A stretch of 64,000 nucleotides of DNA from assembly GCF_014201615.1 (NCBI RefSeq), contig NZ_JACHEU010000001.1:1693631-1757630 (forward strand), written 5' to 3'. Below, piece by piece: positions 1 to 64,000 of the stretch. The DNA is from Aquamicrobium lusatiense (lineage in GTDB: Bacteria; Pseudomonadota; Alphaproteobacteria; Rhizobiales; Rhizobiaceae). The number at the start of each line of letters is the position of its first letter. Position 1 is the stretch's first letter. The notes under the pieces were generated by a model. It was not told the DNA's origin. It ran no database searches and saw only the letters and a program-made list of their open reading frames with translations. A program made the position numbers and the translations under genes.

Positions 1-77
1 TCGGCATCCTGACGGCGGTGATCGGCGCGCCGTTCTTCCTATGGCTGCTGGTGAGCGGGAGGCGCGGATGGCAGTGA
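1..77 (+). CDS. Iron/siderophore ABC transporter permease, 3' end only
   Basis: The window opens inside a reading frame whose last 24 codons encode G-I-L-T-A-V-I-G-A-P-F-F-L-W-L-L followed by a short basic tail. This matches the usual C-terminus of FecCD/BtuC-type permeases, where a T-x-x-I-G-x-P-F-F motif precedes the last residues. The stop codon overlaps the downstream ATPase start region, so the two are translationally coupled. It would form the inner-membrane channel for a ferric siderophore, heme or cobalamin. The upstream part lies outside the window, so substrate and length cannot be judged. Confidence 0.8.
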   Translation, partial: GILTAVIGAPFFLWLLVSGRRGWQ

Positions 78-862
78 TGATGTCCGCTCAGGATCTGGCC
101 TTCGGCTATGGTGGCAAGGCCATAGGGCAGGGGGTCGACATCTCCGTCAACTCAGGCGAGGTGATGTGCCTGATGGGACCCAACGGGTGCGGCAAGACCA
201 CGCTGTTTCGCACCCTGCTTGGCCTTCTGCCGCCGCTGGGTGGCCGTCTGGAGATGCGGGGCAGGCCGGTGCAGGCCTATACGAGGGCGGAATTCGCCCG
301 TCATGTCGCCTATGTGCCGCAGGCGGGCTCGTCCTATTTTCCGTTCACCGTCCTCAACGTGGTAATGATGGCGCGGGCGAGCCGCATCGGCACTTTCGCC
401 ACGCCCTCCGCCCATGACCGGGAATTGTCTTTTGCCGCGCTGGACCGGCTTGGTCTTTCGCATCTCGCCGAACGCTCCTTCAACGAGATCAGCGGCGGAG
501 AGCGGCAGATGACCCTGATTGCGCGTGCGCTGGTGCAGGAGGCGGAACTGATCGTCATGGACGAACCGACCGCCAGCCTCGACTTCGGCAATCAGGCGCG
601 CGTGCTCGACTGCATCAACGAACTGCGTGGGTCCGGTCTTTCCATCGTTTTGTCGACGCACGATCCCGGGCATGCCTTCGCCTGTGCGGACCGGGCGGTA
701 CTGATGAAGCAGGGGCGTGTGGTCGCTGATGGCTCGCCCAGCGAGGCGGTGACGCCGGAGAGCCTGCACGGCCTTTATGGCGTGGAGGTTGCCGTGGAAT
801 TCATGCAGGGTGCCGGGCGAAGCATATGCGCCCCCGCGCTCGGCCGCTTCCGTCAGGAGTAA
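68..862 (+). CDS. Iron-siderophore ABC transporter ATP-binding protein (FecE/FepC type)
   Basis: This is a complete ABC ATPase of about 264 residues. Walker A (GPNGCGKTT) lies near residues 37-45, the signature ISGGERQ near 140-146, and Walker B (LIVMDEP) near 161-167, followed by the switch histidine in LSTHDP. Size and sequence fit the ATPases that power FecCD-type importers, and the preceding permease agrees. ATG 68 has a GGGAGG site five bases upstream. ATG 77 forms a TGATG overlap with the permease stop, and a further in-frame ATG lies at 41. The substrate is inferred to be an iron chelate because a TonB-dependent receptor lies close by on the other strand. Confidence 0.88.
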   Translation: MAVMMSAQDLAFGYGGKAIGQGVDISVNSGEVMCLMGPNGCGKTTLFRTLLGLLPPLGGRLEMRGRPVQAYTRAEFARHVAYVPQAGSSYFPFTVLNVVMMARASRIGTFATPSAHDRELSFAALDRLGLSHLAERSFNEISGGERQMTLIARALVQEAELIVMDEPTASLDFGNQARVLDCINELRGSGLSIVLSTHDPGHAFACADRAVLMKQGRVVADGSPSEAVTPESLHGLYGVEVAVEFMQGAGRSICAPALGRFRQE

Positions 863-865
863 GGG

Positions 866-1357
866 ATGGTGAGGGAAAACGAAATCCGCGAGGGCGAGCG
901 GGCCGTGGAGATGCCGCCGGCGAGCGATGCAGGGTTGATCTTCATCGGCCGCATTCACACGCCCTGGACCTCGCGCATGATGACGCCGCGCCAGGGCCGG
1001 CGCGACGGCCCGGTGTGCCGCATCGAAGTGTTCGAGCCATGGGTGGCGGCGCTGGCCAATATCGAAGAGTTCGATGAACTGGAAGTGCTGTACTGGCTGC
1101 ACATGTCGCGGCGTGATCTGGTGCTGCAAAGCCCCGCCAGCGATGGCACGTCTCGCGGAACCTTCTCCATCCGCTCGCCGGTGCGGCCCAATCCGATCGG
1201 CACCTCGATCGTGACGCTGGCCGGACGCGAGGCAAACACGCTTCTGGTGCGCGGCCTCGATTGCCTCGACGGCACGCCACTGCTCGACCTGAAGCCGGAG
1301 CGGACCGGTTTCACCCCCATCGCCCCGCCACAGCCGGGCGATTTCGAGGTCGGTTAA
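866..1357 (+). CDS. TrmO/TsaA-like tRNA (m6t6A37) methyltransferase
   Basis: The 163-residue protein has the TrmO (UPF0066/TsaA) fold markers: an N-terminal I-G-x-I-H-T-P-W segment, the central [11 protein letters not shown] motif, and a C-terminal L-D-x-K-P stretch. Family members N6-methylate t6A37 of tRNA-Thr using S-adenosylmethionine. It starts four bases after the ABC ATPase with an AGGAG site, so it is probably cotranscribed with the iron transporter. The C-terminal extension of E. coli TrmO is missing, as in other short alphaproteobacterial members. Enzymatic specificity is inferred from the family. Confidence 0.82.
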
Positions 1358-1462
1358 AGCATGTCGCCCGAAAGTGGGAACCGGTTTCGGGACAACGACA
1401 TGTGTGAAAAACCGGAACTTGAAGCGCATAGAGCGAATCTGAAAGATCGCGATACGCTTTGA
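1358..1462. repeat. Dispersed rhizobial-type hairpin repeat
   Basis: Two nested inverted repeats are visible: CATGTCG/CGACATG at the ends (1360-1366 and 1396-1402) and CCCGAAA/TTTCGGG inside (1367-1373 and 1385-1391). A second, weaker AAGCG/CGCTT stem follows. The sequence resembles short intergenic repeats common in Mesorhizobium and Brucella relatives. It begins directly at the trmO stop codon, so it sits in the 3' untranslated region. Confidence 0.6.
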
Positions 1463-1483
1463 AGGCCCCTTCAGATTTGAAAG

Positions 1484-1520
1484 AGCCGCCGGCGATGCTC
1501 TCGCCGGCGGCTTTGCTTTG
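1484..1520. terminator. Bidirectional hairpin terminator between trmO-like gene and TonB receptor
   Basis: A 12-bp perfect stem (1484-1495 with 1501-1512) encloses the loop TGCTC. T-rich but interrupted tracts lie on both sides. The position between two convergent genes fits a shared terminator. Confidence 0.7.
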
Positions 1521-1531
1521 GGGAGGATGCC

Positions 1532-3703
1532 TCAGAAAGTGAGGCGGGTCTTGAGATAGAAGCTCCGGCCCGGCTCCGGAAAGCCTTCGGTCAGCTCGTA
1601 GTTCTTGTCGAAGATGTTCCGGACGCCGAAATTGACCGACATGCTGTCGGAGAAGTCGTACTGCATGTTGAGGTTCGCAAGCGCGAAACCGGATGTCTTC
1701 ACATAGCCGCCGTAGGTGGAATCGGACCAGCGCCAGCTCGTCAGCTCGATGTCAGGCGACACCGTGAAATTCTCATACGGCGTCCAGTGGGCATAGATAT
1801 GAGCGGTATGTTCGGGCGTATCGGTCGGCCTCAGATCCGGACGGACGGGATCGTCCAGCTTGCGCTTCAGCCAGGTGTAGTTGCCGCCGATGGTCAGCTC
1901 CGGAAGAACATCCCATTCGCCGCTCAGTTCGATGCCGTAATAGTGCCCGTTGCCGATGTTCTGGTTCTGGGTGAGCTGACCGCCGGTGGAGGTCGTGCCG
2001 ATCTGGATCGACTGGATCACATCGCTGAGATCGCTGTAGAAGATCGCGCCGCCTGCCCGGACCGTTTCCGAAAGCGTCGTTGTGGCCCCAAGCTGATAGT
2101 GCGTTGCCCGTTCCGACTTCAGGTCGGGATTCGGCTCCGCGGTGCCGAAGCGTGAGCTGTAGCGTTCGAACAGGTTCGGGAAACGGGTGCGCGACGAAAC
2201 GCTGGCGTTCAGTTCCAGAAGGTCCGTGGGCCGGTAGATGGCTGCAAGCTGCCAGTTGGTGGCATTGCTGCTGCCGAGCGGATACTCCACGATGCCGTTT
2301 GAATAACGTTGCGCCTTCAGCAGCTTGTTCCAGTCGTAGCTGACGCCGGCAACCAGATCGAGCTTGTCGGTGGCATGGAACGTATTTTCGACCGCTGCCG
2401 ACCACGTGTCCTCTGACCGTTCCAGCCGTGGTTCGAGGAAGGCTGAGGTCGGATGCGTCGGCCGGGCAAATTGCTGCGGACGGTGGATGTCGCGACGATA
2501 ATGGAGGGCGGCCTTGAGCGTGTTACGCTCAATGAGCTCCGTTCCGCCTTCGACCGAGAACCCGTAGGATCGGTCACTGTAATCGCTGTCGAACGCATAG
2601 CCTGCGTTCTGGCTGGAGAAGGTATTGTCGTCATAAGACGACAACAGGTTGTAGAAGGTGTTGTAGTACGCCTTCGTGCGCAGATAGGACGCTTCGCCGA
2701 TCTCCGTGTGCGAGTAGAAGGACAGGCTGGACACATCCCAGTGCGGCCATTTCCAGTGACGCGTATCGGGATTGGTTACGTGATAAGGCGCGTTGCGGCT
2801 GCCTTCCTGATGCGTGTAGCTGATGACATATTCGTCCGTATCGTTGGGCGTATAGCCAGCCTTGAAATTCAGCCGCCAGTCATCGACGTCGCTCAGATCA
2901 CGGCGTCCACCGTTTTCGTAAGGGGTCGGGGTGAAAGAGCGAGACAGGAAGAACCCGTCGGAATCGCGGATCGCGGCGCTGGCCTGCAGATAGAAGTTTT
3001 CCTGCCGTGTTCCCACCGATGCGAAGGCGGTTGCCGCAGCAAGATCGCCGGTATTGCCGACATCGATGCCAGTCTGGAATTCCGCTTCGAACTCGCGGGT
3101 GGGCTTGCGGGTCACCATGTTGATGGCGCCGCCCATCGCGCCCGGGCCATTGAGCACGGACACATAACCCTTCTGGACCTGTATCTCGGCAAGGTCAGGC
3201 GTCAGGAAGCGCCCCATGTCGAGGCGGTTATCCGCAGGCAGATAGACGCGGATGCCGTCAATCGAAAGCGGAACCTGAAAACGGTCGAAGCCGCGCACGT
3301 AAAGAAGGCGCTCATTGCGGCGGCCACCCGTGGTGGAAACGCTGATGCCGGGTACCGTGCTGAGGGCATCGTCCAAAGTGTTGCGGTTGGACGTGTAGAT
3401 TTCCTGCGGTGTCACCACGCTTTGCGAAATGGTCTGTCCGCTGTTGCCGCCTTCACCATTGCCGGCCGACACGTTGATGCGCCCCAGAACAAAGACCTCA
3501 TCCCCTGCCTGGTGCACACGGGGTTTCTTGTCTTTCTCGTTGGACTGAACCTCGGCAGCGTCATTCTCAACGGTCTGTGCCAGGCTGCTCTGAGCAGACA
3601 TTATCGTGGCCAGCGCCGTGAGCGCTGAGCCTATCCATATATATCGCAACTTATGATCCCCCAAAAAAGCAATTATATAACCATTGGTCCGCGTGCGATT
3701 CAT
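1532..3703 (-). CDS. TonB-dependent outer-membrane siderophore receptor
   Basis: The protein of about 720 residues has a signal peptide ending near S-S-L-A-Q, then a plug domain with the usual T-L-D-D-A-L-x-x-V-P-G-I and R-G-F-D motifs and N-G-P-G-A-M-G-G-A-I-N. A long beta-barrel region follows, and the C-terminus ends in phenylalanine (T-R-L-T-F), as needed for outer-membrane assembly. It would import a ferric chelate with TonB energy, probably passing it to the neighbouring ABC transporter. ATG 3703 is chosen here. A TTG at 3649 is a serious alternative, because it has a GGGGG site eight bases upstream and gives a compact 25-residue signal peptide. Iron regulation is likely, but no clear RirA or Irr box was recognised. 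Confidence 0.9.
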   Translation of the reverse strand: MNRTRTNGYIIAFLGDHKLRYIWIGSALTALATIMSAQSSLAQTVENDAAEVQSNEKDKKPRVHQAGDEVFVLGRINVSAGNGEGGNSGQTISQSVVTPQEIYTSNRNTLDDALSTVPGISVSTTGGRRNERLLYVRGFDRFQVPLSIDGIRVYLPADNRLDMGRFLTPDLAEIQVQKGYVSVLNGPGAMGGAINMVTRKPTREFEAEFQTGIDVGNTGDLAAATAFASVGTRQENFYLQASAAIRDSDGFFLSRSFTPTPYENGGRRDLSDVDDWRLNFKAGYTPNDTDEYVISYTHQEGSRNAPYHVTNPDTRHWKWPHWDVSSLSFYSHTEIGEASYLRTKAYYNTFYNLLSSYDDNTFSSQNAGYAFDSDYSDRSYGFSVEGGTELIERNTLKAALHYRRDIHRPQQFARPTHPTSAFLEPRLERSEDTWSAAVENTFHATDKLDLVAGVSYDWNKLLKAQRYSNGIVEYPLGSSNATNWQLAAIYRPTDLLELNASVSSRTRFPNLFERYSSRFGTAEPNPDLKSERATHYQLGATTTLSETVRAGGAIFYSDLSDVIQSIQIGTTSTGGQLTQNQNIGNGHYYGIELSGEWDVLPELTIGGNYTWLKRKLDDPVRPDLRPTDTPEHTAHIYAHWTPYENFTVSPDIELTSWRWSDSTYGGYVKTSGFALANLNMQYDFSDSMSVNFGVRNIFDKNYELTEGFPEPGRSFYLKTRLTF

Positions 3704-3879
3704 GCCGCGAAACTGCAACTGTTATATTCATAAAAATATATCGCTTCAAACTGCAAGTGCCGATGGTTAGGCCAGCAGGTGCGGTGGATTGTCGTAGGGG
3801 GAGGTTTTGCAGATACCATTGCGAAAGCAACGGACTGCCTCTATATCGATAGCAACCTACTAAATAGGAATGCATTCAA

Positions 3880-4314
3880 ATGGACGCTGGCGAGTTGTTC
3901 GCCGTCGAACTGGCCCGTGTGAGCCGGCAGTGGCGAAAGCGCATCGATGAGCGGCTTCGGCATCTCGACCTGACGCAGGCGAGGTGGATGGTTCTGCTGC
4001 AGCTATCGCGCTCGGCGCCGGTATCGCAGCGCGAGCTTGCCGACATTATCGGCGTGGAGGGTCCGACACTGGTCCGGGTTCTCGACAATCTGGAACGTCA
4101 GGGACTGGTGCTGCGTCGCGCCTGCAAGGCCGACCGGCGTGTGAAGCTGGTGGAACTGGCCGAAGGATCTGCTCCGGTTCTTTCCGAGATAGGCCGGATT
4201 GCTGCGGATTTGCGTAACGAGTTGCTGGAAGGCGTGGCGCCCGAGGAATTGGAGCGCGCGCGCGAGCTTTTGAAAATCATTGGGGATCGTTTGGAGTCGG
4301 GCACCGGTGGATAA
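3880..4314 (+). CDS. MarR-family transcriptional regulator
   Basis: A 144-residue winged-helix protein. The helix-turn-helix region V-S-Q-R-E-L-A-D-I-I-G-V-E-G-P-T-L-V-R lies near residues 47-65 and is followed by the MarR wing motif A-D-R-R-V-K. It precedes an EmrA/EmrB-like efflux pair and its stop overlaps the adaptor's start region, the usual layout of an autoregulated emrRAB-like operon. It probably represses the pump until a drug or phenolic ligand binds. The ligand cannot be read from sequence. Confidence 0.85.
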   Translation: MDAGELFAVELARVSRQWRKRIDERLRHLDLTQARWMVLLQLSRSAPVSQRELADIIGVEGPTLVRVLDNLERQGLVLRRACKADRRVKLVELAEGSAPVLSEIGRIAADLRNELLEGVAPEELERARELLKIIGDRLESGTGG

Positions 4315-5500
4315 GGTTGTGGAATTGCGTAAGGACGAAAATGAACAGGTCGAAAGGCTGAAGCCGGAGGCGGCGCCTGCCGCTTCGGAAGCCGTGAAGC
4401 GGAGGGCCAGTGGGCGCAGCATGCGTGGCGGCAGAGCGAAACTGCTTGTACTTGTCGTCGGGCTTGTCGTCGCCGGGCTGGTGATCTGGCCCTGGCTGGC
4501 GCACCGCTGGAGCCATGTTGCCATCAACGATTCGCGCATTGCGGCCAATCTGGTGACGGTTGGCAGCGAGGTGAGCGGCCGTGTCGTCTCCATCGATGTG
4601 ATTGCGGGCGATCAGGTGAAGAAGGGCGATCTTCTCGCCTCGATCGACAGCGAGACGGCAAGGCTCGAACTTTCGGCGCTTGATGCCCAGATTGAAGGCG
4701 TGAACGCGCAGCAGGCGCAGTTGCAGGCGCAGCAGGATATGGTTCGCACGCAGGTTGCGGCGAAACTGGCAGCCGGTGAAGCCCAGCTCACCGCAGCCGA
4801 AGCCAATCATCGGGCGAGCCAGGCGAGCCTCACGAATGCCAGCAGCCGCTTCGAGCGCGTCAACAGGCTGGCCAGCAGCAAGGTGACGTCCGAGCAGACG
4901 CTGGAGGAGGCGCAGGCGACGCTCTCCACTGCGACCGAGCAGGAAAAGTCGTCCGCTGCCGCAATCATGACGGCGCGGGCCAATCTGGACGTCGCCCGCT
5001 CGGAGGAAGCCCAGATCGCGGTGCTCGACCGCCAGATCGCGGTGCTGGAAAGCCAGAAGGCGGCCCTTGTCGCCCAGCGCGGCCAGAAGGAAGTCGATCT
5101 CGGACGGCGTGAAATCCGCGCCCAGTTCGACGGTGTCATCGACAGCACCTTCATCGAGGCGGGCGAATATGTGGGGCCGGGCACGCGCCTGCTCATCTAC
5201 CACGATCCGAACGTCATCTGGATCGATGCCAATGTGAAGGAAACCGATTTCGGCAGGGTGAAGCTCGGCGCGCCTGCTGCCGTGACCGTTGATGCCTATC
5301 CGCAGCTCAAGGTGAGCGGCAAGGTCACGCGCGTCGGCGAGGCGGCAACCAGCCAGTTTGCCCTGCTGCCGAGCCCCAACCCGAGCGGCAACTTCACCAA
5401 GATCACGCAGCGCCTGCCGATCCGCATCGAGATCGATCAGCAGGAGGGCCTGCTGCGGCCCGGCATGATGGTGGAAGTGAGCGTCGATGTCGTCAATTGA
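4307..5500 (+). CDS. HlyD/EmrA-family membrane-fusion (adaptor) protein
   Basis: A protein of about 397 residues with one N-terminal transmembrane helix (L-L-V-L-V-V-G-L-V-V-A-G-L-V-I-W). It then shows a lipoyl-like half (G-S-E-V-S-G-R-V), a long Ala/Gln-rich coiled-coil hairpin (about residues 105-250), the second lipoyl half and a beta-barrel (V-W-I-D-A-N-V-K-E-T). This is the EmrA architecture: it bridges an inner-membrane pump to an outer-membrane channel. GTG 4307 is favoured because a GGAG lies about ten bases upstream. TTG 4280 would extend it but lacks a ribosome site. No TolC-like gene lies in the window. Confidence 0.85.
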   Translation: MDKVVELRKDENEQVERLKPEAAPAASEAVKRRASGRSMRGGRAKLLVLVVGLVVAGLVIWPWLAHRWSHVAINDSRIAANLVTVGSEVSGRVVSIDVIAGDQVKKGDLLASIDSETARLELSALDAQIEGVNAQQAQLQAQQDMVRTQVAAKLAAGEAQLTAAEANHRASQASLTNASSRFERVNRLASSKVTSEQTLEEAQATLSTATEQEKSSAAAIMTARANLDVARSEEAQIAVLDRQIAVLESQKAALVAQRGQKEVDLGRREIRAQFDGVIDSTFIEAGEYVGPGTRLLIYHDPNVIWIDANVKETDFGRVKLGAPAAVTVDAYPQLKVSGKVTRVGEAATSQFALLPSPNPSGNFTKITQRLPIRIEIDQQEGLLRPGMMVEVSVDVVN

Positions 5501-7043
5501 GGGCCTGTTCGACCGCTACGGGCCATCCTATCGCTGGTTCGCCACGGGAACCGTGATGATCGCGACGATCGCGGTGGTCTTGTCCACGACGATTGTCAAC
5601 GTCGCCATTCCCGACGTGATGGGCGCCTTCGGCATCAGCCAGGTGCAGGCGCAGTGGCTGTCGACGGGCTTTCTGGCGGCGATGACCGCGACCATGCTGG
5701 TGACGGACTGGGCCGACCGGGCCTTTGGCCAGCGCGCAACCATGGTGGGGGCGCTGGCTATCTTCATGGCCGGTTCGGTGCTGGGCGGCATTGCGCCGAA
5801 CGAGACGGTTCTCACTGTCGCGCGCGTCATTCAGGGTGCCGCCGCCGGCGTTGTGCAGCCTCTGGCCATGATCCTGCTGTTTCAGGTGTTTCCGCCGAAC
5901 CAGCGCGGTGCGGCCATGGGCATATTCGGCATCGGCGTGGTTCTGGCGCCTGCGCTCGGACCGTGGATCGGCGGCCTCCTGATCGATGCCTTCAGCTGGC
6001 GTTATGTTTTCTACCTTGGTATTCCTTTCGCCCTGATCGGCATCGTTTTGTCCAATCTGTTCCTTCCCGTGCGGACCCAGACCGGTCCGCGGCCCGGTTT
6101 CGACTGGGGCGGAATGGTGTTGCTGTGCCTGTTTCTCGCCTCGATCCTGAATGCGCTGACCAATGCCCAGCGCCTTGGCTGGTCTTCCGATCCCATTCTG
6201 TTGCAGTTTGCTGTCGCCGCCGTTGCAATCGCCGGCTTCATCTGGTGGGAGACGACCACAGCCAGACCAATGCTCGACCTGCGGCTGTTCACCAGCGTGC
6301 CGTTCTCTGCTGCATCTCTGGTCGCCTTCATCATGGGGGCGGGCCTGTTCGGCTCCACCTATCTCGTGCCGCTGTTCGTTCAGACCATACAGGGGCTGAC
6401 ACCGACGCAGGCCGGCCTTTTGCTGATGCCGTCCGGCTTCGTGCTGGTCGTGGTGTTCCCGATCGCCGGACGCATGTCGGACAAGGTGCCTGCCGGCTAT
6501 CTCATCGCTGTCGGCATGATTCTCTTCGCGTGGTCGTCATGGCTGACCGCATCGGTCAGCGTCGATACCGCATTCTGGACGCTGGCCTGGTGGGTGGTGA
6601 TCTCGCGCATCGGTCTTGGCCTGCTGTTCCCGTCGCTGACGGCGGGCTCGCTCAAGGTGCTGCCCCGCGAGCTGGTGGCGCAGGGGTCCGGCGCCATCAA
6701 CTTCATCCGCCAGCTTGGCGGCGCCTTCGGCGTCAATCTGCTGGCCGTGTTCCTGGAGCGGCGCACCGTCTACCATGCCGACGGGCTGACCGCGACGCAG
6801 ACCAGTCACAATCCGGCGACCATGGATCTGCTGGGCACGGTGTCGGGTATCGCCAAGGCAGGCGGTTTGCCCGACTATCAGCAGCTTCCCGCAGCCATCC
6901 AGTTTCTGAGCCAGATGATCGCCATTCAGGCCAACACGCTGGCATTTCATGACGGTTTCCTTATCGTCATGCTGGTGTTCCTGATTGCGCTGGTGCCAAC
7001 CTGGATGCTGCATCGTGCCCAGCGCAAGCCGCATGGCCAGTAA
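5487..7043 (+). CDS. DHA2-family MFS multidrug exporter (EmrB-like)
   Basis: A 518-residue, very hydrophobic protein with about 14 predicted membrane helices, as expected for the DHA2 drug:proton antiporter family. The N-terminal T-T-I-V-N-V-A-I-P-D motif (motif D1 type) and the G-P-W-I-G-G motif C-like segment are visible. It overlaps the adaptor gene by 14 bases, so expression is coupled. Together they would expel hydrophobic toxicants across the envelope. A C-terminal basic tail ends the protein. The real substrate is unknown. Confidence 0.87.
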   Translation: MSSIEGLFDRYGPSYRWFATGTVMIATIAVVLSTTIVNVAIPDVMGAFGISQVQAQWLSTGFLAAMTATMLVTDWADRAFGQRATMVGALAIFMAGSVLGGIAPNETVLTVARVIQGAAAGVVQPLAMILLFQVFPPNQRGAAMGIFGIGVVLAPALGPWIGGLLIDAFSWRYVFYLGIPFALIGIVLSNLFLPVRTQTGPRPGFDWGGMVLLCLFLASILNALTNAQRLGWSSDPILLQFAVAAVAIAGFIWWETTTARPMLDLRLFTSVPFSAASLVAFIMGAGLFGSTYLVPLFVQTIQGLTPTQAGLLLMPSGFVLVVVFPIAGRMSDKVPAGYLIAVGMILFAWSSWLTASVSVDTAFWTLAWWVVISRIGLGLLFPSLTAGSLKVLPRELVAQGSGAINFIRQLGGAFGVNLLAVFLERRTVYHADGLTATQTSHNPATMDLLGTVSGIAKAGGLPDYQQLPAAIQFLSQMIAIQANTLAFHDGFLIVMLVFLIALVPTWMLHRAQRKPHGQ

Positions 7044-7142
7044 CGCCATGGCTCAGGATGGGAAAGCGCCAGCCCCGTTTTGAAGCGGTGCGGCTGCCGA
7101 ATGTCCCGTTACAGGGGCGATTGCGTTTCACTTCGGCACGAA

Positions 7143-7159
7143 ATCTCATGGCATGAGAT
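7143..7159. promoter_or_regulatory. 17-bp palindrome, operator-like
   Basis: ATCTCATG, one G, then CATGAGAT: a perfect inverted repeat of 8 bp around a single base. It lies 100 bases after the efflux gene and about 190 bases before the transpeptidase start. It is too short and lacks a T-run, so it is unlikely to be a terminator; binding of a dimeric regulator is the better guess. Confidence 0.35.
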
Positions 7160-7293
7160 GTGCTTGTTCAAACCTGCCGGCTCTGCCGGTGGCCCGGAGC
7201 GCACCGGGCCGGCTGTCGGGGTGGGCGGGCTTGGCTGCCCCGGCAGTCACCGTGCATCGCTACGGCATGCCGCCATGACGCGACAATAAATTG

Positions 7294-7301
7294 TTAACCA
7301 T
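7294..7301 (+). promoter_or_regulatory. CtrA-type half-site (TTAACCAT) upstream of L,D-transpeptidase
   Basis: The octamer TTAACCAT matches the short CtrA recognition motif described for rhizobial genomes. It sits 46 bases before the start codon of a cell-wall enzyme, a plausible target of cell-cycle control. An eight-base match can occur by chance. Confidence 0.35.
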
Positions 7302-7346
7302 ACTGACCTAACCAATTCAGCAACATAAACTGAATAGGGGCGGCAC

Positions 7347-7952
7347 ATGTCGATTTCGCGCAGGGGCTTCATCATCGGGCTGCCATTGCTGATGGCAGGC
7401 TGCGCAACCTCTCAATATGCAAATTATGGCGCCATTCCGGGTGAGCGGTTTCCGCTGCCGGCCATACCTGCATCGGAAGTGAAGCCGGAGCTGCGCCGCA
7501 CCGAAGTGGCATTTGGCGGGGATTATGCTGCCGGCACCATCGTGGTGAACACGCCGGAACGCCGGCTCTATTACGTTCTCGGAAATGGCCGTGCCATACG
7601 CTACGGTATAGGCGTCGGTCGCCAGGGCCTTGCATTGCGCGGCAATGCGACGATCGGCCGAAAGGCCGAATGGCCAAGCTGGACGCCGACGGCCAACATG
7701 ATGCGGCGCGATCCGCGCAACCGCCGGTATGCCGGCGGCTTGCCGGGCGGACCCAACAATCCACTGGGCGCGCGGGCGCTCTATCTCTACCGCGACGGAC
7801 GCGACACCATGTTCCGCATCCACGGCACCAACCAGCCGAGCACCATAGGCAAGGCGGTTTCCAGCGGCTGCATCCGCATGCTCAATCACGATGTCATCGA
7901 TCTTTACGAACGCGTGACGCCGGGCACGCGCGTGGTGGTTATCCAGTCCTGA
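7347..7952 (+). CDS. L,D-transpeptidase (YkuD family) lipoprotein
   Basis: A 201-residue protein with a twin-arginine-like S-R-R-G-F-I start and a lipobox L-M-A-G-C with Cys19, so it is probably an exported lipoprotein. The YkuD catalytic motif is complete: His159 in I-H-G-T and Cys175 in S-S-G-C-I-R-M. It would form 3-3 cross-links in peptidoglycan or attach proteins to it. The upstream CtrA-like octamer hints at cell-cycle timing. A second, longer paralogue lies at 31856-32665. The assigned substrate role is family knowledge. Confidence 0.88.
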   Translation: MSISRRGFIIGLPLLMAGCATSQYANYGAIPGERFPLPAIPASEVKPELRRTEVAFGGDYAAGTIVVNTPERRLYYVLGNGRAIRYGIGVGRQGLALRGNATIGRKAEWPSWTPTANMMRRDPRNRRYAGGLPGGPNNPLGARALYLYRDGRDTMFRIHGTNQPSTIGKAVSSGCIRMLNHDVIDLYERVTPGTRVVVIQS

Positions 7953-8000
7953 CAGGGAGCCTGTTTAATCTGGTTCGGCGGTTCGCTTCTGAACCGCCCG

Positions 8001-8008
8001 TTAACCAT
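8001..8008 (+). promoter_or_regulatory. CtrA-type half-site (TTAACCAT) upstream of cytochrome gene
   Basis: A second TTAACCAT octamer, 20 bases before the start of the small cytochrome c gene. It could overlap a promoter or the ribosome-binding region. The evidence is only the motif match. Confidence 0.28.
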
Positions 8009-8028
8009 TTCCATAGACAAGCGAACTC

Positions 8029-8349
8029 ATGAAACGCCTAGCCATTGTTCTGTTAGCCACAGCGTTCACCGTCCCTGCGCAGGCCGAAGACCTCGTCAGA
8101 AGGGGCCGCCAGATCGCGGAGATGAATTGCTTGCCGTGTCATGCCATCGGCGCCGGGGATGAAAGCAAGCATCCGCAGGCGCCGCCCATGCGTGACCTGT
8201 CGAAGCGCTATCCTCTGGATGCGCTCGAAGAAGCCTTTGTGGAAGGCATTTACAGCGGCCATCCCGATATGCCGGAATTCAAGGCCACTTCGGATCAGGT
8301 AACGGCCCTGCTTGCCTATCTGGATACGATCCAGTCCGACAGCCGATAA
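8029..8349 (+). CDS. Small periplasmic c-type cytochrome
   Basis: A 106-residue protein with a clear signal peptide (cleavage after A-Q-A, about residue 19) and one heme-binding C34-L-P-C-H38 motif. A methionine in H-P-D-M-P-E-F about 50 residues later is the probable sixth ligand. Size and sequence fit a class I cytochrome c. It would carry electrons in the periplasm, but no partner enzyme is adjacent. It starts 77 bases after the transpeptidase. Confidence 0.85.
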   Translation: MKRLAIVLLATAFTVPAQAEDLVRRGRQIAEMNCLPCHAIGAGDESKHPQAPPMRDLSKRYPLDALEEAFVEGIYSGHPDMPEFKATSDQVTALLAYLDTIQSDSR

Positions 8350-8392
8350 GGTTGTGGTGTCAGCAGCGCCTTGAGCGCCGACGAGCCGGGGA

Positions 8393-8953
8393 TCAGCCGG
8401 CAATGGCGCTGGAAGCCGCCATCAGCGAAAACAGGCCGATGACGACAGCAGCAAGCCGGTAGGCGTGCGGCCTGACAGCTTTGGGCAGCGACGAGCCGCA
8501 GACTGTCCAGACCGCTCCGGCGATCAGCGACAGGCAAAGGAACGATGCGACCGCACCCGAGCGCAACTCCGGGCTCATGGCCGGGATGAGGAGGGCGCCC
8601 ACCAGCATCGCCTTCGGATTGAGAAGGGTCGTCATGAAAACCCGGAGCAGGGCGGCGGACCTTTCCGTTGCGATGGCGTTTACTGGTTGGTTCCAGAGCT
8701 TCCATGCCGAAAACAGCAGCCAGACCGCAGCAATTCCCTTCATGACCGGCATCGCGGCGGCGACATCGGCGAAGCTTTGCACAAGAAGCAGATAGGCCGT
8801 GACGGCGACCAGATAGCCTGCCGCCTCCGCCACAGGAAGCACCATGGCGCGACGCCAGCCCATCGCTGCCCCCGATGCCGCGAGGATCGTGTTTGTCGGG
8901 CCGGGCGTGATCAGCACCATGATGGCGGCGATGACGAATGATACGAAAGACAT
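8393..8953 (-). CDS. LysE-family amino-acid/metabolite exporter
   Basis: A 186-residue hydrophobic protein with about six membrane helices and the diagnostic N-terminal I-T-P-G-P-T-N-T-I-L motif of the LysE/RhtB family. Family members export amino acids or related metabolites. It is somewhat shorter than the typical 205 residues. It faces the upstream cytochrome gene across a 43-base gap, and its start diverges from the small gene at 9105. The substrate cannot be told. Confidence 0.82.
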   Translation of the reverse strand: MSFVSFVIAAIMVLITPGPTNTILAASGAAMGWRRAMVLPVAEAAGYLVAVTAYLLLVQSFADVAAAMPVMKGIAAVWLLFSAWKLWNQPVNAIATERSAALLRVFMTTLLNPKAMLVGALLIPAMSPELRSGAVASFLCLSLIAGAVWTVCGSSLPKAVRPHAYRLAAVVIGLFSLMAASSAIAG

Positions 8954-9104
8954 CTGCTCTCTGTCCTCAGGTCATCCACTGATAGCAGGCTCTCTGTAAC
9001 GTGGATTGACCAGAATCAAGACACAGGCGGATTGCCGGGCCCAGCCCTCGTGGAACCGCTTACGGCCATTGGCGTTGAGGGTCGCGCCCGCAAAGGAGAT
9101 TGCG

Positions 9105-9350
9105 ATGCACAGATTGTGGTTCAACATGGCGATGCTGGGCATCGAGGCTCAGCAGGTGATCTGGCTGCGGACCATGAAGCTTGCCATGGGCGGCAAGCGG
9201 GGAGAGCGCGAGGCGCGCCGCATGGTGAGCGAGAAGGTCGCTGCGGCAGGTCAGGCCTCCGTCCAGATCGCGCGGGGCGCTTCGCCCGACAAGGTGGTGA
9301 AAGGCTACCGCAAGAAGGTGCGGGCCAATGCGCGACGCCTTTCGCGCTGA
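9105..9350 (+). CDS. Small conserved basic protein of unknown function
   Basis: An 81-residue protein rich in Arg, Lys and Ala with an AAGGAG ribosome site eight bases before the ATG. The N-terminal half (M-A-M-L-G-I-E-A-Q-Q-V-I-W-L-R-T-M) looks like an amphipathic helix, and the C-terminal half (G-Y-R-K-K-V-R-A-N-A-R-R-L) is strongly basic. Short helical proteins of this type occur in Hyphomicrobiales and are loosely phasin-like, but that likeness is not a family assignment. Confidence 0.6.
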   Translation: MHRLWFNMAMLGIEAQQVIWLRTMKLAMGGKRGEREARRMVSEKVAAAGQASVQIARGASPDKVVKGYRKKVRANARRLSR

Positions 9351-9456
9351 CTGACTGCCCTCAGCACTTTGGGGCAGATGGCTGGCTAAAACCGGGAGGC
9401 TCTGGTCTCAGCAGGATCGCGTTATCAGGCCGCTGCTTCCTGCCGGTTTGCGGGAG

Positions 9457-9497
9457 TCGCCTGCACCCGTCGAAACAACGGGTGCAGGCGATCCCTT
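9457..9497. terminator. Strong hairpin between convergent genes
   Basis: A 14-bp perfect stem (9457-9470 with 9478-9491) and a seven-base loop, followed by a T-rich stretch. It separates the small basic protein gene from the convergent doxX-like gene and can serve both. Confidence 0.7.
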
Positions 9498-9539
9498 TAC
9501 TTTCGCATGCGATCCTCACTGTCCGGCGGATCAGTGCGT

Positions 9540-10112
9540 TCAGAATTCCCGTCCAATCAGCAGGCGATCAACGGAAATCCGACCTCCGCCAAACGCTGCT
9601 ATCAGCGCGGCCCCGGCCGACCAGAAAGTCGAGTTGAATTCGGCTTTGGACTGGACCTGATGCAGGAATGCAGCACCACCGTCGGAGAGCAGCCGTGCTT
9701 GGCCATCAGCAGTGAGATACTGAAGATTATCCTTCAGAAATTCCATTCCTTCAGCAGTAAGGAAAGCGTCGCCGTAAGGGTGGGTGATGTGGAACCAGAT
9801 GGTGACCACCAGCATCACGGCATTGGCCAGAGCGATGGGGCGTGTAAAAAGGCCAACGGCGATCATGGCCCCTCCCACAAACTGCATGATGGCCAGCAGC
9901 GGCGAGAAGAACCAGCCGGGATAGAGGCCAAGTCCTTCGACAAACCCGGTTTGCGCAAAGGGTGCAATGATCTTCGGCCAGCCCTCGATCATCAACAGAC
10001 CGCCGATAACAATTCTGAACGCCGCCCATCCATATGGCTGCGCGAAGTTTCGATAGAACGGGCCCAAAAAGGGCATGAAAAGACCGGCGTCTTTAGGGGA
10101 GACTTCAGACAT
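9540..10112 (-). CDS. DoxX-family integral membrane protein
   Basis: About 190 residues with four probable membrane helices. The N-terminal segment has R-I-V-I-G-G-L-L-M-I-E-G-W-P-K, the DoxX/DoxD-type start, and the central part has A-I-M-Q-F-V-G-G-A-M-I-A-V-G-L-F-T-R-P. ATG 10112 is preferred over an upstream GTG at 10160. Related proteins act as membrane partners of quinone or thiosulfate oxidoreductases, but the role here is unknown. It is transcribed divergently from a cytochrome c gene 176 bases away. Confidence 0.82.
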   Translation of the reverse strand: MSEVSPKDAGLFMPFLGPFYRNFAQPYGWAAFRIVIGGLLMIEGWPKIIAPFAQTGFVEGLGLYPGWFFSPLLAIMQFVGGAMIAVGLFTRPIALANAVMLVVTIWFHITHPYGDAFLTAEGMEFLKDNLQYLTADGQARLLSDGGAAFLHQVQSKAEFNSTFWSAGAALIAAFGGGRISVDRLLIGREF

Positions 10113-10288
10113 GTGTTTCGGCACCTTAGCGGAGGATGGGAGGGTTATGCGAACCCTCACGGAGATTGATCCTGCCGGTGTCAGCCGTCAATATCGATGG
10201 ATAGCAGGCAATCTGTATTCTATGAATGTTGCCGAATTCCCGCGGCATCGCGATCGTGACATGCCGAAAATCTGAGGCGGTCCGACAC

Positions 10289-10705
10289 ATGTTTTGGCGC
10301 GATGCCGGCGTTTTGTCTTGTGCAGCGGGATTGGTTCGGGCCGCGCTGTTCCTCACTTTGACGACGGCTTCCGCCGCCCCTGCAGATATTGCAGCCGGGG
10401 AACAGATATTTCGCAAATGCGCCCCCTGCCACAACATAACCAGAAACGGCAATCGAATGGGGCCTCACCTCATGGGGATTGTTGGCCGCGAGATTGGCTC
10501 GGTCCCGGACTTCCGGTCCTATTCGCAGGCAATGAAAAGTGCCGGACAGGAAGGACGAGTGTGGACCGAGGAACTGCTGGCCGAATTCCTCTACAGCCCG
10601 AGAAGAACCATTCCGGGGAATTCCATGCGGTTTCTGGGGCTATGGAGCGATGAGGATATCAGGAACCTCATTGCATATCTGAAATCAGCTTCCCCGCACC
10701 GATGA
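10289..10705 (+). CDS. Class I c-type cytochrome (cytochrome c2/c550-like)
   Basis: A 138-residue protein with a signal peptide ending near T-T-A-S-A and one heme site C44-A-P-C-H48. The mitochondrial/c2-type features follow: N-R-M-G-P-H-L-M-G-I-V-G-R, then F-x-S-Y-S-x-A-M, and the probable axial Met in I-P-G-N-S-M-R-F. The start at ATG 10289 gives a normal signal peptide; upstream in-frame codons would add a non-hydrophobic leader. It would shuttle electrons between a bc1 complex or dehydrogenase and an oxidase. The divergent DoxX gene may be a partner. Confidence 0.85.
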   Translation: MFWRDAGVLSCAAGLVRAALFLTLTTASAAPADIAAGEQIFRKCAPCHNITRNGNRMGPHLMGIVGREIGSVPDFRSYSQAMKSAGQEGRVWTEELLAEFLYSPRRTIPGNSMRFLGLWSDEDIRNLIAYLKSASPHR

Positions 10706-10784
10706 CCCGGCCTCTCCTGATTGTTTCAGGCGGAGCCTTAAGGGGAGGGGAGAAAAATCGGGAAAACTAACTGATTGTTTTAAC

Positions 10785-10861
10785 TGGTCGGAGTGGCAGG
10801 ATTTGAACCTGCGACCCCGTCGTCCCGAACGACGTGCGCTACCAGGCTGCGCTACACTCCG
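10785..10861 (-). tRNA. tRNA-Pro(CGG)
   Basis: On the minus strand a 77-nt cloverleaf is visible: acceptor stem CGGAGTG/CACTCCG, a D arm, an anticodon stem CGTCG/CGACG with loop TTCGGGA (anticodon CGG), a T arm with GGTTCGAATCC, and an encoded 3' CCA. It reads the proline codon CCG. No integrase or att duplication was seen next to it. Confidence 0.93.
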
Positions 10862-11047
10862 TGACCAGTGGCGGGCTTATAACGCCGCGAATCTGTTCCT
10901 GCAAGCGGCAATGACACGACAATTTGCCTGTTTGTCACGATTGTTTGTGAACATGGCAGGATGGTGCGAGAATAACCCCCTTTAAAGGCTTTGCTGATAG
11001 GCAATGCGGCAGAGTTGCGTGTTAAAAAGGTGCGGGGGCCTGCTCAA

Positions 11048-12568
11048 TTGAAGCTCAGGATCGTAGAACAGGCGAGGCCGAATACGTTCGGGTTCGAGAC
11101 TTCGGCGCTGATTAAACCGACCGGCTTTCGCGAATATGACGCGCGCTGGTGGTTCGGCCGTCCGGGCGCTGAAAAGGAGCCGGAACTCAATCTGATCGGC
11201 GTGCAGGCGCTGGGCATGGGACTGGCGACGCTGATCCGCCGCATGGGCATCGGCCCCGAGATCGTGACAGGGCATGACTTCCGCGAATATTCGCTTGCGA
11301 TCAAGCTCGCGCTGGTGTCGGGCCTGATGGCCGCCGGCGCGAAGGTGAAGGACATTGGCCTTGCCCTTTCGCCCATGGCCTATTTCGCGCAGTTCGCGCT
11401 CGACACGCCTTCGGTCGCCATGGTCACCGCTTCGCACAACGAAAACGGCTGGACCGGCGTGAAGATGGGCGCGCAGCGGCCGCTGACCTTCGGGCCCGAC
11501 GAAATGTCGGCATTGAAGAAAATCGTTCTGGAAGGCGACTTCGATCTCGTCGGCGGTGGTTCCTACGAATTCGTGCCCGATTTTCGCGAGACTTATCTCG
11601 ATGATCTGGTCGCGGGAAAACGGATCTCACGCAAGCTCAGGGTGGTGGCCGCCTGCGGCAACGGCACGGCGGGCGCCTTCGCCCCGCAGGCGCTGGAGCG
11701 AATCGGCTGCGAGGTGATTCCCCTCGACGTCGAGCTGGACCACAGCTTCCCGCGCTACAATCCGAACCCGGAAGACATGCAGATGCTGCATGCCATTCGC
11801 GACAAGGTGCTGGAGACCGGCGCTGATGTGGGCCTCGGCTTCGATGGCGACGGCGACCGCTGCGGCGTGGTCGACAATGAAGGCAACGAGATCTTCGCCG
11901 ACAAGGTCGGCGTCATGCTGGCGCGTGACATTTCGCAACAATATCCCGGCTCGTCATTCGTCGTGGACGTCAAATCGACGGGCCTGTTCAAGACCGATCC
12001 GCAATTGCAGGCCAACGGCGCTGTAACCGATTACTGGAAGACCGGCCATTCCTACATCAAGCGCCGGGTGGCCGAGCTTGGCGCCATCGCCGGCTTCGAG
12101 AAATCCGGCCACTTCTTCTTCAACCCGCCGATCGGGCGCGGCTATGATGACGGGCTGGTGACGGCGATTGCCGTGTGCGGCATGCTCGACCGCAACCCGG
12201 GCAAGTCGATGGCAGATCTCTATCGGGAATTGCCGGTCACCTATGGCACGCCGACCATGTCGCCGCATTGTGACGACGAATTGAAATATGGCGTGGTCGA
12301 GCGCGTGCTGGCCGATTTCGAGGCGATGAAAGCCGCCGGAGAACGCTTTGCCGGACAGGCGATTGTCGATCTGGTGACGGTGAACGGCGTTCGCGTCGTG
12401 GCCGAGGATGGCACCTGGGGGCTGATACGGGCGTCGTCCAACAAGCCCGAGCTGGTGGTGGTGGTGGAAAGCCCGGTCTCGGCGGAACGGCGGCGCGAAA
12501 TGTTCGAGGCGCTGGATGCCGTATTGCGGCGCAGCCCGGAAGTCGGTCCCTACAACCAGACATTTTGA
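11048..12568 (+). CDS. Phosphomannomutase/phosphoglucomutase
   Basis: About 506 residues of the alpha-D-phosphohexomutase family. Visible sites are the phosphoserine loop T-A-S129-H-N, the metal site D-G-D-G-D-R (266-271), the sugar loop G-F-E-K-S-G-H, and the C-terminal phosphate loop R-A-S-S-N-K-P. It interconverts mannose-6-phosphate and mannose-1-phosphate (or the glucose equivalents). It lies just upstream of a GDP-mannose-forming enzyme, so both probably supply GDP-mannose for exopolysaccharide or lipopolysaccharide. The start is uncertain: TTG 11048 is chosen, TTG 10991 is longer, and no good in-frame ATG is near. Confidence 0.87.
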   Translation: MKLRIVEQARPNTFGFETSALIKPTGFREYDARWWFGRPGAEKEPELNLIGVQALGMGLATLIRRMGIGPEIVTGHDFREYSLAIKLALVSGLMAAGAKVKDIGLALSPMAYFAQFALDTPSVAMVTASHNENGWTGVKMGAQRPLTFGPDEMSALKKIVLEGDFDLVGGGSYEFVPDFRETYLDDLVAGKRISRKLRVVAACGNGTAGAFAPQALERIGCEVIPLDVELDHSFPRYNPNPEDMQMLHAIRDKVLETGADVGLGFDGDGDRCGVVDNEGNEIFADKVGVMLARDISQQYPGSSFVVDVKSTGLFKTDPQLQANGAVTDYWKTGHSYIKRRVAELGAIAGFEKSGHFFFNPPIGRGYDDGLVTAIAVCGMLDRNPGKSMADLYRELPVTYGTPTMSPHCDDELKYGVVERVLADFEAMKAAGERFAGQAIVDLVTVNGVRVVAEDGTWGLIRASSNKPELVVVVESPVSAERRREMFEALDAVLRRSPEVGPYNQTF

Positions 12569-12576
12569 GCGTGACC

Positions 12577-14814
12577 ATGAGTGACCTTATCGCCTGTTTC
12601 GTGATGAGCGGCGGCGTGGGATCGCGGCTGTGGCCGCTTTCTCGCGAGGACAATCCCAAGCAGTTTCACGATCTGTCAGGCGATGGGTCGATGCTCGCCA
12701 AGACGCTGCGGCGCATGACAGGCCGGACGGCGGGTGCTGCACCTGTGTTCCTGATCGCATCCGAACGCCATGCCGGGCGCGTGCATGGCGACATCAACGG
12801 CATCGATCTCGCTGGCGGCGGCGTGCTGTTCGAGCCGGTGGGGCGCAATACGGCCGCCGCCGTGGCGCTGGCTACGCTGCGCACGCTGGCCGATTTCGGC
12901 GACAGCCTCGTGCTGGTGGTTCCTTCCGACCACGAAATTTCCACCACCGCGCAGTTCTGGCAGACGGTGGAGCAGGGCGTGCCGGCAGCTGGCGCGGGCA
13001 GGCTGGTGGTGTTCGGCATTCGTCCCGATCAGCCCGAAACCGGCTATGGCTATATCGAGGTCGGCGCGGAGCAAGGCGGCGTGTTCGATGTCTCGCGCTT
13101 CGTGGAAAAGCCCGATACCGAGACGGCGCAGAAATATCTCGCGGCAGGCAATTACTATTGGAATGCAGGCATCTTCCTGTTCCGGGCAAGCGTGATGCGC
13201 GATGCTTTCCTGCGCTTCCAGCCGGAAATCTGGAAAGCCACGGAGAAAGCTTTCGCTGCGGCAACCAGCGATCTTTCCGGGCTCTATATGCCGGAGGATC
13301 TCTATGCGGCGATCCCGTCCGATTCCATCGACTATGCCGTCATGGAACGCGCCGAAGGCATCGCCATGGTGCCGGCGGGTTTCCGCTGGAACGATCTCGG
13401 TTCGTGGCAGTCGCTGCTCGATGTCGGGCCTTCCGACGAAAACGGCAATGTCATCATCGGCGATGTCGTCGCCATCGATTGCGAGAACTCTTATATCCGC
13501 AGCCATGGCCGGCTTCTGTCGGCGGTCGGCCTCAAGGATACGGCCGTGGTCGCCACCGCCGACGCGACCTTCGTGGCGCCTGTCTCGCACAGCCAGAATG
13601 TGCGCAAGGTGGTGCAGCAGCTCGAAAAGAGCGGAAGGCTGGAAACGCGCTTCACGCCTTCGCATGACCGCGTGGTGGAAAGTGGCGCGTGGCGCAGCCG
13701 CGTGCGGCACTGGCTGTTCGATGAGGCGCTGCCCTTGTGGTCGACCGTCGGCGTGGACGAGCGCCATGGCGGGTTTCATGAGGCGCTGGGGCTGGATGCC
13801 GTGCCGCTGGCCAGGCCGAAGCGCATGCGCACCATGGCGCGGCAGGTCTACGGTTTCGCGGTCGCGGGGTCGCGCGGCTGGGACGGGCCTGCCGACCGGC
13901 TGATCGCGCACGGGCTGGAGTTCATGTCGCGCGGGCGCACCGACCGGGGCGGCTGGGTGCGCACTCTCAATGTCGACGGCTCGGTAAACGACGCGACGGA
14001 GGACGCCTACGACCATTCCTGCGTGCTTCTGGCGCTCGCCCACGCTCATATGTGCGGCAATCCCGATGCGCTGAGGCTTGGCCGGGAAACCTTCGCTTTC
14101 CTCGACGAGCATCTGGAGGACAGCAGCCTTGCCGGTTTTCTTGAAGCGCCGGAGGGTGGCAGCCTGCGCCGTTCCAACCCGCATATGCATCTGCTGGAAG
14201 CGTTTCTGGCCTGGCATGAGGCGACCGGCGACAGGACCTATCTGCGCCGTGCCGCCCGCATCGTCGATCTGTTCCGCAGCTATTTCTTCGACGCCGATTC
14301 ATGGACCGTCGGCGAATTTTTCGAGGATGGCTGGGCGCCTGCGCCGGACGGCAAGGGCGACTGGACCGAACCCGGCCATCATTTCGAATGGGCCTCGCTG
14401 CTGATCGACTTCGCCAATCGCAGTGGCCAGAAGAGCCTGACCGCCTATGCCCGCAAGCTCTATGCCTCGGCGGTGGCCAACGGCCTGAACCGCGCGACCG
14501 GCCTTGCCTATGGCGCGGTGTCAAAGCAGGGCATGCCGCTCGATCTGGTGTCGCGAAGCTGGCCGCAGACGGAAGCGATCAAAGCCTCGATCGCGCTGGA
14601 CCGGGCCGACGGGCCGGACCTGAAGCCCGAGATCGAGGCGCGCGTGGGCCGCCTGTTCCGCTGGCATATCGATCCGGCACCGGTGGGGCTGTGGGTCGAT
14701 CGCATCGACGAACGCGGCCGCTCGGTGGCGACCGAAGTGCCGGCCTCGATCTTCTATCACCTCGTCTACGCGCTGATGCAGTATCTGGACGCGACGGCGG
14801 AGACAGGTCAGTAG
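12577..14814 (+). CDS. Fused mannose-1-phosphate guanylyltransferase / AGE-family epimerase-isomerase
   Basis: A 745-residue two-domain protein. Residues 1-340 form a ManC-type nucleotidyltransferase with [18 protein letters not shown] and Y-Y-W-N-A-G-I-F. Residues 365-745 match the N-acylglucosamine 2-epimerase/mannose isomerase fold, with a double ring of helices and motifs such as D-H-S-C-V-L-L and W-P-Q-T-E-A. The first half makes GDP-mannose from mannose-1-phosphate. The second probably interconverts mannose and fructose or their phosphates, replacing the cupin isomerase found in ordinary ManC/CpsB. With the upstream mutase, fructose-6-phosphate to GDP-mannose would be complete. Its 3' end overlaps the convergent betB gene by 7 bp. 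Confidence 0.88.
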
Positions 14815-16271
14815 GGGCTGTCGACGTCGCCGGTCTCCACATAGACCGACTTGATCTGCGAATAGTGCTGCAGGGCGGCCAGCGAATTCTCGCGCCCGAT
14901 GCCCGACTGCTTGTAACCGCCGAACGGCATCTCGACCGGGGTGAGATTATAGGCGTTGATCCAGCAGGTGCCGGCCTGCAACTCAGCGATGACGCGGTGT
15001 GCGCGGGGCATGTCGCGGGTGAAGACGCCGGCGGCAAGGCCGAACTCGGTGCCGTTGGCGCGGCTGATCACCTCGTCTTCATCCTCGAAGGACAAGACGC
15101 TCATCACGGGGCCGAAAATCTCCTCGCGCGCGATGCGCATCGTGTCGGTGACGCCGGTGAAGACGGTCGGTTCGACGAAGAACCCGCCGTCGAAACCTTG
15201 CAGGGCGGGGGCATTGCCGCCACAGGCGAGGACAGCACCTTCCTGCTTGCCGGCCTCGATATAGGACAGCACACGCTGATGTTGGGCCTTACTGACAAGC
15301 GGCCCCATCTGGGTTTCAGGGTCGAGCGGGTCGCCGATGCGGATTTTCTTGGTGCGTTCGACAAGGCGTTCGACAAACCGGTCGTGCATACCCTTTTGGA
15401 CGAAGACGCGGGTGCCGTTGGAGCAGACCTGCCCCGTGGAGTAGAAATTGCCGAGCATCGCGCCGCCGATGGCGTTTTCGAGATCGGCATCGTCGAAGAC
15501 GATGAGCGGCGACTTGCCGCCAAGCTCCATGGTGGCGTGCTTCATGTCGGCTCCGGCCTGTGCCAGAACGCGCTTGCCTGTTGCGACCGAACCGGTAGCC
15601 GACACCTTGGCCACGGACGGATGACCGACAAGGGATGCGCCGACGTCGCCATAGCCCTGCACCACGTTGAACAGGCCATCCGGCAGGCCGGCTTCGGAAT
15701 AGATTTCGGCCAGCGCCAGCGCTGACAAGGGCGTGTTTTCGGAGGGCTTGAACACCATGGCGTTGCCCATGGCGAGCGCAGGAGCGGATTTCCAGCCGGC
15801 GATCTGGATCGGATAGTTCCACGCGCCGATGCCGACGCAGACGCCGAGCGGTTCGCGGCGCGTATAAGCGAAGGGGCCGCCGAGGTCGATGAACTCGCCG
15901 TTGAAGCTGGCAATGGCGCCTGCGAAATATTCGAGGCAGTCGGCGGCGGAAGGGGCGTCCGCCACCAGCGTTTCCTGAATGGCCTTGCCGGTGTCCAGCG
16001 TTTCAAGCCGCGCCAGAGCCTCATTGCGCTCGCGCAGAATATCGGCGGCGCGGCGCAGGATGCGGCCGCGCTCGACCGGCTTGAGGCGCGCCCATTCGGC
16101 CTGCGCGGCGCGCGCCGACTCGATGGCCAGCTCGATGATGTTGGGCGTCGCCGCATGCAGCGTTGCGATGCACTCGCCGGTTGCCGGATAGATGACGGCG
16201 ATCTCGGCGCCGCGGTCATCGTCGATGTAACGTCCATTGACGTAATGCGAGGCGGTCGGCTGGGCGCGCAT
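14808..16271 (-). CDS. betB: Betaine-aldehyde dehydrogenase
   Basis: A 487-residue NAD(P)-dependent aldehyde dehydrogenase. The active-site segments M-E-L-G-G-K-S-P (general base Glu) and G-Q-V-C-S-N-G-T-R (nucleophile Cys) are present, with the G-S-V-A-T-G-K coenzyme loop. V-C-S-N-G-T-R-V-F is characteristic of BetB. It converts betaine aldehyde to glycine betaine, the last step of osmoprotectant synthesis from choline. ATG 16271 has a GGAG site six bases upstream, so it is preferred to ATG 16292. It is the last gene of the betI-betC-betA-betB series, 45 bases after betA. Confidence 0.93.
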
Positions 16272-16316
16272 GGCAGGCTCCGGTAATTCCATCGGATCGG
16301 TTGAAGGGACTTTGGC

Positions 16317-17969
16317 TTATCTGTCCGACTGTTGCCAGCGCGGATTGATCCAGGGTTCCTGATTGGACGGCGGCAGCGGGGCGCGGCCGAGAATATGATC
16401 GGCGGCCTTTTCGCCGGTCATGATCGACGGTGCGTTGAGGTTGCCGTTGGTGATACGCGGGAAGATGGACGAATCCGCGACACGCAGACCTTCAACGCCG
16501 ATGACCCGGCATTCGGGGTCCACAACGCTCATCGGATCGTCGGCCCGGCCCATGCGGCAGGTGCCGCAGGGATGCAGCGCGCTCTCGGCATGATCGCGAA
16601 TGAAGGCGTCGAGGTCCTCGTCGGTCTGCACATGGCCGCCCGGAGAAATCTCGCTGCCGCGATAGGGATCGAAGGCGGCCTGCGCGAAAATTTCGCGGGT
16701 CAGGCGGATGCAGTGACGAAATTCGGTCCAGTCATCCGGATGCGACATGTAGTTGAAGCGGATGACCGGCTTGTCCCATGCATCGGGCGAACGCAATGTG
16801 ACGGAGCCGCGCGATCTGGAGCGCATGGGGCCGACATGCGCCTGAAAGCCATGTGTGTTGGCAACCGCCTTGCCATCATAGCGCACGGCGGCGGGGATGA
16901 AATGATACTGGATATCCGGGTAGTCGATGCCGGCGGCGGAGCGCAGGAAGGCGGCTGCCTCGAAATGGTTGGTGGCGCCGAGACCGCTCTTGAACAGCAG
17001 CCACTGTGCGCCGATCAGCGCCTTTGAGATCGGATTAAGAACCGAGTTCAGCGTGATCGGCTTGGTGGATTCCTGCTGGATATAGAGTTCCAGATGATCC
17101 TGGAGATTGGCGCCCACACCCGGCCGGTCGGCAACAATGGCGATGCCGTTGTGGTGCAGATGCCGCGCGGGGCCGATGCCGGAAAGCATCAGGATTTTCG
17201 GCGAGTTGATCGAGGATGCAGCGACGATCACCTCACGTCGCGCTTTAACAAGCTGAATCTGTCCGCGAACTTCGATCTCGATGCCGGTGGCGCGTTGATT
17301 CTCGATGATGACTTTACGTGCGAAGCCACTGACCAGACTCACATTTCTGCGTTTGAGGGCAGGGCGCAGATAGGCATTGGCGGTGGACCAGCGCCGGCCG
17401 CGATGGATGGTCTGTTCCATCGGCCCGAAACCTTCCTGCTTCGAGCCGTTGTAGTCAGCGGTCAGCTCGAAACCGGCCTGCTGGCCGGCCTCGATGAAGG
17501 CGGCGTAGAGAGGGTTTGCGCGCTTGCCGCGCTGGACGTGCAGGGGTCCGCTGGTTCCGCGCCAGCCTTGCTCGCCGCCATGGGAATGCTCCATGCGCTT
17601 GAAGTAGGGCAGCACGTCGGCATAGCTCCAGCCGGCAGCGCCTTCCTCCGCCCAATGGTCGAAATCGCGGGCGTGGCCACGCACATAGACCATGCCGTTG
17701 ATGGAGGAGGATCCGCCCAGAACCTTGCCGCGCGGCGTGGCGAGAACCCGCCCGCCCAGATGCGGTTCCGGCTCGCTGGAAAAACCCCAGTCGTAGAGCG
17801 GCATGTTGAGCGGGATCGACAAAGCGGACGGCATCTGAATCAGTGGGCCGTAATCGGTGCCGCCATATTCGATGACGATGACCGAATGCTTTCCATCCTC
17901 GGACAGTCGGTAAGCCATGGCCGAGCCGGCGGAACCGGAACCGATGACGACGAAGTCTGCCTCATGCAT
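16317..17969 (-). CDS. betA: Choline dehydrogenase
   Basis: A 550-residue GMC-family flavoprotein. It begins with the FAD dinucleotide motif I-G-S-G-S-A-G-S-A and carries the GMC signatures [11 protein letters not shown] and [16 protein letters not shown]. The C-terminal part has H-P-C-G-T-C-R-M-G with the catalytic His region. It oxidises choline to betaine aldehyde at the membrane. The start follows the betC stop by two bases. Length and motifs are normal for BetA. Confidence 0.94.
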
Positions 17970-17971
17970 GG

Positions 17972-19498
17972 CTATTCACCTCGCGGAAAGCGCTTCTGTT
18001 CTTCGAGGGTGTTGAGATCCATGTGGTTGCGCATGTAGCGTTCGGACGCTTTTTGCAGAGGCTGGAAATCCCACGGGAAGTAAGCGCCGTTGCGCAGCGC
18101 GGGATAGACGACCCAGCGCTGTGCCTGGCTCTGGCGCACGGCCGCGTCGAAGGCGGCCATGTCCCAGCGCGTACGGACTTTTTCCATGAAGACAGCGACC
18201 AGACCGGCATTTTCGGGAGCGGCCGCAAGGTTTTCCCGTTCGAGCGGATCCGATTCCAGATCAAACAGTTGCGGCGGGTCTATCTCGCAGTGCACGAACT
18301 TGTGCTTGCCCTCGCGGATGGCGACCAGCGGGGCATAGGAGCCCTCCGCCGCATATTCCATCAGTACCGGCTCGCTGCGCTCTTTGCCCTGCATGAGGGG
18401 CTTCAGCGACTGCCCGTCCGTCCATGGCATGATTGCGGAAATGTCGATGCCGGCGAGGTCGCAGAGGGTGGGACAGATGTCGAGGTTGGAGACAGGCGCG
18501 TCGATACGGGAAGGCGCGATGCCTTTGCTCGCGATCATCAGCGGAACGCGCGCGGAACCTTCGAAGAAGCTCATCTTGAACCACAGGCCGCGCTCGCCCA
18601 GCATGTCGCCATGGTCGGAACAGAACAGGATGATCGTATCGTCGGCCATCCGCGTGCGGTCGAGCACGTCCAGCAATTCGCCGACCTTGTCGTCGATATA
18701 GGAGATGTTGGCGAGATAGCCTTGCCGCGCGCGGTGCACCTGCTCGGGCTTGATGTCGAAACTGGCATAGTCGCTGGCGATATAGAGGCGCTGGGAATGC
18801 GGGTCCTGCTCGTCCTGGGCAATGAAGCCCACCTCCGGTTCCAGCTGCGGGCAGTCCTCGTAGAGGTCCCAGTACTTGCGGCGCGCTACATAGGGGTCGT
18901 GCGGGTGGGTGAAGGAGACGGTCAGGCACCAGGGGCGGCGGTTTTCCTCGCCGGACTGGCGCGACAGGTCGTAGAGTTTCTGGCCGGCGAGGAAGGCGAC
19001 CTCGTCGTCATACTCCATCTGGTTGGTGATCTCGGCGACGCCCGCGCCGGTGACGGAGCCCAGATTATGATACCACCAGTCGATGCGTTCGCCCGGCTTG
19101 CGGTAGTCCGGCGTCCAGCCGAAATCGGCCGGATAGATGTCGGTGGTCAGCCGCTCTTCGAAGCCGTGCAACTGATCCGGTCCGACGAAGTGCATCTTGC
19201 CCGACAGGCAGGTGTGGTAGCCGGCGGCGCGCAGATGATGGGCGAAGGTGGGAACCGATGAGGCGAATTCGGCGGCGTTGTCATAGACGCCGGTGCGTGA
19301 GGGAAGCTGGCCGCTCATGAACGAGGCGCGGGCAGGCGAGCACAGGGGGGAGGCGGTGTAGTTGTTGCGGAAACGGGCCGAGCGGGCCGAAAGCGCGCGA
19401 AGATTAGGCGCATGAAGAAATTCGGCCGGGCCATCGGGAAACAGGGTTCCGGCAAGCTGGTCGACCATGAGGATCAGGATGTTAGGCCGGTTGCTCAT
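17972..19498 (-). CDS. betC: Choline-sulfatase
   Basis: A 508-residue arylsulfatase-family enzyme. The C-x-P-x-R motif is seen as C53-S-P-A-R, where the cysteine becomes formylglycine, and the N-terminal metal site is I-L-I-L-M-V-D-Q. Further metal ligands are in S-D-H-G-D-M-L-G. It hydrolyses choline-O-sulfate to choline and sulfate, feeding BetA and BetB and providing sulfur. Its ATG overlaps the betI stop by four bases. A betC gene inside the bet operon is typical of rhizobia, not of enterics. Confidence 0.94.
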
Positions 19499-20088
19499 GA
19501 TGAATTCGCCTGTTGTCTGAGTTTCGCATCGACATAGTCCTCGACCAGCGAGGCCACACTTGCGGGATTGGGAAGACCGTCACGCAAGGCGCGGCGGATG
19601 TAGAGCCCGTCGATCATGGCCGCGATTGCTTCCGCCATGCGCCGGGCTTCCGTGCGGCCTGCCAGTGGAACGAGCGCGCTCAACAGGTTCGAGTGCTGAC
19701 GCCTTGCATAAACCCGCAGCAGGCGGCGCAAGGGCGGGGAGTTCTGAGCCTCCACATAAAAGGCCAGCCAGGCATGCACGGTTTCCTCGCGAAACTGCGC
19801 GGCATTGAAATTGACGGCGATGATCGCCGACAGCCGTTCGCGCGCGGTGCTGGCCTTTTGAAGCGCCACGACCGCATCACGGCCGAGATCGGCCAGTAAT
19901 TGTCGCATCGTGGCCTGCAAAAGCACTTCTTTCGGGCCGAAATAGTGATGCGCAAGGGCGGAGGAAACGCCGGCGCGCCCGGCGATCTCCGAAACGGTCA
20001 CGTTCAGCGTGCCGCGTTCGCCCACGGTGGAAATGGTGGCGTCGATCAGCGCCCGGCGGCGCAAGGGCTCCATTCCGATTTTTGGCAT
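19495..20088 (-). CDS. betI: TetR-family repressor of the bet operon
   Basis: A 197-residue TetR-type protein with an N-terminal [24 protein letters not shown] (about residues 28-50). Its N-terminus [11 protein letters not shown] fits BetI. In known systems BetI represses the operon and choline relieves repression. It is the first gene of the group and has a palindromic candidate operator 30 bases upstream. Confidence 0.92.
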
Positions 20089-20117
20089 GCTTGTCTCTCC
20101 TTAGGTCAAGTGTATTT

Positions 20118-20137
20118 TTGATTGACTGATCAATCAA
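20118..20137. promoter_or_regulatory. Candidate BetI operator
   Basis: An inverted repeat TTGATTGA-CTGA-TCAATCAA with perfect 8-bp arms and a 4-bp centre, 30 bases upstream of betI. It resembles the BetI boxes described ahead of bet operons. It also lies between betI and the divergent thiolase gene, so it could affect both. Confidence 0.65.
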
Positions 20138-20263
20138 TAAAAAATCGAGCAATTTGTACCTGACCCACAACAAGGTGCTTTACGAGGCCGGCGGGGTGGT
20201 TATCCTGCGCGGATTAGAGCGCCGTGATCAGCCGGACAGCTGAACGGACAGGGAGATGTTGTC

Positions 20264-21427
20264 ATGATCGCATGTATCGTCGGCTGGGCGCATTCGCGCT
20301 TCGGCAAGCTGGAAGGCGAAACGCTGGAAAGTCTGATCACCAAGGTAGCCGCTGAAGCGCTGGAGCATGCGGGCATCGGACCGGAAGACGTGGGCGAGAT
20401 CGTGCTCGGTCATTTCAACGCAGGATTTTCGGCACAGGATTTCACGGCGAGCCTGGTGCTCCAGACAGATGACCGCCTGCGCTTCAAGCCGGCGACGCGG
20501 GTGGAGAACGCCTGCGCGACCGGATCGGCTGCGGTGCGGCAGGGCATCCGGGCCGTCGACTCGGGCGCGCGCTTCGTTCTCGTGGTGGGTGCCGAGCAGA
20601 TGACGACCACACCGGGACCGGAGATCGGCGCCAATCTCCTGAAGGCATCCTATCTGCCGGAAGACGGCGACACCCCGGCGGGCTTCGCCGGCGTGTTCGG
20701 CAAGATCGCCCATGCCTATTTCCAGCGTCATGGCGACCAGTCGGACGCGCTTGCGGCCATTGCCGCCAAGAACCACAAGAATGGCGTTGAAAATCCCTAT
20801 GCGCAGATGCGCAAGGATCTGGGTTACGACTTCTGCCGGCAGGAAAGCGAGAAGAACCCCTATGTGGCGGGACCTCTCAAGCGCACCGACTGCTCGCTCG
20901 TCTCGGACGGCGCTGCAGCGATTGTGCTGACCGATACCACGACGGCGCTGTCCATGCGCCGCGCCATCGCCTTCCGTGCCAATGAGCATGTGCAGGATTT
21001 CCTGCCGATGTCGAAGCGCGACATCCTGCTGTTCGAGGGCTGCGAACAGGCCTGGGCGCAGGCGCTGAAGAAGGCCGGCGTGACGCTGCACGATCTGTCT
21101 TTCGTGGAGACGCATGACTGCTTCACCATTGCCGAACTGATCGAATATGAGGCGATGGGACTGGCGAAGCGCGGCGAGGGCGCGAAGCTGGCGCTCGAAG
21201 GCTATACGGCCAAGGACAGCAAGCTGCCGGTCAATCCTTCCGGCGGACTGAAATCAAAGGGCCACCCGATCGGCGCGACGGGGGTTTCGATGCATGTGCT
21301 GACCTCGATGCAGCTTGCGGGCGAGGCGGGCGGCATTCAGGTGCCCAATGCAAAGCTTGGGGGCATCTTCAACATGGGAGGCGCTGCTGTCGCCAACTAT
21401 GTGTCGATTCTCGATCGTATCCGCTAA
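20264..21427 (+). CDS. Thiolase-family acetyl-CoA acyltransferase
   Basis: A 387-residue thiolase. The acyl-enzyme cysteine lies in V-E-N-A-C84-A-T-G-S, the second site is N-P-S-G-G-L-K-S-K-G-H-P-I-G-A-T-G, and the C-terminus ends with a G-G-A-A-V-A-N-Y glycine loop. The last loop lacks the usual second cysteine (C-G-G-G), so it may be of the SCP2/SCP-x-like type and not a classic degradative thiolase. A GGGAG site precedes the ATG. It is divergent from the bet operon and may act in catabolism of a carnitine-like or fatty acid substrate, but this is inference. Confidence 0.82.
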   Translation: MIACIVGWAHSRFGKLEGETLESLITKVAAEALEHAGIGPEDVGEIVLGHFNAGFSAQDFTASLVLQTDDRLRFKPATRVENACATGSAAVRQGIRAVDSGARFVLVVGAEQMTTTPGPEIGANLLKASYLPEDGDTPAGFAGVFGKIAHAYFQRHGDQSDALAAIAAKNHKNGVENPYAQMRKDLGYDFCRQESEKNPYVAGPLKRTDCSLVSDGAAAIVLTDTTTALSMRRAIAFRANEHVQDFLPMSKRDILLFEGCEQAWAQALKKAGVTLHDLSFVETHDCFTIAELIEYEAMGLAKRGEGAKLALEGYTAKDSKLPVNPSGGLKSKGHPIGATGVSMHVLTSMQLAGEAGGIQVPNAKLGGIFNMGGAAVANYVSILDRIR

Positions 21428-21520
21428 AGCGGATTCATAACTGACGCGAAGCGCGCGAGCGCTGCGAGCGGTTTTCGCAGTTCCGAAATTAGATCGCCTC
21501 GTGATTCAATTTCGGAATTG
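21425..21520. repeat. Intergenic hairpin repeat (AGAGCAATTCC class, reverse orientation)
   Basis: A 10-bp perfect stem TTCCGAAATT/AATTTCGGAA (21481-21490 with 21508-21517) separated by 17 bases. Read on the minus strand it begins CCAGAGCAATTCCG, like the start of the elements at 23050 and 38374 in form. Such elements are common between rhizobial genes. Confidence 0.55.
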
Positions 21521-21546
21521 CTCTGGCCTGGGAGGAGCCGGCAGAC

Positions 21547-22551
21547 GTGACAAATCCGGTACTGGCAGAGGTTCTTCGCGGAACTCTGGTGGAAAGCGTT
21601 CATCGTGGTTCGGTGGCGGTTTTTGATGGCGACGGAAAATCCGTCTGGGAAATCGGGGAGACGCACCGACCAGTCTTTCCCCGCTCTGCGGTAAAGCTCA
21701 TTCAGGCCCTGCCTCTGGTCGAGAGCGGCGCGGCGGACGCCTATGGATTTGGAGATCGTGAGCTGGCTCTGGCTTGCGCGTCGCATTCCGGCGAACCTCT
21801 TCATGCCGAGACGGCGCTTTCGATGCTGCTGCGCGCGGGGCTGGATGAAACAGCGCTGGAATGCGGCTGCCACTGGCCGGACAATCATGCCGCCACCATA
21901 GCGATGGCGCGGGCAGGCGGTGAACCCAATGCGCTGCACAACAACTGTTCCGGTAAGCATGCCGGATTTCTCTGCACCTGCTGCCATTCCGGCATCGCCC
22001 ATGAGGGCTATGTGAAGGCGGATCACAGGCTGCAGGGGCTGGTGCGTGATGCCATGGAGGCGGTGACCGGGGCGGCCCATGAGGTGGACATTTGCGGCAC
22101 TGACGGTTGCTCGATCCCGACTTATGCGGTTCCGCTGCGCAATTTCGCGGTTGGGTTTGCCAGAATAGCGACCGGAAACGGCTTGCAGCCGGAGCGGGCA
22201 AAGGCCGGACGGCGGCTGATGTCGGCCTGCATGGCGGAGCCTTTCATGGTTTCGGGAACCGGCCGTGCCGACGAAGCTCTGATGAAGGCCGCACCCGGCC
22301 GCATCTTCGTCAAGATGGGGGCAGAGGGCGTCTATTGCGCCGCGGTGCCGGAACTGGGCTTCGGTATCGCGCTGAAATGCGATGACGGAGCCGTCCGCGC
22401 GGCCGAAGCGATGATTGCGGGCGTTTTGGCCAAGCTTCTTGAAAAGGACGAGCCGCTTGCGGATGAACTGCGGAAGCTGGCGCACAAGCCTATCATGAGC
22501 CGCAACGGCGCTAAGGTTGGCGAGGTCCGCCCGGCCGCATTTGCGGACTGA
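21547..22551 (+). CDS. L-asparaginase, type II of the Rhizobium kind
   Basis: A 334-residue protein with the features of the thermolabile rhizobial asparaginase: an N-terminal V-E-S-x-H-R-G-S, R-S-A-V-K-L-I-Q, A-S-H-S-G-E, C-G-x-H-W-P-D and N-N-C-S-G-K-H-A-G-F. The paired cysteines and the serine-lysine in S-G-K are the conserved active-site residues. It hydrolyses asparagine to aspartate and ammonia and is unrelated to the E. coli enzyme. The start is GTG 21547. A GreA-like gene follows after six bases. Confidence 0.87.
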   Translation: MTNPVLAEVLRGTLVESVHRGSVAVFDGDGKSVWEIGETHRPVFPRSAVKLIQALPLVESGAADAYGFGDRELALACASHSGEPLHAETALSMLLRAGLDETALECGCHWPDNHAATIAMARAGGEPNALHNNCSGKHAGFLCTCCHSGIAHEGYVKADHRLQGLVRDAMEAVTGAAHEVDICGTDGCSIPTYAVPLRNFAVGFARIATGNGLQPERAKAGRRLMSACMAEPFMVSGTGRADEALMKAAPGRIFVKMGAEGVYCAAVPELGFGIALKCDDGAVRAAEAMIAGVLAKLLEKDEPLADELRKLAHKPIMSRNGAKVGEVRPAAFAD

Positions 22552-22557
22552 ACCGCC

Positions 22558-23034
22558 ATGAGCAGGGCTTTTACCCGGGAGGACGATAACGAAAGTGCGA
22601 TTGCAGCCCTCGGCGAGCGCCCTGTGAGCCCGCATCGCAATCTCGTCACGCAACGCGGTCTGGCGCTTATCGAGGCGGAAATCGTTCGGTTGCGCGAAGA
22701 GATCGTGCGGGCCGAGGCCGAAGGGGATCGGGAACGACTGGAGCTTGCCGCACGCGATCTGCGGTATTGGGGAGCGCGGCGCGAGAATGCCGAGCTGTCC
22801 GTTCCGGATGCCGATTCTGATGTCGTCCGCTTCGGCATGACCGTAGCGCTGGAAGATGAAGACGGCAGGACGGCCAGATGGCAGATCGTGGGGGAGGACG
22901 AGGCCGAGCCTGCCAAAGGGTCGATCTCGCATATCTCACCCATGGCGCAGGCTCTCTTCGGCCAGAAGGTTGGCGAGCTGATCACCGTCAACGGTCGCGA
23001 ATGGGAGATCGTCGACCTGATCGCAGAAGCTTGA
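22558..23034 (+). CDS. GreA/GreB-family transcription elongation factor
   Basis: A 158-residue protein. The N-terminal half is a charged coiled coil (L-I-E-A-E-I-V-R-L-R-E-E-I), and the C-terminal half is the FKBP-like Gre domain with D-G-R-T-A-R-W-Q-I-V-G, S-H-I-S-P-M-A-Q-A-L and A-L-F-G-Q-K-V-G. Gre factors stimulate transcript cleavage by stalled RNA polymerase. The tip has unusual acidic residues (D-A-D-S-D), so it may be a paralogue and not the main GreA. The start follows the asparaginase stop by six bases. Confidence 0.85.
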   Translation: MSRAFTREDDNESAIAALGERPVSPHRNLVTQRGLALIEAEIVRLREEIVRAEAEGDRERLELAARDLRYWGARRENAELSVPDADSDVVRFGMTVALEDEDGRTARWQIVGEDEAEPAKGSISHISPMAQALFGQKVGELITVNGREWEIVDLIAEA

Positions 23035-23049
23035 AGACGACTGGCCGCC

Positions 23050-23105
23050 CAGAGCGTTTCCAGGAAAAGTGGAAACACTTTTCCGGTTCGGAAAAGCGAC
23101 AAACC
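23050..23105. repeat. Intergenic hairpin repeat (rhizobial type)
   Basis: A GGAAAAGTG stem (23063-23071) pairs perfectly with CACTTTTCC (23076-23084) around GAAA. It starts with AGAGCGTTTCC and ends in GGTTCGGAAAAGCGAC, close to a repeat form seen widely between genes in rhizobia. It lies between convergent genes and may also act in transcript ending. Confidence 0.6.
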
Positions 23106-23132
23106 GAAGGCTCCAGGCGAAAGCGGGTCCTT

Positions 23133-24431
23133 TTATTCCTGTGCGACCGTTTCCACGCTTCCGTCGAACAACAGGGGATGCAGAGCCTCGCAGAAGACCA
23201 CGCCATCCGTCGGCGCCGGATGGCGCTCTGCGGAGAGGGTCGGCACGGAGGCCGCAGCATCAGCGTTCTGTTGAGTTGCTGATACGGTCCGGCGCTGACT
23301 GGCCGAAGTCTTTACCCGGCTCTGGATGTGACCGGCTTTCAGGCTCGGCAGAATCCCGCCTTCCTGCTCGATCCGCTGAAATTCCGCCCAGCCCTGCTGG
23401 CAAAAATCTTCGACCAGTTCATCGACGTCGGAAAGGTCCGCCTGTTCCTGAGCGACAAGCATCTGCAGGTTACGCGCGATACGGCGGGCATTTCCTTCCG
23501 GCAGGCCGTGAGCAATCGTGTGCGGCAGAACCGCGATCGAATCAGCACCGCCAGCGGCAGCGCCAAAAACGGCAGCGGCATTGCGGGCGACATTGCCGGA
23601 AAGATCCTGTCGCCCGACGATGCGCATGGAGGTTTCTGCGTGGATTTCGGTGGGCGTCGGTGAAATTGAAAAGCTTTCCTGAAGGCGCGCCCAGAGTAGG
23701 CGCAGAGCCTTGATCTTGGCGGCAGATGCCAGAGCATCGTCATCGACGCCAACGGCAAACCCGATATGCGGGGCGGCATAGACCAGAGCTTGCCTGGCTT
23801 CCTGAAACAGGCGCAGATGCGCTGCGGCGGAAGCCAGCATGGCACCAAGCTCCTGCGCTTCGGTCGCGCCGGCATTGTGCAGAACGCGGCCGTCCGCTTC
23901 GAGCAGGATGCCGGGTACATCCATGGCGAAGAAATAGGCCAGAGATTGCGGCATAGAGGCCTGCAATGCCTCGATGGTCATGCGCAGACGGCCCGTGCCG
24001 GCAAATGTCGCGGCCGGATCTATGCCGAAGGACAGGTTGAGACGTGAAGGGTCGATATTTCCCTTGCCAAGGCTTCCAACCAGCCAGTCGGCCATGGCGC
24101 GGCTGGCGGGGTGAACGTCAAGCCGAAGGTAGATCCTGTCGAGCGGCACATCTTCAAGAATCCGTCCGAGCGCCTGAGGCGTCCCCGGCAGACCATACCC
24201 AAATGCATTGGGAGCGCCGTCGAAAACCAGCGCAAGCCCGGTCGCGCCTTGCGCGAGATCGTCCGCGATCTGGGCGCGCGCGCGCTCCACATCTGGGTCG
24301 TCAATGCGCTGACAGATCGCCCAGCGCGGTTTGCCGGAGGCAGGTGCGATAGCGCCGTCGCCAAGCGCCTGTTCGGCAATAGCTTTCCAACGGTTGTCCT
24401 GGCCGTGGCGATCTGCTGCTGTGTCGGTCAA
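23133..24431 (-). CDS. Methylmalonyl-CoA mutase small-subunit-like protein, no B12 domain
   Basis: A 432-residue protein similar to the catalytic-barrel half of the mutase small subunit (MutA): G-L-A-L-V-F-D-G, L-R-L-D-V-H-P, S-I-A-V-L-P-H and G-L-P-E-G-N-A-R-R-I-A-R-N. The C-terminal cobalamin-binding domain (D-x-H-x-x-G) is absent. Instead there is an Ala/Ser/Gln-rich tail of about 60 residues. Small subunits lacking the cofactor pair with a large subunit, but none is nearby; the neighbours are a Gre factor and a HerA ATPase. It probably supports propionyl-CoA metabolism with a large subunit encoded elsewhere. Confidence 0.78.
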   Translation of the reverse strand: MTDTAADRHGQDNRWKAIAEQALGDGAIAPASGKPRWAICQRIDDPDVERARAQIADDLAQGATGLALVFDGAPNAFGYGLPGTPQALGRILEDVPLDRIYLRLDVHPASRAMADWLVGSLGKGNIDPSRLNLSFGIDPAATFAGTGRLRMTIEALQASMPQSLAYFFAMDVPGILLEADGRVLHNAGATEAQELGAMLASAAAHLRLFQEARQALVYAAPHIGFAVGVDDDALASAAKIKALRLLWARLQESFSISPTPTEIHAETSMRIVGRQDLSGNVARNAAAVFGAAAGGADSIAVLPHTIAHGLPEGNARRIARNLQMLVAQEQADLSDVDELVEDFCQQGWAEFQRIEQEGGILPSLKAGHIQSRVKTSASQRRTVSATQQNADAAASVPTLSAERHPAPTDGVVFCEALHPLLFDGSVETVAQE

Positions 24432-24624
24432 GAATCTGGTCCTTTACTGCTATCCGGGAGAGCGCCGCGCCGGCCCGGATGTGGTGCACTGTAAGGTCCC
24501 TGTTCACGTACGGCAATGCAGCAGATGAGGCGGGAGGGAACTTGCACCTTTGAATTTGGCTTTCGCCTTACTATACCTGCGAAGCTGGCCGGTTTCCTGC
24601 CGGCCAATCGATCGCGGAGAATTC

Positions 24625-26187
24625 ATGATGGCGGCTGAAGACAGCATTTTCCTGGGTGCCAGCCGAAAGCCTGATGACAGCTATCAGCGGCCGGAGGAAT
24701 TGCTGCTGCGTTATGGCAACCGCCACGGGCTGGTTACCGGCGCAACGGGTACGGGTAAAACCGTGACCTTGCAGGTGCTGGCGGAGGGTTTTTCCAATGC
24801 CGGCGTGCCCGTGTTCTGCGCCGACATAAAGGGTGACCTTTCAGGTATCGCCATGATGGGCGAGGCGAAAGATTTTTTGCAGAAGCGGGCCGCAGAAGTC
24901 CGCCTCGATCCTTATGAGTTTCAGGAATTTCCGGTCATCTTCTGGGATCTGTTCGGCGAGCAGGGACACCCCGTTCGCGCCACCATTTCCGAAATGGGGC
25001 CGTTGCTGCTGTCGCGGCTGATGAACCTGACCGACGCGCAGGAAGGGGTGATGAACATTGCCTTCCGTATCGCCGACGAGGAGGGCCTTCTACTCCTCGA
25101 CATGAAGGATCTGCAGGCGCTTCTGGCAAATCTGGCAGAGCGGGCCCCGGAAATCGGAGCACGCTACGGCAACGTCACAAAGCAGTCGGTCGGTGCCATT
25201 CAGCGGTCGCTGCTGATTCTTGAGCAGCAGGGCGGTAACCATTTTTTCGGCGAGCCGGCGCTGCGCATTGACGATCTGATGCGTACCACGCGTGACGGGC
25301 GCGGCGCCATCAACGTGCTTGCCGCCGACAAGCTGATGATGAGCCCGCGCCTTTATGCGACTTTCCTGCTGTGGCTGATGTCGGAACTGTTCGAGGTGCT
25401 GCCCGAAGTCGGCGATCCCGACAAGCCGAAGCTGGTCTTCTTCTTCGACGAGGCGCATCTGCTGTTCGACGATGCACCCAAGGCGCTGGTCGACCGGGTG
25501 GAGCAGGTGGTGCGACTTATCCGCTCGAAGGGGGTTGGCGTTTATTTCGTGACCCAGAATCCGCTCGACGTGCCGGAAACCGTGCTCGCGCAACTGGGTA
25601 ATCGTGTACAGCATGCCCTGCGCGCCTATACGCCCCGCGAGCAGAAGGCGGTGAAAACCGCAGCCGACACGTTTCGCCACAATCCGGATTTCAATTGCGC
25701 CACGGCAATCACCCAGCTTGGCACCGGCGAGGCGCTGGTTTCCACGCTGGAGGAAAAGGGCGTGCCTTCGATGGTGCAACGCACATTGATCCGTCCGCCC
25801 TCCTCAAGGCTTGGGCCAATCACACCGCAGGAACGGCAGGATATTCTCAGCGTCAGCCCTGTCGCCGGCCAGTATGACCAGCCGATCGATCGCGAATCCG
25901 CTTTTGAAATGCTACAGAAGCGCGCTGCCGAGGCTCAGACAGCGCAGCAGCCACAGCAGCAGACCCGGAGCCAGACGGGTGGCGGAGGAGGGGGCGGGTG
26001 GACCTTGCCGGATTTTGGCAGCACACCCGCACCGACCAGCCGCACGCGCAAAGCGCCGGCGCCGCGCACATCGAACCGGCAGACCGTTACGGAAGCCGCT
26101 GTTAAGTCGGTTGTGCGTTCAGTGGGATCTTCGATCGGGCGCGCTTTGGTGCGTGGCATTCTGGGTAGCCTGACCCGCAAGCGCTGA
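24625..26187 (+). CDS. HerA-like ATPase (DUF853 / YjgR family)
   Basis: A 520-residue HerA/FtsK-superfamily ATPase. Walker A is G-A-T-G-T-G-K-T near residue 37, and Walker B is [11 protein letters not shown]. The C-terminal part has a Gln- and Gly-rich linker (Q-Q-P-Q-Q-Q then G-G-G-G-G-G), an A-P-A-P-R region and a conserved-looking terminal helix. A GGAG site precedes ATG 24625. E. coli YjgR is the reference member of unknown function. No NurA nuclease or toxin partner lies beside it, so a defence role is not supported. Confidence 0.84.
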
Positions 26188-26254
26188 TTTGTGCCGGCGG
26201 CGCTTAAACGGAACTCTGCTCGGAACAGTCCGGAACATTGAACGTCTAAAAAGA

Positions 26255-26281
26255 AAACGGCGCCACAAGGCGCCGTTTCTT
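26255..26281. terminator. Bidirectional terminator between HerA-like gene and mucR
   Basis: A 10-bp stem AAACGGCGCC/GGCGCCGTTT around ACAA (26255-26264 with 26269-26278). It has T-rich tracts in both directions and lies between convergent genes. Confidence 0.8.
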
Positions 26282-26301
26282 CATTCGTCAGGTAATCTGT
26301 A

Positions 26302-26733
26302 TCAGCGCGCCTTGCGCTTGCGGCCGAGGCCCATCTGCTTGGCAAGTTCCGAACGAGCGGCTGCATAGCTGGGAGCAACCATCGGATAATTGGCATCCAG
26401 GCCCCACTTCTCGCGGTACTGCTCAGGCGTCAGATTGTAGTGTGTCATGAGATGGCGCTTGAGCGATTTGAACTTCTTGCCGTCTTCAAGGCAGATGATG
26501 TAGTCGTCATGGACCGATCTCTTGGGATTGACTGCCGGCTTCTGCTTGTCGACGGGCAGGGGCTCGGGCGACGCGCTGCCGGCGACGCGGCCAAGGGCTG
26601 CATGGACATCGGCGATCAGATTGGAGAGCTCGGATGCCGGAACGGGGTTGTTGCTCACATAGGCTGCGACGACATCAGCAGTAAGTTCGATAAGCGTATC
26701 GATATTTTTCGGGAACGTGTCGGCAGTGTCCAT
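26302..26733 (-). CDS. mucR: MucR/Ros-family zinc-finger transcriptional regulator
   Basis: A 143-residue MucR/Ros protein. The zinc-finger segment is [18 protein letters not shown], so the ligands are Cys-Asp-His-His, the variant of several rhizobial MucR proteins, and not four Cys/His. The C-terminus [12 protein letters not shown] is family-typical. MucR binds AT-rich sites and represses exopolysaccharide, motility and virulence or symbiosis genes. ATG 26733 gives the usual N-terminus; an upstream TTG or ATG extension looks non-native. The AT-rich region upstream may be an autoregulation site. Confidence 0.9.
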
Positions 26734-27081
26734 GTTCGTGAAATCCCAACGAGAGACATGATAACGATGCCGATGATCAGCGCATGGCATCTGCGGAATT
26801 TAATGGCAGGAGCGTCAGCGATTCGCTCAGCGTCAACTTCATGATCCCAGATGACTGTCAAGTCAATCGCATATGTTCTTTGGTGGCATAATGCTCAATG
26901 ATTTTTTTTGACCGCCTAGTTCAATTATCAATACACAACTACATACTGCCTCAATACGAGCTGTCGTTCATCTGCCTGACAAAGCAAAGAGTATTACAAT
27001 ATGTATCTCCCATGGCAGACGGGACTTGAACGCTGGTGAGCAGCATGTTCTTTGAACTGTGAAATAAATGGAAAGCTTAAG
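26734..27081. promoter_or_regulatory. AT-rich divergent promoter region between mucR and oligopeptidase B
   Basis: About 348 bases without a gene. The section 26870-27010 is markedly AT-rich for this genome, with several T-A steps (for example TTTTTTTTGACC, and ATACACAACTACATA). Small imperfect repeats occur, such as TGACT-GTCA-AGTCA at 26852-26865. MucR proteins bind sites of this kind, so autoregulation is plausible. Confidence 0.45.
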
Positions 27082-29199
27082 ATGACGACAAAGGCACCCT
27101 TCGGTTCCGGGCAGGCTCCCCGCCCTGTGAAAGTCCCGGTCGAGGACACGCGGCACGGTATAACCCGCACGGATGAATATGCCTGGATGCGGGCCGAAAA
27201 CTGGCAGGAAGTCTTCCGCGACCCTGCACGGCTCGCCGCCGATATACGCGCTCATCTTGAAGAGGAGAATGCCTATCAGGCGCAGTTGATGTCTGATACG
27301 GCGGGGCTGCGTGAGGCGCTCTTTTCCGAGATGAAAGGACGCATCAAGGAGGACGATTCGTCGGTGCCTATGAAAGATGGACCCTTTGCCTACGGTTCGT
27401 CTTACCGCATGGGCGGCCAGCAGCCGCGTTATTTCCGCAAGCCGGCCCAGGGCGGAGATGAGGAGATATTGCTGGATGGCGACCATGAAGCTGAGGGAAA
27501 GCCCTATTTCCAGCTTGGAGGCATCGACCATTCGTCCGACCACAAGCGCCTGTTGTGGGCCTATGACGACAAGGGTTCCGAATTCTACACGCTGCGCGTA
27601 CGTGATCTTGCCACGGGTGCCGAGCTTGCAGACAGTATCGAAAGCACGGGCGGTGGCGGCACATGGGCATCCGATAACAACGGCTTTTTCTACACGCTGC
27701 TGGACGATAACCACAGGCCGTCGAAAGTATTCTTCCACCAGCTCGACGACGATACTGCCAATGACCGACTGATCTACGAGGAGACGGATCCCGGTTTCTT
27801 CATGAGCGTTGGCGGCACACGCCGCAACGACTGGATCATGATCAGCATCAGCGATCATGAGACTTCGGAGTATCGCATACTCAACGCAGCCGACCCTCTT
27901 GGCACGCCGCTGCTCGTCGCCGCGCGCGAGGCGGGCATTCAGTATGATCTGGAGGAAGGTGGCGACATATTCTTCGTGCTCACCAACGAAGGCGGAGCCA
28001 GAGACTTCAAGATCATGACCGCTCCGGTTTCCGACCCGGTGCGCGCCAACTGGACCGAGCTGGTACCGCATCAGCCGGGTCGCCTGATCCTGTCCATCAT
28101 GGGGTTTCGCGATTACCTCGTCCGGCTCGAACGGCTCGATGGCCTACCACGCATCGTGGTTCACGAACGCGCCACCGGCGAGGAACATGCCATTGCCTTC
28201 GACGAGGAAGCCTATTCCCTCGGCATGGCAGGATCATATGAATATGACACGGACGTTCTGCGCTTCTCCTATTCGTCGATGACCACGCCGGCACAGGTCT
28301 TCGACTACGATATGCGCACGCGCCAGCGCACCCTGCTCAAGACGCAGGAGGTTCCCTCCGGTCACGACGCCGACGCCTATGTCACCCGCCGCCTGATGGC
28401 CACCGCACCGGATGGCGAGGCCGTGCCGGTCTCCCTGCTTTACCGGCGCGATACGCCGCTGGACGGTACAGCTCCGTGTCTGCTCTACGGGTACGGGTCC
28501 TACGGCATCACCATTCCCGCATCCTTCAACACCAACTGCCTGTCGCTGGTGGACCGCGGCTTCGTCTACGCGATCGCCCATGTGCGCGGCGGCAAGGATA
28601 AGGGCTATTCCTGGTACGACGACGGAAAAAGGGCGCACAAGCAAAACACCTTCCGCGACTTCATCGCCGTCGCAAGACATCTCGTCGATGAAGGCTACAC
28701 GTCGCATGACCGCATCGTGGCGCAGGGTGGCTCGGCGGGTGGCATGCTGATGGGCGCAATCGCCAACATGGCGCCTGAAGCTTTCGGCGCCATCATAGCG
28801 GAAGTGCCCTTCGTGGATGTGCTCAACACCATGCTCGACGCGTCGCTGCCGCTCACGCCGCCGGAATGGCCGGAATGGGGGAATCCGATCGCCTCGGAAG
28901 AGGATTACAGGACGATTGCCGCCTATTCCCCATACGACAATGTCGGTGCTTTCGACTATCCGCCAATCCTGGCGCTGGCCGGGCTCACCGATCCGCGCGT
29001 GACCTACTGGGAACCGGCGAAATGGGTGGCGCGCCTGCGCGACACTAAAAGCGGCGACAATCCCGTCCTGTTCAAGATCAACATGGACTCGGGCCATGCA
29101 GGCGCGTCAGGCCGCTTCTCGCGGCTGGAGGAGATAGCTTACACCTATTCCTTTGCCCTGAAGGCTACCGGCAAGGCGGACGTGAAGCCCGCCACCTGA
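27082..29199 (+). CDS. ptrB: Oligopeptidase B (S9A prolyl-oligopeptidase family)
   Basis: A 705-residue serine peptidase. The N-terminal half is the beta-propeller. The C-terminal hydrolase has G-Y-G-S-Y-G, the nucleophile G-G-S551-A-G-G, Asp near L-T-D-P-R-V (about 635) and His672 in S-G-H-A-G. It cleaves short peptides after basic residues in the cytosol. The start M-T-T-K at 27082 has GGAAAG seven bases upstream. Length is normal. It is divergent from mucR. Confidence 0.9.
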   Translation: MTTKAPFGSGQAPRPVKVPVEDTRHGITRTDEYAWMRAENWQEVFRDPARLAADIRAHLEEENAYQAQLMSDTAGLREALFSEMKGRIKEDDSSVPMKDGPFAYGSSYRMGGQQPRYFRKPAQGGDEEILLDGDHEAEGKPYFQLGGIDHSSDHKRLLWAYDDKGSEFYTLRVRDLATGAELADSIESTGGGGTWASDNNGFFYTLLDDNHRPSKVFFHQLDDDTANDRLIYEETDPGFFMSVGGTRRNDWIMISISDHETSEYRILNAADPLGTPLLVAAREAGIQYDLEEGGDIFFVLTNEGGARDFKIMTAPVSDPVRANWTELVPHQPGRLILSIMGFRDYLVRLERLDGLPRIVVHERATGEEHAIAFDEEAYSLGMAGSYEYDTDVLRFSYSSMTTPAQVFDYDMRTRQRTLLKTQEVPSGHDADAYVTRRLMATAPDGEAVPVSLLYRRDTPLDGTAPCLLYGYGSYGITIPASFNTNCLSLVDRGFVYAIAHVRGGKDKGYSWYDDGKRAHKQNTFRDFIAVARHLVDEGYTSHDRIVAQGGSAGGMLMGAIANMAPEAFGAIIAEVPFVDVLNTMLDASLPLTPPEWPEWGNPIASEEDYRTIAAYSPYDNVGAFDYPPILALAGLTDPRVTYWEPAKWVARLRDTKSGDNPVLFKINMDSGHAGASGRFSRLEEIAYTYSFALKATGKADVKPAT

Positions 29200-29208
29200 C
29201 AGCGGTCG

Positions 29209-30147
29209 CTACTGGCGCGCCGGATAACCGTTCTGGCGTGCCGGTATGGCTTTCAGATAGGCCGCGATCGCCTCGCGGTCTTCGCTGGTGAGTTCCGCCA
29301 TGTTCTTCTGCACTTCCACCATCGATCCGCCGACGGAATCGAAGTCTGGCGTAAAGCCCGTTTCGAGATAGCCGGCGATGTCGGATTCCGACCAGTCGCC
29401 GATGCCGCCTTCACCGGCGGTGATGTTGGGCACAACACCTTCGCCTTCCGCCGCAACCGCGCCGGCGAGCCACTGGTTCCTGTCGCTTCCACCGGCGAAA
29501 TCGCGCGGTGTATGGCATTCTCCGCAATGGCCGGGGCCCTCGACCAGATAGCGCCCGGCCAGAACCTTGTCCGGCGTGCCTTCGGCGAATTCCACCACCG
29601 GCCGCTCGTCAAGATAGAGGAGCTTCCACAGCCCGATCCCGCGGCGGATGTTGTAGGGAAATGTGAGATCATGTGCAGCTGTATGCCCGGCCGCTGCCGG
29701 AAGCGTCTGCATGAAGGCGAACAGATCGGCTATGTCCTGCGGTTTCATACGGGCATATGAGGCATACGGAAACGCAGGGTAGTAGTGGCGTCCGTCCGGG
29801 GAAACGCCTTTCAGCATTGCGGCGGCAAAATCGTCGAGCGTCCAGTTCCCTATGCCGTCATTTTTGTCTTGCGAGATATTCGGTGCGACGAAGGTGCCGA
29901 ACGGTGTGGCAAGCTCCACACCGCCGGCAAGCGTGAAGCGCGCATCGCCCTCTGCGCCCTTGGCGGCATGGCAGGAAGCACAGCCGCCTGCATGGAACAT
30001 ACGCGCTCCGCGTTCAGCGTCTCCCGGCGCGGCAGAGGCCATGATTTGGGAATCCGGGCGATGGGGGGCGGAGGCGACCCATCCAGCTACCGCGCCCAGC
30101 CCAACCACAACGCCAAGAGTGGCGGCGATTTTTCCGCGTCTGGACAT
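29209..30147 (-). CDS. Diheme c-type cytochrome, membrane anchored
   Basis: A 312-residue protein with an N-terminal hydrophobic helix that is not clearly cleaved and two heme sites, C-A-S-C-H and C-G-E-C-H. Each half has Met-containing loops suitable as sixth ligands. The architecture resembles cytochrome subunits of GMC or alcohol/sorbose dehydrogenases and other diheme electron carriers. It starts nine bases downstream of the cytochrome c' gene, so both are probably one operon. The electron donor is unknown. Confidence 0.85.
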   Translation of the reverse strand: MSRRGKIAATLGVVVGLGAVAGWVASAPHRPDSQIMASAAPGDAERGARMFHAGGCASCHAAKGAEGDARFTLAGGVELATPFGTFVAPNISQDKNDGIGNWTLDDFAAAMLKGVSPDGRHYYPAFPYASYARMKPQDIADLFAFMQTLPAAAGHTAAHDLTFPYNIRRGIGLWKLLYLDERPVVEFAEGTPDKVLAGRYLVEGPGHCGECHTPRDFAGGSDRNQWLAGAVAAEGEGVVPNITAGEGGIGDWSESDIAGYLETGFTPDFDSVGGSMVEVQKNMAELTSEDREAIAAYLKAIPARQNGYPARQ

Positions 30148-30156
30148 CGGGGCCGG

Positions 30157-30594
30157 TCAGCCCTTGCGGACGCGGAACGTCTCGTGGCAGGCGCCGCAGC
30201 TTGCGCCGATGGCGCCGAACTTCGCCTTGAGTGCATCGACGTCAGCCGGTGCATCGGTCACGGCCGCGTTGACGGCGGCCTCGAACTTGCCTTCAGCAGC
30301 CTTGAACCCGTCCGGGTCTTCCCAGATTTTTGGCGCGGCGGTCGTATCGCCCGTATCCGAACCGGCCGGATAAAGCGCCTCGACATCGAACTTTTCGGCG
30401 TTAGCCTGCATGTCCTGCAGGGTCTTGAGAACGGCAGCCGCGTCAAAGGGGGTCTCGCCCTTCACCACTTTGGAGAGCTCGCCAGTCAGCTTGCCCCGCT
30501 CTTTCATCAGGGCCTTGCGGTCGGCCAGAGTGTCGGCAAATGCGGCAGAGCCGGCAATGGCGAAGATGGAAATGGCGAGTAGAAGCTTTTTCAT
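30157..30594 (-). CDS. Cytochrome c' (class II)
   Basis: A 145-residue exported protein with a 20-residue signal peptide (A-A-F-A) and the heme site near the C-terminus: G-A-S-C-G-A-C-H-E-T-F-R. The four-helix-bundle pattern fits cytochrome c'/c556. Class II members bind NO or carry electrons. It is upstream of a diheme cytochrome in one likely transcript. A 20-bp near-palindrome lies 87 bases before the start. Confidence 0.88.
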   Translation of the reverse strand: MKKLLLAISIFAIAGSAAFADTLADRKALMKERGKLTGELSKVVKGETPFDAAAVLKTLQDMQANAEKFDVEALYPAGSDTGDTTAAPKIWEDPDGFKAAEGKFEAAVNAAVTDAPADVDALKAKFGAIGASCGACHETFRVRKG

Positions 30595-30680
30595 GTCTGG
30601 CTCCGAATCTGATGAAGAAACGTGGCTGCTCCGACAGAATCGGAGATGGTGCTAAACTGTCTCAAAATCTGGATGATTTC

Positions 30681-30700
30681 GCTTCACGCTTGCGTGAAGC
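30681..30700. promoter_or_regulatory. Palindrome upstream of the cytochrome operon
   Basis: GCTTCACGC and GCGTGAAGC flank a TT centre, giving a 9-bp stem. It lies between the sodB terminator and the cytochrome c' start. It could be an operator for the cytochromes or a second hairpin ending sodB transcription. No T-run supports the latter. Confidence 0.4.
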
Positions 30701-30720
30701 TTTGGTGAAGACCTGAAGAC

Positions 30721-30752
30721 TGAAACCCCGGGGATCTACCCCCGGGGTTTCA
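30721..30752 (-). terminator. Terminator of the superoxide dismutase gene
   Basis: A 13-bp GC-rich stem (TGAAACCCCGGGG with its complement) around ATCTAC, 12 bases beyond the sodB stop. It is stable enough to be a rho-independent terminator, although the T-run on the minus strand is short. Confidence 0.7.
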
Positions 30753-30763
30753 CGCTGAAACGA

Positions 30764-31366
30764 TCAGGCGTTTGCCTTTTCGTACAGCTCAAGGACATAA
30801 TCCCAGTTGATCAGGCTGTCGACGAAAGCCTCCAGATACTTCGGACGCGCGTTGCGGTAGTCGATGTAGTAGGAGTGCTCCCAGACGTCGACGCCGAGGA
30901 TCGGCGAAGCGCCGTGAACCAGCGGGTTCTCGCCATTGGGGGTCTTGGAGATCTCCAGCTTTCCATCCTTGACCGAAAGCCATGCCCAGCCGGAGCCGAA
31001 CTGCGTGGTGCCGGCGTTGATGAAATCGGCCTTGAACTTGTCATAACCGCCCAGATCGCTGTCGACGGCCTTCTGCAGGGCGCCCGGCAGCTTGTTGCCG
31101 CCGCCGTCCTTCTTCATCCACTTCCAGAAATGGATGTGGTTGTAGTGCTGGGCCGCGTTGTTGAAGAGACCCTGGTTCTTGCCGAAGGACTGCTTCACCA
31201 CTTCTTCGACGCTCAGGTCGCCCAGCCCGGCTTCGGCCGCCAGCTTGTTGCCGTTGTCGACATAGGCTTTGTGGTGCTTGTCATGGTGATATTCGAGCGT
31301 TTCCTTCGACATGAAGGGCTGAAGCGCCTCATAGTCATAGGGAAGTTCGGGAAGTTCGAAAGCCAT
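30764..31366 (-). CDS. sodB: Superoxide dismutase (Fe/Mn family)
   Basis: A 200-residue enzyme. Metal-binding residues are His in E-Y-H-H-D-K-H-H, His in A-A-Q-H-Y-N-H-I-H-F-W, and Asp/His in D-V-W-E-H-S-Y-Y-I-D-Y-R-N. The Q-F-G-S-G-W-A-W-L segment and A-A-Q-H-Y-N-H fit Fe or cambialistic alphaproteobacterial SODs, so sodB is used with care. It converts superoxide to peroxide and oxygen in the cytosol. The CDS has its own terminator and a long 5' region. Confidence 0.94.
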   Translation of the reverse strand: MAFELPELPYDYEALQPFMSKETLEYHHDKHHKAYVDNGNKLAAEAGLGDLSVEEVVKQSFGKNQGLFNNAAQHYNHIHFWKWMKKDGGGNKLPGALQKAVDSDLGGYDKFKADFINAGTTQFGSGWAWLSVKDGKLEISKTPNGENPLVHGASPILGVDVWEHSYYIDYRNARPKYLEAFVDSLINWDYVLELYEKANA

Positions 31367-31855
31367 TCGTCTTACTCCTCAAATAAATCCGGGGGGTTAC
31401 CGGACTAACATAGGTCTGTAAGCCCCGGGAACAACACCCCGCGGGCAGGCATCACTCCCCGTTCAGCCATTCGCTAAGGGGGAGTCGAATGCGCTTCTCT
31501 CAATAGAGGGCTCGCGGCATCTTGACCATTGGTCCAGATGCTAAATGCCTGCTTCCGAAGCGAACAAACTGCTCCTGATCCGGATAGCCGCATTGCCGGG
31601 ATGGCGATCACAAAGACGTCATATCAGTTGGCCGGTGATCGGAGGGATAATCTGTTTACCTTCCTTTCAGCCGCCCCATATAGGGTTCACACAACCCGTT
31701 GCCGATCGGCAACAGTGGAACCTTAGTCACATGTTCGCCTTTATTTGTCCTACCTGCGGCCAGATTTGGCGCTACCTATCGCCCCTGTCGGGAGCGGCGA
31801 TGCCGGCAACGGCTTCGCCCATGTGAACAGTAGAGAAAGATCGAGACCACAATTC
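31367..31855. other. Long intergenic region between sodB and the second L,D-transpeptidase
   Basis: No credible gene appears on either strand. It should hold the sodB promoter (minus strand) and that of the transpeptidase (plus strand). A GC-rich inverted repeat CCGGGG/CCCCGG lies within about 40 bases of the sodB start region. A perfect 16-bp palindrome is at 31698-31713. Confidence 0.5.
31698..31713. promoter_or_regulatory. Perfect 16-bp palindrome, operator-like
   Basis: GTTGCCGA directly followed by TCGGCAAC, a perfect inverted repeat with no spacer, 143 bases ahead of the transpeptidase start. This is the size and form of a dimeric regulator site. The regulator is unknown. Confidence 0.45.
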
Positions 31856-32665
31856 ATGGCAACAGATTCACCTCCCGTCCTGCTGACCAGACGCCGTTTT
31901 CTCAACCTGACGGCAATGGGAGCCGCCGCAGCCACCGTTTCGGCCTGCACCACAACGGCTCCACCGGTGCCCCTGAAACCTGCGGAACCACAAGCCCATC
32001 CTGAACTCGGCAGCTACGACATCATGTACGGGCCAGTTTTCGATGGCGGCTATGAAATTCCGGCCGTTCCCTATCGCAAGATCGATTCAAAGTTCCTGCG
32101 CCAGATCGTTCCTGATCCGACAGGCGAACGCCCGGGTACAATTGTCGTCGATACGTCGCAGCACTACCTTTATCTGGTGCGCGAGGGCGGACAGGCCATC
32201 CGTTATGGTGTTGGCCTTGGCCGTGCCGGTTTCGAATGGGCCGGGCGCGCAGTGGTTCAGTACAAGCGCGAATGGCCCAAGTGGACCCCGCCGGACGAGA
32301 TGATCGCCCGTCAGCCTGAACTCGAAAAATACAGCGTCCGCAATGGCGGCATGCCTCCGGGGCTGATGAATCCGCTCGGCGCGCGCGCGCTCTACATTTT
32401 CCAGAACAACGAGGATACGCTCTATCGTATCCATGGTTCTCCGGAATGGCACTCGATCGGCAAGTCCATTTCATCCGGCTGTGTGCGCCTGATGAATCAG
32501 GACATCATCGATCTCCACAGCCGCGTTCCCGGCAAGACGCCGATCGTCGTCACCAACGGGCTTGGCGCCCGGGTCGCCAGCTATGACCCGAGCGGCACGC
32601 CGGTCGATGCCGGGGTGCCGGAAGATTCCACATTGCTCGGACGCGCCACCCGCTCCTGGTTCTGA
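31856..32665 (+). CDS. L,D-transpeptidase (YkuD family), Tat-type lipoprotein
   Basis: A 269-residue protein with a twin-arginine signal (T-R-R-R-F-L) followed by a lipobox-like V-S-A-C31. The YkuD motif has His193 in I-H-G-S and Cys209 in S-S-G-C-V-R-L. It likely cross-links or remodels peptidoglycan in the periplasm. It is about 70 residues longer than the window's first paralogue, and the two share the segment E-W-P-K/S-W-T-P. ATG 31856 is chosen because it gives a normal signal peptide; an upstream start would place a non-coding-like leader before it. Confidence 0.87.
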   Translation: MATDSPPVLLTRRRFLNLTAMGAAAATVSACTTTAPPVPLKPAEPQAHPELGSYDIMYGPVFDGGYEIPAVPYRKIDSKFLRQIVPDPTGERPGTIVVDTSQHYLYLVREGGQAIRYGVGLGRAGFEWAGRAVVQYKREWPKWTPPDEMIARQPELEKYSVRNGGMPPGLMNPLGARALYIFQNNEDTLYRIHGSPEWHSIGKSISSGCVRLMNQDIIDLHSRVPGKTPIVVTNGLGARVASYDPSGTPVDAGVPEDSTLLGRATRSWF

Positions 32666-32715
32666 CGGAAGCCTTGAAGTTCAAAGAAGCAGCCTTCCTG
32701 CGGCCTCACCAATCG

Positions 32716-32748
32716 AAAAAGCCTCCTGAAGATATCAGGGGGCTTTTC
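32716..32748. terminator. Terminator after the L,D-transpeptidase gene
   Basis: A 13-bp stem with one G-T pair (AAAAGCCTCCTGA with TCAGGGGGCTTTT) and a five-base loop. It ends in a T-tract and has A-residues in front, so it can work in both directions, also for the minus-strand gene at 32763. Confidence 0.75.
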
Positions 32749-32762
32749 AGTTTCGAGTGTCA

Positions 32763-33071
32763 TCACACAACAAGCGCATGCGACGGAGAAGTCGGCTTGC
32801 CATTGCCCCTGAGCTGATCGCGCGCCTGCTTGAGAGCGATGTGACGGTTCAGATCGTAGTTCCAATGCCGGCGCAAGCCTCGCAGACGTTCGCGCTCCAG
32901 AAGGCGTTCTATGCGGTCAAGCAGCTTCGTTCTTGCCGCTCCTTCACTGACCGAAGCTTCCCCCAGATCAATCCCGCATAAAATTTGCAACGCTGCCAGT
33001 TGTCCGGCGTGCCTGGCATGCTGCCGTTTCTGTTGGCCGAAAGCTTGCGCCTGCTCGTTCAACGATCGCAT
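32763..33071 (-). CDS. Small hypothetical cytoplasmic protein
   Basis: A 102-residue protein not recognised as any named family. It is helical and basic, with E-R-L-R-G-L-R-R-H-W-N-Y-D-L-N-R-H and two cysteine-containing segments at most. The case for a real gene is a near-perfect AGGAGGT ribosome site before ATG 33071. It is divergent from the DnaA-domain gene, and the shared 206-base region may coordinate them. Confidence 0.55.
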   Translation of the reverse strand: MRSLNEQAQAFGQQKRQHARHAGQLAALQILCGIDLGEASVSEGAARTKLLDRIERLLERERLRGLRRHWNYDLNRHIALKQARDQLRGNGKPTSPSHALVV

Positions 33072-33277
33072 GTGCCACCTCCTGTGAAATAGGGGCTTAC
33101 TATCGGCCGGGGAACCGCGGTGGGGAGTAAATGCATTGCGTCTGGAAGCGGTCATTCTCCAATTTCAAATGAAATCAATATGTTATCCTAATGCGAAGCT
33201 GTGTTGGGTTCTTTGTTTGTTCACATGTCGGCGAACACCCTCTATAAGGAATCTATTCCTATGGTGGAGGAAATTTC

Positions 33278-33697
33278 GTGCACGCCAACATGACCGCTAT
33301 TCCAGATGATCCCATTCATCCGATAGTCAAACCTGCTCCGGATGGAGAGCCTGAACATGCATTTCCCAAACGGCGTGACGAGATCACGCTGGACGTCTGC
33401 GAATGCCTGATCGACATAGCTTCGGCGCTGTTTTCGCTTTCATCGAAGGAGCTGCGCAAACCCGGGCGCACGTCGCAGCCGGTGGCACGGGTGAGGCAGA
33501 TCGCCATGTATGTGGCGCACGTCGTTCTGCGGTTATCGATGGGCGATGTGGGACGCGGTTTCGGGCGCGATCGCACGACGGTGGTTCACGCATGCCAGAC
33601 CATCGAAGATCTTCGTGACGATCCCGAGTTCGACCGGGTGGTGCATATGTTCGAGCAGATTGCCTCGGCAGCTTTCCGCAACCGGCTGGGGATATGA
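33278..33697 (+). CDS. DnaA-domain-IV-only DNA-binding protein
   Basis: A 139-residue protein. The C-terminal two-thirds look like the DNA-binding domain of DnaA, with M-Y-V-A-H-V, the turn S-M-G-D-V-G-R and the signature G-R-D-R-T-T-V-V-H-A-C. The AAA+ and oligomerisation domains are absent. It may bind DnaA boxes without replication activity and so act as a competitor or transcription regulator. GTG 33278 has GGAGG seven bases upstream. It overlaps the next gene by four bases. Confidence 0.82.
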   Translation: MHANMTAIPDDPIHPIVKPAPDGEPEHAFPKRRDEITLDVCECLIDIASALFSLSSKELRKPGRTSQPVARVRQIAMYVAHVVLRLSMGDVGRGFGRDRTTVVHACQTIEDLRDDPEFDRVVHMFEQIASAAFRNRLGI

Positions 33698-34509
33698 GCA
33701 TGCAGGCTTCTTTCCGCGAGGTGACGTTGCGCGTGCTGAAATTCCTGCAGAAGGGGCCGGGTCAGGTCAGCCCGGCTGCGCAGACAAACAAGGTCCTGAT
33801 TGAAGCCGGCGAGCGCGGTACCGTCAGTGTGGGGCGTGTGCCTTTCGATTGCCTGGTCGCGGAGCAGATGCTGATGCTGAACGGCAATTGTGTCTCCGTG
33901 ACGCCTAAGGGAGAGCGGATGATGCGTGAAATGGATGCAGCACGTGCTTCCGATGCTTCGCCGAGAGATATCGAAACCATCTGCGTCGATGCGGGCGAGG
34001 GCCCGCAACTGGCGCAGATAAATCTCGCGGAATCGCCGCTTGCACAACTGGCGCGCCTCCGGACAAAGACCGGCGCTGCCTTTCTGACAGCGCGCGAGTT
34101 CGAGGCGGGCGAGCGGCTGCGGGCCGACTACACCCGGGGCCAGCTCCTGCCCCGGCTTGGTGCAAACTGGATTGCAAGTGTCGCTTCCGGAAAGCGTGCG
34201 GGCGGAGGTGGTGCTGCCGAACTTACAGACGTCGCCCTTGGCGCGCGGATGCGGGTAGAGAAAGCCATTGTGGCAGTTGGACCCGAATTGTCAGGCGTCC
34301 TGATCGATGTCTGCTGTTTTCTCAAGGGAATGGAAACCGTAGAGGCTGAACGCGCATGGCCGGTGCGCTCGGGAAAGGTGGTGCTGAAGACGGCTCTGGC
34401 GGCACTGGCCCGCCATTATTGGCCGGGCGCGGCTCAGCAAAGCGGCAAACCAGCCCAGATGCTGCATTGGGGCGCACAGGACTACAGGCCGAGCCTGCAC
34501 GTGCGCTAG
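33694..34509 (+). CDS. DUF6456-domain protein
   Basis: A 271-residue protein whose ATG overlaps the DnaA-domain gene's stop. The N-terminal region has winged-helix-like segments (G-R-V-P-F-D-C-L-V-A-E-Q-M-L). The C-terminal DUF6456 region shows A-E-S-P-L-A-Q-L-A-R-L, F-E-A-G-E-R-L-R-A-D-Y, D-V-C-C-F-L-K-G and E-R-A-W-P. The family is common in Hyphomicrobiales, always uncharacterised as far as I know. Coupling with a DnaA domain protein suggests a DNA-linked task. Confidence 0.75.
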   Translation: MSMQASFREVTLRVLKFLQKGPGQVSPAAQTNKVLIEAGERGTVSVGRVPFDCLVAEQMLMLNGNCVSVTPKGERMMREMDAARASDASPRDIETICVDAGEGPQLAQINLAESPLAQLARLRTKTGAAFLTAREFEAGERLRADYTRGQLLPRLGANWIASVASGKRAGGGGAAELTDVALGARMRVEKAIVAVGPELSGVLIDVCCFLKGMETVEAERAWPVRSGKVVLKTALAALARHYWPGAAQQSGKPAQMLHWGAQDYRPSLHVR

Positions 34510-34544
34510 AAAAAAGACTGGAAGCGGAGCGTCTGAGGCTCGGC

Positions 34545-34970
34545 TCAGACGTTCTCACCTGCCTTTTGCGCATCGGTTCGGATGCGGTTGACCATGGAGC
34601 GCAGTCCGTTCGAGCGCTGTGGCGTCAGGTGCTCGTCAAGGCCGAGCGTGCGCAATGTGCCTTCGGCATCGGTCGCCAGAATTTCGCTGGCCTTGCGGCC
34701 GGAATAAAGGGCGAGAAGGATCGCCACCAGACCCCGCACGATATGGGCATCGGAATCACCCGCAAAAGTGACGACCGGATCCGGCCCCTCTCCATAGCGG
34801 GTGGTCAGCCATACCTGACTGACACAGCCGGGAACCTTGTTGGAGGGGGTGCGCTCGCTGTCGGGGAACGGGGGGAGGGCTTCGCCAAGTTCGATGACAT
34901 AGCGGTAGCGCTCCTCCCAGTCGTCGAGGAGGGCAAAGTCTTCGGTAATGCTCTGGATCGTCGTACTCAT
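34545..34970 (-). CDS. sufE: SufE-family cysteine desulfuration protein
   Basis: A 141-residue protein. It has D-W-E-E-R-Y-R-Y-V-I-E-L-G, the V-P-G-C-V-S-Q-V-W motif with the sulfur-accepting cysteine, and L-x-x-H-L-T-P-Q-R-S-N-G-L near the end. SufE takes persulfide from the desulfurase SufS and delivers it for iron-sulfur cluster assembly. ATG 34970 starts the family's usual N-terminus; a longer start at 35006 has no family support. The suf operon itself is not in the window. Confidence 0.9.
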   Translation of the reverse strand: MSTTIQSITEDFALLDDWEERYRYVIELGEALPPFPDSERTPSNKVPGCVSQVWLTTRYGEGPDPVVTFAGDSDAHIVRGLVAILLALYSGRKASEILATDAEGTLRTLGLDEHLTPQRSNGLRSMVNRIRTDAQKAGENV

Positions 34971-35029
34971 GCCGAACGATATAGTTCGGTGGCAGCCGGG
35001 CGTCACGGAAAAAAGGCGCGAACGCGGAA

Positions 35030-35048
35030 GACGCTCTTCAGGAGCGTC
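35030..35048 (-). terminator. Weak hairpin downstream of the DUF5330 gene
   Basis: GACGCTC and GAGCGTC flank TTCAG, with a T-run about 15 bases farther along on the minus strand. It may end the DUF5330 transcript, but the spacing to the T-run is poor. Confidence 0.3.
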
Positions 35049-35057
35049 CGAAGCAGA

Positions 35058-35384
35058 TCAGTTGGCGGGCCTGATGGAGCCGGTCGTGACAGGCTCTTTT
35101 GGTGTGGTGGCTGGTTGCGAAGGCGCATCTTCGATCATGCTCACCGCCATGCGTGCTGCCAGTTTGGCGCGCTCCGTCACCGTGTGGAGCGCAGAAGCGC
35201 CGGTCTCGCACACGTCCGGCTGGCGTTCGCACATACCGGCGATGTCGCCGACAGCATCCTTTGCCGCCAGAAGCGCTTGGACGGGATTGACGTTTTCGCG
35301 CCCCTCCCCATCTGGCCCGACATCAAAGGGAAGAGCCAGCAGAACGAGCGAAAACCAGAACGCAAACCTGATCAGGAAACCCAT
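35058..35384 (-). CDS. DUF5330-like membrane/secreted small protein
   Basis: A 108-residue protein starting with a hydrophobic helix (F-L-I-R-F-A-F-W-F-S-L-V-L-L-A-L) that may be an uncleaved signal anchor. Two cysteines in M-C-E-R-Q-P-D-V-C-E could form a disulfide in the periplasm. The pattern fits DUF5330, found in Hyphomicrobiales. Function is unknown. It lies upstream of sufE on the same strand. Confidence 0.7.
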   Translation of the reverse strand: MGFLIRFAFWFSLVLLALPFDVGPDGEGRENVNPVQALLAAKDAVGDIAGMCERQPDVCETGASALHTVTERAKLAARMAVSMIEDAPSQPATTPKEPVTTGSIRPAN

Positions 35385-35721
35385 ATCCGTCTTCTTTCCA
35401 GAGCACCTGTCTTCAACAAAACCAGTTTAGCCGGGCCGGCCAAATGAGCGATTGCAAGCAAGAGGACAACTTTATTAAAATTTGAAGCAATCGACTTCCC
35501 GCTTTCATTCACACCCGCCGACCTGAACGGGGCATGAAGCCTACGCCTTACACTGCTGTTCGTGCCCTATCCGTTTGATTCGCTGTGGAAAGCCGCGTTC
35601 TGTGCGGTGGTCGTGAGGAGCGTGTTGCTGTCCGTGACAGCTAACCCCGTGTTTACCATGGGCTGAATTGCATTCCCGCAAACGCTGTTTTTGCAGAAAA
35701 ACGACTCCGAATCCGCTGCTC
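35385..35721. other. Intergenic region ahead of the DivJ-like kinase
   Basis: About 337 bases with no credible gene. It is less GC-rich than its surroundings and should hold the divergent promoters of the DUF5330 gene and the kinase gene. No full CtrA site was recognised. Confidence 0.4.
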
Positions 35722-37611
35722 ATGCTCCAGCTTTATCCATTCCTTAAAGGCTGGATGCGACTTTCGGCTCTAATCAGAAATGATCTGCGAAGCGGGTCCG
35801 TACGAGGCGTTGAGTTGAGTTCGATTGCGGCAAGATACGTTGGAATGCCTGACGCGATTGCGTCGGGCTGCGAGCGTCTCGTGCACAGCCGCGTTGCTGA
35901 GCCGGAAGCGCGCGCCCGTCATGCCCGTTTCATCGGACTGATGCTCGCAGCACCCTTCCTGTCAGCCGCAAGCGCGGTGATGCTGGTGACCGCCGGCCTC
36001 GGCGCCTCGGCGACGCTGGCGGCGATACTCGGCATATTCGGGCTGTGCTGGCTGGCAGCGCTCGGGGTTTCGGCAAGCGGCCGTTTGGTGGGAGCGGGAG
36101 CGGTCGTGCTTGTGGCATCCGCTGTCGCAATGGGTGCGCTGGTGGCTTCCGCCGGTGGCCTTGCATCGCCGGTGGCATTGCTTGTGGCGGCCCTGCCGAT
36201 CGAAGCATTCTGGGTGAGCCGTTCCAGGCACTGGGTGCTGGCCGGTGCGGCAGCGGCAGCGCTGGCCTGCGCCATGCAGTTCCTTCCCGTAGACGTGTCG
36301 CTGGCTGCCTATACGCAGCCGCAGCCGTGGCACTGGCTGTTGCCGCTGGCGTGGGGCGCTACCCTTGTGCCGCGTCTGGCCGGTCTTCGCGGCAATGCGG
36401 ATGCAGGTGCCGAAACCGCGCCTGACCTTAATGTCGAAGGCTTGATGGGCGCGGTGATGCTGCGCCTCAACAGGCAGGGAGAGGTTCTCGATGCGGGCCA
36501 GCGCACCACGCAGGTGCTTGGTCTCGCCCCCGATCTGCTGCTCGGCAATTCGCTGTTCGAGCGCATTCTTGTCGCCGATCGCATCGCTTATCTGAACGCG
36601 CTTGCCGATATGCGCGAGGGGGCGGCTTCCGCCCGCATGGAACTGCGCGTCCGCGTGCCGAAGGCTGATGGTCACTCTGCGGGCAATTACAGGCCGTTCC
36701 TGCTCGAACTGGCCAAGGCCGACGAAGCGGGCAATGCGTTTCTGGCGTTGCTGCGCGACAATTCCGAACTCGTCGAACTGCGCGAGGATCTGGAGCGCGC
36801 CGAAGAGGCCGCAGCCAGCGCCGACGTGACCAAGGGCCGCTTCCTGGCCGCCGTCAGCCATGAGCTGCGCACGCCGCTAAATGCCATCATCGGCTTCTCC
36901 GACATGCTGTTGCATGAGATGTTCGGCCCGTTCCACGATCCGCGGCAGAAAGAGTATGTCGAGCTGGTGCGCGATTCCGGTCAGCATCTGCTGGAGGTCG
37001 TGACGTCGATCCTCGACGTCTCGCGTATAGAAGCCGGGGCCTACCGCACCCATCCGGAGCCGTTCCGCTTCGTGGAGGCGGCGCAGATGTGCCGTTCGAT
37101 GATGCAGTTGCAGGCGGATGCCAAAAAGATCCGGCTGGAACTGCGGGTGGCGGCAGATGCGGGCGAGGTGAACGCCGACCGGCGTGCCATCCAGCAGATC
37201 CTGATCAATCTTGCTTCCAATGCCATCAAGTTCACGCCCGAGGGCGGCGAGGTGGCGCTTGGCGCGCGGCGTGTCGGCTCGCGCCTCCATTTCTGGGTGA
37301 GCGACACAGGCATCGGCATCGCCGAGGAAGATCTGGCAATCATCGGCCAGCCTTTCGTTCAGGTGCAGAACGACTATACGCGCGGTTTCGAGGGGGCTGG
37401 GCTCGGCCTGTCTCTGGTGAAGGGGCTTGTGAGCCTGCACGACGGCACGATGTCCATCGACAGCGCGCCCGGCGAAGGAACGACGGTTTCGGTGAGCATT
37501 CCGGTGGATGGCCCGAAGGGAGACAGCGACAGACTGGTGATGCTGGCGGATGCAACGCCGGCAGGCAGGAAGAACGGGGATTGGAATGGCTCGCTCCGCA
37601 AAACGGGCTAA
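35722..37611 (+). CDS. DivJ/PleC-like multipass sensor histidine kinase
   Basis: About 629 residues. The N-terminal 240 residues contain about six hydrophobic helices, followed by a PAS-like region and an HK core. The H-box is S-H-E-L-R-T-P-L-N-A-I-I-G-F-S-D-M, the N-box N-L-A-S-N-A-I-K-F-T, and the G boxes D-T-G-I-G-I and G-A-G-L-G-L-S-L-V. The HWE-free, PleC/DivJ-type H-box and the six-helix sensor agree with alphaproteobacterial DivJ kinases, which phosphorylate DivK and steer CtrA. The gene name is not proven. ATG 35722 is used; ATG 35755 has a better Shine-Dalgarno. A peptidoglycan-binding gene overlaps its 3' end. Confidence 0.78.
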   Translation: MLQLYPFLKGWMRLSALIRNDLRSGSVRGVELSSIAARYVGMPDAIASGCERLVHSRVAEPEARARHARFIGLMLAAPFLSAASAVMLVTAGLGASATLAAILGIFGLCWLAALGVSASGRLVGAGAVVLVASAVAMGALVASAGGLASPVALLVAALPIEAFWVSRSRHWVLAGAAAAALACAMQFLPVDVSLAAYTQPQPWHWLLPLAWGATLVPRLAGLRGNADAGAETAPDLNVEGLMGAVMLRLNRQGEVLDAGQRTTQVLGLAPDLLLGNSLFERILVADRIAYLNALADMREGAASARMELRVRVPKADGHSAGNYRPFLLELAKADEAGNAFLALLRDNSELVELREDLERAEEAAASADVTKGRFLAAVSHELRTPLNAIIGFSDMLLHEMFGPFHDPRQKEYVELVRDSGQHLLEVVTSILDVSRIEAGAYRTHPEPFRFVEAAQMCRSMMQLQADAKKIRLELRVAADAGEVNADRRAIQQILINLASNAIKFTPEGGEVALGARRVGSRLHFWVSDTGIGIAEEDLAIIGQPFVQVQNDYTRGFEGAGLGLSLVKGLVSLHDGTMSIDSAPGEGTTVSVSIPVDGPKGDSDRLVMLADATPAGRKNGDWNGSLRKTG

Positions 37612-38374
37612 GGGCAGCAAGGCCAGGAAGAAGGCCAGTCGCCCGGGCATAGTTCAGCGGGGCGCGGTTGCGGCAGGCGATCTCGTCTCGCGCAATCCTG
37701 TTCTCGTTGGTGGCTCCACGGCGTTTCTGGTGACGTTGTTCTACGTCTCCGCCAATGCGCTTTGGTATCAGCCATTCCCGCATTCGAGCGCCTTCTTCGC
37801 GACCAGAAGCCAGCAGGACTTTCCCGTTGTCGAACAGACCGAACCGGAAACGACGATCAATATCGTGCGTCCCGATCCCAACCCCGACACTGGCGCAGCG
37901 CCGGCACCGGAGAGGCCGCGCGGTGACCCAGTCGTGCGGCAGGTGCAGTCGATCCTTCGCGATCTGGGCTTCTATTCGGCCGAACCAGACGGGCTCACCG
38001 GTCCCAATACGCGCGACGCGATAGCCGCCTATCAGGGCAAGGTGGGGCTCGCCCCGACCGGCTCCATCGACGATGCTTTGCTCAATCAACTGGGGGCGGG
38101 GCAGGCCGCGGCTGTGCCGGTTCCGGCAAGCCGCGACGACCTGACGGGATCGGTGAGGCTTGATCCGGGGCCAACCTCCGCCAGCAGCCAGATCGTGAAG
38201 ATCCAGGCAGGGCTGAGGGCGTTCGGCAATACAGATATCCAGATGGACGGCATAGCCGGAGCGCGCACCAAGGCGGCAATCCGCGAGTTTCAGTCGATCT
38301 TCGGTCTCGCCGTAAGCGGAGAGCCGGACGCGGCTGTCTACATCAAGATGCGGGAAGTCGGCCTGACCGACTAG
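37586..38374 (+). CDS. Peptidoglycan-binding domain protein (two PG_binding_1 repeats)
   Basis: About 262 residues: a Lys/Arg-rich start, one membrane helix (about residues 40-60), a Pro-rich linker, then two PG_binding_1 repeats. The first runs V-R-Q-V-Q-S-I-L-R-D-L-G-F-Y and G-L-T-G-P-N-T-R-D-A-I. The second runs V-K-I-Q-A-G-L-R-A-F-G and G-I-A-G-A-R-T-K-A-A-I. It would bind the wall from the inner membrane. The start overlaps the kinase gene by 26 bases, so it is coupled to it. Confidence 0.85.
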   Translation: MARSAKRAKGSKARKKASRPGIVQRGAVAAGDLVSRNPVLVGGSTAFLVTLFYVSANALWYQPFPHSSAFFATRSQQDFPVVEQTEPETTINIVRPDPNPDTGAAPAPERPRGDPVVRQVQSILRDLGFYSAEPDGLTGPNTRDAIAAYQGKVGLAPTGSIDDALLNQLGAGQAAAVPVPASRDDLTGSVRLDPGPTSASSQIVKIQAGLRAFGNTDIQMDGIAGARTKAAIREFQSIFGLAVSGEPDAAVYIKMREVGLTD

Positions 38375-38432
38375 AGCAACTCCGGAAAACGTACGAAGCG
38401 ATCTGGCTGGAGCGGTTTCAAGCCAGAGATCG
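38374..38432. repeat. Intergenic hairpin repeat (AGAGCAA class)
   Basis: Starts with AGAGCAACTCCGG directly at the preceding stop codon. An ATCTGGCT/AGCCAGAGAT imperfect stem (38401-38408 with 38421-38430) surrounds GGAGCGGTTTCA. This resembles the other AGAGC-type elements of the window. Confidence 0.5.
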
Positions 38433-38458
38433 CCCGACAATCGGACTGGTTAACTGAC

Positions 38459-38803
38459 ATGCGCGTGACGACTGATCTGTGGGCCTCGGCGCTGGTGCGG
38501 CGCGTCTTCGGCGCCGGCGGCTTCGCTGCGGTGCTGAAACGCGGCGCGGGCGAGGCGGGAGCTGCTTTCCTGCTGGTCAGGGACAGGTTCGGAAGCCTAG
38601 CGCTGCTCGGCCCGGCGCCGCAGACCAGCTATGACTCAGCCCGGCCCGACGAGAGGCTGTTCGTTCGCATCGCGCCGGATGAGACCGCGGAGCAACTGGA
38701 TGCGCGGATCGAGCGCGAGAAGCGCTTCGACCCCGATATATGGGTCGTGGAAATCGAGGTTGGATCGGTGCCGATAGAGGAACTGGTTTCGATCAGGGAC
38801 TGA
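38459..38803 (+). CDS. DUF1491-family protein
   Basis: A 114-residue protein with the DUF1491 pattern: S-A-L-V-R-R near the N-terminus, A-A-F-L-L-V-R-D-R-F-G, R-x-F-V-R-I and D-P-D-I-W-V-V-E-I-E at the end. The family is widespread in alphaproteobacteria, cytoplasmic and uncharacterised. It follows the peptidoglycan-binding gene and is separated from it by a hairpin repeat. An alternate upstream start was not seen. Confidence 0.85.
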   Translation: MRVTTDLWASALVRRVFGAGGFAAVLKRGAGEAGAAFLLVRDRFGSLALLGPAPQTSYDSARPDERLFVRIAPDETAEQLDARIEREKRFDPDIWVVEIEVGSVPIEELVSIRD

Positions 38804-38850
38804 AATCAGAGTACTTTGCAGCCGAATGGAAACATTCGGCATGACGTGAT

Positions 38851-39744
38851 CTAGCTGGCCTTCAGGGTCTTTGCCGCATCACCGGTCTGTGAGCTGCCGG
38901 TCTTCGTCCACGCCGCAACCTTTGCCACGGCTGCTTGCCGTTCCATGCCCCGGTAGCGTTCGACGAACAGGCGCACGCTCGCCACATCCGGGAAGGAGCC
39001 GGGGCAGGCGGCGCTTACGATCAGGAAGGCTTCGGCTTCGCGCAGGTCCAGCGCCCGCAGCGAAACGAGAAGCGAAAAGTGATCGGAAGGCGAGACAAGC
39101 CTGACGGCGCTGCCGAATTCCACGCCGAGGGCATCTGCCAGCGCGGTTTGAAAAAAGGCGGCATTGGCGCTGAGCGCGCCGTCGAGCAACCGCCTGAAGG
39201 TTCCGGCCGTTGCGGGCGCGATGGAGAGCGAGGGCCCCCCGTTGTCGACCATGATCGTTCGCAGCTGCTCGCGGGCACGGTCGGCCGCCTGACCGGAAGG
39301 GTGCTGGTTCTCGTCCGTCGTCTTCGCTGCGGGACCGTTCAGGGCGCGAACAAGGCTTGCGATGGTCGGGTGGAGGTCTTTTCTGCGGGCGATGGCGCGC
39401 GCATGCGGCAGACCATGACGACTGATCAGCGCGATGAGCTCGACGCTGCCGAGGGCGCGCGAGCGAACCAGCAGCGGAGCCGAGATCTGCACAGGCTCGT
39501 TGGCCAGACGTTTCACCAGCCCCGGCGGTGCGCTTTCGCATTCGGACAGGGCGGCGGCTGCAAAGCGCCGGGCTTCGGTCGAGACTTCGTCGAACAGCGG
39601 CAGGGTCAGGTCGTCAAGCTGGGCGATCTCCCGGCGCGAGGGTCTGGTCAGCGCACAGAAAGCGGAAATGGCGGCGCGAAACAGCCTTTCAGCCTTGCCG
39701 GCTTCAGTCCTGATCGCGATTTGCCGGAAATCCGAGGATGACAC
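38851..39744 (-). CDS. DUF2336-domain protein
   Basis: About 297 residues, predicted all-helical with HEAT-like repeats: R-L-F-R-A-A-I-S-A-F, S-R-R-E-I-A-Q-L-D-D-L, I-S-A-P-L-L-V-R-S and L-V-R-A-L-N-G-P. This is the DUF2336 family of alphaproteobacteria, of unknown role. GTG 39744 is preferred because an AAGG lies eight bases upstream and the N-terminus matches the family; an ATG at 39795 and a TTG at 39816 are longer but add an atypical leader. Confidence 0.8.
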   Translation of the reverse strand: MSSSDFRQIAIRTEAGKAERLFRAAISAFCALTRPSRREIAQLDDLTLPLFDEVSTEARRFAAAALSECESAPPGLVKRLANEPVQISAPLLVRSRALGSVELIALISRHGLPHARAIARRKDLHPTIASLVRALNGPAAKTTDENQHPSGQAADRAREQLRTIMVDNGGPSLSIAPATAGTFRRLLDGALSANAAFFQTALADALGVEFGSAVRLVSPSDHFSLLVSLRALDLREAEAFLIVSAACPGSFPDVASVRLFVERYRGMERQAAVAKVAAWTKTGSSQTGDAAKTLKAS

Positions 39745-39916
39745 GAAGATACGCCTTGAGAATACGCAATGAAGCCGGCAGGCCACAAGCGGCATGCCCG
39801 ACAGAACTCGTTTCAAATTAGCTCTGATCCGTTAGCGCTCCGTTAACCCTCGGAGCGCCTTATTTACGGAGGAGGCGTTGCGTTGTGCTCCGGTTCAACC
39901 GAGAGGAATGCACGAA

Positions 39917-40108
39917 ATGGGCATCGTATTGTCTTTCACGCCGCAAAAGGCGGGCATGAAGAAACCTTCGGGACTCTGTGGCATGGCGGCAGCCGTGGTG
40001 ATTTTCCCCGGCGTTCGCTACGAACGTGCAGATGAGACAGCACCGGCGCGGGAGGGCCAATCCACGGCAGTGCCAGCGGACGGTGCCGCACCCTCACCGA
40101 AGCATTGA
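39917..40108 (+). CDS. Small hypothetical protein with F-P-G-V-R-Y-E motif
   Basis: A 63-residue protein. Its central V-I-F-P-G-V-R-Y-E-R segment resembles short alphaproteobacterial proteins with an I-x-F-P-G-I/V-R motif, and the C-terminus is Ala/Pro-rich and probably disordered. A GAGAGG ribosome site is about 11 bases upstream of ATG 39917; ATG 39908 is too near it. No function can be suggested. Confidence 0.5.
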   Translation: MGIVLSFTPQKAGMKKPSGLCGMAAAVVIFPGVRYERADETAPAREGQSTAVPADGAAPSPKH

Positions 40109-40115
40109 GCCTGAA

Positions 40116-40664
40116 CTACAGTTCCTTCAGCGTGCAGGAGCTTTGTTCGAGAAACCGGGAGACGGCAGGGCGCCAGCTCTCATCCGGCACAAAGGCGCGA
40201 AGGACAACAATGCCTTCGCCAATCGGCGTTTCCACGAAGATGGAGCCGTCGAGATCGTCCGGCAGTTGCCGGCGCACTTCCAGCATCTGGGCCGGGGTGA
40301 GCACAACCGTGTCCAGCGTGGCGCTGGCTGCGCTGTGGTCGTTGAAACTGTAGATGTTGTGGCCGTTGCGATCATAGACCGAAACCGACCAGAACGGCAC
40401 TTTTCCTGCGGCCTGAACGTGGACGATGCCATCGTTCAGATCGAAACGGCAGGCGGCGGCCAGAAACAGAGGGTCGACCGATTTCACCACCGGCTGGCCG
40501 CCGCTCTCCGCTTCGAGCGGGGTCATGCGGTAGAGATCGGAGGCCATCGACAGCCGTGACCAGGCATCGCGCTCGGACAATTCCGGCACCATCATCAGGA
40601 CGAGGATGTGGACGATGCCGGCTCCGACCAGACCGAGCAGAACCGCGTAGAGCAGCTTACGCAT
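40116..40664 (-). CDS. DUF1254-domain protein
   Basis: A 182-residue protein with an N-terminal membrane helix (L-L-Y-A-V-L-L-G-L-V-G-A-G-I). The rest matches the DUF1254 half of the usual DUF1254/DUF1214 proteins: A-C-R-F-D-L, F-W-S-V-S-V-Y-D-R-N-G and S-F-N-D. It overlaps the DUF1214 gene by eight bases. The pair likely forms a periplasmic envelope complex of unknown role. Confidence 0.82.
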   Translation of the reverse strand: MRKLLYAVLLGLVGAGIVHILVLMMVPELSERDAWSRLSMASDLYRMTPLEAESGGQPVVKSVDPLFLAAACRFDLNDGIVHVQAAGKVPFWSVSVYDRNGHNIYSFNDHSAASATLDTVVLTPAQMLEVRRQLPDDLDGSIFVETPIGEGIVVLRAFVPDESWRPAVSRFLEQSSCTLKEL

Positions 40665-41241
40665 TGCACCCCCTGCGCACGATGCGCGGCAGCTCGATGC
40701 CGGACAGGCCGGTGCTGCTGGCAATGGGGGTGTCGTAGAAGGTGAGCACGAAATACATGGGCCCTTCGCCCGCGGTGATCAGCCAGTTGCCGGGAGCGGG
40801 GCTGCCGGAGGCGTCGACGAGCACCGAATTGTCCGGCCGGCGCAGCACCTGATAGGATTGCAACGCAGCCGGGCGCAGTTTTCCCGTGCGGATGAAATCG
40901 AGCGACTGGTCGGCTGCGTAGAGCGTCCAGAAACGGGCGACCGGAAGGTTCCCCTCTATCCGATAGGCGCATTCGCGCAGCAGCGGCTGGCCGGCGGAAT
41001 CGTGCGCGGCCACGAAGGCGAGACCTTCGGCGCGGCCAAGCGCCAGAACGCCCTCGCGGGCAACACGGGCATTGGTGTAGGGATCGGCCTCCGGCGTGCC
41101 GATGTCAGGGAAGGCGGTCCATGCACCGATGGTGATGGCGCCGGCGCCCTTCTGGACATGCAGGGCATACCAGACACTGGCCGCGCCACCGCCGATGGCA
41201 ATGACGAGCGCGATCAGCGTCAGCAAGGCTTTCTTGAGCAT
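40657..41241 (-). CDS. DUF1214-domain protein
   Basis: A 194-residue protein with an N-terminal membrane helix (L-T-L-I-A-L-V-I-A-I-G-G-G). It shows the DUF1214 features A-R-F-W-T-L-Y, S-Y-Q-V and N-W-L-I-T. In many bacteria DUF1254 and DUF1214 are parts of one longer protein; here they are separate and overlapping. Upstream on the same strand lies the penicillin-binding protein, 70 bases away. Confidence 0.82.
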   Translation of the reverse strand: MLKKALLTLIALVIAIGGGAASVWYALHVQKGAGAITIGAWTAFPDIGTPEADPYTNARVAREGVLALGRAEGLAFVAAHDSAGQPLLRECAYRIEGNLPVARFWTLYAADQSLDFIRTGKLRPAALQSYQVLRRPDNSVLVDASGSPAPGNWLITAGEGPMYFVLTFYDTPIASSTGLSGIELPRIVRRGCNA

Positions 41242-41311
41242 TTATCGGCCCGATCGATCTTTTGGGAGCTGGTATCGCGGGGGAAGGGCTTCTGGCAAGT
41301 GGCTGGCACCG

Positions 41312-43471
41312 TCACAGCGCCGAAACCGTCTCCGGATCCAGCTCGGGGCGCAGGGCCGGAGCGGACAGGAACTGCCTGTTGATCTGGCGCAGCAACTGCG
41401 TCGTGCGGCTGGACAGGACCGGAGGGCGCTCGGCGGCGGCGCGGTCGGCCTCGGCCTGCGCGCTTGCCCTGGCGGCCTCCTGCGCCTTGGCTGCGGTGGC
41501 CGCATCGACGAAGGGCTGCGCGATGCCGGGGATCGGCCGCAGATCGATGTTCTGATGCGCATAGGCCATGAGACGCTGCCAGACCATGGCCGGCATCGAG
41601 CCGCCGGTCATGTTGCGCGTCGGGCTGTAGTCATCGTTGCCGATCCAGACGGCAGCCGTGTAATTGCCGGTAAAGCCGACATACCACGCATCGCGGTAGG
41701 CCTGGCTGGTGCCGGTCTTGCCGCCGGAGACGATGCCGGGAAGTGCCGCCCGTCGTGCCGTGCCGATGACGGGCACCTGCACCAGCATAGTATTCATGTA
41801 GGACACGGCCTGCTCCGACAGGACACGGCGAGGGGGCGGCGCGTCCTTGGCGAAATCATAGATGACATCGCCGGAATGGGTGACGAGCTGGGTGACGCCA
41901 TGCCGGGTGCCGGCCATGCCGTCCTGCGGGAAGACGCTGTAGCCAGTTGCCTGATCCATGACAGTCATGCCGGAGGTGCCGAGGACCATGGTCTTGTGCG
42001 ACTCCAGCGTCGATTCCACGCCCATTGCTTCGGCCAGTTCCTTGATCGGCTTGATGCCGAGGTTGTCCTTGGCGAGGCGGACCGGAACGGTGTTGATCGA
42101 TTTGACGAAGGCGGTGGTCAGCGTCATGCGACCTGCGGACGCGCCGTTGTAGTTGCCCGGATGCCAGTTGCCCCAGCTGACGGGTGCGCCCGACACGATG
42201 GTGTCCGGCGTGAAGCCGTGCTCTACGGCGGCGGCATAGACATAGGCCTTGAAGGACGAACCGGGCTGGCGCAGCGCCTTGGTGGCGCGGTTGAACTGGC
42301 TGGCGCCATAGTCGCGCCCGCCGACGATGGCGCGCACCGCACCGTTGGATTCGATGACGACGATGGCGCCCTGGGTCGCGTTGTAATCCTTGCCATACTG
42401 GCGCAGGTGAAACTCGAGCGACTCTTCGGCAGCCTGCTGGATGTTCGGATCGAAGGCCGTGTGCGCGACCAGCGAATGCTGGCGCGATTTCGCGGCCAGT
42501 TTGCGGACTTCCTCGAACGCCCAGTCGAGATAGTAATCCGGGCTCTTGCGATCGCCGCGGTCCACGACATCGGCGGGATGCCGGCGCGCCTGCAGAACCT
42601 GCCCTTCCGTCATGAAACCGCTGTCGACGAGGTTTGACAGAACCACATTGGCGCGGGCGCGGGCGGCGGGCAGGTTGACGTGTGGCGCGTATTTGCTGGG
42701 CGCCTTGAAAAGGCCGGCCATCATGGCGGCTTCCGCCAGCGTCAGGTCGCGCACGCTCTTGCCGAAATAGAAATCGGCCGCCGCCTCGATGCCGAAGGTG
42801 CCGCCGCCCATATAGGAGCGATCGAGGTAGAGCTGTAGGATTTCCTTCTTCGACAGGTTCGCCTCCAGCCACAGCGCCAGGAAGGCTTCCTTGACCTTGC
42901 GTTCGAGCGTGCGCTCGTTGGACAGGAACAGGTTCTTGGCCAATTGCTGGGTGAGGCTGGAACCGCCCTGAACAACGGAATTGGCGCGGACATTCTCGGT
43001 CATGGCGCGCATGAGGCCCAGAAAGTCGATGCCGTAATGCTCGAAGAAGCGGCGGTCTTCAGTCGCGAGAACCGCCTTGATGACATGATCTGGCATCTGG
43101 TCCACCGGCACCGAATCGCGCTGGATGAGGCCGCGCTGGCCGATCTCGTTGCCGTAGCGATCGAGGAAGGTGACGGCGAAATCGTCCTGCGCGCGCCAGT
43201 CGCCGCCCGTTTCCTGAAAGGCTGGAATGGCAAGCGCCAGCATGACGACAGCACCGCCCGCGCCCAGCGTGAAACCCTCGCTCAATATCTCGATGACGCC
43301 GCGCCGCCAGCCTTTGACGCGGAAGCGGCGGAAGAAAATGGTCGCGGCTTCCCAGAATTCGCGGAACCTGAAGCCGACCTCATAAAGGGTAGTGTCAAGC
43401 CAGGCGTCTATCGCCAGCAGGAAGGCGGCGACACGGCCACGTTTCTTCTTCGGCTCCAAGGGACTGACCAT
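41312..43471 (-). CDS. Class A penicillin-binding protein (PBP1a family)
   Basis: A 719-residue bifunctional enzyme. An N-terminal cytoplasmic region and a membrane helix (about residues 60-80) precede the GT51 glycosyltransferase with T-E-D-R-R-F-F-E-H-Y-G, G-G-S-S-L-T-Q-Q-L-A-K-N and R-K-V-K-E-A. The transpeptidase domain has S-S-F-K (nucleophile Ser), S-I-N and K-T-G-T-S. It builds and cross-links peptidoglycan in the periplasm. It is divergent from the GTA cluster. Confidence 0.92.
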   Translation of the reverse strand: MVSPLEPKKKRGRVAAFLLAIDAWLDTTLYEVGFRFREFWEAATIFFRRFRVKGWRRGVIEILSEGFTLGAGGAVVMLALAIPAFQETGGDWRAQDDFAVTFLDRYGNEIGQRGLIQRDSVPVDQMPDHVIKAVLATEDRRFFEHYGIDFLGLMRAMTENVRANSVVQGGSSLTQQLAKNLFLSNERTLERKVKEAFLALWLEANLSKKEILQLYLDRSYMGGGTFGIEAAADFYFGKSVRDLTLAEAAMMAGLFKAPSKYAPHVNLPAARARANVVLSNLVDSGFMTEGQVLQARRHPADVVDRGDRKSPDYYLDWAFEEVRKLAAKSRQHSLVAHTAFDPNIQQAAEESLEFHLRQYGKDYNATQGAIVVIESNGAVRAIVGGRDYGASQFNRATKALRQPGSSFKAYVYAAAVEHGFTPDTIVSGAPVSWGNWHPGNYNGASAGRMTLTTAFVKSINTVPVRLAKDNLGIKPIKELAEAMGVESTLESHKTMVLGTSGMTVMDQATGYSVFPQDGMAGTRHGVTQLVTHSGDVIYDFAKDAPPPRRVLSEQAVSYMNTMLVQVPVIGTARRAALPGIVSGGKTGTSQAYRDAWYVGFTGNYTAAVWIGNDDYSPTRNMTGGSMPAMVWQRLMAYAHQNIDLRPIPGIAQPFVDAATAAKAQEAARASAQAEADRAAAERPPVLSSRTTQLLRQINRQFLSAPALRPELDPETVSAL

Positions 43472-43759
43472 CTACAAGCTGCCCGGCTGCAAAAGGGCGC
43501 CGGAAACACTCCGTCAGAAACCGCCCACACATTCCTTTTCCCCCATCCGCCAGAGGGCGGCAAGAGGGATTCTCAATCAAAGCGTGCACGGCATGTTTAA
43601 GATAAAAATCCTAGGAATTAATTCTTGACACCGTAACGCTGCTCTGATAGTGTCTGGTTATCGTCAAAAAAGTGTGACTGGCGCTGGTGGTTCCCACAGG
43701 AACCGGCCGGGTCAGTCGGCTTGCGATCCAATCAACACATTTCTGATGAGGCAGGGACC
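43472..43759. promoter_or_regulatory. Divergent promoter region of the penicillin-binding protein and GTA cluster
   Basis: A gene-free region of 288 bases. On the plus strand TTGACA (43625-43630), 17 bases of spacing and TAGTGT (43648-43653) form a plausible housekeeping promoter for the GTA genes. The AT-rich stretch before it (43590-43625) is unusual here. No clear CtrA-type site was identified. Confidence 0.45.
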
Positions 43760-44251
43760 ATGCCGGAGCCAAAGGCCGGACTGCAGGCCCGTTTGCATGC
43801 GCTGCGGGTTCTGGCCGAGGGCGGGCATGCGACGATCGAGCGGCTGGCGCTGGCCAGCGGCCGGTCGGCCACGGTGCTTCGGCGTCTGGCGCGCGACGAA
43901 GGCTGGAAACTGGCGCAAGCCGGCCCGCTGGATGTCTCGGCGCGCATCCGCAAGGCGGCCGGCATGGTCCTGTGCAAGGTGGAGGAGCTGGGCAAGGCCG
44001 CAGAAGGCGGCGGCAGCATCGACAAGGGCGCCATAGACGGGCTGATCGCAATGATCCGTGGCCTGGAAAAGATTGGCGAAATAATGCGGCCGGAAGAAGC
44101 CGCCAGGGAAAACCATATCAGGGATAATGAGGACCTTGCCGAAACGTTGCGACGGATCGAGGAGCGCATCGTCGAGCTTGCACGTGAATTCGCAGCTCGA
44201 CTGGTTGAGGAACAATCTGGAACCGCAGGAGGCGTTGAGGGCGGCGCGTGA
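43760..44251 (+). CDS. GTA g1-like small terminase subunit
   Basis: A 163-residue protein. The N-terminal part is a helix-turn-helix of the kind used for DNA recognition (A-T-I-E-R-L-A-L-A-S-G-R-S-A-T-V-L-R-R-L), followed by long charged helices with E-E-R-I-V-E-L-A-R-E-F. It opens the cluster and overlaps the large terminase gene by 68 bases. In GTAs, g1 acts as a small terminase that helps package DNA without sequence-specific cos cutting. ATG 43760 is chosen. Confidence 0.8.
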   Translation: MPEPKAGLQARLHALRVLAEGGHATIERLALASGRSATVLRRLARDEGWKLAQAGPLDVSARIRKAAGMVLCKVEELGKAAEGGGSIDKGAIDGLIAMIRGLEKIGEIMRPEEAARENHIRDNEDLAETLRRIEERIVELAREFAARLVEEQSGTAGGVEGGA

Positions 44252-45479
44252 ATGGCTGATCTGCGGCCGGGCCAACCAGATCCAGCTCGGGCATGACCCC
44301 GCCGGCTGGCTGGTTATGGGCGGGCGCGGTTCGGGCAAGACCCGGCTGGGCGCCGAATGGGTGATCGCGCTGGCGCGCGGATTGCCGCCCTTCGCGCGGC
44401 CCGGCAGCCGCCATGGGCTGATAGCGCTGGTGGGCGAAACGCTTGGCGACGTGCGCGAGGTGATGATCGACGGACCTTCCGGCATCGCCAGCGTGGCGCG
44501 CGCCGACCGGCCCCGTTACGAGGCTTCGCGGCGGCGGCTCCTTTGGCCGAGCGGTGCGGTGGCGCAGGTGTTTTCCTCCGAAGACCCCGAAAGCCTGCGC
44601 GGGCCGCAATTCGCGGCCGCCTGGTGCGACGAGCTTGCCAAATGGAAGAACGCCGAGGCGACCTACGACATGTTGCAGTTCGGCCTGAGGCTGGGTGATC
44701 GGCCGCGCCAGCTCATCACCACCACGCCGCGGCCGACGCCGCTGATGAAGCGGCTGCTGGCCGATCCGGCCATGATGCTGACGCGGCTCGGTACCCATGA
44801 AAACCGCGCCAATCTGGCGCCGGGCTTCATCGAGGCGATCGAAAGGCGCTATGCGGGAACGCGGCTCGGGCGGCAGGAACTGGGCGGCGAACTGATCGAG
44901 GATCGCGAGGATGCCCTGTGGTCGCGCTCCATGCTGGAGCAGGCGATTACCGGCGCTTCTTCGGTGGAATTGCAGCGCATCGTCGTGGCCGTGGACCCGC
45001 CGGCGAGTTCGCGCCGGACATCGGACGCCTGCGGCATTGTGGCGGCCGGACTGGACGCTGAGGGCTTCGCCGTGGTGCTGGCCGACGAGACGGTGCGTGC
45101 CGCAAAGCCGCAGCAATGGGCAAGCAAGGCCATAGGCCTGTTTCATCGGCTGCATGCGGATTGCCTGGTGGTCGAAGTCAATCAGGGCGGCGAGATGGCG
45201 ACGGCGGTCTTGCACACGGTCGATCCGGCAGTGCCGGTCAAGCCGGTGCGGGCGAGCCGGGGCAAGTGGTTGCGGGCCGAGCCGGTGGCCGCGCTCTACC
45301 AGCAGGGCAGGGTGCGCCATGCCGGACGATTTCCCGAACTGGAAGATGAAATGTGTGACTTCGGCCCGGACGGTCTGCCCGGCGGCCGCTCGCCGGACCG
45401 CATGGATGCGCTGGTCTGGGCGATTACCGAACTGACGTCCGGCCGGGGTTCGGCCCCGCGCATCCGCGATATTCTTTAA
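44184..45479 (+). CDS. GTA large terminase subunit (g2)
   Basis: About 431 residues with a Walker A M-G-G-R-G-S-G-K-T and F-A-A-A-W-C-D-E-L-A-K-W-K that resembles the acidic coupling region. Later, V-A-V-D-P-P-A-S-S and R-M-D-A-L-V-W-A belong to the nuclease domain (R-x-D-A). It would drive headful packaging. GTG 44184 begins M-N-S-Q-L-D-W-L; an earlier start at 44127 reads through the g1 gene with no sign of homology. It lacks obvious frame breaks. Confidence 0.92.
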   Translation: MNSQLDWLRNNLEPQEALRAAREWLICGRANQIQLGHDPAGWLVMGGRGSGKTRLGAEWVIALARGLPPFARPGSRHGLIALVGETLGDVREVMIDGPSGIASVARADRPRYEASRRRLLWPSGAVAQVFSSEDPESLRGPQFAAAWCDELAKWKNAEATYDMLQFGLRLGDRPRQLITTTPRPTPLMKRLLADPAMMLTRLGTHENRANLAPGFIEAIERRYAGTRLGRQELGGELIEDREDALWSRSMLEQAITGASSVELQRIVVAVDPPASSRRTSDACGIVAAGLDAEGFAVVLADETVRAAKPQQWASKAIGLFHRLHADCLVVEVNQGGEMATAVLHTVDPAVPVKPVRASRGKWLRAEPVAALYQQGRVRHAGRFPELEDEMCDFGPDGLPGGRSPDRMDALVWAITELTSGRGSAPRIRDIL

Positions 45480-45494
45480 GGAACAGGATCTGCA

Positions 45495-46682
45495 ATGGCT
45501 TGGAAATGGCCCTGGCCCCGAAGCGCGGGGAACGATGGTGCACGTCTCGAAACCAAGGAGGCTGGAGGAACCGGCTTCATCGCCTTCCATGCGCAGGGCG
45601 AGGCAAACTGGACCCGTCGCGACTATGCGACGCTGGCCCGCGAAGGCTTCATGCGCAACCCGATCGTGCACCGCGCGGTGCGGCTGATCGCGGAGTCGGC
45701 GGCAAGCATCCCATGGCTGCTCTATGAGGGCGTTCGCGAGATCGAGACGCACCCGCTGCTCGACCTTCTCGAACGGCCGAACCAGCGGCAGGCGGGCGCG
45801 ACCTTTCTGGAAGCGCTCTACGGCCATCTTCTGCTGGCTGGCAATGCCTATGTGGAACTGGTCGATGCGGGGGGCGAGGCGCGCGAACTGCATCTCCTGC
45901 GCCCCGATCGTGTGGTGGTGGTGACGGACGGCTCCGGCTGGCCGGTGGCGCTGGACCATCGCGAAGGCGCGTCACGACGGCGGGTGATGCTGGATGCGGG
46001 CAGTGCTGTGCATCTGACGCTGTTCCATCCGCTGGAGGACCATTACGGCTTCCCGCCACTGGAGGCGGCGCTGATGGCGCTCGACACGCACAATGCCTCC
46101 GGGCGCTGGAACAAGGCGCTTCTCGACAATTCCGCCCGGCCATCCGGGGCCCTGGTCTATGCCCCGAAGGAGGGCGGCAACCTGACCGACGAGCAGTTCG
46201 ACCGGCTCAAGACCGAGCTGGAGCAGGGCTATGCGGGTGCCACCCGCGCCGGGCGGCCGCTGCTGCTCGAAGGCGGGCTCGACTGGAAGGCCATGGGACT
46301 GACGCCCCGCGACATGGATTTCGTCGAGGCCAAGCATTCGGCCAGCCGCGACATCGCGCTGGCCTTCGGCGTGCCGCCGATGCTGCTCGGCATTCCGGGC
46401 GACAACACCTATGCGAATTATCAGGAAGCCAACCGGGCCTTCTACCGGCTGACGGTGCTGCCTTTGGTGGCGCGCACGGCAAAGGACCTCTCGGCCTGGA
46501 TGGGGCCGGCCTTCGGGCAGGGCCTGCGGCTCTGGTACGACGCCGACCGCGTCGACGGCCTGACCAGTGACCGCGACGCGCTGTGGGCGCGGCTGGAGGC
46601 GGCTTCCTTCCTGACCGAGGACGAAAAACGCGAGGCTGTCGGCTATCGGCCGCGCCACGCAGGGCAAGGAGACCTGTCATGA
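45495..46682 (+). CDS. GTA portal protein (g3, HK97 type)
   Basis: A 395-residue portal. Typical features are the N-terminal hydrophobic segment F-M-R-N-P-I-V-H-R-A-V-R-L-I-A-E, the beta-region L-H-L-L-R-P-D-R-V and the conserved L-L-G-I-P-G-D-N-T-Y-A-N-Y-Q-E-A. It would form the dodecameric entry ring of the head. It begins 15 bases after the terminase gene. Its stop overlaps the next start (ATGA). Confidence 0.93.
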   Translation: MAWKWPWPRSAGNDGARLETKEAGGTGFIAFHAQGEANWTRRDYATLAREGFMRNPIVHRAVRLIAESAASIPWLLYEGVREIETHPLLDLLERPNQRQAGATFLEALYGHLLLAGNAYVELVDAGGEARELHLLRPDRVVVVTDGSGWPVALDHREGASRRRVMLDAGSAVHLTLFHPLEDHYGFPPLEAALMALDTHNASGRWNKALLDNSARPSGALVYAPKEGGNLTDEQFDRLKTELEQGYAGATRAGRPLLLEGGLDWKAMGLTPRDMDFVEAKHSASRDIALAFGVPPMLLGIPGDNTYANYQEANRAFYRLTVLPLVARTAKDLSAWMGPAFGQGLRLWYDADRVDGLTSDRDALWARLEAASFLTEDEKREAVGYRPRHAGQGDLS

Positions 46683-47032
46683 CGGACATGTCGCAAGGAA
46701 GCTGGCTGTGGGCTGCGAAGGGCGCCGGGGCGATCGCAGGATCGGCCGCGTCGCTGGTCTACATCCTGCCGCAGGGACGCCGCGAGGCGGCCTCGCGCTT
46801 CATCGTGGGCGTGATGTGCGGCGTGGTGTTTGGCGGCACGGCCGGCCTGAAGGTCGCTACCGATCTCGGCATCGAGGAGCAGATCGGCTCCTCCGAAATG
46901 GTGCTGATGGGATCGGCGCTGGCCAGCCTGTGCGCTTGGTGGGCGCTCGGCTTTTTGCTGAGGCTGCTTGGCCACTATCGGCCCGCTGGTCCGGATCGCA
47001 ATGAAACTGGGGTGGGCGGCAATGACAGCTGA
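46679..47032 (+). CDS. GTA small membrane protein (g3.5 position; DUF6107-like)
   Basis: A 117-residue protein with about three hydrophobic segments (A-G-A-I-A-G-S-A-A-S-L-V-Y-I-L, F-I-V-G-V-M-C-G-V-V-F-G-G, and L-M-G-S-A-L-A-S-L-C-A-W-W-A). It sits where GTA clusters carry g3.5, between portal and protease. DUF6107 is my best match but is not certain. It overlaps both neighbours by a few bases. A head-linked or holin-like role is possible. Confidence 0.65.
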   Translation: MTDMSQGSWLWAAKGAGAIAGSAASLVYILPQGRREAASRFIVGVMCGVVFGGTAGLKVATDLGIEEQIGSSEMVLMGSALASLCAWWALGFLLRLLGHYRPAGPDRNETGVGGNDS

Positions 47033-47609
47033 TCGCATCCAACGCCGCTTCGAGCGCAAGCATGTCGATCTTGTGGTGGATGAGGTGGAAGCCGACGGCA
47101 CTTTCTCCGGCTATGCCAGCGTGTTCGGCGCCGTCGATCTCGGCAAGGACGTGGTTGAGCCGGGCGCTTTCGCCAGATCCCTGCAAAAGCGCAAGGTCGG
47201 CGGTATCCGCATGCTCTACCAGCATGATCCGGCTCAGCCCATCGGCGTGTGGACCGAAATCCGCGAGGACAGGCGCGGCCTGTTCGTGCGCGGAAGGCTG
47301 ACGCCGGGGGTGTGGCGCGCGCAGGAAGTGCTGGCGCTGTTGCGCAGCGGCGCGCTGGACGGCCTCTCCATCGGCTTCCGGGCGGCGCGGACACGGCGCG
47401 ATCCGGCAAGCGGCATCCGCCGCATCGTCGAGGCGGATCTTTGGGAAATCTCCGTCGTCACCTTTCCCATGCAGCCGGCGGCGCGGGTCGAAACCGTCAA
47501 GGCCAGACGCCCGAAAACCGCCGCCACCGACGAAAGCGGAGCGCACCAGCTCACAAGGGCAATCCGCCACGCAATCAGCATCATCAACCCGAAAGGACGT
47601 TCTCTATGA
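47022..47609 (+). CDS. GTA prohead protease (g4, HK97 family)
   Basis: A 195-residue peptidase. The catalytic features of the HK97 prohead protease are visible: Y-Q-H-D-P (His), D-G-L-S-I-G-F (Ser) and E-I-S-V-V-T-F-P-M. It would mature the capsid by cleaving scaffold and the capsid N-terminus. ATG 47022 overlaps the preceding gene by 11 bases; ATG 47001 is also possible. The stop is shared with the capsid start (ATGA). Confidence 0.9.
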   Translation: MTADRIQRRFERKHVDLVVDEVEADGTFSGYASVFGAVDLGKDVVEPGAFARSLQKRKVGGIRMLYQHDPAQPIGVWTEIREDRRGLFVRGRLTPGVWRAQEVLALLRSGALDGLSIGFRAARTRRDPASGIRRIVEADLWEISVVTFPMQPAARVETVKARRPKTAATDESGAHQLTRAIRHAISIINPKGRSL

Positions 47610-48874
47610 ATGCATCGCAGCCTGCCCAGCCGCTCGAGACCAAGTCGATGAGCGCCGACTATCTGGACCTGAAGGACGCCTTCGGCGACTTCATGTCCAC
47701 TTTTGAAGCTTTCAAGGAAAGCAATGACCAGAAGCTGGCCGAGATGGACCGACGGCTCGGCGCCGATGTGCTGACCACGGAGAAGGTTGACCGCATCTCG
47801 CGCGCCCTCGACGAGCAGAAGCGGGCCATCGACAATCTGTCGCTGAAGCGGGCGCGGCCGGTGCTCGGCCAGATTTCGGATCGTGAACAGGCAACGCTGC
47901 CTTCCGAACACAAGCAGGCCTTCGAGGCCTATATGCGCAGCGGCGACGACCGCCATCTGCGCGGGCTCGATGCCAAAGCCATGTCCTACGGTTCGGGGCA
48001 GGACGGCGGTTATCTGGTGCCGCCGGAAACGGAAGCCGAGATCGGCAAGCGGCTTGCGGCCATGTCGCCGATCCGCGCCATCGCCTCGGTGCGGCAGGTC
48101 TCGTCGGCGGTGCTGAAGAAGCCCTTTGCGGTGAATGGCCCGGCTGTCGGCTGGGTGGCCGAGACGGCTGCCCGCCCGCAGACCAATACGGCGACGCTGG
48201 CCGAGCTTCAGTTCCCGACCATGGAACTCTATGCGATGCCCGCCGCCACCGCCACCCTTCTGGAGGATTCGGTGGTCGATCTCGACCAGTGGATTTCCTC
48301 CGAGGTCGAAGCCGCCTTCGCCGAGCAGGAGGGGGCCGCCTTCGTGGCGGGCGACGGCGTCAACAAGCCGAAGGGTTTCCTCGATTACACCAAAGTAGCC
48401 GAGGCAAGCTGGGCCTGGGGTTCGATCGGCTATACGGTGACGGGCGTGGCCGGTGATTTCCCGGCCAATGACGAGTCCGACATCCTCATCGATACCGTTT
48501 ATGCGCTGAAGGCGGGCTACCGCCAGAACGCGCATTGGGTGATGAACCGCAAGACGCAGGCGGCGATCCGCAAGCTGAAGGACGGCGACGGCAACTATAT
48601 GTGGCAGCCGCCGGCCGGTCCCGGGCAGAACGCCATGCTGATGGGCTTCCCGCTGGTCGAGGCCGAGGACATGCCCGACATTGGTACTGACGCGACCCCG
48701 ATCGCCTTCGGCGATTTCGGGCGTGGCTATCTGGTGGTCGACCGCACCGGCGTGCGGGTCCTGCGCGATCCCTACTCCGCCAAGCCCTATGTGCTGTTCT
48801 ACACGACCAAGCGCGTAGGCGGCGGCGTGCAGGATTTCGACGCCATCAAGCTGATCAAGTTCGGCACGGCGTGA
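47606..48874 (+). CDS. GTA major capsid protein (g5, HK97 fold)
   Basis: A 422-residue capsid. The N-terminal 100 residues are a charged coiled coil (scaffold delta region), cut off by the protease. Then come G-S-G-Q-D-G-G-Y-L-V-P-P-E-T-E, G-W-V-A-E-T-A, E-A-A-F-A-E-Q-E and the P-domain R-T-G-V-R-V-L-R-D. All are typical of HK97-like GTA capsids. It follows the protease with an ATGA overlap. A strong hairpin terminator follows 30 bases after its stop. Confidence 0.94.
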   Translation: MNASQPAQPLETKSMSADYLDLKDAFGDFMSTFEAFKESNDQKLAEMDRRLGADVLTTEKVDRISRALDEQKRAIDNLSLKRARPVLGQISDREQATLPSEHKQAFEAYMRSGDDRHLRGLDAKAMSYGSGQDGGYLVPPETEAEIGKRLAAMSPIRAIASVRQVSSAVLKKPFAVNGPAVGWVAETAARPQTNTATLAELQFPTMELYAMPAATATLLEDSVVDLDQWISSEVEAAFAEQEGAAFVAGDGVNKPKGFLDYTKVAEASWAWGSIGYTVTGVAGDFPANDESDILIDTVYALKAGYRQNAHWVMNRKTQAAIRKLKDGDGNYMWQPPAGPGQNAMLMGFPLVEAEDMPDIGTDATPIAFGDFGRGYLVVDRTGVRVLRDPYSAKPYVLFYTTKRVGGGVQDFDAIKLIKFGTA

Positions 48875-48904
48875 GTGTAGCGCTCGCTGCATAAGCCTGT
48901 CGAT

Positions 48905-48940
48905 ACGGCCCCGGTTTCCTCCGCCGGGGCCGTTTTTCTT
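48905..48940 (+). terminator. Strong intrinsic terminator between capsid and connector genes
   Basis: A 10-bp GC-rich perfect stem ACGGCCCCGG/CCGGGGCCGT (48905-48914, 48924-48933) with a nine-base loop, followed by TTTTTCTTTCT. It lies inside the GTA cluster, between g5 and g6, and should lower transcription of the tail genes relative to the capsid gene. Confidence 0.85.
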
Positions 48941-48962
48941 TCTCCCAATGCAGAGCGAATAT

Positions 48963-49532
48963 ATGACGCTGATCAGAACCGTGGAGCCATCGGCCGAGCC
49001 GGTGACGCTGGCAGAAGCGAAAGCGCATCTGCGCCTCGACCATTCCAGCGAAGATGATTTGCTGTCCGGGCTCATCCGGGCCGCGCGCGAGGAGGTGGAG
49101 CGGGCAGCCGGGCTGGCGCTCATCGAGCAGAGCTGGCGACTGGTGCTGGACAGATGGCCGCGCAACGGGACCGTGACGCTCCCACTTCATCCCGTTCGTA
49201 CCATACTTTCCGTGACGGCTTACGGGCCGGAAGGGGAGGTCTCTCTGGTCAATCCTTCCTCCTATCAGGCGGATACGGTCTCGCGTCCGGCACGTATCGG
49301 CTTTCGCGAGGCACCGCCTGCGTTGCGGACGATGAACGGTATCGAAATCGACTTCACTGCCGGTTTCGGCGAGGCTGCGACGGATGTGCCGGATCTGCTG
49401 CGCCGGGCCATGCTGCTTCTGGTGGCGCACTGGTACGAGTTCCGCACCGCCTTTGGTCCGAAAGACCAGCCTGTCGGCTATCCGGCCGGTTACGAGCGGC
49501 TGATCGCGCCTTTCCGGGCAAGGAGGCTCTAG
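48963..49532 (+). CDS. GTA head-tail connector (g6-like)
   Basis: A 189-residue protein with the gp6-type pattern: V-T-L-A-E-A-K-A-H-L-R-L-D near the start, L-I-R-A-A-R-E-E-V-E and R-R-A-M-L-L-L-V-A-H-W-Y. It would form the adaptor ring below the portal. It starts just after the terminator, so it may depend on readthrough or on a promoter of its own. ATG 48963 is used; ATG 48948 is longer by five residues. Confidence 0.86.
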   Translation: MTLIRTVEPSAEPVTLAEAKAHLRLDHSSEDDLLSGLIRAAREEVERAAGLALIEQSWRLVLDRWPRNGTVTLPLHPVRTILSVTAYGPEGEVSLVNPSSYQADTVSRPARIGFREAPPALRTMNGIEIDFTAGFGEAATDVPDLLRRAMLLLVAHWYEFRTAFGPKDQPVGYPAGYERLIAPFRARRL

Positions 49533-49868
49533 ATGCTCGCTTCCTTTCTCAATCCCGGCGCGATGCGTGCCGAGCTGGCGCTGGAGAAGGCGGACAACGT
49601 GCCAGACGGCATGGGCGGTTTTGCCGAACATTGGAGCGAGGTGGCGACGGTGTTCGCGCATATCGAGACACTGTCCGCCGATAGCCGCTTCGGAGCCGAC
49701 AAGACTCTGGAATCGGTGACGCACCGAATCACCTTGCGCATGCGGGCCGGCATCGTCGGCGGCATGCGCTTCACGCGCAACGGACGCATCTTCCGGATCG
49801 TGACCGTGCACGATCCGGACGAGACCGGCCGCTATCTGGTCTGCCGGGTGCGGGAGGGCGAGCCATGA
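49533..49868 (+). CDS. GTA head closure protein (g7)
   Basis: A 111-residue protein starting directly at the g6 stop. It has the head-completion pattern W-S-E-V-A-T-V-F-A-H-I-E, H-R-I-T-L-R-M-R and R-I-F-R-I-V-T-V-H-D-P-D. It seals the head after packaging. Its stop overlaps the following short ORF (ATGA). Confidence 0.85.
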   Translation: MLASFLNPGAMRAELALEKADNVPDGMGGFAEHWSEVATVFAHIETLSADSRFGADKTLESVTHRITLRMRAGIVGGMRFTRNGRIFRIVTVHDPDETGRYLVCRVREGEP

Positions 49869-50017
49869 ATGTGAATATCGCCCTGACGCTCGACGGGCTG
49901 GTGCGCGCGCTGCGCCGGAAAGCCCATGAGCTGGCCGATGAAGCCGAGCTTCACCGGCCGGAATCCCGCGATGCCGATCGGGCAAAGGAGGAGCGCAATG
50001 ACCGCAGCCAGCGCTGA
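49865..50017 (+). CDS. 50-residue GTA reading frame between g7 and g8
   Basis: A short frame whose ATG overlaps the g7 stop by four bases and whose end lies 20 bases inside the g8 gene. The product is 50 residues: M-N-V-N-I-A-L-T-L-D then a charged, Arg/Glu-rich helix ending in R-S-Q-R. No family is recognised. The coupling geometry and the intact frame argue that it is translated, but it could simply be a leader that brings ribosomes to g8. Confidence 0.5.
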   Translation: MNVNIALTLDGLVRALRRKAHELADEAELHRPESRDADRAKEERNDRSQR

Positions 50018-50405
50018 CCTGCAGAAAGCCATGTTCGCGGCACTGACGGGCAATGCGGCGCTCGTTGCCCTGATGGGCGGCGCGCGCATCTTCGACCGTG
50101 CGCCGACCGATGCCGCTTTCCCATTTGTCACCTTCGGCCGCACCAGCGTGTTCGACTGGAGCACGTCGACCGAAGACGGACTTGAGCATCTGGTCACGCT
50201 GCATGTCTGGTCCAAGGCGAAGGGAAGAAAAGAGGCTTTCGCCGTTCTGGATGCCGTTCGCGCAGCACTTGGCACTCCGCTTTCGCTGGACGACCAGCAT
50301 CTGGTGAACTTCCGCTTTGAATTCTCGGAAGTGACCTTCGACGACGACATTTCCGTCCACCATGGCCTGCTGCGGCTGCGCGCCGTGACCGAAAGCGCCG
50401 TCTGA
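49998..50405 (+). CDS. GTA DUF3168 tail completion protein (g8)
   Basis: A 135-residue DUF3168 protein: L-Q-K-A-M-F-A-A-L near the start, P-T-D-A-A-F-P-F-V-T-F-G, H-V-W-S-K-A-K-G-R-K-E and a C-terminal L-R-L-R-A-V. An AAAGGAGGAG ribosome site lies just ahead of ATG 49998, inside the preceding short frame. In GTAs and phages it is a tail terminator/completion subunit. Confidence 0.9.
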   Translation: MTAASADLQKAMFAALTGNAALVALMGGARIFDRAPTDAAFPFVTFGRTSVFDWSTSTEDGLEHLVTLHVWSKAKGRKEAFAVLDAVRAALGTPLSLDDQHLVNFRFEFSEVTFDDDISVHHGLLRLRAVTESAV

Positions 50406-50437
50406 ACTTTCGTTTCATCACAATCAGGGAGATCGAG

Positions 50438-50854
50438 ATGGTCGCACAGAAGGGCAAGGACCTTCTTCTCAAGATCGATTCGACGGGGCTTGGCGCTTTC
50501 GTCACCGTCGCCGGGCTGCGCACCAAGCGCATCGCCTTCAACAGCGAGACCGTGGACGTGACCGACGCGGATTCGACCGGCCGCTGGCGCGAGCTTCTCG
50601 CCGGCAGCGGTGTGCAGCGCGCAGCGGTGAGCGGGTCGGGCATCTTCAAGGATGCTCAGTCCGACGCGCTGATGCGGCAGAATTTCTTCGCCGGGAACAT
50701 CGTTGCGTGGCAGCTTGCCGTCCCGGATTTCGGTGTGATTTCCGGCCCATTCCAGATCACCTCGCTCGAATATACCGGCGCGCATGACGGCGAGGTCACT
50801 TTCGAGATGGCGCTGGAATCGGCCGGGCCGGTCAGCTTCACGGTGACGCCATGA
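50438..50854 (+). CDS. GTA major tail tube protein (g9, TP901-1 type)
   Basis: A 138-residue tail tube protein. Characteristic segments are K-G-K-D-L-L-L-K-I-D, V-A-G-L-R-T-K-R-I-A-F-N-S-E-T-V-D-V-T and F-F-A-G-N-I-V-A-W-Q. It forms the polymerised tail tube. It follows g8 after 32 bases and overlaps g10 by four bases. Confidence 0.92.
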   Translation: MVAQKGKDLLLKIDSTGLGAFVTVAGLRTKRIAFNSETVDVTDADSTGRWRELLAGSGVQRAAVSGSGIFKDAQSDALMRQNFFAGNIVAWQLAVPDFGVISGPFQITSLEYTGAHDGEVTFEMALESAGPVSFTVTP

Positions 50855-51192
50855 GCGCGAACCGCAGGCGAGGCGAGGTTGCCGCCGAACTGGATGGGAA
50901 GCAATACAGGCTGTGCCTGACGCTGGGAGCGCTGGCCGAGCTGGAATCGGCATTCGCCGCCGAGGACATTGGCAGGCTGGTCGAGCGCTTCAGCAGCGGC
51001 AAGCTTTCGGCGCTCGACATGATCCGCATCATCGGTGCCGGCCTGCGCGGGGCTGGCGAGCCGGTCAGCGACGAGGATGTCGGCAAAATGGCGGCGACCG
51101 GCGGGGCCGCCGGCTATGCGGCGATCGTGAGCGACCTTCTGACCACCACCTTCGGAGGGGCCGCGGAGGACACCACGCCGTCGCGCCCCTGA
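50851..51192 (+). CDS. GTA g10 family protein (tail assembly chaperone, first part)
   Basis: A 113-residue protein of the GTA TfmC-like (gp10) family: L-C-L-T-L-G-A-L-A-E-L-E, S-A-L-D-M-I-R-I-I-G-A-G-L-R-G and L-L-T-T-T-F-G-G. It overlaps g9 by four bases and ends at TGA 51190-51192. Directly before the stop are four C residues (51186-51189), which allow the last Pro codon to slip by one base into the chaperone frame. It may thus be the short form of a G/GT-type pair. Confidence 0.85.
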   Translation: MSANRRRGEVAAELDGKQYRLCLTLGALAELESAFAAEDIGRLVERFSSGKLSALDMIRIIGAGLRGAGEPVSDEDVGKMAATGGAAGYAAIVSDLLTTTFGGAAEDTTPSRP

Positions 51193-51230
51193 ATGCCGCA
51201 GCGGGCGTCACCGCCTTTCCATGGGATGAG

Positions 51231-51407
51231 GTGATGACCATGGGCCTCGGCCTGCTGCGGCTTTCTCCGAAAGAGTTCTGGGCGATGACGCCCATTGAAT
51301 TCGAGCGCGCATCGCGACCGTTTTCGCAGCGTCGGCAGACTGCCCCCGCGCGTGCCGATCTGACGAAACTGATGCGTGCGTTTCCCGATCAACATGCAGG
51401 AGGCTGA
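51231..51407 (+). CDS. GTA tail assembly chaperone-like frame (g10.1), no upstream start
   Basis: The protein has the rcc01693-like pattern F-P-W-D-E-V-M-x-M-G-L-G-L-L-R-L-S-P-K-E-F-W-A-M-T-P. The F-P-W part is encoded upstream of the first start codon in this frame (GTG 51231). The frame is open from before the g10 stop, in the -1 phase, so a -1 frameshift at CCCC-TGA would join it to g10 and restore the motif. Other readings are a non-standard start, or a one-base loss between ATG 51193 and the motif. GTG 51231 is given as the shortest product. Confidence 0.65.
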   Translation: MMTMGLGLLRLSPKEFWAMTPIEFERASRPFSQRRQTAPARADLTKLMRAFPDQHAGG

Positions 51408-51409
51408 CT

Positions 51410-51973
51410 ATGGCCGATGACGTGACGGTGGCCATCAGGGCCGATGTCGCACCGTTCCAGACCGCGCTCGCCAGTCTGGAAAAACTGTCCGACAGCTTTG
51501 GCACCAATCTGGCCGGCGCGATGAAGCAGGCGGTGGTTGGCGGACGCGAGCTTGACGACGTGCTGCGCAAGCTGGCGCTGAACCTTGCGGGCATGGCGCT
51601 TTCGCAAGGGCTGAAACCGCTGCAATCGCTGGCCGGGTCCCTGTTTTCGGGCTTGCTCGGCGGACTGGGCGGCGCGCTTCCCTTCGCGAAGGGGGGCGTG
51701 GTGCCGTTCGCATCCGGCGGCGTGGTGTCGTCGCCGACCTATTTCCCGATGGGTGGACAGGTTGGCCTGATGGGCGAAGCGGGCAGCGAGGCGATCCTGC
51801 CGCTGCGACGCGGTGCTGATGGCAGTCTTGGCGTTGCGGCCGGCGGGACCAGCGCGCCGGTCAATGTCGTTTTCAACGTGACCGCGCAGGATGCGGCCTC
51901 CTTCCGCAAATCCGAAGCGCAGATCACCGGCATGCTGGCGCGTGCGGTGTCGCGCGGAACCCGAACCTTCTGA
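51410..51973 (+). CDS. GTA tape measure protein (g11), short
   Basis: A 187-residue protein that begins V-T-V-A-I-R-A-D-V-A-P-F-Q and has a Gly-rich middle (F-S-G-L-L-G-G-L-G-G-A) and G-G-V-V-P-F-A-S-G-G-V-V. GTA tape measures are short because the tail is short. The F-P-M-G-G-Q-V-G-L-M-G-E-A-G-S-E-A-I-L motif is typical. It starts two bases after the chaperone stop. Confidence 0.9.
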   Translation: MADDVTVAIRADVAPFQTALASLEKLSDSFGTNLAGAMKQAVVGGRELDDVLRKLALNLAGMALSQGLKPLQSLAGSLFSGLLGGLGGALPFAKGGVVPFASGGVVSSPTYFPMGGQVGLMGEAGSEAILPLRRGADGSLGVAAGGTSAPVNVVFNVTAQDAASFRKSEAQITGMLARAVSRGTRTF

Positions 51974-51981
51974 GGTGGCGC

Positions 51982-52626
51982 GTGTCCGAACTGGCAAGCT
52001 TTCATGACGTGCTCTTTCCGCTCGCCGTTTCCTTCGGGGCGACCGGCGGGCCCGAACGCCGCAACGAGATCGTGACGCTGACATCGGGTCGCGAAAAGCG
52101 CAATGCGCGCTTTGCTCATTCCCGCCGCCACTACGATGCTGGAACCGGCCTGCGCTCGCTGGAGGACCTGCACGAGGTGCTGGCCTTCTTCGAGGCCAGG
52201 CGCGGTTCGCTGCATGCATTTCGCTTCCGGGATCCGTTCGACATGAAATCCTGTGCGCCGGGCGCAACTCCAGGTCCGCTCGACCAGATGCTCGGAACCG
52301 GCGACGGTTCGGCGCGCCGTTTCGCGCTGGTGAAGACCTATGGGTCAGGCCCCGATGCCTATCAGCGTCCGATCTTCAAACCGGCGGCCGGTTCTCTGCG
52401 CGTGGCGGTGGGAGGAGCGGATGCGGCCGGAAACTTCAGTTTCGATGCCGAAACCGGAGAGGTCGTTTTTTCCGCTGGCAAGGCGCCCACGGGCGGGCAG
52501 GCGGTGACGGCCGGTTATGAGTTCGACGTTCCCGTCCGCTTCGATACGGATCGTCTGTCCATCAGCCTGAGGGCTTTCAGGGCCGGGCAAATTCCCTCCA
52601 TTCCACTCATCGAGGTGCAGCCATGA
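51982..52626 (+). CDS. GTA DUF2460 distal tail protein (g12)
   Basis: A 214-residue DUF2460 protein with F-H-D-V-L-F-P, R-H-Y-D-A-G-T-G-L-R-S, F-F-E-A-R-R-G-S-L-H-A-F-R-F-R-D-P and K-T-Y-G-S-G. It would be the distal-tail hub on which the baseplate forms. The start is GTG 51982. Its stop overlaps the next gene by four bases. Confidence 0.93.
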   Translation: MSELASFHDVLFPLAVSFGATGGPERRNEIVTLTSGREKRNARFAHSRRHYDAGTGLRSLEDLHEVLAFFEARRGSLHAFRFRDPFDMKSCAPGATPGPLDQMLGTGDGSARRFALVKTYGSGPDAYQRPIFKPAAGSLRVAVGGADAAGNFSFDAETGEVVFSAGKAPTGGQAVTAGYEFDVPVRFDTDRLSISLRAFRAGQIPSIPLIEVQP

Positions 52627-53513
52627 ATGCTTACCCGCAGGCTCTGCTCGATCATTTTGCGCAGGACGTGACCAGCGTCTGCCACTGCTGGAAGCTGATC
52701 CGAAGGGACGGAACCGTCCTTGGCTTCACCGATCATGATCGACGCCTGGTTCTCGACAGCGGCGTTTTCGAGCCTGAGACCGGCCTGAGCGCCAGCGAGG
52801 CGCGCCAGTCTCTCGGGCTTTCCGTCGATACGGTCGACGTGGAGGGAGCGCTGGCCTCGGATCGCATACGCGATGAGGACATAGCCGCCGGCCTCTATGA
52901 CGGGGCGACCGTGGAGACCTATCTCGTCAACTGGCGCAGCCCGACCAAGTTCGCGCTGATCAGGAAAGCGACCATTGGCAAGATCACCCGTGCGGACGGT
53001 CGCTTCGTGGCGGAGCTGCAAAGCCTCATGCACAGGCTGGACCAGCCCAACGGCCGCTATGTAACGCGCAAATGCGATGCCGAACTGGGTGATGGTCGCT
53101 GCCGGGCCAGCTTGAGCAAGCCGGCTTTCAATGCGATGGGGGCGGTGGAAAGCCTCGATGGAACCGACATGCTGCGGGTTTCGGGCCTGGATGGCATCGA
53201 TACGGGCTGGTTTTCCTTTGGCACGCTGACCTGGACGAGCGGCGCACGGCAGGGCAGAACCGAGCGGATCGTCGACCAAAGGAATGACGGCTCGCTGGCG
53301 GTTCTGACGCTGCAGGCAAGCAATGGACCGCCATTCGGCATCGGCGATGGCTTCACGGTGGTTGCCGGTTGCGACAATTCCTTCGCAACCTGCAAGGCTA
53401 AGTTCGCCAACGCACGGAATTTCCGCGGCTTTCCGCATCTGCCCGGCAACGATGTGGCTTATTCCTACGTCTCCGAGGACGGCGTCTTCGACGGTGGCTC
53501 GGTGGTGCCGTGA
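52623..53513 (+). CDS. GTA DUF2163 baseplate hub protein (g13)
   Basis: A 296-residue DUF2163/phage hub protein: C-H-C-W-K-L-I-R-R-D-G, L-G-F-T-D-H-D-R, G-L-S-A-S-E-A, A-E-L-G-D-G-R-C and the C-terminal cysteines in C-D-N-S-F-A-T-C. The cysteine pairs suggest an iron-sulfur cluster or disulfides, as reported for related tail hub proteins. Its stop overlaps the peptidase ATG (TGATG). Confidence 0.92.
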   Translation: MNAYPQALLDHFAQDVTSVCHCWKLIRRDGTVLGFTDHDRRLVLDSGVFEPETGLSASEARQSLGLSVDTVDVEGALASDRIRDEDIAAGLYDGATVETYLVNWRSPTKFALIRKATIGKITRADGRFVAELQSLMHRLDQPNGRYVTRKCDAELGDGRCRASLSKPAFNAMGAVESLDGTDMLRVSGLDGIDTGWFSFGTLTWTSGARQGRTERIVDQRNDGSLAVLTLQASNGPPFGIGDGFTVVAGCDNSFATCKAKFANARNFRGFPHLPGNDVAYSYVSEDGVFDGGSVVP

Positions 53514-53941
53514 TGGATGTGGAGCGCATCATTGCAGAAACCCTGTCATGGGTCGGCACGCCCTACCGGCATCAGGCCGCAACAAAAGGCATAGGTTGCG
53601 ACTGCATCGGTCTGGTGAGAGGCGTGTGGGTGGCGCTCTACGGTCGCGCACCCGATATGCCGGCGGACTACGCGCCGGACTGGTCCTGCGGCGATGCCAA
53701 TGAGGCGATGCTGACGGGAGCGCGCCGGCTTCTCGACGAATGCGGGCCGGGCGAGCAGTTGCGCGGCCGGGTTCTGGTGTTTCGCTGGCGGCCGCATCTG
53801 CCCGCGCGACATGCCGGCATCGCCGTTGCCGAAGACAGTTTCGTGCATGCCTATGAGGGCGGACGGGGGGTGGTGAAATCAGCTCTTGTTCCGCAATGGC
53901 GCCGGCGTATCGCCGGCGTCTTCGCTTTTCCAGACAACTGA
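53513..53941 (+). CDS. GTA NlpC/P60 peptidase (g14)
   Basis: A 142-residue cysteine peptidase. The nucleophile lies in G-I-G-C-D-C-I-G-L-V-R, and the His is in A-R-H-A-G-I-A-V. It would cut the peptidoglycan of a recipient during DNA entry. ATG 53513 overlaps the g13 stop by one base; GTG 53510 is the other choice. All catalytic residues are present, which supports a working particle. Confidence 0.92.
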   Translation: MDVERIIAETLSWVGTPYRHQAATKGIGCDCIGLVRGVWVALYGRAPDMPADYAPDWSCGDANEAMLTGARRLLDECGPGEQLRGRVLVFRWRPHLPARHAGIAVAEDSFVHAYEGGRGVVKSALVPQWRRRIAGVFAFPDN

Positions 53942-53959
53942 ACAGCGCCGGAGCTTTTC

Positions 53960-56900
53960 ATGGCCACCATCCTGTTGCAGGCTGCCGGTGCCTATATCGG
54001 CGGCTTCCTTGGCACTTTCGGCGGCGCGATCGGCTCTGCCGTGGGCGCCATGGCCGGATATGCGCTCGACCGGGCACTGATCAACGGCACGCAGCGCATC
54101 GAAGGGCCACGGCTGGCCAGCGCACGGCCTTTCAGCGCGGAGGAGGGTGCGTCGATCCCCCGTCTCTACGGCACGGCGCGGCTGGGTGGCACCCTGATCT
54201 GGGCGACGCGGTTCGAGGAGAGCCGTTCGACGCGGCGTCAGGGCAAGCTGGGCCCGAAGGTTACCGAATATTCTTACTACGCCAACGCAGCCTTCCTTTT
54301 GTGCGAAGGCGAGATCGCCGGCATCAGGCGCATCTGGGCCGACGGGCGCGAGATGGACCGTGAGGCGGTGGAACTGCGGGTATACACCGGCAGTGAGGAG
54401 CAGCAGCCCGATCCGCTGATCGAGGCAAGGCAGGGGGCCGGTAACGCGCCCGCCTATCGCGGCGTGGCCTATGTCGTCATCGAGCGTCTGGATATTGGCG
54501 GCTTCGGCAACCGTATCCCGCAACTGCAATTCGAGGTGATCCGGCCGGTCGGCCGTCTGCACAAGGATGTCAGGGCAGTAACGTTGTTGCCCGGCGCCAC
54601 CGAATATGGGCTTGCGACGACACCGGTGACGAGCCGCAGGCGGCCCGGCGACGAGACATATGTGAACCGCAACGTGCTTTTCGGTGCGACCGACATTCAG
54701 GCCTCGCTCGACGAGTTGCAGCAGACCTGCCCCAATCTGAAGCATGTAGCGCTGGTCGTTTCCTGGTTCGGCGACGACCTGCGGGCCGGCCAATGCAAGG
54801 TCCGTCCGATGACGACAACCGCCGTCGATGCTGGATTTTCGCAGCAATGGCGAGTGTCCGGCCTTTCACGGCAGGATGCTGCGGTCGTCTCACAGTATGA
54901 CGGCGGCTCCGCCTATGGCGGCACACCTTCCGACAAAAGCGTCATGGAAGCGATTTCGGAAATCAGGGCACGGGGTCTTGGCGTAACGCTCTATCCGTTC
55001 ATCATGATGGATGTGGCGCACGGCAACAGCTTGCCAAATCCCCATGGCGGATCGGCCCAGCCGGCCTATCCGTGGCGCGGGCGCATAAGCTGCTATCCCG
55101 GCCCCATGCAGCCGGCATCGGCGGATCGCACGCCGGCTGCGAGAACGCAGGTGGCGGCCTTCTGCGGCACCGCGCAGAGAACGCAATTCGCCAACTCTGG
55201 CGAGACGATCTCGTTCACCGGAGGAGCCGACTGGGGATACCGCCGCTTCATTCTTCACTATGCGCATCTCGCCGCAAGGGCGGGTGGCGTCGACGCGTTC
55301 CTGATCGGCAGCGAATTGCGTGGGCTGACGACCCTGCGTGACCAGTCAAACGCTTTTCCCTTCGTGGAGCAGCTTGGGTTGCTGGCGGCGGATGTGCGCG
55401 CGGTGCTGGGAGCCCAGACGCGCCTGAGCTACGGCGCCGACTGGAGCGAGTATTTCGGCTATCACCCGCCCGACGGGTCGGGTGACGTCTTCTTTCATCT
55501 GGACCCCTTGTGGGCAAATCCGGCGATCGATGCGGTCGGCATCGACAATTACATGCCGCTTTCCGACTGGCGTGACGGGGATTACGGCGGCGGCAATCCC
55601 GACGGATTTTCCGGTCCCTATGACTTGCAGGGGCTTGGTGCATCCATCGCTGCAGGCGAAGGCTTCGACTGGTACTATCCGGATGGGGCGGCGCGTGAGG
55701 CGCGCATGCGCGTGGCCATATCCGATGGCGCGCACGGCAAGCCATGGGTTTTCCGCTACAAGGACATCGTCAACTGGTGGTCCAGTCAGCATTTCGAGCG
55801 GATCGCCGGCACCGAGAAAACATCGCCAACCGACTGGATTCCCAGGGAAAAACCGATCTGGTTCACGGAACTGGGCTGCCCTGCCGTCGACAAGGGCCCA
55901 AACCAGCCGAATGTGTTCCCGGACCCGAAGTCGGCCGAGAGCTTCACGCCCTATTTCTCGTCGGGTGGTCGCTCCGATCTGGCGCAGCTTCGTTTCCTCG
56001 AAGCGCATATGAAGCATTGGGATCCGGCCACGGAAGGGTTCGAGGAGGCGAACAATCCGCTTTCGCCCGAGTATGTCGGCAGAATGGTCGATTTCGAGAG
56101 GACCTATCTGTGGGCCTGGGACACGCGCCCGTTCCCGGCATTTCCCCAGCGCGCCGACCTTTGGTCGGACGGGCCCCACTGGAGCCGGGGCCACTGGCTG
56201 AACGGACGGCTCTCCAATCCCGATGTCGGCGCGCTTGTCGGTGCCATTCTGGCGGATCATGGGTATGACGATGCCATCATCGGTGAGGTGGGAGGATCGG
56301 TTCAGGGCTATGTGATCGCCGACCCCGCCACCGCGCGCGCGGCGGTCGAGCCGCTTTGCGAGCTGTTCGATCTGAGCCTGCGCGAGGAAAACGGCAGGCT
56401 GGTTGTCGAGCGCTCGGGGGCGGGTGCCGGTGCGGTGATCGAGGCCGGTGATCTGGTCGTGGACGGTGCGGAGACCGTGCTGGAAACGGTTCGCATTCCC
56501 GATCACGAGCTACCGGCGGAGGCCTTGATCAGCTTCGTCAATCCGTCGCAGGACTATCAGGCAGCTACCGTCCGGCGTACCCGCACAGGCGTGCCCGGCG
56601 CGCGCCAGCACATGATCCACTTTCCGGGCGTTCTGGAACCGGGGCAGGCAGGCGCCCTGCTGGACGACTGGCTGAAACGCGTCTGGTATCAGCGGGAAAC
56701 CGTTTCCTTCGCGGTGCCGCAGCCCAATGCCGGTTTCAGCCCCGGCGCACTGGTGACGCTGCCTGCATCCGCCACCAATTCCGATTTCCTCATCACCGGC
56801 ATCGATGACGGGATGACGCGCAAGGTGGAGGCGCGGCAGATCATCCGCGCCGCGCCCGCACCCTGGCGCGAGACGGTTTTGCCTGCATTGCCGCCGCCGC

Positions 56901-57853
56901 CGCTGGTGGCGGGCAAGCCGCATGTCCTGTTTCTCGACCTGCCGGCCGGGGCTGGCGGGACGGAGCCGACGGAGCAGTTCCGTGTGGCCGTCTGGCAAAA
57001 ACCGTGGAGAAGCCAGATCGTTTTCGCTTCTCCCGAAGATGACGGCTTTGCTTCGCGACAGTTGCTGACGCGCCCGGCCTCGCTGGGGCAGCTGGTCGAG
57101 GACCTTGGGCCGGGCGTGGAAGGCCGGGTTTTGCGCAATTCCTGCCTCAGGGTCGAATTGTTCGATGCGGATGCGTCAAGCGTCAGCCTGCAACAGATGC
57201 TCAATGGCGCCAATGCCGCCGCGCTGCGTTCGGCAGCCGGCGCATGGGAGGTGATCCAGTTCAGGCGTGCCGAACAGGTGGCCGAGAATATCTGGATGCT
57301 TTCGGAGTTGTTGCGCGGCCAGCTGGGAACCATGGATGCGATGCTTGCAGGGGCTGCTTCAGGTTCCGATTTCGTTATCCTCGACGATGCGGTCGTGCCG
57401 GCAGGTCTGGGATCATCTGAAATCGGTCTGGAGCTGAACTGGAAGATCGGGCCGGCTGCAACTGACATATCCGATCTGCATTTTGCAACCAGCCGCCAGA
57501 TTGGAGGCCTGCGGGTCCGGATTCCGCTGGCGCCGGTTCATGCCAGCGCGCGTCTTGCCGGAGCCGATGTCATGCTTTCCTGGAAACGTCGCGGACGCCT
57601 CGATGCCGACGGCTGGGATCTTCCCGATATTCCGCTTGGCGAGGAAAAGGAAGAATACAGGGTCGAGATCGCAGGTCCGGGCGGCGAGACAGTGCGGGCG
57701 CTCTCCACCCAGCAGCCAAACTGGCTTTATCCCGAGGCCCTGATCGTGGCGGATTTCGGAGTTCGCCCCGGAGCGCTGGACGTGACCGTGTGTCAGGCCG
57801 GCGGGCCGACCGGCTGGGGAATCCCCAGCTCTTTCCATCTGAAAATCATTTGA
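53960..57853 (+). CDS. GTA tail fibre/baseplate megatron (g15)
   Basis: A 1297-residue protein. The N-terminal 40 residues are a Gly-rich hydrophobic segment (G-A-Y-I-G-G-F-L-G-T-F-G-G-A-I-G-S-A), then come phage-tail domains with R-G-V-A-Y-V-V-I-E-R-L. A GTA TIM-barrel-like domain around residues 430-720 has Y-G-A-D-W-S-E-Y and G-I-D-N-Y-M-P-L, and carbohydrate-binding-like domains follow. It caps the tail and probably binds or degrades host surface glycans. It is the last large gene of the cluster. Confidence 0.93.
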   Translation: MATILLQAAGAYIGGFLGTFGGAIGSAVGAMAGYALDRALINGTQRIEGPRLASARPFSAEEGASIPRLYGTARLGGTLIWATRFEESRSTRRQGKLGPKVTEYSYYANAAFLLCEGEIAGIRRIWADGREMDREAVELRVYTGSEEQQPDPLIEARQGAGNAPAYRGVAYVVIERLDIGGFGNRIPQLQFEVIRPVGRLHKDVRAVTLLPGATEYGLATTPVTSRRRPGDETYVNRNVLFGATDIQASLDELQQTCPNLKHVALVVSWFGDDLRAGQCKVRPMTTTAVDAGFSQQWRVSGLSRQDAAVVSQYDGGSAYGGTPSDKSVMEAISEIRARGLGVTLYPFIMMDVAHGNSLPNPHGGSAQPAYPWRGRISCYPGPMQPASADRTPAARTQVAAFCGTAQRTQFANSGETISFTGGADWGYRRFILHYAHLAARAGGVDAFLIGSELRGLTTLRDQSNAFPFVEQLGLLAADVRAVLGAQTRLSYGADWSEYFGYHPPDGSGDVFFHLDPLWANPAIDAVGIDNYMPLSDWRDGDYGGGNPDGFSGPYDLQGLGASIAAGEGFDWYYPDGAAREARMRVAISDGAHGKPWVFRYKDIVNWWSSQHFERIAGTEKTSPTDWIPREKPIWFTELGCPAVDKGPNQPNVFPDPKSAESFTPYFSSGGRSDLAQLRFLEAHMKHWDPATEGFEEANNPLSPEYVGRMVDFERTYLWAWDTRPFPAFPQRADLWSDGPHWSRGHWLNGRLSNPDVGALVGAILADHGYDDAIIGEVGGSVQGYVIADPATARAAVEPLCELFDLSLREENGRLVVERSGAGAGAVIEAGDLVVDGAETVLETVRIPDHELPAEALISFVNPSQDYQAATVRRTRTGVPGARQHMIHFPGVLEPGQAGALLDDWLKRVWYQRETVSFAVPQPNAGFSPGALVTLPASATNSDFLITGIDDGMTRKVEARQIIRAAPAPWRETVLPALPPPPLVAGKPHVLFLDLPAGAGGTEPTEQFRVAVWQKPWRSQIVFASPEDDGFASRQLLTRPASLGQLVEDLGPGVEGRVLRNSCLRVELFDADASSVSLQQMLNGANAAALRSAAGAWEVIQFRRAEQVAENIWMLSELLRGQLGTMDAMLAGAASGSDFVILDDAVVPAGLGSSEIGLELNWKIGPAATDISDLHFATSRQIGGLRVRIPLAPVHASARLAGADVMLSWKRRGRLDADGWDLPDIPLGEEKEEYRVEIAGPGGETVRALSTQQPNWLYPEALIVADFGVRPGALDVTVCQAGGPTGWGIPSSFHLKII

Positions 57854-57882
57854 AAAAAAACGGTTTGAGAAAGGAACGGTCA

Positions 57883-58089
57883 ATGACTGAGACCAAACCC
57901 TGGTATCTTTCGCGCACCATCTGGGCATCGGCTGTGGCGGTTCTGACGGGTGTGGCAGGTGCTGCCGGATTGCCCTTCGATGCTGCCGACGGCACCCTGA
58001 TCACTGACACGCTTTTGCAGGGGGTGAGTGCCGTTGCCGGACTTATTGCAATCATCGGCAGGTTGTCTGCAAAGGACAGGATAGGTTAG
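57883..58089 (+). CDS. Holin-like small membrane protein
   Basis: A 68-residue protein with two hydrophobic segments (T-I-W-A-S-A-V-A-V-L-T-G-V-A-G-A-A-G and L-L-Q-G-V-S-A-V-A-G-L-I-A-I-I-G) and a basic C-terminus. The start Y-L-S-R-T-I-W-A-S resembles small membrane proteins of phage lysis regions. A GAGAAAGGAA site lies before ATG 57883. It is 30 bases after g15 and before a terminator, so it is probably the last GTA-associated gene and may help release particles. Confidence 0.62.
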   Translation: MTETKPWYLSRTIWASAVAVLTGVAGAAGLPFDAADGTLITDTLLQGVSAVAGLIAIIGRLSAKDRIG

Positions 58090-58103
58090 GATCATGAAGC
58101 ATT

Positions 58104-58125
58104 GCCTCGCTTGAGGCCTTTTTTG
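58104..58125 (+). terminator. Terminator at the end of the GTA cluster
   Basis: GCCTC-GCTT-GAGGC followed by C and six T residues. It is 15 bases after the holin-like gene. Confidence 0.8.
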
Positions 58126-58207
58126 TGCAAATGCCTGGTTGGGGGGAGATGCGCAGTGGGTTCGGTATTCATTTCGCGTTCAGCCATGGCGGGTTAGAAC
58201 GTTGAGT

Positions 58208-58459
58208 ATGGAAAAGTTCAGAAACATGATCCGGGCAACGATGCTGGTGCTTTGCGCCGGCGCCATACTGGCGCCGCCCGCCGCCGCTGCCGATTGCTAT
58301 TCGATCGGCCAGCAGGTGGCGGCCCAGAACGGCGGTACGCTGGCCAAGGCTTCCGAAGCCAACAGGGGCGGTCAGGCGGTCTGCGTCATTGTAGTGCTGG
58401 TGCCCGGCAAGGACGGCGAGCGGCCTCGCCGGACCGAGATCGTTGTCCCGAAAGGATGA
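58208..58459 (+). CDS. feuN: Small exported regulator FeuN
   Basis: An 83-residue protein with a signal peptide (M-L-V-L-C-A-G-A-I-L-A-P-P-A-A-A-A) and two cysteines in D-C-Y-S-I-G-Q-Q-V and A-V-C-V-I-V-V-L. The mature part ends R-R-T-E-I-V-V-P. In Sinorhizobium a small periplasmic protein of this type, FeuN, is encoded just upstream of feuP and restrains the kinase FeuQ. Position, size and exported nature all fit. It is 86 bases before feuP. Confidence 0.75.
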   Translation: MEKFRNMIRATMLVLCAGAILAPPAAAADCYSIGQQVAAQNGGTLAKASEANRGGQAVCVIVVLVPGKDGERPRRTEIVVPKG

Positions 58460-58545
58460 TTCGCGTTTCATTTCAATGATTCCGGATTCGCTCTATAGCT
58501 GACAGGACCCTGGCCGACTGGCCGTTAAAGGCAGGATCGTTTTCA

Positions 58546-59211
58546 ATGCGTGTGCTCGTCGTCGAAGATGATGTGGATCTGAACAGGCAGATTGCTGATG
58601 CGCTGCTTGATGCCGGCTATGTTGTGGACAAGGCCTTTGACGGCGAGGAGGGCCATTTTCTCGGTGACACCGAGCCTTACGACGCTGTCGTGCTGGACAT
58701 CGGCCTGCCGCAGATGGATGGGATCAGCGTTGTGGAGCGATGGCGCCGCGATGGCCGCAAGATGCCGGTCCTCATGCTTACCGCTCGCGACCGTTGGAGC
58801 GACAAGGTGGCCGGTATCGATGCTGGCGCCGACGACTATGTCGCAAAGCCCTTTCATATCGAAGAGGTTCTGGCCCGGCTTCGCGCGCTGATAAGGCGGG
58901 CTGCCGGCCATGCCTCATCCGAACTCGTCTGCGGTCCCCTGCGGCTCGATACAAAGTCGTCCAAGGCGGATGTCGACGGTGTTCCTCTGAAACTTACGTC
59001 GCTGGAGTTCCGCCTGCTGGCCTATCTGATGCACCATATGGGCGAGGTGGTTTCGCGAACCGAACTGGTCGAGCATCTCTACGATCAGGATTTCGATCGC
59101 GATTCCAACACGATCGAGGTGTTCGTGGGCCGGTTGCGCAAGAAGCTGGGCGTTGACCTGATAGAAACCGTGCGCGGCATGGGCTACCGCATTCGAGAGC
59201 CTGAGGCTTGA
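58546..59211 (+). CDS. feuP: Response regulator FeuP (OmpR/PhoP type)
   Basis: A 221-residue regulator. The receiver domain has Asp9-10 (V-E-D-D), the phospho-acceptor in V-V-L-D-I-G-L-P and Lys in D-Y-V-A-K-P-F. The C-terminal winged helix has the L-T-S-L-E-F-R-L-L-A-Y-L and S-N-T-I-E-V-F-V-G-R-L-R-K-K motifs. It is the DNA-binding partner of the next kinase. In rhizobia FeuP controls, among others, cyclic glucan export. It overlaps the kinase frame or is a few bases from it. Confidence 0.88.
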   Translation: MRVLVVEDDVDLNRQIADALLDAGYVVDKAFDGEEGHFLGDTEPYDAVVLDIGLPQMDGISVVERWRRDGRKMPVLMLTARDRWSDKVAGIDAGADDYVAKPFHIEEVLARLRALIRRAAGHASSELVCGPLRLDTKSSKADVDGVPLKLTSLEFRLLAYLMHHMGEVVSRTELVEHLYDQDFDRDSNTIEVFVGRLRKKLGVDLIETVRGMGYRIREPEA

Positions 59212-59240
59212 AGTCGACCGGTCAGCCTGCCAATCCACGG

Positions 59241-60653
59241 ATGCGCACAGGCAAACGTTCCGGCATTTTTGGACGGATGCGTTTCTGGCCGCGCTCTCTG
59301 ACCTTCCGGGTCATAGCTTTCTCGACTATCTGGGCGGTTCTGGCTCAGATCGTCGTTTTCACTCTCATCACTACCCTCTATCGGCAGGCGAGCGAGCGGG
59401 GGTTCGACAGCCTTCTCTCGGCCCATCTGTTCAACCTGATCGGATCGGTCGGCGTCTCGGAGAGCGGCGCCCTGACGGGCGCGCCGGATCTTGGCGACCT
59501 GCGCTTTTCCGAGCCGAGATCCGGGTGGTACTGGTCGGTGGAGCCGGCATCGAACGGGATCACGGGTGGCCTGCGCTCGTCGTCCATGACAGGAGCCATC
59601 CCCTCGCCAAGCACTTCGGAAGTGCCCTTCAATGTCGAATTCCAGCGCAGCTATATGGCCGACGGTCTTGCCGGCGAGCGCCTCGCTGTTTTCGAGAGCG
59701 AATTCGTTCTGGACACTGGTAACCAGATCGCCCGTTTTCGTGTGATGGGCAATGAAAGCGAGCTGGAACAGGAAATCGCGGCATTCCAGCGTCGTCTGCT
59801 GGTTTATCTGTCCATATTTGGTCTTGGCATGATCGCCATAAACGCAATCGCCATTCTGTATGGCCTGAAACCGCTGCGCAGGGTGCGCGATGCACTCGCC
59901 ATGGTTCGCGAGGGAACGGCACAGAGGCTGGATGGCCGATTCCCGGCGGAAATCGAACCGCTCGCCAATGAAACCAATGCGCTGATCGAGAACAACCGCC
60001 GCATCGTCGAGCGCTCGCGAACGCAGGTCGGCAATCTGGCCCATTCGCTGAAGACGCCGCTGGCGGTGATGCTCAATGAAGGGCGGGCGCTTGGTGGTGA
60101 AAAAGGACGGCTGTTTTCGGAGCAGGCCGCCTCGATGCAGCAGCAGGTGGAGCATTATCTGCAACGCGCCCGCGTGGCCGCGCAGCGCGACAGCGTGGTT
60201 TATCGCACGCCGGTCAGGCCGATCATCGAGCGTCTTGCAAGGGTTATGGGCAAGCTAAACCCGAACATGGCCATTTCCGTTTCCCTTCCGGACGAAGAGC
60301 TTGTCTTCGCAGGAGAGCGCGAAGATCTCGAAGAGATGCTTGGAAACCTGCTTGAGAATGCGATGAAATGGGCGCGAAGCAAGGTTTCGATATCCGTAAA
60401 ATCCCTGCCTGAGGTGGAAGATCAGCCCGATCTGCTCGAGATTGTCATCGAAGATGATGGGCCGGGAATCCCGGAAGACAAGGCGCGTGAGGCCCTGAAA
60501 CGGGGACGCCGTCTGGATGAAAGCAAGCCCGGAACCGGCCTTGGCTTGTCGATCGTGACAGACCTTGTCAATGAATATGGTGGAAAGCTTTATCTGGAGC
60601 GCGCAGATCTTGGTGGGCTTAAGGTTGCGATTCAACTACGGAAAATTGAGTGA
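59241..60653 (+). CDS. feuQ: Sensor histidine kinase FeuQ
   Basis: About 470 residues. Two membrane helices (F-R-V-I-A-F-S-T-I-W-A-V-L-A-Q-I-V-V-F and L-L-V-Y-L-S-I-F-G-L-G-M-I-A-I-N) flank a periplasmic sensor of about 150 residues, followed by HAMP and the H-box G-N-L-A-H-S-L-K-T-P-L-A-V. The ATPase has N-L-L-E-N-A-M-K-W-A, D-D-G-P-G-I-P and G-T-G-L-G-L-S-I-V. The periplasmic loop is where FeuN would act. The start is uncertain: ATG 59241 is used, TTG 59208 overlaps feuP, and ATG 59277 is shorter. Confidence 0.85.
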   Translation: MRTGKRSGIFGRMRFWPRSLTFRVIAFSTIWAVLAQIVVFTLITTLYRQASERGFDSLLSAHLFNLIGSVGVSESGALTGAPDLGDLRFSEPRSGWYWSVEPASNGITGGLRSSSMTGAIPSPSTSEVPFNVEFQRSYMADGLAGERLAVFESEFVLDTGNQIARFRVMGNESELEQEIAAFQRRLLVYLSIFGLGMIAINAIAILYGLKPLRRVRDALAMVREGTAQRLDGRFPAEIEPLANETNALIENNRRIVERSRTQVGNLAHSLKTPLAVMLNEGRALGGEKGRLFSEQAASMQQQVEHYLQRARVAAQRDSVVYRTPVRPIIERLARVMGKLNPNMAISVSLPDEELVFAGEREDLEEMLGNLLENAMKWARSKVSISVKSLPEVEDQPDLLEIVIEDDGPGIPEDKAREALKRGRRLDESKPGTGLGLSIVTDLVNEYGGKLYLERADLGGLKVAIQLRKIE

Positions 60654-60746
60654 TGCGTGACCTTGTGGCGAACCCAATTTCAGCCAAAGTGGGATATTAA
60701 TGCGGATCACGTCCGGAAAATACGGTGTTAGCGGGCAGGGGATAAA

Positions 60747-61166
60747 ATGAGCGTTCGTCTGGTTCTGGTTGCAGGCTCCCTCATGCTGGCCGGCTGCAGC
60801 ACGACAGGGATAGGCCGCAGCGGCGGAACGGCACAGCCCGGCGGGCAACTGTCTTCCACGGTGATTTCGGCAATGGGCGGCGGTCTCGTCAGCGGCTCGA
60901 TAGGTTCGGGGCTGAGCGGCGCAGAGCGACGCAACGGGCTGGAAGCCGAGTACAAGGCTCTTGAATACACCGCAAGCGGCCAGCCCGTAACATGGAAAGG
61001 CAGCCAGCCCAACCGTTACGGCGAAGTGGTGGCCGCGCAGCCCTATCGCGTTGGTTCGCAGGATTGCCGGCAATACACGCACACGGTTTACACCGGGGGC
61101 GCCGGAGCCACCGCGCGTGGCACCGCCTGCCGGAATTCAGACGGGAGTTGGACACCGCTGACCTGA
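60747..61166 (+). CDS. 17-kDa-antigen-like lipoprotein (RT0821/Lpp0805 family)
   Basis: A 139-residue lipoprotein with the lipobox L-A-G-C-S (Cys near residue 17). The G-G-G-L-V-S-G-S-I-G-S-G-L stretch is a glycine-zipper-like segment, and the C-terminal part has Y-R-V-G-S-Q-D-C-R-Q-Y and A-R-G-T-A-C. These cysteines and the motif fit the RT0821/Lpp0805 surface lipoproteins. It is probably in the outer membrane. It lies between feuQ and the cyc genes. Confidence 0.82.
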   Translation: MSVRLVLVAGSLMLAGCSTTGIGRSGGTAQPGGQLSSTVISAMGGGLVSGSIGSGLSGAERRNGLEAEYKALEYTASGQPVTWKGSQPNRYGEVVAAQPYRVGSQDCRQYTHTVYTGGAGATARGTACRNSDGSWTPLT

Positions 61167-61264
61167 ACGACGGGGTAGTTCCCCGCGGGCGCTCCCGCAG
61201 ATTCGTCAAAGGGTCGCAGGCCCGTGATGTTGGCAGTCCGGAGCGCTGAGGCTATTTAGTCGGA

Positions 61265-62386
61265 ATGTTGTTCTGGGTCCTTTCCGCTGTCTTGACTTTG
61301 GGCGCGAGTCTGGCGGTTTTGCTGCCTCTCGCAGCACGACCCGAATCCGACAAGTCAGGTACCGGGCACGATCTCGAGGTCTATCGGGACCAGCTTGCGG
61401 AACTGGACCGCGATCTGGCGCGGGGCCTGATCCTCGCTTCGGAAGCAGAGCAGGCACGCGCTGAAATCGGGCGTCGTATCCTGCGCCTCGGCGATACGTC
61501 TTCTGCACCGGCCTCTGTTTCCCGCAGCGGCACAGGGCTTCGTCTGGTTTCGGCCGCGGCGGTGCTGGCTGTTCCGCTGATCAGCTGGACTATATATGCC
61601 AATCTGGGCTCGCCCGATCTGCCGTCGCAGCCGCTGAGTGAGCGGCTGACTAGAAATCCTGCCGAGAGCACGGTTGAAGAACTCGTAGCCCGCGCCGAGG
61701 CGCATCTGGCGTCCAATCCTTCCGATGGCAAAGGCTGGGACGTGCTGGCGCCCATCTACATGCGCACACAGCGATTTGCCGAAGCCTCGCTGGCCTATGA
61801 AAACGCCATCAAGCTTCTCGGTTCGAGCGCCGACCGGCAAGCCGGCCTGGGCGAGGCGAGGATCAACATGGCAGGTGGCCGGATAGCCGATGACGCGCGC
61901 GCCGCTTTCGCCATGGCCCTGAAGCACGATGGCGCCAATCCGAAAGCACGCTTCTTCGTGGCTATGGCCTCCGCACAAGATGGACATATGGAAGAGGCGG
62001 TTGCAGGCTGGACGCGGATGCGCGATGACCTGCCGGAGGGTTCGCCCTGGCGCAATGCGGCCGAGCAGGCCCTTTTGCAGGCAGGGCAGGCGCCGGTTGC
62101 GCGAGGCCCCGGTCAGGACGAGGTCGAGGCCGCCGCAGGGATGTCGGCCGGCGACCGTGCTGATATGATCGCCGGAATGGTGGAGCGGCTGGACGAACGC
62201 CTGCGCGAGAATCCCAGGGACGCCGAGGGCTGGAAGCAGCTCATCCGCTCGCATCTTGTGCTCGGTGACGAAGAAAAAGCCAGAGACGCGCTGGCACGTG
62301 CGGCCGCGGCTTTCGGACCTCAAAGCGAAGAGGCACGCATGCTTGTCGCCTTCGCCTCGGCAAATGGCCTGAAAATGACGGAATAA
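61265..62386 (+). CDS. cycH: Cytochrome c maturation protein CycH (CcmI)
   Basis: A 373-residue protein. The N-terminus has a membrane helix (W-V-L-S-A-V-L-T-L-G-A-S-L) followed by the CcmI pattern Y-R-D-Q-L-A-E-L-D-R-D-L, a second helix (A-A-A-V-L-A-V-P-L-I-S-W), and TPR repeats in the periplasm (L-A-S-N-P-S-D-G-K-G-W-D-V-L-A-P-I-Y and N-P-R-D-A-E-G-W-K-Q-L). It holds apocytochrome c for heme attachment. It is first in a cycHJK operon that continues past the window. Confidence 0.93.
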   Translation: MLFWVLSAVLTLGASLAVLLPLAARPESDKSGTGHDLEVYRDQLAELDRDLARGLILASEAEQARAEIGRRILRLGDTSSAPASVSRSGTGLRLVSAAAVLAVPLISWTIYANLGSPDLPSQPLSERLTRNPAESTVEELVARAEAHLASNPSDGKGWDVLAPIYMRTQRFAEASLAYENAIKLLGSSADRQAGLGEARINMAGGRIADDARAAFAMALKHDGANPKARFFVAMASAQDGHMEEAVAGWTRMRDDLPEGSPWRNAAEQALLQAGQAPVARGPGQDEVEAAAGMSAGDRADMIAGMVERLDERLRENPRDAEGWKQLIRSHLVLGDEEKARDALARAAAAFGPQSEEARMLVAFASANGLKMTE

Positions 62387-62391
62387 GGTTT

Positions 62392-62829
62392 ATGACCCGC
62401 AAGCAGAAACGGCTAGCTGTCATTATCGGAGGATTGGCTTTTCTCGGCGCTGCCACGGCGCTGACATTCGTCGCCCTTGGGCAGAAGGCATCCTATTTCT
62501 ACACCCCGGGCGATCTTGCCGCTGCCGAATTGCAGCCCGGCCAGCGTATCCGCCTTGGCGGCATCGTGGAGAAGGGCTCCATTGTTCGTGGCGAAGATGC
62601 GTCCGTGACCTTTGCCGTCACCGACATCACCGAGACGGTTAAGGTCACATACAAGGGCATTCTGCCCGACCTGTTCCGCGAGGAGCAGGGCGTCATCACC
62701 GAGGGCGCCTTCGGTGCCGATGGCGGGTTCGTCGCAGACACCGTTCTGGCCAAGCATGACGAAAACTACATGCCCAAGGAAGTTGCCGACAGCCTGAAGG
62801 AAAAAGGCTTGTGGCAACACAATGAGTAG
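62392..62829 (+). CDS. cycJ: Heme chaperone CycJ (CcmE)
   Basis: A 145-residue protein with an N-terminal anchor helix and an OB-fold periplasmic domain (I-R-L-G-G-I-V-E-K-G-S). The heme-binding motif is H122-D-E-N-Y126, where His attaches heme covalently. It follows cycH after five bases. It carries heme to the CcmF ligation complex. Confidence 0.94.
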   Translation: MTRKQKRLAVIIGGLAFLGAATALTFVALGQKASYFYTPGDLAAAELQPGQRIRLGGIVEKGSIVRGEDASVTFAVTDITETVKVTYKGILPDLFREEQGVITEGAFGADGGFVADTVLAKHDENYMPKEVADSLKEKGLWQHNE

Positions 62830-62837
62830 GCGGCGTC

Positions 62838-64000
62838 ATGGTTGAGATCGGTCACTTCGCGCTTATTCTGGCACTGGCGCTGGGCCTTGTGCAGATGACT
62901 GTTCCGCTGATCGGCGCGCGCGCCGGCGACGAGCGCATGATGGCGGCGGCCATACCCGTGACGCTTGCGGGTTTCGCCTTCACGGCTTTGTCCTTCGTCG
63001 TCCTGACGATCGCCTATGCCCAGTCGGATTTTTCCCTGCAAACGGTATGGGAGAACTCTCATTCGGCGAAGCCGATGCTTTACAAGATCACCGGCGTGTG
63101 GGGAAACCATGAAGGCTCGATGCTCCTGTGGGTGCTGATCCTGACTTTCTTCGGCGCGCTTGTTGCCCTGTTCGGCAACAATCTGCCCGCATCCCTCAAG
63201 GCCACCGTTCTGGCCGTGCAGGGAGCTGTCGGGGTTGCTTTCTTCCTGTTCATTCTCATTACGTCGAACCCCTTCACCCGCATGTCTCCAGCGCCGATAG
63301 AGGGGCGGGATCTCAACCCGATCCTTCAGGATATCGGCCTCGCCATTCACCCGCCGCTTCTCTATCTCGGCTATGTCGGATTCTCGATCTGCTTTGCCTT
63401 TTCGGTTGCAGCATTGATCGAGGGACGCATCGACGCGGCCTGGGCGCGCTGGGTGCGCCCGTGGACGCTGGTTGCGTGGGTGTTCCTGACAGGCGGCATC
63501 GCGATGGGCTCCTACTGGGCCTATTACGAGCTGGGCTGGGGCGGCTTCTGGTTCTGGGATCCGGTCGAGAACGCCTCCTTCATGCCATGGCTGGCCGGAA
63601 CAGCGCTGCTGCATTCGGCCATCGTCATGGAAAAGCGTTCGGCACTCAAGATCTGGACTCTGCTGCTGGCGATCCTCACCTTTTCGCTGTCGCTGCTCGG
63701 CACCTTCCTTGTCCGTTCGGGTGTGCTGACTTCCGTTCACGCATTCGCTACCGATCCCTCGCGCGGGGTGTTCATCCTGTGCATATTAATGCTGTTCATC
63801 GGCGGGTCGCTGGCGCTGTTTGCATGGCGGGCCCCGTCGCTGACGCAGGGCGGGCTGTTCCAGCCGATCTCCCGCGAAGGCGCGCTCGTGCTGAACAATC
63901 TGTTCCTGACCACCGCGACGGCAACGGTGTTCATCGGCACGCTTTATCCGTTACTGGTCGAAGCCATTTCCGGTGACAAGATCTCCGTCGGGCCGCCTTT
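62838..64000 (+). CDS. cycK: Heme lyase subunit CycK (CcmF), 5' part
   Basis: The frame is open from ATG 62838 to the window end, about 387 codons. It encodes a multispanning membrane protein with the WWD-domain motif W-G-G-F-W-F-W-D-P-V-E-N and heme-ligand histidines in I-H-P-P-L-L-Y-L-G-Y and W-G-N-H-E-G-S. CcmF/CycK attaches heme to apocytochrome c and matches its place after cycJ. The C-terminal part, and probably cycL, lie beyond the window. The first codons follow the cycJ stop by eight bases. Confidence 0.93.
   Translation, partial: MVEIGHFALILALALGLVQMTVPLIGARAGDERMMAAAIPVTLAGFAFTALSFVVLTIAYAQSDFSLQTVWENSHSAKPMLYKITGVWGNHEGSMLLWVLILTFFGALVALFGNNLPASLKATVLAVQGAVGVAFFLFILITSNPFTRMSPAPIEGRDLNPILQDIGLAIHPPLLYLGYVGFSICFAFSVAALIEGRIDAAWARWVRPWTLVAWVFLTGGIAMGSYWAYYELGWGGFWFWDPVENASFMPWLAGTALLHSAIVMEKRSALKIWTLLLAILTFSLSLLGTFLVRSGVLTSVHAFATDPSRGVFILCILMLFIGGSLALFAWRAPSLTQGGLFQPISREGALVLNNLFLTTATATVFIGTLYPLLVEAISGDKISVGPP

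Follow-up and report, generated by a model that had tools for sequence, protein, structure and literature searches.

We identified a very probable programmed −1 ribosomal frameshift in a gene transfer agent (GTA) of the RcGTA type, in which slippage at the 3′ end of g10 would join this gene to g10.1 and yield a fusion protein of 185 aa. The pair lies in a stretch of 64,000 nucleotides from Aquamicrobium lusatiense (contig NZ_JACHEU010000001.1), referred to below as the window. The features of the locus, in window coordinates, are as follows.

50438..50854, + strand, g9 major tail protein, upstream neighbour (TIGR02126, E 1.8e-36; PF06199)
50851..51192, + strand, g10 tail chaperone 1 (Phage_TAC_11), zero frame, stop TGA at 51190-51192
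51154-51159, + strand, further SD-like sequence GGAGGG
51165..51169, + strand, SD-like sequence GGAGG, candidate stimulator, 13 nt before the position of the shift heptamer
51183..51189, + strand, putative shift site G_CGC_CCC with the C_CCC tetramer at 51186-51189; mostly A_AAC_CCT in relatives
51189..51407, + strand, g10.1 frame (−1) as it would be read after the slip, from L-N-A-A-A-G-V-T-A-F-P-W to its stop; second part of the 185-aa fusion
51195..51206, + strand, 5′ arm of the stem, GCCGCAGCGGGC, 5 nt after the shift site
51216..51392, + strand, Phage_TAC_6 / TIGR02216 (tail chaperone 2) domain (PF09550, E 3.7e-16)
51250..51261, + strand, 3′ arm of the stem, GCCTGCTGCGGC, within the G-L-L-R-L codons of g10.1; 12 bp with one G-U
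51410..51973, + strand, g11 tape measure protein, downstream neighbour (NF058675 RcGTA_tape, E 2.1e-47)

Profile searches found in the window a head-tail cluster whose gene set and order, from the portal to the 'megatron' baseplate protein, are those of an RcGTA-type cluster: models for portal, protease, capsid, connector, head closure, major tail, baseplate hub and GTA_megatron were matched in that order, and the two terminase candidates of the window matched no NCBIfam model. g10 belongs to Phage_TAC_11 (PF11836, E 1.2e-30, 105.9 bits against a gathering cut-off of 27.8) and g10.1 to Phage_TAC_6 and TIGR02216, with 59.7 bits for PF09550 (cut-off 23.4) and 57.2 bits for TIGR02216 (cut-off 56.1), a model named after rcc01693. 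g11 scored 161.7 bits with RcGTA_tape, under the model cut-off of 220. The AF2 model of g10 (mean pLDDT 80.8) has weak fold matches to predicted viral proteins named 'tail assembly chaperone' and also 'tail tube protein', the best two of the former at TMq 0.62-0.65 and E 7e-3 to 8e-3. Foldseek against the PDB gave no match for g10 at E 0.001, and a profile search of solved structures gave a single match at E 0.13. A second, weaker PF09550 match (31.9 bits) lies on contig C2 of the same genome (L335, 45695-45808), adjoined by ORFs that resemble tail genes by eye, perhaps those of a prophage.

The initial annotation placed g10 at 50851-51192 with the ending CGC-CCC-TGA, and the chaperone frame in the −1 phase, open well upstream of the g10 stop. 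The sequence bears out both points: g10 ends TCG-CGC-CCC-TGA with a CCCC run at 51186-51189, and the frame that carries F-P-W-D-E-V-M is in the −1 phase with respect to g10 and forms an open stop-to-stop stretch at 50847-51407. The further claim that this frame lacks a start ahead of the motif holds near the junction but not throughout, as GTG 50913, 277 nt ahead of the g10 stop and deep within g10, is the sole ATG, GTG or TTG before F-P-W; between it and GTG 51231 the translation contains no further start. A −1 slip at the last Pro codon of g10 would give g10 followed by L-N-A-A-A-G-V-T-A-F-P-W, and a +1 shift at the same CCC-TGA would end after 12 codons without the chaperone domain. The arrangement is of the G/GT type, with overlapping ORFs between the major tail and tape measure genes, the second in the −1 phase and without a near start. 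In the single sequence of the window neither the CCCC run nor the long open frame carries much weight by itself against chance; across −1 junctions the upstream openness of the −1 frame ranges from 1 to 526 nt. What lifts the site above chance is the comparison with relatives, through the register counts of AAACCC.

We collected loci from whole genomes, named genomes (best 80 of at least 574), phage records and IMG/VR contigs (best 80 of at least 579). Of 297 genomes sampled from the family, 213 contain a PF09550 match. A scorable g10/g10.1 pair was present in 323 of the 333 loci and absent from 10; removal of 47 junctions with an identical 90-nt context around the g10 stop left 276 distinct junctions, which are not counted as independent events because the remaining loci are still related. 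The second gene is in the −1 phase in 262 of these, in the +1 phase in 11 and in the same frame in 3. Fifty of the 276 junctions look like separate genes, namely 36 in the −1 phase with an ATG or GTG start and no slip site (own-start junctions) and 14 in the other phases.

The nearest relative of the window in the g10 tree is Aquamicrobium defluvii (support 98; g10 80% identical). The tree, restricted to genomes (210 rows, 105 columns) and poorly resolved with 90 open forks and long branches, requires 22 changes between the frameshift and own-start classes, and its starred branches force at least 6 changes for the own-start label. g10 was matched in just 11 of 146 genomes of the window's genus, one of them weakly, and the large-genome members listed have no convincing g10 match. 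A tblastn search of phages with g10 and g10.1 of the window returned two records only, GTA-like by eye and both with AAACCCT. These 'phage' records, L241 (MW091529.1) and L242 (MW462191.1), resemble GTA clusters and read AAACCCT_TGA; in their annotation the CDS that follows g10 begins beyond the g10 stop, and the frame entered at the slip site is left out.

The slip register is conserved among the relatives. Within the last 45 nt of g10, AAACCC occurs in the X_XXY_YYZ register in 129 of 262 −1 junctions and in the other two registers in 0 and 3, and it ends right at the g10 stop in 102 of the 129; across the whole g10 interior the three registers hold 2, 1 and 3 copies (6 total). CCT serves as the A-site codon in 109 of the 129 AAACCC junctions, although it makes up just 3 of the 47 Pro codons in the interior of these g10 genes. 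The initial annotation had proposed that tRNA-Pro slips back by one base on the CCCC that precedes TGA, by analogy with lambda G/GT, and had suggested examining related clusters for conservation of the C-run and of the phase. The relatives support this proposal, since the heptamer A_AAC_CCN is found in 129/262 junctions and, in a scan made without demanding a slip site or gap, 161 of the 181 junctions with the stem arm have CCC at a constant distance ahead of it, one base plus 5 nt.

The window itself has only the second half of the canonical X_XXY_YYZ site seen in its relatives. Its G_CGC_CCC does contain a Z_ZZN tetramer, C_CCC at 51186-51189, at which the A-site codon would re-pair cognately in the −1 frame. 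The best bacterial −1 motifs are reportedly those at which the A-site tRNA can re-pair cognately. A tRNA-Pro(GGG) able to pair with CCC in both frames is encoded in the window's genome, as found in a scan of 30 of the 44 tRNA loci. Frameshift efficiency in the window may be low, because re-pairing of the P-site CGC to GCG is poor. C_CCC and C_CCU are both shift-prone tetramers in E. coli, in an account that describes the Z_ZZN class (PMC4066793, in part).

Sites of lesser form occur widely. In 168 of 262 junctions (site+stem junctions) CCC is followed after 5 nt by a stem arm that can form 7 or 8 of 8 standard pairs with the L-L-R-L codons. These were chosen for CCC, the 5-nt gap and the open frame, so none of these three properties is evidence on that set. 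Fifty of the 168 lack the XXX triplet (GGACCCT 17, GCGCCCC 5, TTCCCCT 5, others), and the site stands directly before the g10 stop in 132. Other heptamers among the 262 −1 junctions are GGGCCC (6), the lambda-like GGGAAAG (9) and TTTCCC from the F-P-W codons (15).

Two of these classes were kept apart. In the T_TTC_CCT class (15 junctions; for example L116, L124, L130, L133, L137, L138, L140, L141 and L270) g10 extends beyond F-P-W, whose own codons supply the slippery register; no downstream structure was found (mean fold z −0.04). G_GGA_AAG lies in register near the g10 stop in other alphaproteobacterial clusters (L103, L106, L107, L132, L150, L205, L214, L237 and L330), and these nine junctions likewise show no structure (mean fold z −0.44).

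Besides the slip site, the window holds an SD-like motif and an RNA stem, both absent from the initial annotation. The downstream RNA structure of stimulated bacterial −1 frameshifts lies 5-9 nt after the site. The window, with its stem at 5 nt and GGAGG at 13 nt, has the layout of such a frameshift; its fold z is −2.33 over 51190-51290 and −4.04 over the stretch ending at 51269. In relatives an element, GCCGCAGC, lies 5 nt after the site and is conserved also at third codon positions. The third base of its first codon is C in 98 of 102 junctions and that of its second codon A in 82 of 102, to be compared with GCA at 88 of the 783 Ala codons of g10.1. Its exact complement, GCTGCGGC, has a constant position in g10.1, at the L-L-R-L codons; in 141 of 174 junctions the top-ranking partner falls there and forms 7 or more of the 8 Watson-Crick pairs. 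Arg 15 is CGG in 158 of 173 junctions versus 8 of 36 own-start genes.

The two arms covary across lineages. With one of the 174 rows dropped, standard pairs fill 93.4% of 8 x 173 cells, and the Watson-Crick share is 88.8% versus 85.0% after row shuffling (maximum of 500 shuffles 86.3%), a small rise. A changed element is met by a changed partner in GCCGCAAC/GTTGCGGC (L057, L218, L289), GCCGCAGG/CCTGCGGC (L046, L118, L216 and others), GCCGCATC/GATGCGGC (L025), GCCGCAGA/TCTGCGGC (L023, L032) and GCCGCAAG/CTTGCGGC (L160); the counter-cases L090, L256 and L274 carry GCCGCAAC with an unchanged GCTGCGGC. For the full 12-bp stem we used an alignment (A3) of 58 of the 62 loci of equal length. The four omitted are L117, L119 and L272, for which the stem test is negative, and L321, for which it is positive and which was omitted for no stated reason. 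Paired cells amount to 91.2%, 6 of the 12 pairs are changed on both sides, and the covariation of 0.185 exceeds both the shuffled value (0.112; 0 of 500 reached it) and the values of at most 0.074 obtained when the arms are slid. RNAalifold, unaided, recovered nine of the stem's pairs.

Folding tests agree when the full span is used. Across all 174 junctions whose site is AAACCC, GGGCCC or a C tetramer, unselected for the stem, the mean fold z is −4.00 and 89% lie below −1.5. In a control comparison of 110 loci drawn from stem-chosen junctions, flanking stretches gave −0.11 and −0.56, and own-start genes −0.46. A test of just the 45 nt after the site detected no structure (mean z +0.43, 99 AAACCC junctions); it was repeated with the full span because the partner arm sits further on. 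The bare arm scan, without site or gap demand, finds the arm in 181 of 262 junctions but is loose, as 9 of 36 own-start junctions also have an arm and a partner slid by 3 to 9 nt is still found in 32 to 139 of 262; the weight is therefore carried by the coupling of the arm to CCC. Rfam over 50600-51600 gave three matches, all under their gathering scores. A local hairpin was rejected as the general stimulator; in 13 of 174 junctions a near-perfect partner lies just before F-P-W instead. Junctions in which the element pairs best at that place include L018, L029, L034, L038, L044, L045, L067, L070 and L076.

SD-like sequences are enriched upstream of the site. Of the 168 site+stem junctions, 61 have an SD 5-mer whose end lies 5-16 nt ahead of the site, in comparison with 7 and 6 of 168 for two control intervals and 3 of 36 own-start junctions. 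The spacing to the site peaks at 9-10 nt, and the 13 nt of the window is found in few relatives. SD-core 4-mers are present between 31 and 15 nt ahead of the g10 stop in 75% of the 102 junctions with AAACCC at the stop and in 87% of 39 C-tetramer junctions, versus 14% of 36 own-start junctions; two control intervals farther upstream gave 30-38% and 15-17%. This enrichment and spacing suits a dnaX-like stimulator and not initiation at the stop.

SD-like motifs upstream of a stop are also what coupled initiation would predict, whereby g10.1 starts by termination-reinitiation at a TTG (CTG 51189 in the window) that overlaps the TGA. We consider this improbable. TTG is the first codon after CCC in 69 of 129 AAACCC junctions, but its presence at the stop is automatic because CCT followed by TGA spells TTG, and the remaining 60 have TTA, TCC, CTG, CTA, TCG or other codons. 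Between the site and F-P-W, which is intact in 163 of 168 site+stem junctions, 59 of the 168 contain no ATG, GTG or TTG at all and 76 contain TTG only. In at least these 59 the translated frame must therefore be entered upstream or at an unusual codon. The SD spacing peak refers to the slip site, and the GGAGG of the window ends 19 nt before CTG, which is far for initiation. A start would, moreover, need neither the strict AAACCC register nor a stem 5 nt on. On the other side stands A. zhengzhouense (L202), which reads G_CGC_ACC_TGA, without CCC and without a start, and retains the CTG overlapping TGA; its stem arm pairs 8/8. This exception could reflect a loss of recent date, an error, or the ability of some other feature to stand in for the C run. 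An ATG or GTG between site and motif occurs also in 30 of the 129 AAACCC junctions, and in L135, a genome of the class, g10.1 has a separate ATG, which overlaps the TGA. Two proteins in a large database (P0110 and P0117) carry PF11836 and PF09550 in one continuous chain; they fit a functional fusion, or alternatively could be assembly errors.

L202, as a case of a site losing its CCC, and the incomplete heptamer of the window could also point to decay of the site in the window's lineage, with g10.1 no longer made, or to a base error in the window. This is quite unlikely, as C_CCC, the SD-like motif, TGA, the 5-nt gap and the 12-bp stem are all in place there and most neighbouring head-tail genes match their families. 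G_CGC_CCC_TGA is found identically in L281 and L315, and A. defluvii has G_CGC_CCT_TGA. Among 120 g10 matches listed the protein ends Asn-Pro in 96 and Arg-Pro in 16, and of the 12 closest among the matches listed 11 end Arg-Pro and 1 His-Pro. A one-base error is made unlikely by these 11 of 12 together with A. defluvii, whose junction is in the same −1 phase. The initial annotation had named, as evidence against its proposal, an in-frame start in close relatives that would expose an error in this sequence; no such case was found.

Internal reinitiation at GTG 51231, ATG 51234 or ATG 51240 would produce a shortened g10.1, and an SD-like GAGGTGAT at 51228-51235 lies close before ATG 51240. It is very unlikely: as the initial annotation had pointed out for GTG 51231, such a start drops F-P-W-D-E-V, in spite of the near-constant F-P-W of the relatives, and the codon at position 7 is ATG in just 114 of 168 site+stem junctions. 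An ATG that immediately follows the g10 stop (TGAATG) begins a frame of 13 codons at 51193-51234, whose TGA overlaps GTG 51231 and ATG 51234 of g10.1; this may be chance. Transcriptional slippage on the C run of the window is barely credible, since four bases are short next to the runs of nine A or T in the described case (PMC5009743, in part) and neither the SD-like motif nor the stem would be needed.

Under programmed −1 frameshifting, the majority of ribosomes would terminate at TGA 51190 and release g10 of 113 aa. A fraction would pause at the TGA with CCC in the P site, held by pairing of the anti-SD of 16S rRNA with GGAGG behind the ribosome and by the 12-bp stem 5 nt ahead. Peptidyl-tRNA-Pro would then slip from CCC 51187-51189 to CCC 51186-51188 and CTG 51189 would be read next, resulting in the 185-aa g10-g10.1 fusion. 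The second chaperone domain of lambda-type tails recruits the major tail protein, and by analogy the TAC_6 domain of the fusion would do the same. The putative role of the slip would be to fix the proportion in which the short and the long tail chaperone sit on the tape measure protein, by analogy with lambda. The lambda counterpart of the g10 domain binds the tape measure protein (PMC5009743, in part).

A broader reading, which we hold to be about as apt to be right as wrong, is that the Hyphomicrobiales GTAs share one inherited recoding cassette of SD-like motif, slip site, stop, 5 nt and a long-range stem, the stem being encoded by the conserved L-L-R-L codons of the same domain to which slippage gives access. 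In this cassette the stem and SD-like motif would bear enough of the load for the slip site to erode to a lone C_CCY, as in the window, and switches to a separate start would have taken place several times. If so, the host keeps a viral control of protein ratio under selection in a domesticated particle, and the chaperone ratio would be a handle on particle output. The frameshift would be a further, widespread programmed case on bacterial chromosomes, located in elements by which host genes pass from cell to cell, and its conserved signal would be evidence that the clusters are still selected for tail building. The graded sites AAACCC, GGACCC, TTCCCC and GCGCCC with a constant stem would offer a natural test of each heptamer half in bacteria. 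If g10.1 is the tail of a fusion and not a separate gene, starts annotated inside it are likely wrong, and knock-outs and complementations must retain both frames.

Frameshifting of the −1 type in tail chaperones is classic, phage lambda G/GT being the known example, and is said to have been described for these genes by Xu in 2004. Like the window, lambda has two overlapping chaperone ORFs between major tail and tape measure genes, with the second in the −1 phase and without a near start. The window differs in that its cluster is a chromosomal GTA, its stem is built from codons of the downstream domain, and its fusion and ratio are proposed from sequence comparison. Lambda's own slip site is G_GGA_AAG, which we found in 9 of 262 surveyed junctions, whereas the site is A_AAC_CCN in the window's relatives and only C_CCC in the window. 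The SD distance of dnaX suits the 9-10 nt spacing seen in site+stem junctions. E. coli dnaX likewise combines an upstream SD-like stimulator, a slippery site and a downstream stem (PMC5009743, in part), but in another gene and with another shift site; here the zero-frame stop mostly comes right after the site, and the long product is the shifted one. The CCC_UGA sites of Listeria phage tsh and E. coli pheL have the same codon-stop pair as the window but shift +1 (PMC5009743, in part), whereas the chaperone frame of the window is −1.

The genes of the window correspond to RcGTA g10 and g10.1 (alias g10.5) in pfam11836 and in their place in the head-tail cluster (PMC11409702, in part). Genes of this type are called tail chaperone 1 and 2 there, and the word 'frameshift' is absent from the main text. 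PMC7296036 has none of the terms looked for. Phage RcZahn is described as giving no clear sign of the usual tail-chaperone frameshift, unlike most R. capsulatus phages in the same work (PMC8601537, in part). Among the open-access full-text matches listed there is no report of a frameshift in gene transfer agents, and an earlier report may exist elsewhere. The −1 frameshift of tail chaperones is thus already known, and what appears to be new is its probable occurrence in a GTA, with a well-marked signal and, in the window's genome, an eroded slip site.
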